A stretch of DNA of 48,974 nucleotides from Lachnospiraceae bacterium (GTDB taxonomy: Bacteria > Bacillota > Clostridia > Lachnospirales > Lachnospiraceae). Position numbers and translations under genes: made by a program. Shown here piece after piece: positions 1 to 48,974 of this stretch. The number at the start of each line of letters is the position of its first letter. Positions within the stretch are counted from its first letter, which is position 1. The notes beneath the pieces are model-generated. The model was not told where the DNA came from. It saw nothing but the letters and a program-made list of their open reading frames with translations, and ran no database searches. The stretch is taken from the NCBI GenBank assembly GCA_016288825.1, contig JAEELH010000091.1:1-48974 (forward strand), read 5' to 3'.

Positions 1-1050
1 AAATCCAGAACCGACACTTCCGATCCCATCCATGCGGTAGTGATCAATGCCGGCATAGCCAATGCCTGCACAGGCAGGGTTGGCCTGGATATTTGTAAAA
101 AGACTGCAGAGGCTGCAGGTGAGGCTCTTGGAGTTGAGTCCGGATCCGTACTTGTTGCATCTACCGGAGTTATTGGAAAGCAGATTCCTGTTGATAAGAT
201 CACTGCTGGTTGTAAGGTACTGGCGGATAAGCTTTCTGATACCGATGATGCGGGAGTTTCGGCTGCAAAGGCTATCATGACTACAGATACCATACCAAAG
301 TACTGCGGTGTGGAGATGGAACTTTCAGGAAAAAAGGTTACTATCGGAGGCATGACGAAGGGTGCGGGGATGATCCATCCCGATATGTGCACCATGCTTT
401 GCTTTATCACTACTGATGCAGCTATAGAGAAGTCACTTTTGCAAAAGGCTTTGTCCGATTCCGTAAATGACAGCTTCAACATGATAAGTGTTGACGGAGA
501 TACATCAACCAATGATACCTGCGCGGTTCTTGCCAACGGTCTTGCCGGAAATCCGATGATCGACTCGGAAGATAGCGATGATTTTAAAAAGTTCGCTGAG
601 GGTCTGAAGGCAGTTTGCACTTACCTTGCAAGAAAGATGGCAGGAGACGGAGAGGGTGCTACAGCACTTTTTGAGGTCAGAGTTATAGGCGCTCCGGATG
701 ATGCTTCCGCCAGGATCCTTGCTAAGTCCGTTATCGGATCATCCCTTACCAAGGCGGCCGTCTTCGGACATGATGCAAATTGGGGCCGTATCCTATGTGC
801 ACTGGGATACAGCGGCGTAAAATTCGATCCTTATATGGTTGATGTTTCCGTTATGGGAGGCGGCAAGACGCTTACTCTTTGTAGGGGTGGATTGGAAACA
901 GACTACAGTGAGGATGAGGCTACTGAAATCCTTTCCTGTGAGGAAGTGACCTGCATCTGCGACATTCATATGGGCGAGGGCAGTGCTACAGCTTTTGGTT
1001 GTGATCTTACCTACGATTATGTTAAAATAAACGCGGACTACAGATCGTGA
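1..1050 (+). CDS. argJ: Bifunctional glutamate N-acetyltransferase/amino-acid acetyltransferase ArgJ, 5'-truncated by window edge
   Basis: Frame 1 is open from base 1 (KSRTDTSDPIHAVVINAGIANACTG...). ArgJ motifs: NAGIANACTG, autocleavage region GGMTKGAGMIHPDMCTML, C-terminus GCDLTYDYVKINADYRS. Confidence 0.95.
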   Translation, partial: KSRTDTSDPIHAVVINAGIANACTGRVGLDICKKTAEAAGEALGVESGSVLVASTGVIGKQIPVDKITAGCKVLADKLSDTDDAGVSAAKAIMTTDTIPKYCGVEMELSGKKVTIGGMTKGAGMIHPDMCTMLCFITTDAAIEKSLLQKALSDSVNDSFNMISVDGDTSTNDTCAVLANGLAGNPMIDSEDSDDFKKFAEGLKAVCTYLARKMAGDGEGATALFEVRVIGAPDDASARILAKSVIGSSLTKAAVFGHDANWGRILCALGYSGVKFDPYMVDVSVMGGGKTLTLCRGGLETDYSEDEATEILSCEEVTCICDIHMGEGSATAFGCDLTYDYVKINADYRS

Positions 1051-1155
1051 TTTTTTAAGTTGCCAATACGGTTGTAGCTGATGCAATGGGATTCGCTTAA
1101 GGTATTTGCAGATCAGTTGAAGGAAGAGATGGCCTTCTTCAAATAATATGGGAAA

Positions 1156-1199
1156 GGAGACAGATGGGAAAGTACTCTGTCTCCTCTCGTTTGTTTTTC
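1156..1199 (+). terminator. Rho-independent terminator after argJ
   Basis: Perfect 9-bp inverted repeat GGAGACAGA (1156-1164)/TCTGTCTCC (1176-1184), followed by TCTCGTTTGTTTTTC. Confidence 0.75.
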
Positions 1200-1268
1200 A
1201 GGGTTATATAAGAAGACGCCGATCCAGGTGTTTTCAAAAATAAAGGGGAGTTAAGGAGAAAATTATTA

Positions 1269-2456
1269 ATGAAGGATTTAAAGCATTTATACTACTTTGA
1301 AAACCTTCTCATGGATGCGGATAACGAGCTTGTGCGCAAGGCCCAGGAGGAGGGCAGAAAATGCGTGGGCAGCGTTTGTTATCAGATCCCGGAAGTACTT
1401 ATGAATCTTGAGGGTGTGTTTACCGTCAGGCTCAGAGCACCTCGTACGGGATCCATGGAGATGGGAACATACTACCTGACAAGTCTTTTGTGTGAGTATT
1501 CAAGGGCTCTTCTTGAGCGTGCCATAGAGGGCGGATATCAGTTCTTGGACTGCCTTATTGCGCCTGATGGTTGTACCATGATCAACCGCTGTGTTGAGAA
1601 TATGGAGCTTCTCAAGATGAACGACAAGGAGGACTTTTTCTACAAGTACCTTGAAGTTCCCATGAAGGCAGATGATAACGGACTGGATCTTTATGTTGGA
1701 CAGTGCCGTGAAAAGATACTTACACCACTTAAAGAACATTTTGGAGTGGATGTCAGTGATGAAGCCCTTCGCAGATCGGTTGAGAGACATAATGAGATGT
1801 GCAGGATCATTACTGAACTGGGCAATTTCCGCAAGGAGGAGAAGCCCAGGATCACAGGTTATGAGTTCCACATAATTACTATGTGTACTTATGTATGCCC
1901 TACGGATCTCCTTTTGGATAAACTTAAGGAGACACTGGAGGAAGTCCGAGAGCGGACTCCCGATGAGAAGTGGCCATATCGTGCAAGAGTTGCAGTAGTA
2001 GGATCTGAGGTAGATGATATTGATATGATCAAGCTGATCGAAGATTCAGGTGCATACGTATGTGCGGACAGATTTTGTTTCGGATCCCTTCCGGGCAGAC
2101 AGGAGATCGTTTTAAATGAGTCCGAGGACGTACTTCGTCAGATCTGCAGACAGTATATGATGGAGTGTATGTGCCCCAGACATATGGATACCCCCAAGAT
2201 GAATCGCAGGAGGGAGTACGTTGATGAGATTGCCAGAGAATACAAGGCTGACGGTATCATCTACGAACAGATGAAGTTCTGCGATCCCTGGGCATATGAG
2301 CGTATGGTTGGAAGCAGTGTTATGCGTGAGGAGTACGGATATCCTGTGCTCACCATTGACAGACCGTATGCAGTTGGTAATTCGGGACAGATCCGTACCC
2401 GTGTCCAGGCTTTTGTTGAGAGTATTGAGATCAAAAAGATCCAGGGGGGCAAATAA
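1269..2456 (+). CDS. 2-hydroxyacyl-CoA dehydratase family subunit (HgdB/FldBC-like)
   Basis: 395 aa with Cys-rich motifs MCTYVCPTD, CMCPRHMDTP and EQMKFCDPWAYER, typical of the family. Stop overlaps the start of the next gene; an activator gene follows. Confidence 0.8.
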   Translation: MKDLKHLYYFENLLMDADNELVRKAQEEGRKCVGSVCYQIPEVLMNLEGVFTVRLRAPRTGSMEMGTYYLTSLLCEYSRALLERAIEGGYQFLDCLIAPDGCTMINRCVENMELLKMNDKEDFFYKYLEVPMKADDNGLDLYVGQCREKILTPLKEHFGVDVSDEALRRSVERHNEMCRIITELGNFRKEEKPRITGYEFHIITMCTYVCPTDLLLDKLKETLEEVRERTPDEKWPYRARVAVVGSEVDDIDMIKLIEDSGAYVCADRFCFGSLPGRQEIVLNESEDVLRQICRQYMMECMCPRHMDTPKMNRRREYVDEIAREYKADGIIYEQMKFCDPWAYERMVGSSVMREEYGYPVLTIDRPYAVGNSGQIRTRVQAFVESIEIKKIQGGK

Positions 2457-4006
2457 TGGGTAAAGCAGTTGGAAGCTCCAAGCTGGGAGAGCTTTTTGAC
2501 GGAGATAAAAAGGTCTTTAAGCACAGAGAATGGCGAGGAGTAAAAGATACATTATACGATTACAAGAGATGGCTCGGGATTATGGGAATGCTGGGAAAGT
2601 TTATGCTCCATCCCAAGAATGTCAAGGGGTTCTTCCGTTATCGCTGGATGCTGAATTATCTGGCGGTTCCTATGATGATAGACAAGCATTCCATGGGACT
2701 TCGCGGACCTCAGCTTCGCATTTGTCGTGAGGAGTACGATCTTGTTGCCAATGATGTGGCAAAGCTGCTCACCAAGATCTTTTCCATGGATCAGAATCTT
2801 GGCGCTAAGCCCGAAAAGTCCAAGCATGTTGTTCTCGTAGATGAGAATGAGATGACCAATATCCTTTGCGGATTTCCCAATCTTGAGGGACTTAGTTGGG
2901 AGACGGCAAGCTGCTATGTCTGCGTGCTCTTGCAGGGAGATGCCATGACTCACTATCTGGATGTTATCCAGGAGTGCGGCATGCCCGGAGACGTTTGTCC
3001 CATGCCGGCTTCAGAGGCAGGTATCTGTATTGATGATGATATGCCTGTTTTCGGAAAGTGTGCCGTTCAGTGTAATACAACCTGTGACGGTTCCCTTATG
3101 GGTAACGGCGTTATCTCCAGAGCTCTTGAGCGTCATGGTATTCCGGTTCATCAGCTGGCAACACCTCTTCGCCATACAGAGCCCGGTGTTCAGGACTATG
3201 CTGTTCAGGAAATTAAAAATGCTATAGCTTTTATTGAGGAACAGACCGGCGAAAAGTTTGACTGGGATCATTATTTCGAGTGCGCAAAGCGTATCAATAT
3301 CGGAGCCAGAGAGTGCAGACAATGGCTTGATCTTACCAAGACTGATTATCCTCAGGTTGTTGGTAACAATATCCTTTTGTACCGCGAGACCGAGTATATG
3401 GCTATCGCCGGTAAGGTTCCGGCGTTTGCCGAGCTTGATGTCAAGATCACAAAGATGGCTATGGATGCATACGAGAAAAAGACCATGCTTGCAAAAGAGT
3501 ATCGTCACCGTGCCATCATCTGGGGTGTTCAGTCACAGTTCTATACGGATTTCGTTGCATGGCTTTTAAACTGCTGGGGAATCCTTCCTTTGTTTGATAT
3601 GCTTACCATGGTTTCCTTGGATGAGGTTTCGGAAACCGATAAGGAACAGGCATATTATGATATGGCCCATCAGTATGAGAACATGATCATGAGAAATCGT
3701 ACTCATGGTGGATACGAGGTTCTTTTGGATGATCTTTGGAGATACTGTGAGGAGTATCGTGCGGATATGGTAATCCTTTGGGAGCATATTGCCTGCAAGG
3801 CGCTGGATGGCATGCACGGTATGTTTGAGGAGCAGGCAAGAGAGCGCGGCATCAAGCTTGTTTGGGTCAACCATGATCTTTATGATCCCAGGGTTATTCC
3901 CAGAAGCAGCCTGAGACAGGATGTCAACAGATATATGAGAAGTGTCCTTCGCGAGGAACCGCTTGATCCCTCGCTTGAGGATTATGACGATACCAATTTG
4001 TGGTAA
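2456..4006 (+). CDS. 2-hydroxyacyl-CoA dehydratase family subunit
   Basis: 516 aa, translationally coupled to the preceding subunit (shared ATG/TAA region at 2456). CDGSLMGNGVISRALERHGIP motif. Confidence 0.75.
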   Translation: MGKAVGSSKLGELFDGDKKVFKHREWRGVKDTLYDYKRWLGIMGMLGKFMLHPKNVKGFFRYRWMLNYLAVPMMIDKHSMGLRGPQLRICREEYDLVANDVAKLLTKIFSMDQNLGAKPEKSKHVVLVDENEMTNILCGFPNLEGLSWETASCYVCVLLQGDAMTHYLDVIQECGMPGDVCPMPASEAGICIDDDMPVFGKCAVQCNTTCDGSLMGNGVISRALERHGIPVHQLATPLRHTEPGVQDYAVQEIKNAIAFIEEQTGEKFDWDHYFECAKRINIGARECRQWLDLTKTDYPQVVGNNILLYRETEYMAIAGKVPAFAELDVKITKMAMDAYEKKTMLAKEYRHRAIIWGVQSQFYTDFVAWLLNCWGILPLFDMLTMVSLDEVSETDKEQAYYDMAHQYENMIMRNRTHGGYEVLLDDLWRYCEEYRADMVILWEHIACKALDGMHGMFEEQARERGIKLVWVNHDLYDPRVIPRSSLRQDVNRYMRSVLREEPLDPSLEDYDDTNLW

Positions 4007-4018
4007 AAGGAGGGGAAA

Positions 4019-4807
4019 ATGAAATATTATGGAGGATGCGATTCCGGCTCTACATATACTAAGGCCGTGATCATAGATGAAAAGGGCAAGATGGTAGCTG
4101 ATGTTACACTGCGAAGCAGGATCAATGCGGTGCAGTCAGCTCAGGAGGCACTGGATCAGGCAGTTGCTCAGGTACCGGACCTTAAGAGCGCCAAGGATCT
4201 TGCTTATCTTGTGGGAACAGGTTACGGACGTAACAAGGTTCCTTTTGCAGATGAAAATATTTCCGAGATCAGCTGCCATGCCATGGGTGTTCATGTTGCG
4301 GATCCCAGGGTCAAGGCCATCATAGATATAGGCGGTCAGGATGTTAAGGGAATCGCGGTAGACAGAGACGGAACAGTACTTAACTTTGCCATGAATGACA
4401 AGTGTGCAGCAGGTACCGGACGTTTCTTTGAGGCTATGGCCAGAGCCTTTGAAATGTCACTGGATGACTTTTCGAGGCTTTCTCTTAAGGCTAAAAATGT
4501 GATCCCCATTACGGCTCAGTGTACAGTATTTGCTGAGTCAGAGGTTATCTCTCTTGTAGGAGAGGGCAAGCCCATGGATGAGATCGCTGCAGGTATCGAG
4601 TTGTCCGTTGCAAAAAGATGCTTCGTTATGTCAAAAAAAGCCGGCGCAACAGATCATATAACACTTACCGGGGGATGCGCTAAAAATACCGGACTCAAGG
4701 AAGCGATCGAGAAGGTACTTAAGCTTAAAGTTATCGAACTTCCTGTTGATCCACAGCTTATGGGGGCACTTGGTGCAGCAGAGTTTGCACGTCAAAAGGG
4801 GAGGTAA
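4019..4807 (+). CDS. 2-hydroxyacyl-CoA dehydratase activator (BadF/BadG/HgdC-type ASKHA ATPase)
   Basis: GGCDSGSTYTKAVIIDEKGK phosphate-binding motif, IDIGGQDVKGI, NDKCAAGTGRFFEAMA and AQCTVFAESEVISLVGEGKP (Fe-S cysteines). Confidence 0.9.
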   Translation: MKYYGGCDSGSTYTKAVIIDEKGKMVADVTLRSRINAVQSAQEALDQAVAQVPDLKSAKDLAYLVGTGYGRNKVPFADENISEISCHAMGVHVADPRVKAIIDIGGQDVKGIAVDRDGTVLNFAMNDKCAAGTGRFFEAMARAFEMSLDDFSRLSLKAKNVIPITAQCTVFAESEVISLVGEGKPMDEIAAGIELSVAKRCFVMSKKAGATDHITLTGGCAKNTGLKEAIEKVLKLKVIELPVDPQLMGALGAAEFARQKGR

Positions 4808-4816
4808 TATCAAATC

Positions 4817-4990
4817 ATGCGGATATTTAATATGTTAAAAGCACTGATCATTATTACTATCGTCTTTTTATGCCTTTTTGTTCTTTCATTTATAGTGTAT
4901 TTTTTCAATCTGGATATGAAGCTTACATCATCGCTTCAGCCTCTTCTTGAAAAGCATTATGACAACATAAAAAGAGAGCGGAAGATCTGA
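4817..4990 (+). CDS. Small single-pass membrane protein (57 aa), not in the ORF track
   Basis: Manual translation MRIFNMLKALIIITIVFLCLFVLSFIVYFFNLDMKLTSSLQPLLEKHYDNIKRERKI*. One strong N-terminal hydrophobic segment and a charged C-tail. Starts 10 nt after the activator stop. Confidence 0.65.
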   Translation: MRIFNMLKALIIITIVFLCLFVLSFIVYFFNLDMKLTSSLQPLLEKHYDNIKRERKI

Positions 4991-5080
4991 TCTGAGAAAG
5001 GCTGATCAAGTCAGTGTTTCCTTGGTCTAGGGGGTTTAGGGGATGTCGTTTACAGGTTTGGTAAAAGGAAGGTGTGATCC

Positions 5081-5980
5081 ATGAAAGAATCAGAGATGCA
5101 AAGTGTAATGGAAAAAGCCCAGGTCCTTATTGAGGCCCTCCCCTATATCCAGAGGTTTAACCGAAAGATAATCGTTGTCAAATACGGTGGCTCAGCCATG
5201 CTTGACGACGAACTCAAGGCCCAGGTCATCCAGGATGTTACCCTGCTGAAATTGGTTGGTTTCAAACCCATCATTGTTCACGGTGGCGGAAAAGAGATCA
5301 GTACATGGGTCAAAAAAAGCGGTAAGGAACCGGAGTTTATCAACGGACTTCGTGTTACAGACATGGAGACGATGGAGATCGCGGAGATGGTCCTCAACAG
5401 GGTTAACAAATCTCTGGTTTCCATGGTTCAGAGACTTGGCGTTCTTGCAGTTGGTATCAGCGGTAAGGACGGCGGACTCCTTCATGTAGATAAAAAGTAT
5501 TCCGACGGACAGGACATCGGTTATGTGGGAGACGTAAAGTGCGTAGATCCCAAGATCCTTTTTGATCTTCTGGAAAAGGACTTTTTGCCTATAGTTTGTC
5601 CCATCGGTATCGATGATAATTTTGACACCTACAATATCAATGCTGATGATGCGGCATGTGCTATCGCAAAGGCGGTAAATGCTGAAAAGCTTGCATTTTT
5701 GACAGATATTGAAGGTGTGTACAAGGATCCGGAAGATCCTTCGACTCTTATTTCCGAACTTACGGTTTCAGAAGCTAAGGGTCTTATTGAGGGCGGTTTT
5801 ATCGGTGGCGGAATGCTTCCTAAACTTGGAAATTGTATAGATGCTATTGATGAAGGTGTAAGCAGGGTCCATATCCTTGATGGAAGGATCGCTCATTGTC
5901 TTCTTCTTGAGATATTTACTAACAAAGGAATCGGAACTGCGATCTTAGCTGACAGAGAGGAGAAGTTTTACAATGAGTAA
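5081..5980 (+). CDS. argB: Acetylglutamate kinase
   Basis: [46 protein letters not shown]; 299 aa. Confidence 0.95.
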
Positions 5981-7172
5981 GGATGATCAGATCAAAGGCT
6001 GCGAGGAAAATCTTCTTCACGTATATAACCGTTTTTCCGTGGTATTCGATCATGGAAAAGGCTATTATCTTTATGACTGTGACGGCAAAGAGTATCTTGA
6101 TTTTGGGTCCGGTATTGGAGTTATGGCTTTCGGATATGCAGATCCGGAGTTTACCGATGCCATCAAGGCTCAGGCCGACAAGATCCTTCATACGTCCAAT
6201 CTTTACTATCATACAGCTCTTGCCGATGCGGCTGAAAAGATCTGCCACGTTTCCGGTATGGACAAGGTATTCTTTACAAACAGCGGAGCTGAGGCCATAG
6301 AGGGTGCTCTTAAGACTGCCAAGAAATATTTCTACAAAAAGAATGGCAGATCCGGTGCAAGGATAACTGCCATGGAGCACAGTTTCCACGGTCGTACGGT
6401 TGGTGCGGTTTCCGTTACCGGTAATCCCCATTACAGAGAGGCTTTTTATCCTCTTATGGATGGTGTTGATTTTGCTCAATTCAATAACTACGATTCCGTA
6501 CTTGCATCTGTTTCGGTTGATACCTGTGCAATCCTTCTTGAGACTGTTCAGGGAGAGGGCGGGATCCATCCTGCAGATAGGGAATTCCTGCAAAAAGTCA
6601 GGGCTCTTTGTGATGAGAGGGATATCCTTCTTATTGTTGATGAGATCCAGTGCGGACTTGGAAGATGCGGGTCCATGTATGCATTTACTGAGTACGATAT
6701 CAGACCTGACATCCTTTGCTCCGCAAAGGCACTTGGCAGCGGGATACCCGTTGGTGCATTTCTGGTTACTTCTGAGGTTGCAGCGTCTTCCCTTGAGCCC
6801 GGAGATCATGGTTCTACTTATGGTGGTAATCCACTTGCGTGTGCGGCCGTTTCTGCATCACTTGGTATACTTGAGGGAAGGGATCTTCCCACTTATGTTA
6901 AAAAGACTGCTCCTTATCTGGAAAGCAGATTGCAGGAATTGGTGTCTAAGTATGATTTCATAATCGAGAGAAGAGGCCGGGGATTTATGCAGGGCCTTCA
7001 GTTGGACGAGAAAATACCTGTTGGTCAGATCGTCACTGAGGCACTTGAGGCAGGACTTGTTATCCTTTCTGCCGGCGGAAACACCATCCGACTCCTTCCT
7101 CCGCTTATCATGGATGAGGCAGGAATCGACAAGATGATCATATTACTGGATGGTATATTAAGTGTACATTAA
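5973..7172 (+). CDS. argD: Acetylornithine aminotransferase
   Basis: Class-III aminotransferase: [35 protein letters not shown]-lysine [15 protein letters not shown]. Overlaps argB by 8 nt. Confidence 0.93.
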
Positions 7173-7197
7173 ATATGAGTCTTCTTAGAAAACTCTC

Positions 7198-7226
7198 TTG
7201 CACAAGTGATTTTTTTCGGCTACAAT
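7198..7226 (+). promoter_or_regulatory. Putative sigma-A-type promoter upstream of comEA
   Basis: TTGCAC (7198-7203), 17-nt spacer, TACAAT (7221-7226), about 40 nt before the comEA ATG. Confidence 0.65.
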
Positions 7227-7267
7227 GATTTTGCGTGCAGAGTCCTTTTCCGTGAGGAAGGGGATTT

Positions 7268-7867
7268 ATGAAAAGAGTATTATATATTTGTGTTTTCGTT
7301 CTGATATCAGGCATTTTCCTTACCGGATGTGGCAGGGGATCTTATCTTTCAGATAGCAGTGAAGTTATAGTATCTGATGATGAAATGACAGATCAGGATG
7401 ATCTTGATGTGTCTGAGAGTTCGGATGAGCGCATGGAGTCAGGAGTTTTTGTACACGTTTGCGGTGCGGTTTTGCATCCCGGAGTGTATGAACTTCCGGA
7501 TGGCAGCCGTGTGTATCAGGCAATTGATGCGGCAGGCGGACTTTTGGATGATGCCGACGATACATCAGTTAACCAGGCAACGCTCTTATCTGACGGAGAT
7601 ATGATCGTTATCCCATTTGAGGGAGAGACGCCTTCTGCAGTTTTTTCGCAGGGAAGCGTAGGGCAGGATGCTCAGGGCCGGGTCAATATCAATCAGGCGG
7701 ACAGTGAGCTCCTTCAGACTCTTCCGGGGATCGGTAAGGCAAGGGCAGAAGCCATTATTGCTTACAGAGATGCTCATGGTATGTTTTCGGACATAGAGGG
7801 ACTTCGTCAGGTAGATGGTATCGGAGACGGGATATTTAGCAGGATCGCAGATCATATCTGCGTATGA
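7268..7867 (+). CDS. comEA: ComEA-like DNA-binding protein with lipoprotein signal
   Basis: Lipobox LISGIFLTGC, SLBB-like domain (VFVHVCGAVLHPGVYELPDGSRVYQAIDAAGG), C-terminal helix-hairpin-helix (VNINQADSELLQTLPGIGKARAEAIIAYR). Confidence 0.85.
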   Translation: MKRVLYICVFVLISGIFLTGCGRGSYLSDSSEVIVSDDEMTDQDDLDVSESSDERMESGVFVHVCGAVLHPGVYELPDGSRVYQAIDAAGGLLDDADDTSVNQATLLSDGDMIVIPFEGETPSAVFSQGSVGQDAQGRVNINQADSELLQTLPGIGKARAEAIIAYRDAHGMFSDIEGLRQVDGIGDGIFSRIADHICV

Positions 7868-7878
7868 TAGGAATAGAG

Positions 7879-8565
7879 ATGGCGAAAGTATTAGTAGTTG
7901 ATGATGAAAAACTGATCGTTAAGGGAATCCGTTTTTCCCTTGAGCAGGATGGTATGGATGTTGATTGTGCCTATGATGGTGAGGAAGCACTTGCCAAGGC
8001 TACAGAGAATTCCTACGATATGATCCTTTTGGATGTTATGCTTCCCAAGATGGATGGTTTTACCGTATGTCAGAGGGTCAGGGATTTTTCCAATGTCCCT
8101 ATAGTTATGCTCACAGCCAAGGGCGATGATATGGACAAGATCCTTGGTCTTGAGTACGGGGCAGATGATTATATCGTTAAGCCTTTTAACATCTTGGAGG
8201 TCAAGGCCCGCATCAAGGCGATCATGAGACGCAGTCTTCCCAAAAAGGAATCCAGAGACGAGGCCCGTATCATTACCAGCGGCGATCTGACTTTGGATGT
8301 AGATGCCCGTAAGCTTATGGTTTTGGGAACTGAGGTTAGCCTTACGACCAAGGAGTTTGATATGATGCAGCTCCTTATCAATAATCCGGGCAAGGTTTAC
8401 AGCAGAGATGTTCTGCTGGATGAGATCTGGGGTGCGGATTATCCCGGTGATGCCAGGACCGTTGACGTTCATATCCGCAGGCTTCGTGAAAAGATCGAGC
8501 CCAACCCCAGTGAGCCCAGATACGTTCATACCAAGTGGGGAAGTGGATACTATTATCAGAAGTAA
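7879..8565 (+). CDS. OmpR/PhoB-family response regulator
   Basis: Receiver domain MAKVLVVDDEKLIVKGI...DMILLDVMLPKMDGF...YIVKPF plus winged helix (LTTKEFDMMQLL...VHIRRLREKIEP). Start placed at ATG 7879 rather than 7864. Confidence 0.93.
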   Translation: MAKVLVVDDEKLIVKGIRFSLEQDGMDVDCAYDGEEALAKATENSYDMILLDVMLPKMDGFTVCQRVRDFSNVPIVMLTAKGDDMDKILGLEYGADDYIVKPFNILEVKARIKAIMRRSLPKKESRDEARIITSGDLTLDVDARKLMVLGTEVSLTTKEFDMMQLLINNPGKVYSRDVLLDEIWGADYPGDARTVDVHIRRLREKIEPNPSEPRYVHTKWGSGYYYQK

Positions 8566-8580
8566 TTCCGGAGATTTGCC

Positions 8581-10002
8581 GTGATTTCTTTTTTTAAAAG
8601 CTTAAGGTGGAGACTCTTCATACTCATAGTATGTGTGGGGGTCCTGCCCGGAGTTATAATAACAGCTTGTTTTTTTCATTTCTATGAGAAGCGTACCCTG
8701 AACAATGACGTGGTTTCCATCACGTCTCAGGCCCAGCTTTTCAATAATCAGATCATAACCTCGGGGTATTTGTCTGATCCCGGGGACACCTCGATCAATA
8801 CACAGTTTGCAGCCTTGGGTAATATTTACTCAGGGCGTATTATGGTTATTGACGGTTCCTTCCGTGTTATCAAGGATACGTACAACCTTTATGAGGGACG
8901 TATCATGGTCTGGGAAAACGTCATTACCACCATGCAGGGCAAGCGATCTACTGTTTTCGATGAAAAATCAAGAACTCTTATCGTTACGGTTCCCATTACA
9001 GCTTCTGATTCAGATGAGGTGCAGGGCGTTCTTATGATCACCAGGTCTCTTGAGTATCTGGAAAGCAATACCAGCTTTTTTAAGGACATGTCTGTTTATG
9101 CTATGCTTGTGGTCGTTATTCTTTCCGTTACCGCCGGACTTGTTTTTTCCATGAGAATAGTAAAGCCCTTCAAAAAGCTGTCGGATACATTGTATATGCC
9201 TGAGTCCGATACCGTACTTAATATCGAGCCGGTAGAGGATTACAACGAGACTATGGAGATATCAGAGAGGCTGGGACAGATCATCAGTCGTATGAATGAG
9301 ATCGATGATTCACGGCGGGAGTTTGTTTCCAATGTGTCTCACGAGCTCAAGACACCCCTTACGTCCATGAAGGTTTTGGCTGATTCTATTAATTCCATGG
9401 GTGAGGCACCTGCTGAGCTTTATCGTGAGTTTATGGGGGATATTACCGACGAGATTGACAGAGAAACCAAGATAATCAATGACCTTTTGTCCCTTGTCAA
9501 GATGGACAAGAGTCATGCGGAGCTAAATATTTCATCAATCAATCTTAATGATCTTACGGAGGCTATCCTCAAAAGGCTTCGCCCCATTGCTCAGGATCAG
9601 GAGGTCGAGCTTGTTTTGGAGAGTTTCAGGCCTGTGACAATAGAGGGAGATGAGGTCAAGCTTTCTCTGGCCATCACCAACCTCATTGAAAATGGTATCA
9701 AGTACAACAATCCCGGCGGTTTTGTTCGTCTTTCACTTAACAGTGACCATCAGTACGCCTATATCAGAGTGGAGGATTCGGGTATGGGTATTCCCCAGGA
9801 TTCTCTTGCCAGGATCTTTGAGAGATTTTATCGTGTAGACAAGTCCCACTCCAGAGAGATCGGAGGAACAGGCCTTGGACTTGCCATTACAAAAAGTGTT
9901 ATCGATATGCACAAGGGTGAGATTCACGTGGATTCAGAGGTTGGTGAGGGAACCACTTTTGATGTGAGGATACCTATTAATTATATCAAGGAGTCAGTAT
10001 GA
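8581..10002 (+). CDS. Membrane sensor histidine kinase
   Basis: N-terminal TM, second TM, HAMP-like linker, H-box FVSNVSHELKTPLTSMK, N/G1/G2 boxes (NLIENGIKYN, VEDSGMGIP, GGTGLGLAITKSVI). GTG start. Confidence 0.93.
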   Translation: MISFFKSLRWRLFILIVCVGVLPGVIITACFFHFYEKRTLNNDVVSITSQAQLFNNQIITSGYLSDPGDTSINTQFAALGNIYSGRIMVIDGSFRVIKDTYNLYEGRIMVWENVITTMQGKRSTVFDEKSRTLIVTVPITASDSDEVQGVLMITRSLEYLESNTSFFKDMSVYAMLVVVILSVTAGLVFSMRIVKPFKKLSDTLYMPESDTVLNIEPVEDYNETMEISERLGQIISRMNEIDDSRREFVSNVSHELKTPLTSMKVLADSINSMGEAPAELYREFMGDITDEIDRETKIINDLLSLVKMDKSHAELNISSINLNDLTEAILKRLRPIAQDQEVELVLESFRPVTIEGDEVKLSLAITNLIENGIKYNNPGGFVRLSLNSDHQYAYIRVEDSGMGIPQDSLARIFERFYRVDKSHSREIGGTGLGLAITKSVIDMHKGEIHVDSEVGEGTTFDVRIPINYIKESV

Positions 10003-10916
10003 GATCCGTTAGGATGATATGTGCTCTTGCGCTTGCTTTTTGCCTTGTTTTTTGCGGCTGTGCCAAGCAGGAAGTTTACGAAGAGGGCAAGTTTAAGATC
10101 TATTTTATCAATCAAAAGCAGACTGCTCTTGTTCCTGTGGTTTATAATCTTAAGTCGGAGAGTACTGAGGATGCAGTTAACGAAGTACTAGAAGTCTTAT
10201 CAACAAAGGTAGAGGATTCTGATCATACATGTCCGATATCAGACCCGGAACTTTTGCAGGATCATAAGATCAAAAACAACAAATTGACTTTGACTTTCAG
10301 CATGGAATATCTCAAACTATCTTCTGTAAGAGAGGTGCTGCTCCGGTCGGCGGTAGTTAAGTCGTTGGTTCAGATAGACGCCATTGACAGCGTATCTTTC
10401 AAGATCGGAGAGGACGCACTGACAGACTATGCCGGCAATGTGATCGGAGCCATGACGGATGATTCGTTTGTGTATGATTTCGGACAAGAGCAGGATTCGC
10501 TGGAATCTGCTGAACTTATCCTTTATTATGCAGGCGAGGATGCAGGCTCACTTGTTAGGGAACGACGCAAGGTTTACTACAACGGTAATGTACCAATGGA
10601 ACAGGTGGTGCTCAGATATCTAACCATGCAACCACAGACTGTGGGTGCATTGCCTGTCCTTTCGGATGTTGGCAAGATCTTGTCTGTTACCAGTCAGGAT
10701 GGCATTTGTTATGTCAATCTTGACGATACTGTTTTTAACAATGGTGGCGGCCTTTCTACCAATATCATTGTTTATTCAATTGTTAATTCGCTCTGTGAAC
10801 TTGACGGTATAGGTCAGGTTGAGATAATGATCGGAACGGGAGAAAACGCTTCAGTCCTTCCCGGACCGGACGGCAATGATCTATATCAAAGTGATCAGAG
10901 GCTTGTAAAGGAGTAA
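9999..10916 (+). CDS. GerMN-domain lipoprotein
   Basis: Lipobox LVFCGC, GerMN-like repeats (KIYFINQKQTALVPVVYNL; LILYYAGEDAGSLVRERRKV). 4-nt overlap with the kinase gene. Confidence 0.75.
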   Translation: MRSVRMICALALAFCLVFCGCAKQEVYEEGKFKIYFINQKQTALVPVVYNLKSESTEDAVNEVLEVLSTKVEDSDHTCPISDPELLQDHKIKNNKLTLTFSMEYLKLSSVREVLLRSAVVKSLVQIDAIDSVSFKIGEDALTDYAGNVIGAMTDDSFVYDFGQEQDSLESAELILYYAGEDAGSLVRERRKVYYNGNVPMEQVVLRYLTMQPQTVGALPVLSDVGKILSVTSQDGICYVNLDDTVFNNGGGLSTNIIVYSIVNSLCELDGIGQVEIMIGTGENASVLPGPDGNDLYQSDQRLVKE

Positions 10917-10925
10917 AAAGAGCGC

Positions 10926-13388
10926 GTGTACAGGCGGTTTCTTTTGATGCTGTCATTGTCGCTTGTTTTGGGAGGTTATTTTATATCCGGATATCCTTGG
11001 GTCCTTGCGGCCGTTGTGCTCCTTCTTTTTGCGGGAGGATACGGCGTCCGTGGACCCGACAGGATAGGTCGTCTGTTGCTTATTATCCTGTTCTTTTCGA
11101 CAGGAGCACTGCTGATGCATGGCGCTGATGCCAGATATTATGCAGAAAGAGATCACGTTTATTCTTATGGCGTGATAGATTTTTCGGGGACGGTTTCCTC
11201 CCATTCTTCCGGTGCTGACAGCACCAAGATCATCTTATCATCAGTTAGATCTCAGGATGTTGAACTGTCAGGGGATCTTATCATCTATGTCGATTCAGAC
11301 GAGTATTCCATCGGTACCCGGCTGTCCGGAAGGGGCAGCACACTCGGCATCAAACATAAAGAAAATGACGGCGGCTTTGACGAGGCGTCTTATTTGCGTT
11401 GCCAAAATATCGTTGGAAAGCTGACAGATGTAAGGATCACGGATAGTCAGCCGGGTCCGGTGATATATTCCTTTTTGGATGAGATATCCGGAAAAATTAG
11501 AAGGTTTTATGAGAACTCTCTGCCGGGAGAGGAAGGAGGTATCCTTTCTGCAATGTGTCTTGGCAAAAAGGATGCGCTTGATAAGGATGCAAGGGACCTT
11601 TTTTCAGGAGTGGGGTTGGGACATATTTTTGCTATTTCCGGCCTTCATATATCTGTGGTAGGTATGTCTGTTTTCGGACTACTTAGAAAAAAGAGGTTCT
11701 CTTTTGTTGCTTCGGGAATAGCCTCATCAGCTGTACTTATTCTTTACGGGATTATGGTAGGCCCTACACCCTCATCTATCAGAGCTATAGGCATGTTTAT
11801 TATCTACGTGGTGGCTCAGACAGCAGGGTGTGCTTATGATATGAGCAGCAGCGCGGCACTTCTTTTGTTTATTGAGTATATTGACCATCCACCTGTTATT
11901 TTTCATACGGGTTTTGTTATGTCATTTTTGGCAGTTTTTTTTATCTCTTCGCTAATACTTCCCGCAATGAAAAGGGTAGAGACTCTTATTGATCTTCGAG
12001 CTGATTCCAGAAGATGCGGAGATGTTGATATCCCAAAGACTATCCTATGGTATGAAAAATTGGAGAGATCTTTTTTGTCGTCTTTTTTGATCCAATTGGC
12101 GCTTATTCCTGTTGTTTCTATGATCTATTATAGGGTTCCGGGGTATGCGGTCATACTTAACATGCTGCTTTTACCGCTTGTTGCGCCATTTCTTATGTTG
12201 TCTCTTATCAGCGGATTATTGTCTCTTGGTTCTTTGTCCCTGGCGCGTATACTTATACGTCCATGTCATTTTTTGGTCTATTTTTATGAGTGGTGTTGCG
12301 GTCGGTTCGGAGTATTGCCCGGGGGATCCTGTATATCTGGCTATCCGGGGATCGTTCGCTGCGCGGTTTATTATGTGATATTTGTTGTCCTGTTTTTTGT
12401 TTGGCAGAACAGACAGGATGTTAGGATTGAAAACCTGCAAAAGAAGGCTCCATGGAGAAGGGGCAGGTTTTCAATTATATTTGGAAGCAAGATGGAAAGA
12501 CTGGTTTGTGTGGGTGTTGTATGCGTTTTGCTGGCAGTTATTTTTGTAAGACCTAGTGAGAAGTTCTCAGTCACAATGCTTTTTGTGGGACAGGGCGATG
12601 GGATCTGTATAGAATCCGGCAAGGGCCATCATGTTTTTATTGATGGAGGAAGTTCTTCACAGACTGAACTGGGAAAATATACGCTACTAAAGTATTTTGA
12701 CTATCACGGGATCGACAAAGTGGATGTCTGGTTTTTGACTCACTTTGATATGGATCATATCTCAGGATGTATGGAACTTCTTGAAGATGGATTTCGCGTC
12801 GACAGGATAATTCTGGCAAAGGAAGTGGAAAAGGATGAAAACTATGAAAAGATGATATCCATATGCAGATCACGAAAAGTTTCCGTAACTTATCTTGATG
12901 CAGGTGCAGTTGTTAAGCTGGATGAGCTTACTTTTACAGTATTGTCTCCGGGAAAAACATCAGGATATGAAGGGGCCAATGAGAATTCTCTTGTTCTTTG
13001 GATGAAGTACGGTTCAGGAAAATCAAAAGAGCAGTTCGATGCGATATTTACGGGAGATATTGGGCAGGAGCAGGAAGAAGATATTCTGGATAGCAAGTTG
13101 TATGCGAGTATGGTTTCGGACTCTGATGGAAAGATCGATCTCCTCAAGGCGGCCCACCATGGCAGTAACTACTCAAATTGTTTTGATTGGCTTGAAACCC
13201 TGGATCCTGCGGTCTGCATCATTTCTGCCGGCGCCCATAACCGCTATGGCCATCCCGGTAAAGAAACCTTAGGGCGACTTGATGAACTATCGATCCCTTA
13301 TTTTTGCACTATTGACTCTGGGCAGATCAGTATACGCTGGCAGGATGAGAAGGTAAGTGTGGATCAATTGTTTTGTGGGGAAAGATAA
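10926..13388 (+). CDS. comEC: ComEC/Rec2-family DNA internalisation protein
   Basis: 820 aa. Competence core (GHIFAISGLHISVVGMSVF; GPTPSSIRAIGMF) plus metallo-beta-lactamase domain (THFDMDHISG, AAHHGSNYS, GHPGKETL). Confidence 0.9.
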   Translation: MYRRFLLMLSLSLVLGGYFISGYPWVLAAVVLLLFAGGYGVRGPDRIGRLLLIILFFSTGALLMHGADARYYAERDHVYSYGVIDFSGTVSSHSSGADSTKIILSSVRSQDVELSGDLIIYVDSDEYSIGTRLSGRGSTLGIKHKENDGGFDEASYLRCQNIVGKLTDVRITDSQPGPVIYSFLDEISGKIRRFYENSLPGEEGGILSAMCLGKKDALDKDARDLFSGVGLGHIFAISGLHISVVGMSVFGLLRKKRFSFVASGIASSAVLILYGIMVGPTPSSIRAIGMFIIYVVAQTAGCAYDMSSSAALLLFIEYIDHPPVIFHTGFVMSFLAVFFISSLILPAMKRVETLIDLRADSRRCGDVDIPKTILWYEKLERSFLSSFLIQLALIPVVSMIYYRVPGYAVILNMLLLPLVAPFLMLSLISGLLSLGSLSLARILIRPCHFLVYFYEWCCGRFGVLPGGSCISGYPGIVRCAVYYVIFVVLFFVWQNRQDVRIENLQKKAPWRRGRFSIIFGSKMERLVCVGVVCVLLAVIFVRPSEKFSVTMLFVGQGDGICIESGKGHHVFIDGGSSSQTELGKYTLLKYFDYHGIDKVDVWFLTHFDMDHISGCMELLEDGFRVDRIILAKEVEKDENYEKMISICRSRKVSVTYLDAGAVVKLDELTFTVLSPGKTSGYEGANENSLVLWMKYGSGKSKEQFDAIFTGDIGQEQEEDILDSKLYASMVSDSDGKIDLLKAAHHGSNYSNCFDWLETLDPAVCIISAGAHNRYGHPGKETLGRLDELSIPYFCTIDSGQISIRWQDEKVSVDQLFCGER

Positions 13389-13511
13389 GGTTTGAGATTT
13401 GATGTAAATCCGCATAAAATGGGATTATTCCTCTTCCTAAAAGGGTGCAAAAGTGGTAAAATTTTACAGTGTATGAGTATTTTGTTTTTTTGACTTTGCT
13501 CGTAATTACAA

Positions 13512-13611
13512 GGGGCCGTGGATGTGACCCTGATCAAAGTACAGGGATACCGTGGTAACGGTCCGGTTAAAAGGCAGGGGGACCGAAGAAAATCGAGTGT
13601 GTAGGCTCGAT
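13512..13611 (+). ncRNA. Structured 5' leader of the pel-like operon (candidate cis-regulatory RNA, class unknown)
   Basis: 246-nt gap before the operon. Successive complementary arms: CCCTG 13528-13532/CAGGG 13542-13546; ACCGT 13549-13553/ACGGT 13558-13562; CGGTCC 13559-13564/GGACCG 13580-13585; ATCGAG 13592-13597/CTCGAT 13606-13611. The second and third helices share bases. Confidence 0.4.
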
Positions 13612-13633
13612 ATAGTGGATTTTTGGGTTTGTT

Positions 13634-15820
13634 ATGGATGTTATAGTTACAGGTGAATACAACTATTTGATGAGGGGGCTCATTGATAAGCTTAATAAGG
13701 AGGGACACCACGTCTTTGTTCTTTCCGGAGCTCATTACGACAGAGAAAAATTCCCTAAAGTATATGAACAATATGATTTTTCCTATGACAGTACCAGCAT
13801 GAGGCAGATCGTTGAAAGTATCAACCCTGATGCTGTTATTTTCATGGGCGCTTATGATACCAGCTTCAATTGGAGTTTTCATCAGGCAGAGGCGGTTAAG
13901 TACTCAACCGGACTTGTTAATATTTTGGTTGCTTTATCAGCACTAGAAAAGGATACAAGAGTACTTTATCTTTCCAGCGAGGAGATCTATTCCAGGAGTT
14001 ACGAGGGCAATATTACTGAGGAAATGCAGATCACACCTCAGGGATACAAGGCGATGGCTATATCTCAGGGAGAGTTGACCTGTGCCAACTATGTGAATTC
14101 CATGGGAATGGATATCAGGATTCTCCGTCTTGGTAACTTGTATGGTCTTCCGGTGGGCAATATTGATCTTGATCCATTGATCGGTCGTATGGCAAGAGAG
14201 GGACTAGAGCAGGGCGTTATCACTGCCAATGTAAATCATTCATTTGCGTTGCTTGATGTATCCGATGCTGTGGACTATATCTATCAGGTTCTTGACAAGG
14301 AGGATACGGATCATCCGATCTATAATCTTTCCTCCGAAGAGGAGATCAACGAGCTTGAACTGGCATCACTTATTGCTAAGGGTATAGGTAAAAATGCCAC
14401 AGTTGAGGAAAAAAACATAGGAGCGCCATATAAAATAGTCCTTTCGTCGGAGAGATTCAGAAGTGAGTTCCGAGGGAAGGTATTCCATCATGCTTCTGAG
14501 GAGATACCCAAGATAGCGGTAGCTCTTCGACGTAATCCCCAAAAGTATTTCTTTGATGGAGACGGGCCGGCGTCCTTTGCAAAGCGTTTTCAGAATGCAT
14601 TTGGCAACATCTTAAGAGCAGTTCTTCCCTTTGTGGAAAACATGATCATTTTTATTCCGTTCTTTATGATGCATAACAGGGCAGTAGATAGCGAGTATTT
14701 TTCGCATTTGGATCTGTATCTTTTGTATGTACTGTTTTTTGCCATTATCTACGGGCAGCAACAGGCTACGTTTTCTGCTATCCTGGCTACGGCGGGGTAC
14801 CTGTTCAGAGCCAATTATAATCGAAGCGGACTTGATATCATGCTGGATTACAGCACATATATATGGATCGCGCAGCTATTCATTTTGGGCCTGGTAGTGG
14901 GACATATGAAGGACAAACTCAAGATGGTCCAGGATGAAAGCAAGGAGGAGGTTGATTACCTAACAGGTCAAGTTTCGGACATTAGTGATATCAATGCCGT
15001 CAATGTTCAGATGAAGTCCATCCTGGAACAGCAGGTTATCAATCAGAATGACAGTTTCGGTAAGGTTTACAATATCACCTCATCCCTTGATCAGTATGAG
15101 CCTGAGGAAGTTCTTTTCTATGCGGCAGAGATCCTGAGGCAGCTTATCAGGAGCGAGGATGTAGCGATTTATACCGTGGCGAACCGTTCATTTGCCAGAC
15201 TTTTTGCATCTACATCTAAAAAGGCCAGGGGACTTGGCAACTCTATTGAGTACCCCAAGATGACCAAGATGTACGAGGAAATATCTGCGGACCGCGTATT
15301 TATCAACAGGGATATGGATCCGGACTATCCGCTGATGGCGGACGCCATTACTTCTGAGGAGGAGATGCAGCTTATCATCATGGTTTGGGGTATTCCATGG
15401 GACCGCATGAATCTGGGTCAGGCCAACATGCTGCGTATTGCCGGTTACCTCATCCAGAATGCGGTGCTTCGTGCCAACAGATACATGGATGCTCTTGAAA
15501 ATACCAGATACGAGAGTGGTACCGACGTGCTTTCGGTGGATGCGTTTTCTTCTCTTGTGCGGGCGTTTATTTCCGCAGAGCAGAGAGATCTTACAGAGTG
15601 TTGTATCCTAAGGGTTGACAGCGAAAAGCCTGTTGATGAGGACAAGATGGCGACAGCTGTCGGTAAGACTCTTCGTAACTCCGATTACCTGGGAAGACTA
15701 CCGGATGGCGGACTTTATATACTTCTTTCCAATACCAGTGATGAAAACGCCGGATACGTTATCAATCGTATCAAGGGCGAGGGATACAGAGCAGTTATTA
15801 CAAAGGATATTGATGTATGA
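13634..15820 (+). CDS. pelD: SDR/NAD-epimerase-like domain fused to PelD-like (4TM-GAF-degenerate GGDEF) c-di-GMP receptor
   Basis: 728 aa. N-terminal SDR-like region (MDVIVTGEYNYLMRGLIDKLNKEGHHVFVLSG...), then clustered TM helices (ENMIIFIPFFMM...YLLYVLFFAIIYG...ATFSAILATAGYLFR...IWIAQLFILGLVVGH), GAF-like region, C-terminal RNSD-YLGRL-PDGGL. pelE/F/G-like genes follow. Confidence 0.75.
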   Translation: MDVIVTGEYNYLMRGLIDKLNKEGHHVFVLSGAHYDREKFPKVYEQYDFSYDSTSMRQIVESINPDAVIFMGAYDTSFNWSFHQAEAVKYSTGLVNILVALSALEKDTRVLYLSSEEIYSRSYEGNITEEMQITPQGYKAMAISQGELTCANYVNSMGMDIRILRLGNLYGLPVGNIDLDPLIGRMAREGLEQGVITANVNHSFALLDVSDAVDYIYQVLDKEDTDHPIYNLSSEEEINELELASLIAKGIGKNATVEEKNIGAPYKIVLSSERFRSEFRGKVFHHASEEIPKIAVALRRNPQKYFFDGDGPASFAKRFQNAFGNILRAVLPFVENMIIFIPFFMMHNRAVDSEYFSHLDLYLLYVLFFAIIYGQQQATFSAILATAGYLFRANYNRSGLDIMLDYSTYIWIAQLFILGLVVGHMKDKLKMVQDESKEEVDYLTGQVSDISDINAVNVQMKSILEQQVINQNDSFGKVYNITSSLDQYEPEEVLFYAAEILRQLIRSEDVAIYTVANRSFARLFASTSKKARGLGNSIEYPKMTKMYEEISADRVFINRDMDPDYPLMADAITSEEEMQLIIMVWGIPWDRMNLGQANMLRIAGYLIQNAVLRANRYMDALENTRYESGTDVLSVDAFSSLVRAFISAEQRDLTECCILRVDSEKPVDEDKMATAVGKTLRNSDYLGRLPDGGLYILLSNTSDENAGYVINRIKGEGYRAVITKDIDV

Positions 15821-16794
15821 CACTTTCCCACAGATCGATCTTTGTCATCGTTCTTATTGCCAATACAATAATAGCTCTCATTTATCTTAATGTGACCCTG
15901 TTGTATTCCGCTGAGCAGAAGCTCAAGGAACTGCGGGCACCTGAGGATGAAAAGATCACTTACAGAGATCAGGATATCGATCATAAAAAGATCGGAATAT
16001 TTTTCTTGCTACAGTTATTTTGCCCTGTAGCGGGGCCTTGCTTCGTAGGCTTGGCTTTTATTTGCCGCAAGTTGTTTTTTACAAGGCCTGTGGATCTGAC
16101 AGCGGTAGTTTTCAGCAAGGAAAGGGTAGAAAGCCGTAATCCTGCGGATGTTGAGCGAGAGAGTAATATCGTTCCCATGGAGGAGGCGCTGGCGGTTACG
16201 GATAATTATAATCTTCGCAGCCTGATGCTTAATGTACTAAAGGGAGATATCAGCGGTTATCTGTCAGCTATTTCCAAGGCGCTTAACAGCTCGGATTCAG
16301 AGACGGCTCATTATGCAGCATCGGTACTTCGTGATGAGCTTAATGATTTCCGTGCCAAGTCCAATGCAATGTACAATGCGCTTGATATAGCGGATAAGGA
16401 GACTACCGGCAAGATCGGCGTAGAGCTTATTGAGTATATGAACGCCTTTCTTATCCAGGATGTTTTTACACCAATGGAACAGGAAAATTACGTTCAAATG
16501 ATGGCCACCGCTGCAGAGGCTGTATATGACAGGACTCCGGAAATGCTTTTGCCTTATCATTACGAATGGGTGGCGCTCAGGCTTTTGGAGACAGATGATT
16601 ACAAAAAGTGTGAGGAGTGGACAAGGCGTGGAATGGCTGCCTTTCCGGATGAACTTTCCAGTTATACGTCACTTCTCAAACTATATTTCAAAACCGAGAA
16701 CCGTGACAGGTTTTTCGGAACTTTACAGGAATTGCGTGAGTCTCCTATCGTACTTGATCAGGAGACCTTGGAAATTATCCGTACATTTAGTTGA
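15817..16794 (+). CDS. pelE: PelE-like membrane protein
   Basis: Two N-terminal hydrophobic segments followed by a soluble helical repeat (TPR-like) C-terminus. Position directly after the PelD-like gene, 4-nt overlap. Confidence 0.6.
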   Translation: MTLSHRSIFVIVLIANTIIALIYLNVTLLYSAEQKLKELRAPEDEKITYRDQDIDHKKIGIFFLLQLFCPVAGPCFVGLAFICRKLFFTRPVDLTAVVFSKERVESRNPADVERESNIVPMEEALAVTDNYNLRSLMLNVLKGDISGYLSAISKALNSSDSETAHYAASVLRDELNDFRAKSNAMYNALDIADKETTGKIGVELIEYMNAFLIQDVFTPMEQENYVQMMATAAEAVYDRTPEMLLPYHYEWVALRLLETDDYKKCEEWTRRGMAAFPDELSSYTSLLKLYFKTENRDRFFGTLQELRESPIVLDQETLEIIRTFS

Positions 16795-16842
16795 GGTTTT
16801 TTGACCCCGAGGATAATAGTTTTATAGAGAAAGGAGGATGAC

Positions 16843-19800
16843 ATGGAACTGTCTATGGAGTGGCAGACGATACTGCTTATCGCCGGCACGCTGCTTAGCT
16901 ATACTCTAGTGACACTTGTCATCCCTTCTGTTGTTTTCGGGCCCAGGCTTATGAAGCTTCCTTTTGCTCTCAGGATGATGGGCTACTACTGCATAGGCAA
17001 TACCATAATCCTTTACGTGGTTTTTACACTGGAGTTTTTGCATATTTCCTATGCACCTACGCTTGTTCTGCTTACCCTGATAATCTATGCATATTTTTTC
17101 CTCCATATCAGGGGAAAAAGTTTTCATCAGTTTTTTCAGGAGTTGTATGCCACTGTCAATCAGTTATCTACAAAGACAATCACCATCAGGACCATCAGAT
17201 CCAGGAGAAAGCCTAAGAGAGATGCCTTCAAGGCCGGAGCCAAAAGGATCTTTTTTGAAGTATTTCTGTGTCATATCATAGAATGGCTGCTGCTGGCAGC
17301 TTTGATAGGGTATGGGCTGTGGCTGTTTGGGTCGGAGAATATTCAGGAATTCGGTTATCATGCCAATGATGGTACGGTTCATACCAAGTGGATCAACAAT
17401 CTGGTGCTTAATGATATTTTTTCAGAAGGCATTTATCCCTTCGGTTTTCATGTTGTGATCTATTATCTTCATGAACTTTTCGGGATCAGGGTTATGGATC
17501 TTATCAGGATCTTTGGCCTGGTTACACTGGTTTATCTGCTTTTAAATATGGTCGCTTTTATGAAGACTATATTCAGACACAGATTTTTGCCTGAGTTGGG
17601 ATGCTTTATTTTTATCGGTTTCAATGCATTTCATGAATATGCTACCTGGCGATACATTGCGGCCTTGCCCCAGGAAAACGCCATGGTATTCATGTTCCCG
17701 TCTCTTGCGTTTGCCATAGCATACTTTCACTATAAGTTTGAGAGAGGAAAGCTGGAGTCGCTGCCGCCGGTTGAGGTTCAGACTTTGATCCAGAGCGAAC
17801 CCACAGAGGAAGAAAAACCTGCAAAGACTAAGCTTACCCGGGCAGAAAAGAAGGCGTTGATAGCCGAGAAAAAAGCTCAAAAGGCTAAAGATGCGCTGTT
17901 GGCAAAGCAGGCCAGAGCAGATGAAAAGAAGGATACGCGTTTTGCCGGAGCTAAAAGCAAACGGGAGCGCCGTGAGTTTGAACGTCTCGCAAAAGAGATA
18001 GCAAAGGAAAAGAAGAGAGAACTAAAGAAAACCGAAAAGAAAAAGGTTGTAAAGAAAAAGCCTGAAAAGAAAAGGTTGGCCGTGGATCCCGGCTACGAGC
18101 CTGAGGCAGAAGTTCTTACCGTTGATAAGGTAATTGCGGGTACATCCGTACCCGAAAGCGTTCAGGATGAAACAGACAGACTTACAGTTGATCTTCCTAC
18201 TTTGTCCGATATCGTACCCGAAGCAGAGTCAGACCCGGCTCAGGAGAAACATGCCGCTGATGCTGCGGAGGCCTTATCCGAGTCTGCATCAGACACTGAG
18301 ACCGGAGTTATCACCATCGAAAACCTTGGTGCCGAGTCAACTCAGAATGAGGATACTCAGGAACCGCCCAAGAAGCGTCCGGTAGAGCCTGAGGTAGTCA
18401 AGGTCAGATGGTACCAAAAGATCTGTAGAGGTTACCTTCATCTCAACAGAAGGGTGGAGGTATCACTGGGCAGAGAAGACACCTTGTGCATGTTCCTTTT
18501 TGCACTTGCCTTTGCCATGACAATAGCGGTACATTTTTATGCTACCATCGTGGCTGTATTTTTGTATTTTGCTATTGCTTTCGGATACGGTGCCAGATTC
18601 TTCAGACCCAAGTATTTTATACCGATACTAAAATCTATCTTCTTGGGAATCATTATAGCGTTTTTGCCCTTCCTGGTAGCTTTTGCTTTGGGGAAGCAGC
18701 TTCAGGGATCGCTGATGTGGGCGGTTTCAGTTATGCAACCTGCACCGGCGCAAACTACGGTGGTGGAAGAAACCGAGGAGTATGAAGATACCGAGGAGGG
18801 AGAGTATACAGATAGCGGAGATGACTCCGGGATCGCAGAAGATAGCGATACAGATCCATCCGGGGATACAAAACAGAGCGACAGTTCCCAGGAAAAGAGT
18901 GAAAAGAAACCGCTCTTTGTATTTAAGAGGCCTGCCATTTTTGATCGTATAGCTATACGTTTTCAATACATTCTTACAGGCGCCAATAATATGCTGGGAT
19001 ACTACGTTGAGTGGTGGCAGCTGGAAAACAGTTTCCCCATGGCTCAGTTTTTCTATGGTATGGTGCTTATTCTGCTGGCAGCGGGGATCATATTGTTCCT
19101 GCCTCTCAGAGAATATGCCATGACCCTTATTTCCATGGCGCTGGGAGAGGTCTTTATCCTTCTTATGCTGATGGGATCCGGAGCAGGACTTCCGTCCATC
19201 ATGGAAAACTATCGAGTGCTGGTATTCTTTGTTCCGCTTATAGGCATAGGATGTGCGTTAGCAGTAGATGCGGTAATAACCATTGTTTTGGATTGGCTCC
19301 ATTGGAAATATGTAAAGTGGATCCCGCATTTTGCGGCACTAGCGGCTTGCGTTCTTTGTGTATTCTACATGTACAAGCAGGACTACATCAGGGATGCCTC
19401 GTTCTTTATGGAAAGGTACAATGCCCTGAGTCTCAACGGTGCCATAACATGCACCAGCCGCATCATGTCGGAGAATAAAAACTGGACATACACCATAGTT
19501 TCTACTGTTGATGAGGTGGAGATGACCAATCTCTACGGATATCATTACGAGGATATTGTCCTTTTACACAAGCTTGAGAAGGTCAATACTGAGGGATCTG
19601 CAACTCAGGACAATTTCAATATCTTTCAGGATGATCCTGAGGATGAAAACGATCCCAATACCTATATTCCTACAAGGTATGTTTATATCTACATTGAAAA
19701 GCAACCGGTAGGATCCAGCTCGGATTATTTTGATGACGACTGGAGGACTTCTTCGGACGGAGCGAAGTATAAAGTTCCGGCCGGCGGCTCTGTGTATAAT

Positions 19801-20010
19801 TACTTTGATGCTAATCGATGGATAGTCATGTGTCATATGTACATGTGGATGAGAAAACTGATCCAGATCTATCCGGAGGCAATTACTATTTATTACGAGG
19901 ATAACGATTTTATCTGTTACAGACTGACCCAGGGTACGATCCCGTACAATCTGGGAATAGATTATGGTTACAATGATGCAGATGAGGAGCTTGTTTTAGG
20001 TGATCAGTAA
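16843..20010 (+). CDS. Large polytopic membrane protein, putative GT-C-like/polymerase-like component of the pel-type locus
   Basis: 1055 aa with many TM segments; HANDGTVHTKWINN loop after TM; long Lys/Glu-rich tract and a separate acidic tract; C-terminal soluble domain. Embedded between pelE-like and DUF2194 genes. Confidence 0.6.
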   Translation: MELSMEWQTILLIAGTLLSYTLVTLVIPSVVFGPRLMKLPFALRMMGYYCIGNTIILYVVFTLEFLHISYAPTLVLLTLIIYAYFFLHIRGKSFHQFFQELYATVNQLSTKTITIRTIRSRRKPKRDAFKAGAKRIFFEVFLCHIIEWLLLAALIGYGLWLFGSENIQEFGYHANDGTVHTKWINNLVLNDIFSEGIYPFGFHVVIYYLHELFGIRVMDLIRIFGLVTLVYLLLNMVAFMKTIFRHRFLPELGCFIFIGFNAFHEYATWRYIAALPQENAMVFMFPSLAFAIAYFHYKFERGKLESLPPVEVQTLIQSEPTEEEKPAKTKLTRAEKKALIAEKKAQKAKDALLAKQARADEKKDTRFAGAKSKRERREFERLAKEIAKEKKRELKKTEKKKVVKKKPEKKRLAVDPGYEPEAEVLTVDKVIAGTSVPESVQDETDRLTVDLPTLSDIVPEAESDPAQEKHAADAAEALSESASDTETGVITIENLGAESTQNEDTQEPPKKRPVEPEVVKVRWYQKICRGYLHLNRRVEVSLGREDTLCMFLFALAFAMTIAVHFYATIVAVFLYFAIAFGYGARFFRPKYFIPILKSIFLGIIIAFLPFLVAFALGKQLQGSLMWAVSVMQPAPAQTTVVEETEEYEDTEEGEYTDSGDDSGIAEDSDTDPSGDTKQSDSSQEKSEKKPLFVFKRPAIFDRIAIRFQYILTGANNMLGYYVEWWQLENSFPMAQFFYGMVLILLAAGIILFLPLREYAMTLISMALGEVFILLMLMGSGAGLPSIMENYRVLVFFVPLIGIGCALAVDAVITIVLDWLHWKYVKWIPHFAALAACVLCVFYMYKQDYIRDASFFMERYNALSLNGAITCTSRIMSENKNWTYTIVSTVDEVEMTNLYGYHYEDIVLLHKLEKVNTEGSATQDNFNIFQDDPEDENDPNTYIPTRYVYIYIEKQPVGSSSDYFDDDWRTSSDGAKYKVPAGGSVYNYFDANRWIVMCHMYMWMRKLIQIYPEAITIYYEDNDFICYRLTQGTIPYNLGIDYGYNDADEELVLGDQ

Positions 20011-21787
20011 AAGAAATTTTTTTACAATTACAATGGTCATGCTGGTATGCGCCTTTTTGTTTCAGCTTACCGGAGGAGCAAAACTTGTTTTGTCCAAATT
20101 CGAGATCAATGAGTATTTTACGGGATCGGAGCCGGAAGAGGTTACAAGTAAGTTTGTTGTAAGAAACAATAACAGGACGAATTTTATCAGTTTTTACGGT
20201 AATGATCCCAAACTTGCAAATATGCTTGGGGAGTATTGTTATTACCAGAAAAAGAATCTGGTCAGATCCCATTCTGTGGCAGAGATCCTTACAGACAACG
20301 GACGACGCAATGCCGATATGGTCTGCATCCAGGGAAGTGCCATAACTGAAAAGGATCTGGATGGTATCGATTCTCTGATCAAGTTCGGACACAGGATAGC
20401 CTTTTTGGATCTTCCGGATGTGGAGGTAATAAAAAGCAGCCAAAGGCTTAGGGATATCCTTGGTATCGTACAGGTTTATGAGGATGAGACTCACCTTAAC
20501 GGGATCCATCTTAACAAAAGTTTTCTTATAGGCGGGGAGCAGTTTTATGAGGCTCTTACTCCCGAGGCGGAAAAACAGCAGGATCTTGAACTTGATGTTC
20601 CCTGGTATGTGGTAGGTTCAGGTTGCACAATGTATATGAACGGTATCCTTCCGGAGGAGATCAAGCAGCGTATCCAGCCCGGATTTTATCCAGCAATTAT
20701 TTGGAGCAGACACCTGGGTGAAGCAACCATATTTGCTGTTGAGGGAGACTACATGAGGGATCTTTCGGGTATCGGTATCCTTTCATCCCTTGAGGCCTGT
20801 GCCAATGATTTTACGGTTTATCCCGTGGTAAATGCTGAGTGTCTTGTATTTGAGAACTATCCCACATTTGCAAATGAAAATACAGAAAAACTGCAGGAAC
20901 TCTATTCCCGTAATGCTCAAAATGTGGAAAGGGATCTGATCTGGCCCGGACTTGCGGCCGTGGTCAACGATACGGATTTTGTTCCCAGTTATACTACATC
21001 CGCTTATATTACTGATAAGAATGCAGAGAGGATGGATAAGGATGCGGTTGATGCCTTTTTCCAGCTGATAAGAGAGCAGCACGGAGAGGTGGGATATGCG
21101 GTTGGAAGAAATCAGGATATCCAGGCCAACCTTGACTTTTTTACCACGTATCTGCCTACGTACAGATTTCAGTATGCCTGTGCCCAGAATGAAACAGAGG
21201 CCGCTACAGGTAGCCTTCTTGGGGAGGCTGGGGACAACAGGTTTGCCACAATCCTTATCAACAAGGACGCCAGCACTCATCTGGTAGATGCGGAGGATGA
21301 CGGGTTTATCGGCCTGTCCGCGGTCAACGACGCCAGTGTTCATACTTTTTCCGATGATATCAGGGAGAGGTCCATTCTTACAGCTCTTGGATATCTGATG
21401 ATCGCTGAGGATATGTCCAATGTGATCTATCCCCGGGATGAGGATGATGAGTGGCAGAACAAGTTTGAGAGCCTTGCAAGCAATATTGAGACTTACTATA
21501 AGCCCCTTAAGGGTTTTGACCATGTAACATTGTCCGAAGCGGGAAACAGAGCCAGGAGTTATCTTAACAGCCGTGTGTCCGGAACCAGACATGGTTTTAA
21601 ACTCATCCTTCTTACGAATGCATCTAAGCGCCAGCCAAGATTTTGCATTCTTCGGACTCCGGGTAAGGAGATCACCGACATAGAAGGAGCAACTTATGAT
21701 GAAATAGAAGAGGATATCTATCTTCTTACAGTTACAGAAGAGCATGTTAATATCACCTGGGAATACAGAAAAGCGAAAAAGGATTAG
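20000..21787 (+). CDS. PelA-like/DUF2194-type exported protein (possible polysaccharide deacetylase)
   Basis: N-terminal TM (FFTITMVMLVCAFLFQL), then about 560 aa extracellular. Position before pelF, as for the deacetylase in Gram-positive pel loci. VVNDTDF and VHTFSDDI could be CE-type motif remnants. GTG start. Confidence 0.5.
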   Translation: MISKRNFFTITMVMLVCAFLFQLTGGAKLVLSKFEINEYFTGSEPEEVTSKFVVRNNNRTNFISFYGNDPKLANMLGEYCYYQKKNLVRSHSVAEILTDNGRRNADMVCIQGSAITEKDLDGIDSLIKFGHRIAFLDLPDVEVIKSSQRLRDILGIVQVYEDETHLNGIHLNKSFLIGGEQFYEALTPEAEKQQDLELDVPWYVVGSGCTMYMNGILPEEIKQRIQPGFYPAIIWSRHLGEATIFAVEGDYMRDLSGIGILSSLEACANDFTVYPVVNAECLVFENYPTFANENTEKLQELYSRNAQNVERDLIWPGLAAVVNDTDFVPSYTTSAYITDKNAERMDKDAVDAFFQLIREQHGEVGYAVGRNQDIQANLDFFTTYLPTYRFQYACAQNETEAATGSLLGEAGDNRFATILINKDASTHLVDAEDDGFIGLSAVNDASVHTFSDDIRERSILTALGYLMIAEDMSNVIYPRDEDDEWQNKFESLASNIETYYKPLKGFDHVTLSEAGNRARSYLNSRVSGTRHGFKLILLTNASKRQPRFCILRTPGKEITDIEGATYDEIEEDIYLLTVTEEHVNITWEYRKAKKD

Positions 21788-21790
21788 GAT

Positions 21791-23257
21791 ATGAGGATCG
21801 CACTTGTGGCGGAGGGATGTTATCCCTACGTGGTGGGCGGCGTTTCCAGCTGGATACACAGTATTATCAGATCATTTCCGGAGCATGAGTTCATTGTTAT
21901 AGCAATTATTGCAGACAGAGCCATGAGAGGACAGTTCGTTTATGAATTGCCTGAGAATCTCAAGGAAGTTCACGAAGTGTATCTGGCTGATGTAGACTGG
22001 TCGGATCAGTCATCCACCCGAAAAAGCCATCTCGGAAGAAAAGAATATCACGCATTAGAGAGTGTTATCGCCAACCGTGAAGTAGACTGGGATACCCTTT
22101 TTAACATGTTCAGAAGTAAAAAGATATCCATCGATGACGTTCTTATGGGAGAGGATTTCCTTTACGCGGTAAAAAGCTGTTATAAAAAGCGATTTACTGA
22201 TGCTGTCTTTTCGGATTTCCTTTGGACCATGAGATCCATGTATCTGCCGTTGTTTTACGTTATGAAATTTAATCCTCCCAAGGCAGATCTTTATCACTGT
22301 GTTGCAACGGGATATGCCGGAGTTATTGGTTCCATGGCACGTAGGAGACATAGATGCGGACTGCTTATCTCGGAGCACGGTATCTATACCAGAGAGCGTG
22401 AGGAGGAACTTATCAAGGCCAAATGGGTCAAGGGCGTATATAAAAATATCTGGATAGACCAGTTTAAAAAGATGTCCACTCTGGCTTACGGAGAGGCTGA
22501 TCTTATTACCAGTCTTTACGGACACGCAAGAGAGCTTCAGATCGAGCTTGGGGCAGCGCCCAATAAGCTTGTTATCACTCCCAACGGCATCAATATGGAG
22601 CGTTTTGAAAACCTTCCGGGACGCCTTGCTGAGGATGAGGGATTTGTCAATATCGGTGCGGTTCTTCGTGTTACCCCCATCAAGGATGTTAAGACTATGA
22701 TAAGAGCTTTCGGATATGCCAAGGAAAGACGTCCGGCCCTTAAGCTTTGGATCATGGGTCCTACAGAGGAGGACGAGGACTACGCCAAGGAGTGTTTTGA
22801 TCTGGTAGAGACCATGCATATCCCGGATGTGGTCTTCACCGGCAGGATCAATGTGACTGATTATCTGGGGAGGATGGATTTTACCATCCTGACATCTATC
22901 AGTGAGGGTCAGCCCCTTACCATACTGGAGGGATTTGCGGCCCATCTTCCGTCTATAGCAACAGATGTGGGCAATTGCTACGGACTTATCTACGGAGAAG
23001 ACGGAGATGAGCTTGGTGACGCAGGAATAGTTACTCATATCATGAACGTTCAGGAGATAGCTGACGCCATGATACGACTGGGATCCTCATCCCAGCTTCG
23101 CAAGAAGATGGGTGAGATCGGATATGAGAGGGCAAAGTCAAAGTACAGGATCCAGGATATGGAAAAGACCTACAGAGGGATCTATGATGATTTTGCAATG
23201 TCCGCTTTCGGACAAACTTCGGAAAAGAGTGAAGAGGTTAATGATCAGGGGAACTAA
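21791..23257 (+). CDS. pelF: PelF-family GT4 glycosyltransferase
   Basis: MRIALVAEGCYPYVVGGVSSWIHSII N-terminus; SEGQPLTILEGFA (E-x7-E). Confidence 0.9.
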   Translation: MRIALVAEGCYPYVVGGVSSWIHSIIRSFPEHEFIVIAIIADRAMRGQFVYELPENLKEVHEVYLADVDWSDQSSTRKSHLGRKEYHALESVIANREVDWDTLFNMFRSKKISIDDVLMGEDFLYAVKSCYKKRFTDAVFSDFLWTMRSMYLPLFYVMKFNPPKADLYHCVATGYAGVIGSMARRRHRCGLLISEHGIYTREREEELIKAKWVKGVYKNIWIDQFKKMSTLAYGEADLITSLYGHARELQIELGAAPNKLVITPNGINMERFENLPGRLAEDEGFVNIGAVLRVTPIKDVKTMIRAFGYAKERRPALKLWIMGPTEEDEDYAKECFDLVETMHIPDVVFTGRINVTDYLGRMDFTILTSISEGQPLTILEGFAAHLPSIATDVGNCYGLIYGEDGDELGDAGIVTHIMNVQEIADAMIRLGSSSQLRKKMGEIGYERAKSKYRIQDMEKTYRGIYDDFAMSAFGQTSEKSEEVNDQGN

Positions 23258-23260
23258 GTA

Positions 23261-24916
23261 ATGGCAGGACTTGGAGTCAGACTTAACAGAATATATGAAA
23301 AGCATTCGCTGATCACGACTCTCGGAGGCATCAGTTATTCAATCGTTGTAACCATTGCACCTATGGTGCTGGTTATTGGCACGGTGTTTGCACTTCAGCA
23401 GCTTCTCGGGTTTAATAAGTTAGGATATGCAGAGAGGGAGCTTTTTTCCTGTACCATGCTGTATATGTTTATCTTTTCACTGCTGATCACATCGCCCCTT
23501 AATGCTGTTATTTCCAGATATATAGCGGATGTTATCTATGAGGAAAAGTATGATGAGATCATGCCTTGTTTTTACTTCGCCCTGGGAGTGACTATAGTAG
23601 CTGCCATGATACCCGCAGTACCCTTTTTTATCCATGAGTTTGTGGTGGGAAAGGTTGATATCCTCTACATTATGATATCATTTGTGGGGTACCTGGCACT
23701 TATATATGTGTTCTACGTAATGCAGTATCTGTCGGCCACCAAGGATTACGCCAAGATGTCGGCATTTTACTTCTTTGGAATGATGCTTTGTTTTATAACG
23801 GCGGTTGTTCTCAACAAGCTTTTTGGAGTGTCCTGTACAGTAGCTATGCTGGTAGGTTTGGATGTGGGCTTTTTGCTCATAGCCGGATTTGAGATGGCGC
23901 AGGTAAGACATTATTTCACTACCAACAGTCATAACTACACAGGGCTTTTACCCTACTTCGGAAAGTACTGGTGGCTTATAGTCAGCAACAGCTTTTATAT
24001 GCTGGGACTTTATATACATAACTTTGTTTTCTGGACAACGGATATGAGGATAGTTGTAAGGGACAGCTTTGTTTGTGCAGAGCCTTATGATATGGCAACC
24101 TTTTTGGCCCTGGCGACCAATATTTCCGCAACGGTCATCTTTATTACCAGTGTAGAGCGTAAGTTCCACGAAAAGTACAGGGGTTATTCCGAGGCAGTTA
24201 TCGGTGGTCGTCTTTCGGACATAGAGATCGCCAAAAAGAGAATGTTTGATCAGCTTTCCATGCAGCTTTTGGAACTTACAAGACTGCAGTTTATCATTTC
24301 GGTGGTGATCTTCCTTGTTATGGTCGTGGTACTTCCCCAGGTGGGACTTTCCGGACTGGTCATGCAGATATATCCTCTCCTTGGTGCAGGATATTATGTT
24401 ATGTTCCTTATGTACGGCGCCATGATCTTTTTGTACTACTTCAACGATCTTTTCGGTGCCATGCTTACAGGTATCGTGTTCTTTTCCGTAAGCTTTGCGG
24501 GAGCCTGGATATCAAAGGACTTTCATCCCATTTGGTACGGAGCCGGACTTCTTGCAGGAGCTCTTGCCGCCTGGACGGTGGCTTATTTCAGACTCAGATG
24601 GGTCGAGCGCAATATGGACAGGCACATCTTTTGTGTGGGACATATCATTGCTCACGGTAAGGGAACACGGCCTCCGGACCTTGTGTGGTCCAGAGAGATG
24701 GGACCTCCGCCTCTTGTGAAAAAAGATGACAAAAAAGAGGAAAAGGTAGATAAAAATAAAGAGGATGCCGTCAAGCATATTTGGGATAAAAACCTTGTTG
24801 TGATCGGTGTTAACGGCAATACCTCCAGAAAAGAGCTTTTGGAGGATAAGGAGGAAGCAGATGATACCCTTCAGACTGATACTGATAGTGGTGGGAATAG
24901 TGATAATAGTGGTTGA
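23261..24916 (+). CDS. pelG: PelG-family polytopic membrane transporter
   Basis: MAGLGVRLNRIYEKHSLITTLGGISYSIVVTIAPMVLVIG; about 12 TM; directly downstream of pelF. Confidence 0.88.
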   Translation: MAGLGVRLNRIYEKHSLITTLGGISYSIVVTIAPMVLVIGTVFALQQLLGFNKLGYAERELFSCTMLYMFIFSLLITSPLNAVISRYIADVIYEEKYDEIMPCFYFALGVTIVAAMIPAVPFFIHEFVVGKVDILYIMISFVGYLALIYVFYVMQYLSATKDYAKMSAFYFFGMMLCFITAVVLNKLFGVSCTVAMLVGLDVGFLLIAGFEMAQVRHYFTTNSHNYTGLLPYFGKYWWLIVSNSFYMLGLYIHNFVFWTTDMRIVVRDSFVCAEPYDMATFLALATNISATVIFITSVERKFHEKYRGYSEAVIGGRLSDIEIAKKRMFDQLSMQLLELTRLQFIISVVIFLVMVVVLPQVGLSGLVMQIYPLLGAGYYVMFLMYGAMIFLYYFNDLFGAMLTGIVFFSVSFAGAWISKDFHPIWYGAGLLAGALAAWTVAYFRLRWVERNMDRHIFCVGHIIAHGKGTRPPDLVWSREMGPPPLVKKDDKKEEKVDKNKEDAVKHIWDKNLVVIGVNGNTSRKELLEDKEEADDTLQTDTDSGGNSDNSG

Positions 24917-25271
24917 TTTTATTATGTATGCCATTAAAAAGATGGGTGAGTCCTATGGGCTTCTCTGGATGTTTATCGGGGCCTTTACCCTGGTGGTAGG
25001 TATCATAAAAAGAGACTGGAGTGCCTTTTCCATCATTGATAATAAACTGCTGATCCCGGCCATTATCATTATCCTTATCATTCTTCTTCTGTTGTTTTTG
25101 ATGTCAAGTACGATTTCGGTACTCACAAGACAGAACCAGGAACTGGCAATGCATGTTTCTCTTTTGAATCAGGAAAATGAGGTTCTTATCAAGAAACTTA
25201 TGGGAGAGCAGAATATAAGGGATATGTCAGTCCTTACGGATACTACCGGGGAGAATTCCAATGAAGCGTAG
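24861..25271 (+). CDS. DUF2304-like small membrane protein
   Basis: ATG at 24861 with GGAGGATAAGGAGG upstream, in frame with the ORF-track start at 24807. Pattern: TM, TM, TM, then ISVLTRQNQELAMHVSLLNQENEVL coil. Confidence 0.6.
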   Translation: MIPFRLILIVVGIVIIVVDFIMYAIKKMGESYGLLWMFIGAFTLVVGIIKRDWSAFSIIDNKLLIPAIIIILIILLLLFLMSSTISVLTRQNQELAMHVSLLNQENEVLIKKLMGEQNIRDMSVLTDTTGENSNEA

Positions 25272-26451
25272 CATCCTATTTGTGATCAATACCTTGGGCA
25301 TTGGAGGTGCAGAGCGGGCGCTTATAAGTCTGATATCGGCCTTGCCCGAGGATGAGTTTGATATTGATCTTCTGGTAATAACCGGACAGGGTGAACTAGT
25401 GAGGGAAATACCTGATCATGTTAGTCTGATCTCGGACTGCAAACCTGTGAGTGTTCTTTCAAAAGAAGGTCGCGGCCTGTTAAAAAGACGGTGTATCAGG
25501 GCATTTTTCAAAAATGGACAGGGTATCGGGCTTTTACCATATATGATGACCAATGGTTTTGACATGCTCCGTAAGGGCAGGTTTTTGCCGGACAAAATTC
25601 TTTGGAGGCTTTTGGCCGATTCCTGCGTCAGACCTGATAAAAGCTATGATCTGGCAGTAGCATATATCGAGGGCGGTGCCACCTATTATGTGGCTGATCA
25701 TGTGAAAGCAAACCGCAAGGTCGCATTCGTTCACATCCCATATTCTGCTGCAGGATATACCAGGGGACTGGATAGGAACTGCTACAGGGCTTTTGACAGG
25801 GTTTATGCGATTTCGGAACCCATGGCAGCTGATCTTGCAGAGTTTTATCCGGAGATAAGAAGCAAGATCGGTGTATTTGAAAATCTATTAGACACCGGCA
25901 GGATAAAAAAGATGTCTCTTGAGTCGGGCTTTACTGACGGATACAGCGGACACAGGATCGTTTCTCTTCTTAGACTCACAAGTCAAAAGGCGGTGGATGT
26001 TTCCGTTGAGACCATGGCTCTGCTTAAGTCTCGCGGGATCCAAGCCAGATGGTATGTTTTTGGAGACGGAGATGAAAGAGACCGATTAGAGGAACTTATC
26101 AGGGAGAGAGGATTAGAGTCCGATTTCATACTTTGCGGAACAGTGCCAAATCCCTATCCATTTATCAGAGAGGCTGATCTTTATGTTCATGCCTCCAGAT
26201 TTGAGGGCAGGAGCATAGCTGTAAGAGAGGCTATGTCCCTTGGAACAGCTGTTATAGTTTCCGATGTTCCGGGTAACAGAGAACATATAAAAGACGGCGT
26301 TAACGGACTATTATGCCGGATGGATCCTGAGGACATTGCAGATAAGATCATAAGTCTTATTTCAGACCGTGATCTTTGCAAAAAACTGGGCGATAATGCG
26401 GCGCTTGAGGATGAGGATCAAATAGATCCGGTAAAATTGTTGTTTGAATAA
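25261..26451 (+). CDS. GT4-family glycosyltransferase
   Basis: NTLGIGGAERALISLI; FEGRSIAVREAMSLGTAVIVSDVPGNREHI (E-x7-E). Confidence 0.9.
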   Translation: MKRSILFVINTLGIGGAERALISLISALPEDEFDIDLLVITGQGELVREIPDHVSLISDCKPVSVLSKEGRGLLKRRCIRAFFKNGQGIGLLPYMMTNGFDMLRKGRFLPDKILWRLLADSCVRPDKSYDLAVAYIEGGATYYVADHVKANRKVAFVHIPYSAAGYTRGLDRNCYRAFDRVYAISEPMAADLAEFYPEIRSKIGVFENLLDTGRIKKMSLESGFTDGYSGHRIVSLLRLTSQKAVDVSVETMALLKSRGIQARWYVFGDGDERDRLEELIRERGLESDFILCGTVPNPYPFIREADLYVHASRFEGRSIAVREAMSLGTAVIVSDVPGNREHIKDGVNGLLCRMDPEDIADKIISLISDRDLCKKLGDNAALEDEDQIDPVKLLFE

Positions 26452-26466
26452 TTCTTTGGAGAAACT

Positions 26467-27258
26467 ATGGAACATGAATTACTGATCATAATACCGGCAT
26501 ATAATGAGGAAAAGAACCTACCGGTAGTGCTTGGCAATATGAGAGATGCAGGAGTTTTTGATTATGCCGATGTTCTGGTGATGAATGACGCATCTTCCGA
26601 TGATACAAACTGGATAGCCAAGTCTTTTCCGGTCCATGTTGTGAGCCATGTTTTCAATCTCGGTTACGGATTGGCTATACAGCTGGGGTATAAATACGCT
26701 GTGCGGAGAGATTATTCATATGTTATCCAGATGGATGCTGACGGACAGCATGATATCAGCAACATTGAAAGGCTGTACAAAGAACTGAAAACTCCCGATG
26801 AAAACGGAAAATTTCCGGATATAGTCATAGGTTCCAGGTTCCTGAAGGATTCGCCCAAGTACGATACCGGATTTTTGAAGATGATCGCCATCAGGTATTT
26901 CAGAGGATTGATCAAATTATTTACCGGAAAAAAGATAATGGATCCTACTTCGGGACTTCAGGGATTGTCCTTCAGGGCATTTTTGTATTATTCCTTATAT
27001 ACCAATTTTGACGATAAGTATCCGGATGCCAATATGATACTTCAGATGCTTTTGCTGGGATTTGGGATCAGAGAGATTCCGGCGGTGATGCATTATCGTA
27101 CATCAGGAAAAAGTATGCACTCGGGACTTAGGCCTATCGTATATATGTTTAGAGTTGGAATGTCTCTTTTAGCAGTGCGTTTTAGATATAAGTGGCTTAA
27201 GAAAGACAGAGGAGCAATCGAAGATGAGCATTTTTGCAAAAAAAAATTGGAAGATTGA
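26467..27258 (+). CDS. GT2-family glycosyltransferase (DPM1/polyprenyl-phosphate type)
   Basis: IIIPAYNEEKNLPVVL, MNDASSDDT, QMDADGQHD, GSRFL. Confidence 0.92.
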   Translation: MEHELLIIIPAYNEEKNLPVVLGNMRDAGVFDYADVLVMNDASSDDTNWIAKSFPVHVVSHVFNLGYGLAIQLGYKYAVRRDYSYVIQMDADGQHDISNIERLYKELKTPDENGKFPDIVIGSRFLKDSPKYDTGFLKMIAIRYFRGLIKLFTGKKIMDPTSGLQGLSFRAFLYYSLYTNFDDKYPDANMILQMLLLGFGIREIPAVMHYRTSGKSMHSGLRPIVYMFRVGMSLLAVRFRYKWLKKDRGAIEDEHFCKKKLED

Positions 27259-28486
27259 AAAGAAGTCACATACCCTCTCAACCAAAATGCTTTGTAATCC
27301 GCAGATGGGCTTCTATCATATCTACAGGTTTATGCTTCACAGAGCATGTGATCTGAATGCGGCAACTTTCCCTGATGTAGTTGGAGAAAGCATCGTCCTT
27401 TTAGAGTTTGATCTTTCTTACTACAAGGACAGTGCCCTTGATATGATGGCTCTTAACACTTTGGATTCTATCATTTCTTTTTTCGAGCAGCAGGAAAAGG
27501 ATATCATTGTCAGGTTTTCCTATGATTATGAGGGCAGAGCCTATGAGAAGGAGCCTCAGACCAAGGAGATCCTGTTTGATCATATCCAGACCGTATGCCC
27601 GGTTTTATGTGAACATAAAGATTCGATCTTTATGATGCAGGGCTTTTTCATCGGGAACTGGGGAGAGATGCACGGATCCAGGTTTTTGACGGAGTCTCTT
27701 ATCATCAGACTCCATGAGATGCTCCGCGAACTTCTTCCAACCGATATGTGGGTTGCGGTAAGGCGTCCTTCATATATGAGGCTTTTATCCTATGAGACCA
27801 ATGACAAGCATCTTTGCCTTTTCAATGATGCTATACTATCCTCGGAAACGGATATGGGAACCTACGGGCAGAGCGGGTTTATGGAGGATCCCATGAGCCG
27901 CAAGGAAGAGCTTCAATACCAAAACAAGATCACTCACAGGATCTATAACGGTGGAGAGGTGGTATCCGTTCAAAGCAGGGCAGAGGCCTATCTTGAGGAG
28001 CCGGAAGAAGTCCTCAGTACTTTTTCCCAGATGCATATCAACTACCTTAACAGGGATTATGATACCAATGTCTATCGCAAATGGTCGGAGGAGATCTACC
28101 CGCTGAAGGATGAGTTTAAGGGCATGGATCTGTTCTCAGTGGTATCGGCAAAGATGGGATACAGATTTATCCTTAAAAATGCAGAAATGCTGGAGGGTGA
28201 TGAGTTTCTTTTGACTTTTGAAAATCATGGATTCGCCAACGCTTTATTTGATATAGACGGGGTTATAAGTATAGGCGGATTCGAAGTGCCCTTCCCGGTT
28301 AGGCATTGCAGTATTGCCTGCGGTAAGGCGACGCCTTTCAAGATCGAATTACCAAAGATGGATAAGGGCAAATATGACCTGTCACTTTCATTTTTTAAGG
28401 CAGGTACCCTCAGACCCGTTTATTTCGCAAGCGCAGGATATGAGGAGGAGGCCAAGCTTCCCCTCGGAAAGATAATAAAGAAATGA
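27224..28486 (+). CDS. DUF4832-family protein, copy 1 (no obvious signal peptide)
   Basis: NPQMGFYHIYRF, IIVRFSYDYEG, DHIQTVCPVL, QGFFIGNWGEMHGSRFL; resembles DUF4832/GH-like beta/alpha-barrel proteins. Overlaps the GT2 gene end. Confidence 0.7.
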   Translation: MSIFAKKNWKIEKKSHTLSTKMLCNPQMGFYHIYRFMLHRACDLNAATFPDVVGESIVLLEFDLSYYKDSALDMMALNTLDSIISFFEQQEKDIIVRFSYDYEGRAYEKEPQTKEILFDHIQTVCPVLCEHKDSIFMMQGFFIGNWGEMHGSRFLTESLIIRLHEMLRELLPTDMWVAVRRPSYMRLLSYETNDKHLCLFNDAILSSETDMGTYGQSGFMEDPMSRKEELQYQNKITHRIYNGGEVVSVQSRAEAYLEEPEEVLSTFSQMHINYLNRDYDTNVYRKWSEEIYPLKDEFKGMDLFSVVSAKMGYRFILKNAEMLEGDEFLLTFENHGFANALFDIDGVISIGGFEVPFPVRHCSIACGKATPFKIELPKMDKGKYDLSLSFFKAGTLRPVYFASAGYEEEAKLPLGKIIKK

Positions 28487-29922
28487 GTAAGATGAAGATA
28501 GTAAAAATCGTAATAAGTGTATTACTGATCTCAACACTAGCAATTACCGGGATACGTATTGCTCCGGTTATAAGCATTTTTATGGCCAAAAGGTCTGTCA
28601 CCCAGCAGCTTGGAAAAAAGCAGGATGGGGATATTGGAGGTGCCTTCAGGGGCATGTACCATATCTACAGTTTCAAGCCTAAGGATGAGGAAAACGAAAA
28701 GGCCAGAGAGGATGCTGTGGAGGAGTCCAATAAACATCCTGAGGAAAAGCTTGCCCTTGCTGAGTTCAATATCGTTAACTATCGTGACGGTGACATATCC
28801 GAAACCGGACTTTCAGAGATTGCTTCATACATGGACACTCTGATCAGTACGGGAAAAGGACTCATTGTCAGATTTGTTTACGATTGGAACGGCAATGCTT
28901 CCGGAAGAGAACCCGATGATATCAAGATCATGCTTCGTCATATTGAGCAGATCGCACCTATCGTTAATGAGAGAAAGCAGGATATCATTATCATTCAGGG
29001 GTCCTTAGCAGGCGCTTACGGGGAGATGCACGGTTCCAAGCATTCTAAGGATAAGAGTACGAAAAAGCTTATAAAGAAGCTTCATAAGTGCATAGATCCC
29101 GAAATCTATCTTGCTGTTCGAACTCCCAGAGTGTACAGGAGGCTTTCAGGTATAGCTCATACTTCGGATGTAAGTGAGATATCTTATAAGGAGGGCAAGC
29201 TTAGAGATCATATTTCTCTTTACAATGACGGGATGCTGGGAAGCAAGTCCGATACCGGAACATACGGTTCGAAGAGGCTTAAGTCTTCCAAGGATGGCAA
29301 TATCGCAGCTGTTCGTAAGGACGAGATCGCTTTTCAAAAGGCTCTTTGTGATCTTGTTCCCAACGGTGGTGAGGTGATCAACGACAATCCATACAATGAT
29401 ATACCTGCAGCTATCACGGACCTTAGCAAGATGCATGTTACTTACCTTAATTCAGAGTATGATGAAGCCGTTATCAAAAAATGGAAGAACACACCATATC
29501 CCGAGGCTGTAGATGCATATGAAAGCGCTTATGATTATATAACTGCTTTTATGGGTTACAGGTACTATATTTCAAAGGCCAAGCTTGCGGTTGTCAAGTA
29601 CCCCAAGAAGAACGATTCCCTTGGTATTACGATAACCAATGACGGATTTGCTCCTTATTACAGAGATGTGGAGATGATCCTTATCGTTAAGGGTGAGGAT
29701 AACTTCTATAAGGAGATCAGAAAAACAACTGATATGACAGCTATGTCCAACGGTGAGTCAAGAACATTTAAATTTAAACTTATGAAAGAAGAATATGATA
29801 AGGGCGAGTACGATATCAGACTCACCATCAAGGATGCCATGAGTGGCAGGCTTATTCCTTTGGCCAATGATACAGTTGATGAGCAGGGCTTTTACAGTGT
29901 TGGACATATGGTAGTGGAGTAG
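28483..29922 (+). CDS. DUF4832-family protein, copy 2 (N-terminal membrane anchor)
   Basis: N-terminal TM (IVKIVISVLLISTLAITGIRIAPVI); RGMYHIYSF, LIVRFVYDWNG, RHIEQIAPIV, QGSLAGAYGEMHGSKHS, parallel to the preceding gene. Confidence 0.7.
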   Translation: MSKMKIVKIVISVLLISTLAITGIRIAPVISIFMAKRSVTQQLGKKQDGDIGGAFRGMYHIYSFKPKDEENEKAREDAVEESNKHPEEKLALAEFNIVNYRDGDISETGLSEIASYMDTLISTGKGLIVRFVYDWNGNASGREPDDIKIMLRHIEQIAPIVNERKQDIIIIQGSLAGAYGEMHGSKHSKDKSTKKLIKKLHKCIDPEIYLAVRTPRVYRRLSGIAHTSDVSEISYKEGKLRDHISLYNDGMLGSKSDTGTYGSKRLKSSKDGNIAAVRKDEIAFQKALCDLVPNGGEVINDNPYNDIPAAITDLSKMHVTYLNSEYDEAVIKKWKNTPYPEAVDAYESAYDYITAFMGYRYYISKAKLAVVKYPKKNDSLGITITNDGFAPYYRDVEMILIVKGEDNFYKEIRKTTDMTAMSNGESRTFKFKLMKEEYDKGEYDIRLTIKDAMSGRLIPLANDTVDEQGFYSVGHMVVE

Positions 29923-29927
29923 TTTGC

Positions 29928-30398
29928 ATGACTGAAAAGATAGATATAGCAAAATTATTGGAGGAGGGTCATAAGGCCCGGATCTCTCCCGAAGGCTACA
30001 GCATGTATCCTCTCATCATACCGGGAAGAGATCATGTGGAGCTGGAGCCTTTTGTTAAACAGCGGGACAAACTTCATCGGGGAGATATCCTTCTGTATAG
30101 AAGAGACACGGGGCTTTTGGTACTTCACAGGGTTCATCGCATTGATCCAGAGGGACGGCTTTATTTCTGCGGAGATAATCAAAGCGATCTTGAGGGGCCC
30201 ATCATGCAACGGCAGGTATTGGGAAAGGTCAGCAGGATAAACCGTAAGGGCCGGGAGTTTAGTACTCATAATGTGCGTTATAAGTTTTACAGCGGATTTT
30301 GGATCATAAGCAGACCGCTTCGACCACTTATGCATACGGTAGCTCAGGGGTTTAGGAATATAGCAGGCTTTTTCAGACGTTTTATTAAAAGGCAGTGA
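29928..30398 (+). CDS. S24/S26-family serine peptidase, Ser/His (SipW/ER-like) type
   Basis: GYSMYPLIIPGRDHVEL (catalytic Ser box), HRGDILLYRR, LVLHRVHRI (His where bacterial SPase I has Lys), FCGDNQ. Confidence 0.8.
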   Translation: MTEKIDIAKLLEEGHKARISPEGYSMYPLIIPGRDHVELEPFVKQRDKLHRGDILLYRRDTGLLVLHRVHRIDPEGRLYFCGDNQSDLEGPIMQRQVLGKVSRINRKGREFSTHNVRYKFYSGFWIISRPLRPLMHTVAQGFRNIAGFFRRFIKRQ

Positions 30399-30424
30399 TG
30401 TTTTAAGCTTATGAGGTATATGTT

Positions 30425-31576
30425 TTGAAGATCAGAGACGATTACTTCTTGGCAGAAATAAAAGGAGATACCTACCTTCTTCCAAAGGGGCAGGCCATAG
30501 CAACATTTTCACATGGAGTCAGACTGGAGGGGGCAGGACGCTCTCTTGTTGAGGCAATGATGACCAAGGACGGTGCTTCCAGAGACGACCTGGTGGAACT
30601 GCTTTTTTCCGAGTACGGAGATTCGGTTTCAAGATCCGAAATTGAAAAGGACGTGGATCTGTTTATTGAATCACTTTCCGAAAAAGATATCTTTTTCAGA
30701 AGAAAAGGTTATGTGGTAAACTATGCCGGAGAAGAAGAACGGTTTTATAACATTGCCGGACTTCGTATCAAGTATACCGGACCTGAGTTTTTGCTGTATC
30801 CTTACCTGGATGCCTTTGGCTGCGAGGGTGGTAGGGCAGATATGGAGATCTGCGTTTATGATAGGAGCAGCACAGATTACAGGCTGGGCAAGATAATAGT
30901 CAGAAGCGATGAGATCCTCATCTATGATACCGGGTACGAATTCGGACTTATTTATCCTGCCAATACATACCTTAAGGAGATAATCGTTAAAAAGGACGGA
31001 AGCAGCGCAGCCTTTTATGTTTCCAATATGACTCATGAAGCTGCCAAGGAGGTATTCCTTGGAATGCGCTCCGCCTTTTTGGTGCTTGCTCAGAGTAGAG
31101 GATTTTTTGCTATCCACAGTGCTTCGGCACTGTATAAAAACGGAGTAGTCCTGTTTTCAGGCGTTTCCGGGGCGGGTAAATCCACTCACTCCAGGCTTTG
31201 GGAGGAACACTTCGGTGTAGATCTTCTTAACGGTGATCTGAACCTTCTGGGCATATCAGACAGGGGAGTTACGGTTTACGGACTGCCCTGGTGCGGAACA
31301 AGTGAGATATACAGACCTTTTGAGGAAAAACTTCACGGAGTATTTTTTATAACCCAGTGGGAGACCAATGAGGTCCGTCCCATTACCGGCAGTGAGAGAG
31401 TGCTGTCGCTTTCAAACCGCATGATATCACCTACCTGGACCAGGGAGGGATGCAGGCGGAATCTGGAATTTGCTATGAAGGCAGAGCCGTCGATCCTGCT
31501 GGCAGAGTTAAAGTGCAGGGTAGACAAGGAGGCAGCAGAGGTCGCAAAGGGAGCGCTGGATTCTTTTTTAAATTAG
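30425..31576 (+). CDS. PqqD-like domain fused to HPr kinase/SerK-like P-loop domain
   Basis: N-terminal PqqD-like fold (LLPKGQAIATFSHGVRLEGAGRSLVEAMMTKDGASRDDLVELLFSEYG...IEKDVDLFIESL), C-terminal Walker A LFSGVSGAGKSTHSRLWEEHFGVDLLNGDLNLL, YGLPWCGTS. Confidence 0.8.
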   Translation: MKIRDDYFLAEIKGDTYLLPKGQAIATFSHGVRLEGAGRSLVEAMMTKDGASRDDLVELLFSEYGDSVSRSEIEKDVDLFIESLSEKDIFFRRKGYVVNYAGEEERFYNIAGLRIKYTGPEFLLYPYLDAFGCEGGRADMEICVYDRSSTDYRLGKIIVRSDEILIYDTGYEFGLIYPANTYLKEIIVKKDGSSAAFYVSNMTHEAAKEVFLGMRSAFLVLAQSRGFFAIHSASALYKNGVVLFSGVSGAGKSTHSRLWEEHFGVDLLNGDLNLLGISDRGVTVYGLPWCGTSEIYRPFEEKLHGVFFITQWETNEVRPITGSERVLSLSNRMISPTWTREGCRRNLEFAMKAEPSILLAELKCRVDKEAAEVAKGALDSFLN

Positions 31577-31580
31577 TATT

Positions 31581-33359
31581 ATGGCAAGTCTCAAGTTTTA
31601 TGTAAAAAGGATAAAAGAAGGCCGCCTGCAGGAAATGTGGCGCCAGACCAAATTTATCTATTCTTACGCAAGGAACAATTTCTTTGCCATAGTTTTTTAT
31701 ACCTTTTTGGGCATGAGCCAGTCTCTGGTTTCACTGGGGATGAGTTATATTTCCAAGGATCTGGTTGACGAGATAACGGGCTATACTTTTGACGGTACAC
31801 TGATCCGAAATTTTGTTATCATGATCGGTATTACTATGGCTACAAGTGTTATCTCACAGATCACTTCCTACATCTCAGCCAAGATCAGTATGAAGGTGAG
31901 CTGCGAGGTTTCCAATGACATCTTTGAAAAGATCCTGGTTACCGATTGGGAGTCTCTGACCAATTATCATACCGGAGATCTTCTTACCCGCTGGGGATCT
32001 GATACCGGAGCCATTTCTACAGGTATCTTGAGTTTTATTCCCAATATCTTTATCTATTCATTTAATTTCATAATTGCTTTTTGGGTGTTGATCAGAAATG
32101 ACTGGACCTTTATCCTCTTTGCATTTGGAAGTTTTCCAGTGAGCATTCTTTTGTCAAAGACACTTCTTACCCGCATGGTCAGAAACAATAAGAGATCTGC
32201 GGAGATGAGTGCTAAGCTTTCCGGATTCAATCAGGAGACTTTTTCCAATATCCAGACCATCAAGGCTTTTGACCTGATAAAACTCTATACCGATAAGCTT
32301 AAGAAGAATCAGCAGGAAGTTATTGATATGAAGCTGGAGTTCCAGAGGATGTCTATATGGACCTCTCTGCTTATGACCTTTGTGGGACTCGTTGTATCCA
32401 ATGCTACTTATGGATGGGGAATCTATCGGGTTTGGAGCGGATCCATATCCTACGGTACTATGACCCTGTTTTTGACACAGGCGTCTAATCTGACATCATC
32501 CACCAAGAGCCTTACATCTCTTGTGCCTTCTATAATCAGCCTTACAACCTCGGCCGGAAGGCTTATGGATATCATAGATATGCCGAGAGAGGATTACTCC
32601 AATGACGACAAGGTAGTGGAGTTTATGGAAAAGCACAGGAGCGAGGGTGTAAGTCTGGAACTCAAGGATGTAGACTATTCCTATGCCAACGGAAATCTGG
32701 TATTTGATGGAGCAGATATCGAGGTAAGACCCCATGAAATCGTGGGTCTTGTTGGTCCCTCGGGAGAGGGTAAGACCACCATGCTTCGCCTTCTTCTTTC
32801 TCTTATGAAGACCACCGGCGGTACGGCTGAAGTGGTGGCAGGAGACGGAAGCTATTATGATGCTGAGAGGATCCCGCTGACACCTTCCACCAGAAAGCTG
32901 TTTTCCTATGTGCCCCAGGGCAATACCATGCTTTCGGGAACCATTGCTGAAAATATGCGTAATGTAAAGCAGGATGCAACGGATGAAGAGATCATAGAGG
33001 CTCTCAAGGCTGCCTGTGCCTGGGATTTTGTGGAAAAGCTTCCGGATGGTATAGAAAGCGTTATCAAGGAGCGGGGAGGCGGATTTTCCGAGGGCCAGGC
33101 CCAGAGGCTTTCCATTGCCAGATCCATTCTTCGAAAGTCACCCATCCTGCTTTTGGATGAGGCAACCAGTGCTCTTGATGTGGCAACGGAGAGGAGAGTA
33201 CTCAAGAACATCATGAAGGACGATTATCCCAGAACCTGTATTGTTACGACTCACAGGCCCACTGTACTTTCAGCCTGCAACAGGGTTTACGCCATCAAGG
33301 ATAAAAAGTGCGTAATATTATCCGAAGAGGAAATTGAAAAGATGAGTCACGATTTTTAA
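31581..33359 (+). CDS. ABC exporter (fused TMD-NBD), no C39 peptidase domain
   Basis: Six-TM N-terminal half; Walker A VGPSGEGKTT, Q-loop YVPQGNTML, signature FSEGQAQRLSIARS, Walker B ILLLDEATSALD. Confidence 0.93.
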   Translation: MASLKFYVKRIKEGRLQEMWRQTKFIYSYARNNFFAIVFYTFLGMSQSLVSLGMSYISKDLVDEITGYTFDGTLIRNFVIMIGITMATSVISQITSYISAKISMKVSCEVSNDIFEKILVTDWESLTNYHTGDLLTRWGSDTGAISTGILSFIPNIFIYSFNFIIAFWVLIRNDWTFILFAFGSFPVSILLSKTLLTRMVRNNKRSAEMSAKLSGFNQETFSNIQTIKAFDLIKLYTDKLKKNQQEVIDMKLEFQRMSIWTSLLMTFVGLVVSNATYGWGIYRVWSGSISYGTMTLFLTQASNLTSSTKSLTSLVPSIISLTTSAGRLMDIIDMPREDYSNDDKVVEFMEKHRSEGVSLELKDVDYSYANGNLVFDGADIEVRPHEIVGLVGPSGEGKTTMLRLLLSLMKTTGGTAEVVAGDGSYYDAERIPLTPSTRKLFSYVPQGNTMLSGTIAENMRNVKQDATDEEIIEALKAACAWDFVEKLPDGIESVIKERGGGFSEGQAQRLSIARSILRKSPILLLDEATSALDVATERRVLKNIMKDDYPRTCIVTTHRPTVLSACNRVYAIKDKKCVILSEEEIEKMSHDF

Positions 33360-33378
33360 GGTTAGTGTTGCAAAAAAC

Positions 33379-33463
33379 TATAACAAGATATAAAATGATC
33401 TCAAACCTATAACAAGATATAACAAGTTATAAAAGAATAATAAAGTTATAACAAGTTATAAAA
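33379..33463 (+). repeat. Operator-like AT-rich iterated palindromes upstream of AAA ATPase
   Basis: Four copies of TATAACAAG(A/T)TATAA starting at 33379, 33408, 33418 and 33447. The last is a perfect palindrome TTATAAC-AA-GTTATAA (33446-33461). Confidence 0.8.
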
Positions 33464-33475
33464 GGAGATTATAAG

Positions 33476-34528
33476 ATGGCTACAAATCCTTTTTCTTTAT
33501 CCTTTGGGATTGAACCGGAGAGTTTTATTTCCAGATTTAAAGAATCGAGTGAGATAGAGAATGCTTTTACCTCTGAAAATCCTGTAAGTTACGCTTACAT
33601 GATAACAGGTGTTAGAGGGAGCGGTAAGACTGTGATGCTTTCAAATCTTTCGGAGAGATTTGAGAAAAAAGAAGGTTGGATCGTTATCGGAGTTACTCCG
33701 GATTCGGACATTCTTAATTCTGTTGCTGCGAAGTTATACAGTCGTAATGAATTAAAAAAGCTTTTTATCAAAGCAAAGTTGGATCTTTCTGCATTTGGAC
33801 TTGGAGTTTCTATCGAGCGGGGGAATCAGATATTTGATATAGAGACAGCTCTTGAGAGGATGTTGGAGGAACTCAAGAAAATGGATAAGAAAGTTCTGAT
33901 CATGATCGATGAGATTGCCGGGAACGAATTTGTTAAGCCTTTTATAAGCGTATTTCAGCTTCTTATCAGAAAAAGACTTCCGGTATTTCTCATCATGACA
34001 GGTTTGTATGAGAATATCTATAACCTGCAAAATGAGAAGACACTCACTTTCCTTTATCGAGCACCAAAGGTTGTTATGGAGCCCCTTGGAATTGGCGCGG
34101 TATCCAGAAGTTATGCTCAGATCTTTAGGATTGATAGCGACGACGCAATGAACATGGCCAAACTTACCAAGGGATACGCTTTTGCTTATCAGGCGTTGGG
34201 CTATTTGTTTTGGGAGGCTCGTAGTAAAAACAAGGATTGTACGTATGAAACAGTGATATCTCAATATGACGATGTCCTGGAATCTTATGTATATGAAAAG
34301 ATTTGGTCTGAACTTTCACCAAGAGAAAAAATGATAGTTTCCATGCTGGTGAAAAAAGACAATGCAAAGGTTTCGGATCTTAGAGATGAACTTGGAGAGT
34401 CTTCATCTAGTTTTTCTGTTTACAGGGACAGGCTTAAGAAAAAGGGAGTAATTGATACCACAACTTATGGAGTTATTTCTTTAAAACTTCCGAGGTTTGG
34501 TGAGATAGCAAAGGCGTGGATAGATTAA
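33476..34528 (+). CDS. AAA/archaeal-ATPase-like ATP-binding protein with C-terminal winged helix
   Basis: Walker A ITGVRGSGKTVML, Walker B KVLIMIDEIAGN, C-terminal wHTH-like (ELSPREKMIVSMLVKKDNAKVSDLRDELGESSSSFSVYRDRLKKKGVI). Confidence 0.85.
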   Translation: MATNPFSLSFGIEPESFISRFKESSEIENAFTSENPVSYAYMITGVRGSGKTVMLSNLSERFEKKEGWIVIGVTPDSDILNSVAAKLYSRNELKKLFIKAKLDLSAFGLGVSIERGNQIFDIETALERMLEELKKMDKKVLIMIDEIAGNEFVKPFISVFQLLIRKRLPVFLIMTGLYENIYNLQNEKTLTFLYRAPKVVMEPLGIGAVSRSYAQIFRIDSDDAMNMAKLTKGYAFAYQALGYLFWEARSKNKDCTYETVISQYDDVLESYVYEKIWSELSPREKMIVSMLVKKDNAKVSDLRDELGESSSSFSVYRDRLKKKGVIDTTTYGVISLKLPRFGEIAKAWID

Positions 34529-34538
34529 AATGGAAAAG

Positions 34539-34567
34539 AAAAAGCAGGGCGCCTGGCCCTGCTTTTT
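34539..34567. terminator. Bidirectional terminator between convergent genes
   Basis: AAAAAGCAGGGC-GCCTG-GCCCTGCTTTTT, perfect 12-bp arms, between stops at 34528 (+) and 34581 (-). Confidence 0.92.
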
Positions 34568-34580
34568 AAGTGTTTTGAAA

Positions 34581-35021
34581 TCAGTCGATTCCGCCCTGTA
34601 CGTTGGTCTCATGACGGCATACATATGAGATACCGGTAAGTGTAAGTGCCTCAGTAGCAGCCTGATCACCTGCGCTGACCCATACTTTGAAGGTAACATT
34701 GTCACCTGAGTAGTATCCGTTAGCATGTAGGTTACGTGTAACGACAACTGTATTGCCTGAGAATGAGCTGTCAAACTCTGAATATGCATTAGTAATTGGT
34801 GCGCTGAAGGTGTAAGTAAATACAACCTGAGTAGTAATGTGAGTTACATCTGTAGAATGCTTTGCAGACATCTCAAATACATTGTGTGAACCATTCCAAC
34901 TCTGAACACTTCTGCCATCAACAGTCCAGCAGTCTGTGCTTTCGGTTGAACCACTTGCAGCGTAAACACCCTCTGCAAGATCATCATTGCCAAGTACAAC
35001 CGGCTTAATATACTCGCTCAT
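34581..35021 (-). CDS. Small exported/modified protein with putative leader (MSEYIKPVVLGNDDLAEGVYAASG) and beta-sandwich-like cargo (possibly CBM2-like)
   Basis: 146 aa from ATG (CAT at 35019-35021). Two Cys (DCWTVDG near the start of the cargo, TGISYVCRHE near the end). Terminator-bounded. Adjacent PqqD/HprK/ABC/S26 genes. Confidence 0.6.
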   Translation of the reverse strand: MSEYIKPVVLGNDDLAEGVYAASGSTESTDCWTVDGRSVQSWNGSHNVFEMSAKHSTDVTHITTQVVFTYTFSAPITNAYSEFDSSFSGNTVVVTRNLHANGYYSGDNVTFKVWVSAGDQAATEALTLTGISYVCRHETNVQGGID

Positions 35022-35315
35022 TTCCTCTTTTTCTCCCTTATTAAACAAAATCCCTCTAAAGTACAAAACTAGAAAAAATATCTGTTAAAATTGTTTTATC
35101 ATGTTTTTTTTTGCATGTCAATTAGGTTATCCACATTGTACTTGAGATTGTTCACGATTGTGATATTTTTTGCAGGAATTTTGTGTACAACTTTTTGCTA
35201 TGTGAAGAATTGTCAGAAAATAGTGGGCTAAAACAGTAATCCATGCTTTGAACTGAAAACAGATTGTGGTAACATATAAAGTGGAATAGGGTTTGTTTTT
35301 GGGGTTATTTTATTT

Positions 35316-35594
35316 ATGAAAAAGGATCTGATAGATTTTTCTAAAGTTAATATAAGACATGCTGCCGGATGTACTTTTCTCATAGACAGTGAGTTTGATG
35401 GTGCTCTTTATCATAAGCCCATTAAGATCAACGAGGTGGGAGAGAAGATCGTTTGTCTTTTGAAGGATGGAAGATCAGCAGGAGATGCAGCTGCGGCACT
35501 TTCCGCTGAGTATGGTATTGATCAGTCGGAAATTAGACAGGATGTGGATGCATTTCTGGCATCTCTTAATGAAAGTTACGAGGTTTGGCGGTGA
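35316..35594 (+). CDS. Stand-alone PqqD-family protein
   Basis: 92 aa: HAAGCTFLIDSEFDGALYHKPIKINEVGEKIVCLLKDGRSAGDAAAALSAEYGIDQSEIRQDVDAFLASL. Confidence 0.8.
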   Translation: MKKDLIDFSKVNIRHAAGCTFLIDSEFDGALYHKPIKINEVGEKIVCLLKDGRSAGDAAAALSAEYGIDQSEIRQDVDAFLASLNESYEVWR

Positions 35595-36607
35595 AGATAG
35601 ATTTTGTTGTAACATGGGTTGATCCTTCCGATAAGGAATGGCTCAAAAAAAAGAGGAGTTTTGAAAAGGCTCAGGGTGTAGGAACTGATATTACCACTAC
35701 TGATAATAGGGATGTAAGGTACAGGGACTACGGGTTTTTTAAGTATTTTTTCAGGTGTATAGAAAAAAACGCTCCCTGGGTCCATAGGATTTTTCTTGTC
35801 ACAGACGGACAAATTCCGGATTTTATGAGAGCCTCCCATCCCAAACTTAAGGTGATAGATCATAGGGATTTTATTCCTGAGGAGTATCTGCCGACTTTTA
35901 ACAGCAGTCCCATAGAGCTTAATCTTCACAGGATACCCGGGCTTTCAGAGCATTTTGTTTACTTCAATGATGATATGTTTTTAACAGATGCTGCAGAGCC
36001 GGAGGATTTCTTTGTTGAGGGTAAACCTTTGGACATGTTTGCTCTTCAGCCGGTGGTTGCCAATCCTGACAATCCTGTTATGACCAGAGTGCTTCAAAAT
36101 GAGGCCCTTATACTTTCAAAGCATTTTGATAAGAGATCTTATATTTTGCACAATATCCCCGGTGTATTTAAGCCGGGATATCCCGTTAAAAACTTCGTTT
36201 ATAATGCGCTGGAATTGGCTTTTCCCAGGTTTACCGGTTTTTACAATGTTCATGGTCCTATGAACCTTTGTAAGTCTACTTTCGAAAAACTTTGGAATCT
36301 GGAGGGTGAGGCTCTTTCCGCAACCTGTTCCAACAAGTTCAGGTCGGACAGTGATGTTCCCATATATGTTTTCAAGGATTATCAGAAGCTTACGGGCAAC
36401 TATCACCCGGTGAATATGGAGCGTGATTTCGGTTACTATGAGCTTTCCGACAGCAACAGAAGGCTTTGCCATGATATCCGAAAGCATACTCACAAGTTTA
36501 TCTGCATCAACGATCCCAATAGGGATTTCAACGTTAAAAAGGCAAGAAAACAGGTTATAAAAGCGTTTCAGTCGGCATATCCCGAGAAAAGCAGTTTAGA
36601 AAAGTAG
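35591..36607 (+). CDS. Stealth-family (CR1-CR4) sugar-phosphate transferase
   Basis: KIDFVVTWVDPSDKEW (CR1), DNRDVRYRDYGFFKYFFRCIEKNAPWVHRIFLVTDGQIPDF (CR2), FVYFNDDMFL, CR3/CR4-like C-terminus. GTG at 35591 overlaps the pqqD stop (GTGA) and is preferred over TTG 35585. Confidence 0.88.
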   Translation: MKIDFVVTWVDPSDKEWLKKKRSFEKAQGVGTDITTTDNRDVRYRDYGFFKYFFRCIEKNAPWVHRIFLVTDGQIPDFMRASHPKLKVIDHRDFIPEEYLPTFNSSPIELNLHRIPGLSEHFVYFNDDMFLTDAAEPEDFFVEGKPLDMFALQPVVANPDNPVMTRVLQNEALILSKHFDKRSYILHNIPGVFKPGYPVKNFVYNALELAFPRFTGFYNVHGPMNLCKSTFEKLWNLEGEALSATCSNKFRSDSDVPIYVFKDYQKLTGNYHPVNMERDFGYYELSDSNRRLCHDIRKHTHKFICINDPNRDFNVKKARKQVIKAFQSAYPEKSSLEK

Positions 36608-36615
36608 GTACCATT

Positions 36616-38169
36616 GTGGATCATATCACCCGTACGGAATATTCTGCAAGAAATACCGCAGTAGCACTGGTCTCCAGGATCATTGCCATACTCATGGGTT
36701 ATGCGGTCAGAGTAGTTTTTACGGCTGTTCTTTCAACCTCCTATGTGGGAGTTTCAGGTCTGTTTACGGACATAATCAATGTGCTTTCCCTGTCGGAACT
36801 GGGAATAGAGACAGCCATAACCTACGCCCTTTATTCACCCGTGGCTTTTGGAGATATTGAAAAACAAAAGTCAGTGATGGCCCTTTATCGCAGGTTGTAT
36901 AGGATAGTAGCTCTTTTGGTCACGGCCTTCGGACTGGCGCTGATACCTTTTATGGGGATCATCATATCCGATCCCGGAGACGTGACAGACCTTACGCTGA
37001 TCTATATATTATATCTTGCCGGTGCGGTAGTTTCTTATTTTTTCATATATCGCAAGACTCTGATGGATGCATCCCAGATCAGGTATGTGGGTGTCGCCTG
37101 TCATACGGTTTTTCTTGTGATCCAGGATGTGCTTCAGATCGTTATTTTGATAACAACAGGTAATTTCATCCTGTTTTTGTGCATCGGTCTTTTGGCCACC
37201 ATTGGTTATAACGTTACGACCTCCCTGCTGGCTACACGAAAGTATCCTTATCTGAAGGATCGTAACGTAACACCTCTTCCGAAAGAAGAGAAGGATGACA
37301 TTTTTAAAAATATCGGTGCAATGCTGATGCATAAGGTGGGCAATGTTGTGGTCAACAACACAGACAATATCCTTTTGTCTGCCATGACGGGCCTTGTCAA
37401 TGCCGGTATTTACGCCAACAATTTTCTTGTGTTTGCATCTATCAGACAGCTTCTTAATGAGGTTTTTGACAGCATTACAGCCAGCGTTGGAAATCTTTCT
37501 GTTACTGAGGATGAGGAGCGTGCCGGCAGGATATTTGACTGTGCTTTCTTTGTGGGGCAGTGGATGTTCGGTCTGGCGTCCATATGTATCTTCATGCTTT
37601 TGCCGTCATTTAGTTTTCTGTCCTTTGGAAAGACCTATGCCTATGAGTACTGGCCTATGCTGGTTATAGCTATCAATTTTTATGTGACCGGTATGCGGAG
37701 AGCCACTATCGTATACAGAGATGCCTGTGGACTTTTCTATTACGACAGATACAAGGCGGTGGCAGAGGCACTTATCAATATAGTTGCATCAGTGCTTTTG
37801 ACCATGAAATTTGGTTTTATCGGCGTTTTCCTGGGGACCTTTGTGGCGACCATGACCACGTCTTTCTGGGTGGAGCCTTTTGTGCTGTATAAGTACAAAC
37901 TCCACACACCTCTGTGGGGTTATTTTAAGAAATATTTCCTGTATTCATTGGTATTTGGGGTATGTCTGTTTTTGACAGACTATCTCAGCAGATATTGTGA
38001 AGGTTTGCTGGGCATTGGAAATGATAAGCTTTTGATCCTGCTTGTGTTCAGATTATTCTTCTGTGTGATCTTTGTGGATCTGTTTTATCTGGTTTGCTTT
38101 TTCAAAAAAAAGGAATTTGCACTTGTTGTTGAAAAAGCGAAGTTTTTATACAATAAAAAAAGGGGATAA
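36616..38169 (+). CDS. Polysaccharide (Wzx/MATE-like) flippase
   Basis: About 12-14 TM, 517 aa; N-terminus ARNTAVALVSRIIAILMGYAVRVVFTAVLSTSYVGVSGLF typical of Wzx-like proteins. GTG start. Confidence 0.85.
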   Translation: MDHITRTEYSARNTAVALVSRIIAILMGYAVRVVFTAVLSTSYVGVSGLFTDIINVLSLSELGIETAITYALYSPVAFGDIEKQKSVMALYRRLYRIVALLVTAFGLALIPFMGIIISDPGDVTDLTLIYILYLAGAVVSYFFIYRKTLMDASQIRYVGVACHTVFLVIQDVLQIVILITTGNFILFLCIGLLATIGYNVTTSLLATRKYPYLKDRNVTPLPKEEKDDIFKNIGAMLMHKVGNVVVNNTDNILLSAMTGLVNAGIYANNFLVFASIRQLLNEVFDSITASVGNLSVTEDEERAGRIFDCAFFVGQWMFGLASICIFMLLPSFSFLSFGKTYAYEYWPMLVIAINFYVTGMRRATIVYRDACGLFYYDRYKAVAEALINIVASVLLTMKFGFIGVFLGTFVATMTTSFWVEPFVLYKYKLHTPLWGYFKKYFLYSLVFGVCLFLTDYLSRYCEGLLGIGNDKLLILLVFRLFFCVIFVDLFYLVCFFKKKEFALVVEKAKFLYNKKRG

Positions 38170-38170
38170 A

Positions 38171-39394
38171 ATGAAAAAAGATAATCTTCTTTTAAGGGAG
38201 GAGAGACAGCTTCTGGCGCTTTTGAAAGCATCTGTAACAGGTCATCCCGACAGATATAAAAATGTGGTGCTGGGAGATGAAATAGGTGATATTGCCCGGG
38301 CTCATGCAGTCTCTTCTCTTATATTCGAGACGGTTTCTGAGTGCACCGGAAAAAGCGGAGCTTTGTATGAGAGGATAAGACGTGATACGGAGCAGATCAC
38401 GTTGCAGAGTTACAGGCTATTGTTTGAGACCAGGCGGATCTGCAGTCTGCTGGAAAACGAAGGCGTTAGGATCGCAGTTTTAAAGGGGGCTGCAGTATCA
38501 TCTTTTTATCCTTATCCGGAGTACAGAAAATCCGGAGATATAGATATCCTACTTTGTGATATCGACAAAAAAGATAAGGTTATTTCAATGTTGAAAAACG
38601 ATGGATATAAGATTTCCGACTATCAGCCGGCTTTGCATCAGATCGTGCTGGAGGGAAAGGCCGGAATAGAGATCGAACTCCATGTTTTACTGGCAGAGCC
38701 CTTTGACAATGACAGGATCAACAATTACATGGATTACCTTGTGCCTGATATTGCAGAGCATATCATTTGCTGGGAAGTGATGGGTGTCGACCTTCCGATC
38801 CTGGATGATAAGTATCAGGCATATGAACTCCTTCTTCATATGCTTCAGCATTTTCTCAGAAGAGGCTTTGGACTCAAACTGCTTTGTGATTGGGTAGCAT
38901 ATTGGAATGACAGATTTGATAATTGCAGGCCTGATATAGCCGGCGAATATAAAAGACTTGTATCCGAGTCCGGATTGTCAGGTTTTTCCGATATGATAAC
39001 AGGAATATGTTATACTTATCTTGGGCTTTCCGAAAAGGCTTTGAGAGGACTGGCTATCGATGTTAATAAAAATGCCATAGACAGGAGAGCAGCAGCTCTG
39101 TTTATGCGTGAGGTGCTGGATGGCGGAGAGTTCGGAGACCTTGAAAAAGATCGTATGGTCATGCTCAGGGATACTAGTCTGATCTCGTACATAAGAGAGT
39201 TTCATCATCAGATGAAACTCAACTTTCCTGAAGCCGGTAAGTATCCTGTGGCTTGGCCTGCTTTATGGTCTTATACCCTGGGAAAGTTCATTTATAATAA
39301 TATTAACAAAAGACACACTACGGCTGCCAATATCCTAAAAAAATCCGGAGAAAGAAGCCGGATCATGAAGCAGATCCGTTTGTGGGAAAAGTAA
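38171..39394 (+). CDS. NTP_transf_5-type (uncharacterised) nucleotidyltransferase
   Basis: Start at ATG 38171 (ORF track extends to GTG 38072 inside the flippase gene). VAVLKGAAVSSFYPYPEYRKSGDIDILL motif. Confidence 0.82.
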   Translation: MKKDNLLLREERQLLALLKASVTGHPDRYKNVVLGDEIGDIARAHAVSSLIFETVSECTGKSGALYERIRRDTEQITLQSYRLLFETRRICSLLENEGVRIAVLKGAAVSSFYPYPEYRKSGDIDILLCDIDKKDKVISMLKNDGYKISDYQPALHQIVLEGKAGIEIELHVLLAEPFDNDRINNYMDYLVPDIAEHIICWEVMGVDLPILDDKYQAYELLLHMLQHFLRRGFGLKLLCDWVAYWNDRFDNCRPDIAGEYKRLVSESGLSGFSDMITGICYTYLGLSEKALRGLAIDVNKNAIDRRAAALFMREVLDGGEFGDLEKDRMVMLRDTSLISYIREFHHQMKLNFPEAGKYPVAWPALWSYTLGKFIYNNINKRHTTAANILKKSGERSRIMKQIRLWEK

Positions 39395-39403
39395 TCTATT
39401 GAG

Positions 39404-40159
39404 ATGGAAATAGCACTTTATGTTTTAGCATTCATTTTCGGGACCTGTATTTTCAGTTTTTTGAACGTTGTCATATACAGGCTGCCCAGAAAAGAAGACT
39501 TTATAAGAGGCCGGTCCATGTGCCCGAATTGCGGCCATATCTTGAGTTTTTTCGATATGATGCCGATATTATCATGGGGACTACTTTGTGGAAAATGCAG
39601 ATACTGCGGGGCAAAGATCTCTGCCAGATATCCGCTGGTAGAGGTGCTGGGTGGCATATTTGCAGTTTTGAGCTTACGGTTTTATGGGATCAGTATCTAC
39701 ACGATCCTTGCCTTTGCCTTATGCTCGGTTCTGACCTGTGTGGCCTTTATCGATCATGACACAATGACTATTCCTGATGGGCTGATAGTTGCTGTACTTA
39801 TTTTAGGTGCAGTTGCGGTATTTGTTGACGATGCTCCATGGTATGAGCACCTTATCGGCTTTTTTATGATCAGCGTTTTTATGCTGGTTCTGTCTCTGGC
39901 TATTCCACAGGCTTTTGGAGGCGGAGATATAAAGCTTATGGCGGCCTGCGGTTTGTTTCTTGGATGGAAAAATGTAATTTTCGCCTTCTTTGTAGCAATA
40001 CTTATAGGCGGGATATTTGCAGCTTTTAAGGTTCTTAGAAAAGAGAAGGGTAAAAAAGACCTTATTTCTTTCGGGCCTTTTCTCTGCATGGGCGTTGTGA
40101 CGGCCATGTTTGTGGGCAAAATAGCACTTGTTTATTATTTGAGTTTACTGGGCATTTGA
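39404..40159 (+). CDS. Type IV prepilin peptidase (A24)
   Basis: CPNCGHILSFFDMMPILSWGLLCGKCRYCG zinc motif; Asp motifs FIDHDTMTIPDG and GGGDIKLMAA. Confidence 0.93.
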   Translation: MEIALYVLAFIFGTCIFSFLNVVIYRLPRKEDFIRGRSMCPNCGHILSFFDMMPILSWGLLCGKCRYCGAKISARYPLVEVLGGIFAVLSLRFYGISIYTILAFALCSVLTCVAFIDHDTMTIPDGLIVAVLILGAVAVFVDDAPWYEHLIGFFMISVFMLVLSLAIPQAFGGGDIKLMAACGLFLGWKNVIFAFFVAILIGGIFAAFKVLRKEKGKKDLISFGPFLCMGVVTAMFVGKIALVYYLSLLGI

Positions 40160-40160
40160 T

Positions 40161-40613
40161 ATGGAAAAAACGATTAAAAAAATGCTTAAAAATAATAAGG
40201 GAGCCACTATAGTGTTTGCTTTGGTTGTCTTTTTGATAGCGTCCATTGTTTGCATAACTATAGTCAATGTGGCTCTGTCAAACCTTAGCAGATCATCTGC
40301 CAGAAAATCTCGGGAGCAGGAAAGACTGGCAGTGGTAAGCGCTGCGAATTATCTGGGATCGAATGATACAGACATTATTACAGCGCTTAATACCGTGGCT
40401 GAGGGTAATACTTGGTCTGTGGATGTGATCGGCGATACGGATGCAAGTTCCGCACTTTCCGCAACTATTCAATGGACTGAGGTTGATCCCGGCGTGGCTT
40501 TGACAGCGCTTATAAAGTCAGGTGATTATTCTGCGGAAGTCAGGCTCGTTTATGAGCCGGCTACACCACCGGCAACTCCAAAGTGGAATATAAGCAGGTT
40601 TAAAAAGAAATGA
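40161..40613 (+). CDS. Pilin-like minor subunit lacking Glu5
   Basis: NNKGATIVFALVVFLIASIVCITIVNVAL at the N-terminus; located between the prepilin peptidase and other prepilins. Confidence 0.65.
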   Translation: MEKTIKKMLKNNKGATIVFALVVFLIASIVCITIVNVALSNLSRSSARKSREQERLAVVSAANYLGSNDTDIITALNTVAEGNTWSVDVIGDTDASSALSATIQWTEVDPGVALTALIKSGDYSAEVRLVYEPATPPATPKWNISRFKKK

Positions 40614-40927
40614 AAAAAAGTGTTATAATACAGATAAAAAGAATTATAGGAAAGCTCAGTGAGATATCCGGGGAGACTATAGTGGAGACGCTTGTTTCCA
40701 TGCTTATTGTGGTCCTTGCTTTTATGATGCTTGCCGGCGCTATCGTGGCTGCAGCCAGAGTTAATTCTGCTACAGAGAATCGGACTATGTTCGTGAACCA
40801 GGCTGATGCAACTGCTATTACCGGTGCGACCGTTGAGATCACCACAAGCACCGGAACCATAACCAGAAAAACAGTTAAAAAGTATAAAATGAAGGATTCA
40901 TCAGGGACTTTGTATTATTATGAGTAA
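40610..40927 (+). CDS. Prepilin-like protein
   Basis: SGETIVETLVSMLIVVLAFMML: G followed by E at +5 and a hydrophobic helix; overlaps neighbouring genes. Confidence 0.65.
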   Translation: MKKSVIIQIKRIIGKLSEISGETIVETLVSMLIVVLAFMMLAGAIVAAARVNSATENRTMFVNQADATAITGATVEITTSTGTITRKTVKKYKMKDSSGTLYYYE

Positions 40928-41528
40928 AGATAATTCATTGAAAAAAAGAATACAAAAGATCCTTAGGGGAAAGAGCGGATTTACCATGACGGAGCTTCTT
41001 GTAGCAGCCCTTATCATGGCTCTTGCTACGGCTACCATAACCTCTGTTATAGTTGTGGCTTTTCGCAATTTCTATAAGACGGTTCAGAGGACGGAGGCGC
41101 AGTTCCTATGTGCATCTCTTTCAGAGTTTGTTGAAGATGAGCTGATGTTTTCAAATAAAGTGACCGTTTCTCCGACCGGTGATATTTCCTGGTCAGGCGG
41201 TACGCACAATATGGGGAGTAATATAAGTTTCTACGTGAATACCGGCACCGGTGCATATACAAAGGTCAGCGGATCTACGCCGAATACCTATGGCAGGATC
41301 GTTATAACCGGGGACAACTATTCGGGCAAGTATTTTAAAGCAGTAACGGACGGCTCATATGATGTGGAAAAAGGAAGAGGATATTCTCTTTTGGCCGGTA
41401 TGTCACTTGAGTGGGATGCATCAAATAAACTGTACAAAGTAAAGATAGTAGTAGTTGACAAGGATGATAAGTCTTTATTATTGTCCGATGAAGAGTTTAC
41501 GGTGAAACCACCCTCTGTTACAGTTTGA
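40920..41528 (+). CDS. Type IV prepilin-like protein
   Basis: KSGFTMTELLVAALIMALATATITSVIVV, canonical class III prepilin signal with Glu5. Confidence 0.85.
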   Translation: MSKDNSLKKRIQKILRGKSGFTMTELLVAALIMALATATITSVIVVAFRNFYKTVQRTEAQFLCASLSEFVEDELMFSNKVTVSPTGDISWSGGTHNMGSNISFYVNTGTGAYTKVSGSTPNTYGRIVITGDNYSGKYFKAVTDGSYDVEKGRGYSLLAGMSLEWDASNKLYKVKIVVVDKDDKSLLLSDEEFTVKPPSVTV

Positions 41529-41539
41529 GGAGTGAAAAT

Positions 41540-44500
41540 ATGAAGAGATTTAGCTGGAAAAAAATATGGTCTGAATCCGGTTTTACTCTTGTAGAACTTT
41601 TGGTCACAATGGCCGTTATAGTGATCCTGGGCTCCGTCGCAGTAGTGGCGGCTTCTTCCATGCTCAGAAATATGAGGCAGGCTTCATCCGACAAGGTTGC
41701 AGAGAGCATGTATACTGCGATCTCTGCCCATTTGCAGGAGGTTTACGCCTTTGAGCATGTCAAGGTGGAGACTCTACAGGACGCAAACGAAGCCCTTGGC
41801 GGAGTATCGGGTGATCCTGTCAAGATCCTTTATGTGAAAAAGGATGTGGGAACTTCTCTTGGTGCTGATGCTGCCAAACTTAATATAGTACTGGGGGAGA
41901 ATGGCAGTGCTATAGGCGCTGACTATTACGGTGACAGCATCATAGTAGAGTATAATCCCTCCAGTCTTCAGGTCAATTCTGTTTTCTACAGCAGTAGTGT
42001 TTCTCCCGCGCTGTATTATACTCCTTCAGGTTCGGATTCACTTTCGGATCTGAGAAGCTCTGTGTCAAAAAGGATGCACGAGTTCAACGGATATTTGGGA
42101 TATTATGAGGCTAAAACGGCCAATCTTCCTGAACTTGCTACAGATGAGTATGGTGTAACAGTTGGCCAGACAGATAGTAATTATACCGGTGATCCCATCA
42201 GACATCTAAGAAATATGGATGAACTCACTGCGCCCATCATAGTTCATATCCCCAAAGACGAAGTTGATAATATCGAAAAGCTTAAGTTTGAGATAACCGT
42301 TACCGGTAAGGAAAGCGGCGCCTCGGCAAAGATAATTTATGATGAGCAGGATGCCACAAGAGGTGGGATCCTTAAAAACTATAGAGCAAATCTGCTAAAG
42401 GGTTCTAATAAGTTTAGCGAAGCCAAGATGGTTTCCTTTGAGATCGTTCTGGATAATCTTAAGGAGGGCAATTTCAAGAGTCTTTTCTGCAATGATGCAG
42501 CCACGGATATCAGTACCGGCATCAGATTCTACGGTGAGACAACAGGAGATGATCCTAAGCCTGTTATAAGAGAGAGCAAGGTGCCGATCCAACTGAGTCC
42601 TGCAGGTAAGTACTTTACGCCTGGAGAGGATATAGAGGTAAAGGTATCAGCTATATCTGTGGATGGCACGGAAAGGACCATTTCAGTCGATAGTGAGAAT
42701 TCCGCTACTGATAACAGCCTTTTTGCCTGTGGATCCGGTAAAAAGTCTGATGGTGGTGATCACTATGCTGCGTACCTGGCATACCCAAGACACCTTCAGA
42801 ATCTGAGCACCGATATAAGCGGCATAGGCAGTGGCGTAACAGAGCCTTCTATTCGCGCATATCAGGTTGCTTCAATTGACTTTACAAAGACAGGGAAACA
42901 TCTTTGGGCCAGCATTTATTCTGATAAGGATGAGGCGAATCCTTATTATTCCATCATGCCTTTTTCACCCATTGAGAATTCCCACGTAGCCTCTCTTTAC
43001 GGAGACTATACTCTTAATTATGTGGCAGCAACGGGTATCAGCGCTCATACTGAGCGATCTGAAGGATTCGTTGGTTCAACATATTTCAGCATTAACGGAC
43101 TTATTATCAGATCCACGGCAACTAAAACGGTTACAAATGCAGGATTATTTGCCGGATTCAATGGAAGTAAGATTAAAAATATATCTATTTCAAATCCCAG
43201 GATATCCGGAAGCGGAGTGACGGGTGGACTTATTGCCAGGCTCTCTATGAAGAATAATGAGAGCCTTTCCATCGAGAACTGTGCCCTTTATATGACAGAC
43301 GAGTATTGCACCTCATATAATGTGAATAGTTCACCCTACGGAATCGCAGAGAAAACCGGTGATTCTTATATACAGGACGATCTGGATGCTAAGGGAATTT
43401 GGATGTCAGGAAAAACACGCTCCGGTGGACTTATAGGTGAGTTTGTCCATGACAGTTCGGATGCATCAACCGGTAATCCTAGTCTTGTAATAAAAAATTC
43501 TAATGCTTCCACGGTGATAGACACTACTGATTCAAACGGAGCTTCAGGTGGACTCATCGGTTTTGTGGGTTCAGAGAGTTCTGTTGTTTCGGTTGAACTC
43601 AATAAATGCTATGCTGATAGTTATATCTACGGAGCAGATACCGGCGGTCTCATTGGAAGGATCGCTGCTTCGAGTACTGTAAAAATGTATAGTTGCTATA
43701 CTGCGGGATTTCAGGATGGCGCTATTCAGTCGGGTTTGGCGAACGGAACTATAAACTTCGTATCCTCAAGCTATGCCTTTACTCAAATGAATGTGACCAA
43801 AAATACCAGCACATTTTCTACCGCTGCTGATATTACCAATTCAGATGGAAAAGTGTATTATTTCCCGCAAAGCAAGTCAAATTCCGGAAATGCGGGTAAT
43901 GTAAATGATGACGAAAACACCAAGAATGTGGAGGAACTTTCGTCACCGGGAGAGACCAAAACAATCAGTGAACTTTTGCTGACTGCACTTGGTTCCGATT
44001 TTGAGGCTGATCCGGGAGATACTTGCCCCTATAACCTCAGGGACGGCATGGCCCTTTCTATATATTCAAAGCCCAGACTGAAAAGTATGGTGCACTACGG
44101 AGACTGGGAAGAGGACTTCACAGCCGGTGCTCTTTGTTATTATGAGAAATACGTCAAGGCCGGAAGCAACGTTCGGTTCTATGGCGGTAATTATAATGTG
44201 CTCTATAACAATCTTGAACACGGTGAAGCTGTCAAGGCGGATGGATATGGTCTCGTATTCAAGAAGAATGATAATACCGCGCCGGTACCGGATTCTGCCA
44301 AGGTCAAGTATTATTTTGCAGGGGGCTCTACGTCGGATGAAGAGGTGATCGATCTTAAGACAGCAGAACCACTGGAGTCTGAGTATGAGGACGAGACTTA
44401 TCTCATCTATAAGCTCAAGAATAATTATGTCAATTATCCTCTCGGAACTGCTTCGCCTTTCTATACCAAGGTGGAGGTTACATACGTAAAAGACGGAACA

Positions 44501-47500
44501 GAAACAAATACTGAGGTTTTCTATTTCAATCCTCATTTTGCCAGGGCAGTAGGCTATCTGGGCATCAAATCCGGTTCCTCTGAGATTAATGTACCGGAGC
44601 TTAAGCCTAACGGAACTATCTATGTTCGTTCTGCCAGACATCTGTACGATATGAGCCTGTATTATAAGTTTTACAGAACTTCTACAGAGGGACGTACCTT
44701 CAGACAGACCTATGATATAAGCTATACGGATTATGACTGGCAAGGATACTTTAACAGCGATATTCCTGAGGGAAGCTGCATAGTTCGTCAGAATCCTATT
44801 GGCCTTTCCCAGGCTGAAAGCTTTAAGGCAAACTACAACGGCGGATGCTATAAGATCCGTAATATCAGCTTTGTTTTGGAAAGCGGAAAGTCCGGCGGAA
44901 CCTGCTATACCGGTCTTTTTGGAATAAATGAAGGAAATCTCAGTAATATTGTTCTTTTTGCTGACTATGATGAAAAAGATGTAACTGTTCCTAATATTGG
45001 CAATTTTGAGGATACAAGATCAGTAAAACACTATTATGTTGCTAAAAATGCAAAGGTTTACCATTATGCGGGTTCAGATGAAGATATCAACAAGAATAAA
45101 AAGCTTTATCTTGGTATATTGGCTGGAATGAATTGCGAAGAGGGAAATATAACTAACTGCGCGATTGCCGGTTATTGTATGGCTGATACCAGGGGAACTA
45201 TCGTAGGAAATACCAACGGCTATATCTATGCCGGAGGACTGGTAGGAGAGAACGAAGGTACTGTATCCGATTGTTCTGCAGATACGCCCCAGATCAAGCT
45301 TACCACTAACTATACTACCGTGTTTATCGGTGGATTTTCCGGAAGAAACTCCGGAACCATTAATAATTCATACAGTCTTGGCCATATCGAGGTCGTTAAT
45401 CCCAGAGGCGGTTCCATAACTCTGGGTGGTTTTGCTGCCATAAATAGTGGTGAGATTTCATCTACATACTGCGCAGAGCACATTGTTTCTGCAGGTAATA
45501 CTACTGTATATGCTTTTGCGCCTAATGGAGGAAGTATCAGAAAATGCAATTATCTGAGCAACGGTACATATTCTTACGTTAATCATCTTTACTCTTATAC
45601 CTATACAGGGGATGTGGGTGCAGGTACAGCGAAGTCAAGAAGTGATCTCGTTAATGAGGCAGATAAGACTACACAAAAGGCTGAAAAAACTGTAGATTAT
45701 CCGGGATATAATGAGGATAACCAGGATTATCCCTATAGGGCAGTAGTTAAAGATATCAGGAATCAGTATATCCATTACGGTGACTGGCAGAAGAATCCCG
45801 GCATGGGAGGGTATGGTATCTTCTATTGGGAAAAGGAAGAAGAAGGCGGTAATGCCGGATATCATTTCTCCTATACAGGAGTAGATCCGACCAATAATGC
45901 TGAATTTGCGGGATCCACCCTTTGTAATGCCCATGACGATAAGGGTATTATAGTAGACTACGGCTACGGTTATTATGTGAAAAAGGGCAGCGAAGGTTCT
46001 GTAACATCTTCAGTTACCGGACTTAGAGTGCCTTCATCATTCAGTCTTTCAGACGAGGCTAAAGAGCTGCAACAAAAGCTGCAACAAGAGCTGCAAAAAG
46101 AGGTGCCTGATTATACCTTCTATCCCTACAGGACGCTTAAGGCTAATTCTACGGATTATGATAATTATATTTATTTGAATTATTCAGCAGATCAAGTTGT
46201 AAATGCAGATAACAATACGGATATCAGAAACGGAGAATGGAATCTGACTAAGGATGGTGTAACAAGGACCTTCTATGTGGCTCCTTTCTTCGCTAATGCA
46301 ATGTCATTAAAAGATGGCGATCCTTCAAAGCTGACTGTTACCTCACAGGATGGCATCAATAAGACGGATTACAGTATAAAACCGGGAACAAAAACCGATT
46401 CAAAATCGAATCCTTACGAGATCCGTACTGTAGAACAGCTCCAGTATATCAATTGGAATGCAAATAAGAAGAATGTTTCCGAACTTGCTGAAGATGATAC
46501 AAGTATTTATAAGAGCTTCCCTTATCTTGCTTATGCTACGGTAACAGGAAAGGGCACGCAGAAAAAGGCCGATGCCGGACATAACCAAACCCTTGAATTC
46601 CTGCAGACTCATGATGCCAGCGGAATGGACAAGAGTGGGAATCCTGTAATATCCAACTACACACCGATAGCTGCAAGTCATAATGCAAGTAACTATTCCA
46701 ATTATAATGCTACCCTTTATGCATGGTTTGGAAGTAATTATGATGGACAAAGCTACAAGATAACAAATATCAACATCAGCTCAAATGCTTTCTCGGTGGG
46801 CGTATTTGGCGTTACCGTTAGTGCGGGTCTTAAGAATATTATTCTCTATTCAGACAAGGATTGCGTTATAGAACGAAGAGACGGGTCTGTTTTAAAGGAA
46901 GGCGGATACAGCATAGGTGGTCTTGTGGGTATCGCATATAAATATGCTGATGCAGCCGTAGGAACGGGAGCTATAGAAAACTGTGCTGTTGCAGGATATA
47001 AGATCAAGGACGAAAGTACAAATCGCCAGACTCGTGGTGAGTCTAATGTAGGCGGACTTGTCGGTGCTACAAGAGTTGATGTTAAAAACTGCTCGGCGGT
47101 AACGGATATTGAGATCAATTGTACTCACAATAACGGTCATTCCACCTGGGGAGATTATGTTCGTACAGGTGGTCTTGTTGGTGCGCTTCCCGGTACGGCC
47201 ATTAACTGCTATTCAGGTGGAAGTATCAATGTAGGCAAGGCTACTCTTGCTGAATCAAGGAGGCAGAACGGAAGTGTTATAGCAGAATCCGAAGAAGAAG
47301 GTGCTATTTGCGACAGAGCTAATAGTATGAATGTGTATATCGCAGGTATAGCAGGTAGTGCCTTCAGTATGAACTATCAGAACTTTACAAATAAGGATAG
47401 TGGTGATGATGCATCTCCTACCATGGTTAACTGCTATACCTACGTGGAGTTCCCTGAGATGAGAGGAAGCATTAGGTCTATTACTATGATAGCCTCTCTT

Positions 47501-48974
47501 GCAGACAGATATGGCAATGAGGGTACATCTAATTCTCTAAGGGTACATGTTATAAACTGTCATTATCTGAATACATTTGAGCACGTCAAGGTAGAACATG
47601 CTGCAAAGTTCAAGATCAGATCGGATGGATCACACATTGCGAAGATGTCTCCATATGAAGCTCTTAATGAAACTGCTAATTACATCTTTAATGATAACAC
47701 CCAGGCTGATGAAACCTTCTTTGATAACATGCTTCGGGGTGGCGGCGCATATTGCAGCCGTGTGACCGGTTATAATAACCAAAGAATAACCAGTTCCAAC
47801 ACTTTGGATATTGACGTCCATCCATCACCTGAAACTTATAAGCAGCTTTCAGGAAAAGGAAGTGTGACAGTATATAAATACATATTAGGAAATAACCAAA
47901 CTGACACAATAAGAGAATATGTCACGTATCCAAATATAAAGGAGGCTTTGAATAACCCTAGTATTGTTCTTGCTCCCACAGCTGGTGGACAAACTGCAAA
48001 AGCGCGTTGGACTAATGCAGAACAGAGTACTGTTGTCGGTAAATATGGTTGGGTTACAGTTGAACAGAATAACGCAAATATCGACGGTAAATACAGCTTC
48101 CCGGGCAATCATAAGGAACTGGACGGCTTAAACTATCCCTTTCCGACTGTTGTTACGCAAAAGGATCTAGTATTTAACAGGGATGTAAATGTTCATTACG
48201 GCGTATGGCCCCTTTCCGGTATGTACTGGTCAGAGGCAAGAGCAGAGATGGATATCTTTGGTGATCAGGCAGACGACGGATATGCTTATAAGGAACTTAA
48301 GATATTAAAATCAGGAGATGCCAGTGTTACTGTTGATACAATTAACAGTTCAATGGAAGTTAAAGATATAGTAGTGGCAGAGACAGTCACAAAGAGCGGC
48401 GATAAATATATCGTCAAGTTTAAGGCGCTTAAAACCGGAACCGAAACCATTACGGTGGGAACCGCAAAACTTATTCTTGAGGTAAAGGCCAATCTTCGTA
48501 TTGGTACGGATCCGGCGGAAGTAACGGTTGCAAAGGGTGAGAATCAGATAATTAAACTTATTGCAAATGCGACCTCTACATCGGACACTCCTGAGGTAAA
48601 AGATTTTTCCAAGAAGGCTGAGTGGACAGTAAATATTCGAGATAATGGCTCCAAGCATGTGGGTAATCTCGGAAGTGGAGTTTATAAAAAGACCTATAGT
48701 GTAGGAACCAATCAGAGCACTGTTACCGGAGAGAATCCCGGAAAGACCCAGATAGTGGTTAAGGCTGTTGTAGAGTACAATGGCGTTAATTATGATTCTT
48801 CACTGTATCTGCCGCTTCAGACTTTTGGCGTTATTGGATTATCAAACCATGGTCTTGGCACCGCAGCGGGAACCAACGGATTCAGGAATGAAACCAGCCG
48901 TGCTCTAAGTGGTGAAAAGTCAGGAGCGAATAGCAGTGATTTTGGTTCTGACGCTCCTATATTGTCTGAGGATG
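41540..48974 (+). CDS. Giant prepilin-like adhesin, 3'-truncated by window edge (>2,470 aa)
   Basis: ATG 41540: MKRFSWKKIWSESGFTLVELLVTMAVIVILGSVAVVAASSMLRNM. Spot checks at 43019 and 48902 are in frame; the frame runs off the window without a stop. Many GGLVG/GGLIG (GLUG-like) repeats and a C-terminal Big-like region. Absent from the ORF track because it has no stop. Confidence 0.85.
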   Translation, partial: MKRFSWKKIWSESGFTLVELLVTMAVIVILGSVAVVAASSMLRNMRQASSDKVAESMYTAISAHLQEVYAFEHVKVETLQDANEALGGVSGDPVKILYVKKDVGTSLGADAAKLNIVLGENGSAIGADYYGDSIIVEYNPSSLQVNSVFYSSSVSPALYYTPSGSDSLSDLRSSVSKRMHEFNGYLGYYEAKTANLPELATDEYGVTVGQTDSNYTGDPIRHLRNMDELTAPIIVHIPKDEVDNIEKLKFEITVTGKESGASAKIIYDEQDATRGGILKNYRANLLKGSNKFSEAKMVSFEIVLDNLKEGNFKSLFCNDAATDISTGIRFYGETTGDDPKPVIRESKVPIQLSPAGKYFTPGEDIEVKVSAISVDGTERTISVDSENSATDNSLFACGSGKKSDGGDHYAAYLAYPRHLQNLSTDISGIGSGVTEPSIRAYQVASIDFTKTGKHLWASIYSDKDEANPYYSIMPFSPIENSHVASLYGDYTLNYVAATGISAHTERSEGFVGSTYFSINGLIIRSTATKTVTNAGLFAGFNGSKIKNISISNPRISGSGVTGGLIARLSMKNNESLSIENCALYMTDEYCTSYNVNSSPYGIAEKTGDSYIQDDLDAKGIWMSGKTRSGGLIGEFVHDSSDASTGNPSLVIKNSNASTVIDTTDSNGASGGLIGFVGSESSVVSVELNKCYADSYIYGADTGGLIGRIAASSTVKMYSCYTAGFQDGAIQSGLANGTINFVSSSYAFTQMNVTKNTSTFSTAADITNSDGKVYYFPQSKSNSGNAGNVNDDENTKNVEELSSPGETKTISELLLTALGSDFEADPGDTCPYNLRDGMALSIYSKPRLKSMVHYGDWEEDFTAGALCYYEKYVKAGSNVRFYGGNYNVLYNNLEHGEAVKADGYGLVFKKNDNTAPVPDSAKVKYYFAGGSTSDEEVIDLKTAEPLESEYEDETYLIYKLKNNYVNYPLGTASPFYTKVEVTYVKDGTETNTEVFYFNPHFARAVGYLGIKSGSSEINVPELKPNGTIYVRSARHLYDMSLYYKFYRTSTEGRTFRQTYDISYTDYDWQGYFNSDIPEGSCIVRQNPIGLSQAESFKANYNGGCYKIRNISFVLESGKSGGTCYTGLFGINEGNLSNIVLFADYDEKDVTVPNIGNFEDTRSVKHYYVAKNAKVYHYAGSDEDINKNKKLYLGILAGMNCEEGNITNCAIAGYCMADTRGTIVGNTNGYIYAGGLVGENEGTVSDCSADTPQIKLTTNYTTVFIGGFSGRNSGTINNSYSLGHIEVVNPRGGSITLGGFAAINSGEISSTYCAEHIVSAGNTTVYAFAPNGGSIRKCNYLSNGTYSYVNHLYSYTYTGDVGAGTAKSRSDLVNEADKTTQKAEKTVDYPGYNEDNQDYPYRAVVKDIRNQYIHYGDWQKNPGMGGYGIFYWEKEEEGGNAGYHFSYTGVDPTNNAEFAGSTLCNAHDDKGIIVDYGYGYYVKKGSEGSVTSSVTGLRVPSSFSLSDEAKELQQKLQQELQKEVPDYTFYPYRTLKANSTDYDNYIYLNYSADQVVNADNNTDIRNGEWNLTKDGVTRTFYVAPFFANAMSLKDGDPSKLTVTSQDGINKTDYSIKPGTKTDSKSNPYEIRTVEQLQYINWNANKKNVSELAEDDTSIYKSFPYLAYATVTGKGTQKKADAGHNQTLEFLQTHDASGMDKSGNPVISNYTPIAASHNASNYSNYNATLYAWFGSNYDGQSYKITNINISSNAFSVGVFGVTVSAGLKNIILYSDKDCVIERRDGSVLKEGGYSIGGLVGIAYKYADAAVGTGAIENCAVAGYKIKDESTNRQTRGESNVGGLVGATRVDVKNCSAVTDIEINCTHNNGHSTWGDYVRTGGLVGALPGTAINCYSGGSINVGKATLAESRRQNGSVIAESEEEGAICDRANSMNVYIAGIAGSAFSMNYQNFTNKDSGDDASPTMVNCYTYVEFPEMRGSIRSITMIASLADRYGNEGTSNSLRVHVINCHYLNTFEHVKVEHAAKFKIRSDGSHIAKMSPYEALNETANYIFNDNTQADETFFDNMLRGGGAYCSRVTGYNNQRITSSNTLDIDVHPSPETYKQLSGKGSVTVYKYILGNNQTDTIREYVTYPNIKEALNNPSIVLAPTAGGQTAKARWTNAEQSTVVGKYGWVTVEQNNANIDGKYSFPGNHKELDGLNYPFPTVVTQKDLVFNRDVNVHYGVWPLSGMYWSEARAEMDIFGDQADDGYAYKELKILKSGDASVTVDTINSSMEVKDIVVAETVTKSGDKYIVKFKALKTGTETITVGTAKLILEVKANLRIGTDPAEVTVAKGENQIIKLIANATSTSDTPEVKDFSKKAEWTVNIRDNGSKHVGNLGSGVYKKTYSVGTNQSTVTGENPGKTQIVVKAVVEYNGVNYDSSLYLPLQTFGVIGLSNHGLGTAAGTNGFRNETSRALSGEKSGANSSDFGSDAPILSED

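Follow-up and report, generated by a model that had tools for sequence, protein, structure and literature searches.

The open reading frame at 13634-15820 (+ strand) of the window, i.e., the whole 48,974-nucleotide stretch of Lachnospiraceae DNA analysed here, encodes a PelD of 728 aa that opens a pel locus and whose N-terminal SDR domain has, as judged from sequence, lost its catalytic and cofactor residues. It belongs to a known type of PelD with a degenerate SDR domain and a GGDEF domain. Phylogenetic trees support the view that the dead domain descends from an intact UDP-hexose 4-epimerase-like domain that was fused to PelD once, and show that, if catalysis was never regained, it was lost at least three times while the SDR domain itself was kept. 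Whether the dead domain now works mainly as a docking module is, in our judgement, an evenly balanced question.

The SDR-PelD architecture is not new, having already been published for related bacteria. Whitfield et al. (2020; PMC7112168) described an N-terminal SDR domain on PelD, probably a functional one in Brevibacillus; in streptococci, clostridia and actinobacteria it has altered residues and is likely to be inactive. The initial annotation held that PelD is normally a separate protein, a statement outdated by these published fusions, both intact and degenerate. A 2025 study of S. intermedius states that what the degenerate SDR domain does in PelD is unknown (PMC12345266). What sequence comparison adds here is the likely presence of intact SDR-PelDs in five Bacilli family codes, the single fusion, the three or more losses, dN/dS estimates and the replacement of the catalytic Tyr by Lys or Arg.

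The N-terminal domain (~ aa 1-305; 13634..14548, +) has the epimerase fold of an extended SDR and aligns with intact relatives. Pfam Epimerase PF01370 matches aa 3-232 at 8e-18, an AlphaFold2 model built from 61 sequences (mean pLDDT 80) gives an SDR fold at ~ 90 for this part, and a Foldseek search of the PDB brings up extended SDRs including GalE, with target-normalised TM scores of ~ 0.75-0.82. There follow a transmembrane region (~ aa 326-430; 14609..14923, +), seen as AlphaFold2 helices and the most conserved part of the protein, and a GAF-like domain (~ aa 476-625; 15059..15508, +), recognised from predicted secondary structure and PelD homology; in L190, a relative with an intact SDR, this part matches PF13492 GAF_3 weakly. 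The C-terminus (15509..15817, +) is a degenerate GGDEF domain which, aligned to the DGCs 6khu and 3ign, has lost the GGDEF signature and retained RxxD; conservation and this alignment place the c-di-GMP I-site at R681-N-S-D684 with R712. Profile A4, which recovers PelDs both with and without an SDR domain, identifies the C-terminal half as PelD. The first reading from sequence, an extended SDR of some 300 aa joined to a PelD-like TM-GAF-GGDEF half, is thereby upheld.

The sequence and locus features of a PelD are present, i.e., transmembrane region, GAF domain, degenerate GGDEF domain, I-site RxxD with a distal Arg, and a locus including pelE, pelF and pelG. The domains and the RxxD and distal Arg are common to the PelDs of P. 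aeruginosa and B. cereus, which, in contrast, carry no SDR domain. With GalE-type UDP-glucose 4-epimerases the protein shares the extended SDR fold, but it lacks the YxxxK dyad and the TGxxGxxG cofactor motif of an active enzyme and is fused to a membrane receptor. The closest published counterpart is the extended-length PelD (PMC7112168), which has the same altered N-terminal SDR, transmembrane, GAF and (outside streptococci) degenerate GGDEF domains in a pelDE-A-F-G locus; the present protein differs in being a Lachnospiraceae member, and from the streptococcal forms in having a GGDEF domain.

To fix the register of the SDR motifs, we used the columns of intact SDR-PelD relatives (in our own shorthand, class II for an intact SDR with GGDEF and class III for a degenerate SDR with GGDEF). 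The catalytic Tyr and Lys are present in 25/25 class II proteins at columns 139 and 143, where the window's PelD has Lys139 and Ile143, so that the former YxxxK reads K139-A-M-A-I143 (14048..14062, +). The initial annotation was right that the catalytic Lys is missing, but its register was off by one: Y138 stands on a Pro column, and the Tyr column is K139. The former TGxxGxxG (aa 6-13; 13649..13672, +) reads TGEYNYLM in place of the TGGYGFIG of intact relatives, with the second and third Gly lost. Intact forms keep both TGGYGFIG (AGGYGFIG in L211) and YGxxK.

These losses are shared widely. The Tyr/Lys pair is found in 0/61 aligned Lachnospiraceae-type proteins and the third Gly in 0/61 named relatives. 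At the catalytic Tyr column stands Lys or Arg in 50/61 named relatives (K + R make up 11% of the region), and in 45/52 Lachnospiraceae rows, with L, T, Q, G and W among the substitutes in the remaining members; the Ser of the catalytic triad (S115) is retained in the window's PelD and in 53/61. In E. coli GalE numbering, D31, which closes the second strand, is the NAD-ribose Asp, and N179 and R231 contact UDP. The NAD-ribose Asp column (D31) has become T or S in 61/61, and the UDP-binding Arg (R231) is lost in the window's PelD and mostly F among the 61, while the N179 equivalent is retained in the window's PelD at position 168. Overall, G10, G13, D31, N179 and R231 are mostly replaced in Lachnospiraceae. 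All 25 class II proteins have the equivalents of Y, K, N179, R231 and D232, and in the 24 whose sequence covers the Gly motif and D31, the motif glycines and this Asp are present too.

The genome search that had been suggested for further SDR-PelD fusions turned up both intact and degenerate examples. In a collection scan with profile A2 the best 80 loci were from Lachnospiraceae or other gut or rumen clostridial MAGs, and Bacilli relatives were sampled separately, via the class of a Bacilli genome. Intact SDR-PelDs (L190, L199-L219, L223-L225) occur in five family codes (f33, f95, f104, f158, f177), whose placement in the Bacilli follows from the published intact type and from relatedness. 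As in the Brevibacillus protein, their domain order is that of the window's PelD, and both halves share ancestry with it. Among these intact forms, L211 (f177) keeps YxxxK and lacks the HxAA motif. Elsewhere, L194 keeps the catalytic Tyr with Cys in place of Lys, and the intermediates L220-L222 keep TGGYGFI/LG and have lost YxxxK, with F/Q, S/E and M/A at the Tyr/Lys positions.

In a tree of the PelD C-terminal half, built without SDR columns, the SDR-bearing PelDs form one clade (100/99). The 'lost' state requires at least three changes on this tree, counted as losses on the assumption that YxxxK is never regained, and a further tree built from a smaller set of rows gives the same picture. 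Grouping every 'lost' row into a single clade is rejected by the AU test (p 5e-7), and so is uniting the Lachnospiraceae rows with L220-L222 in one clade (p 7e-5). In the SDR tree, which took in only the closer dead domains, a branch with 100/100 support splits 23 fused SDRs, dead and intact, from 15 free epimerases. A wider first version with distant epimerases was unresolved owing to long branches and contained two rows that were PelD fragments, and it was rebuilt without them. SDR-less PelDs of ~ 390-450 aa (L196, L197, L226, L227 and others) occur in the same phylum, and one genome (G749) has one SDR-bearing and one SDR-less PelD.

Over the SDR part, dN/dS is 0.05-0.14 in close Lachnospiraceae pairs with measurable dS, several of them with dS > 1; between the window's PelD and its closest relative it is saturated. 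These values show, at the level of codon comparison, that purifying selection acts on the dead domain in close relatives. Invariant positions include K22, E45, D75, N96, E147, R165, P173 and D211, and nearly all Lachnospiraceae matches are full-length frames. Taken together, the one fusion event, the recurrent loss of catalysis and the low dN/dS values point to a non-catalytic function for the SDR domain, and closely related pairs of intact and dead forms (such as L223 versus L220-L222) open such a role to domain swaps.

Purifying selection after repeated catalytic loss makes a binding role the most likely one, and among binding roles our first choice would be docking within the PelDEFG complex, followed by metabolite sensing. 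The dead domain may thus be mainly a cytosolic protein-interaction module, a docking site for PelE or PelF or a means of dimerisation. Docking fits better than a sugar-nucleotide sensor because the domain has lost the canonical residues for cofactor and UDP contact. Dimerisation is not favoured over other docking, since conservation in the expected SDR dimer-interface helices (84-102 and 138-157) is not clearly above that in the rest of the domain.

Sensing is an unlikely but serious alternative, in which a sugar nucleotide or other anion would bind in the remodelled pocket and gate PelD together with c-di-GMP, so that PelD would integrate c-di-GMP with precursor supply. The prevalence of Lys or Arg at the Tyr column, retention of the Ser column and the invariance of D75 (A3) are consistent with this, but the members without Lys or Arg and the replacement of most GalE-type contacts speak against it. 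The lost contacts weaken the case for a GalE-like ligand pocket, while a different ligand could still be accommodated; a version in which the NAD site is gone and Lys or Arg in place of Tyr helps to bind another anionic metabolite seems improbable to us. Similarly improbable is that the domain is a passenger left from the enzyme fusion and retained only through folding in cis with PelD. Repeated loss of catalysis speaks for a passenger, and the SDR part and linker do vary more than the transmembrane and GAF parts; in addition, S. thermophilus JIM8232 has lost the domain from its PelD and still forms pel-dependent biofilm (PMC7112168), so the SDR domain is not always essential. However, low dN/dS, the invariant residues and the full-length frames argue against mere carriage. 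That the domain is still an epimerase acting through substitute residues is very improbable: the fold and S115 are retained, but dyad, Gly motif, D31 and UDP-binding Arg are replaced together in this protein and its close relatives, and the genome has an intact GalE.

This GalE (L002; motifs TGGAGFIGS and YGWTK) looks functional, as had been anticipated of an epimerase elsewhere in the genome, and is the candidate for a separate enzyme that would make UDP-GalNAc. Intact free-standing epimerases (TGGAGFIGS, YGLSK) also lie immediately upstream of pelD at L233:4789-5754 and L248:3435-4466, where the PelD SDR departs from the motifs (L211) or lacks the dyad (L194), respectively. A linked epimerase gene as a rule for degenerate loci was rejected, since these two are the only cases in 40 loci.

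R681 and D684 are invariant among aligned relatives and R712 is nearly so. In B. cereus, both c-di-GMP binding and biofilm formation depend on the equivalent PelD residues, R363, D366 and R395, and that protein has been shown to bind c-di-GMP and activate Pel synthesis (PMC7112168). By analogy with the B. cereus and P. aeruginosa proteins, c-di-GMP would bind at R681xxD684/R712, and the bound PelD would switch on the PelD-E-F-G complex. Such signalling is plausible here because the genome gives 35 GGDEF match rows, some being pieces of one gene.

The genes from pelE to pelG all lie on the + strand. PelE (15817..16794), assigned from position and similarity among loci, has homologues immediately downstream of pelD in 40/40 loci inspected. 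Between pelE and pelA lies a gene for a polytopic GT-C-like membrane protein of 1055 aa (16843..20010), a conserved accessory gene of Lachnospiraceae pel loci that has no match in Pfam or NCBIfam. BLAST finds homologues in ~ 55 named loci, many directly 3' of pelE; they are present in 12/16 Lachnospiraceae loci inspected and absent from the Bacilli-type loci inspected. A 770-aa homologue (model pLDDT 82) has as best PDB matches the GT-C glycosyltransferases DPY19, STT3, PglB, ALG12 and ArnT, at low TM scores. Next come a PelA-like DUF2194 protein (20000..21787; PF09960, 1.9e-12, and synteny), the glycosyltransferase PelF (21791..23257; NF038011, 1e-111, above cut-off) and PelG (23261..24916; PF16933, 2.5e-134).

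The GT-C-like, DUF2304, GT4, GT2 and DUF4832 genes are additions relative to the published extended-length loci. The GT-C-like, DUF2304, GT4 and GT2 genes could form a polyprenyl-phosphate-sugar cassette decorating Pel outside the cell. Downstream of pelG, at 24807-27258, lie the genes for the DUF2304 protein (PF10066, 3e-8), GT4 and GT2, and these recur in most Lachnospiraceae loci having the GT-C-like gene. Two DUF4874/DUF4832 proteins are encoded side by side at 27224-29922; in the pel locus of S. intermedius, the DUF4832 protein SIR_1591 has glycoside hydrolase activity (PMC12345266).
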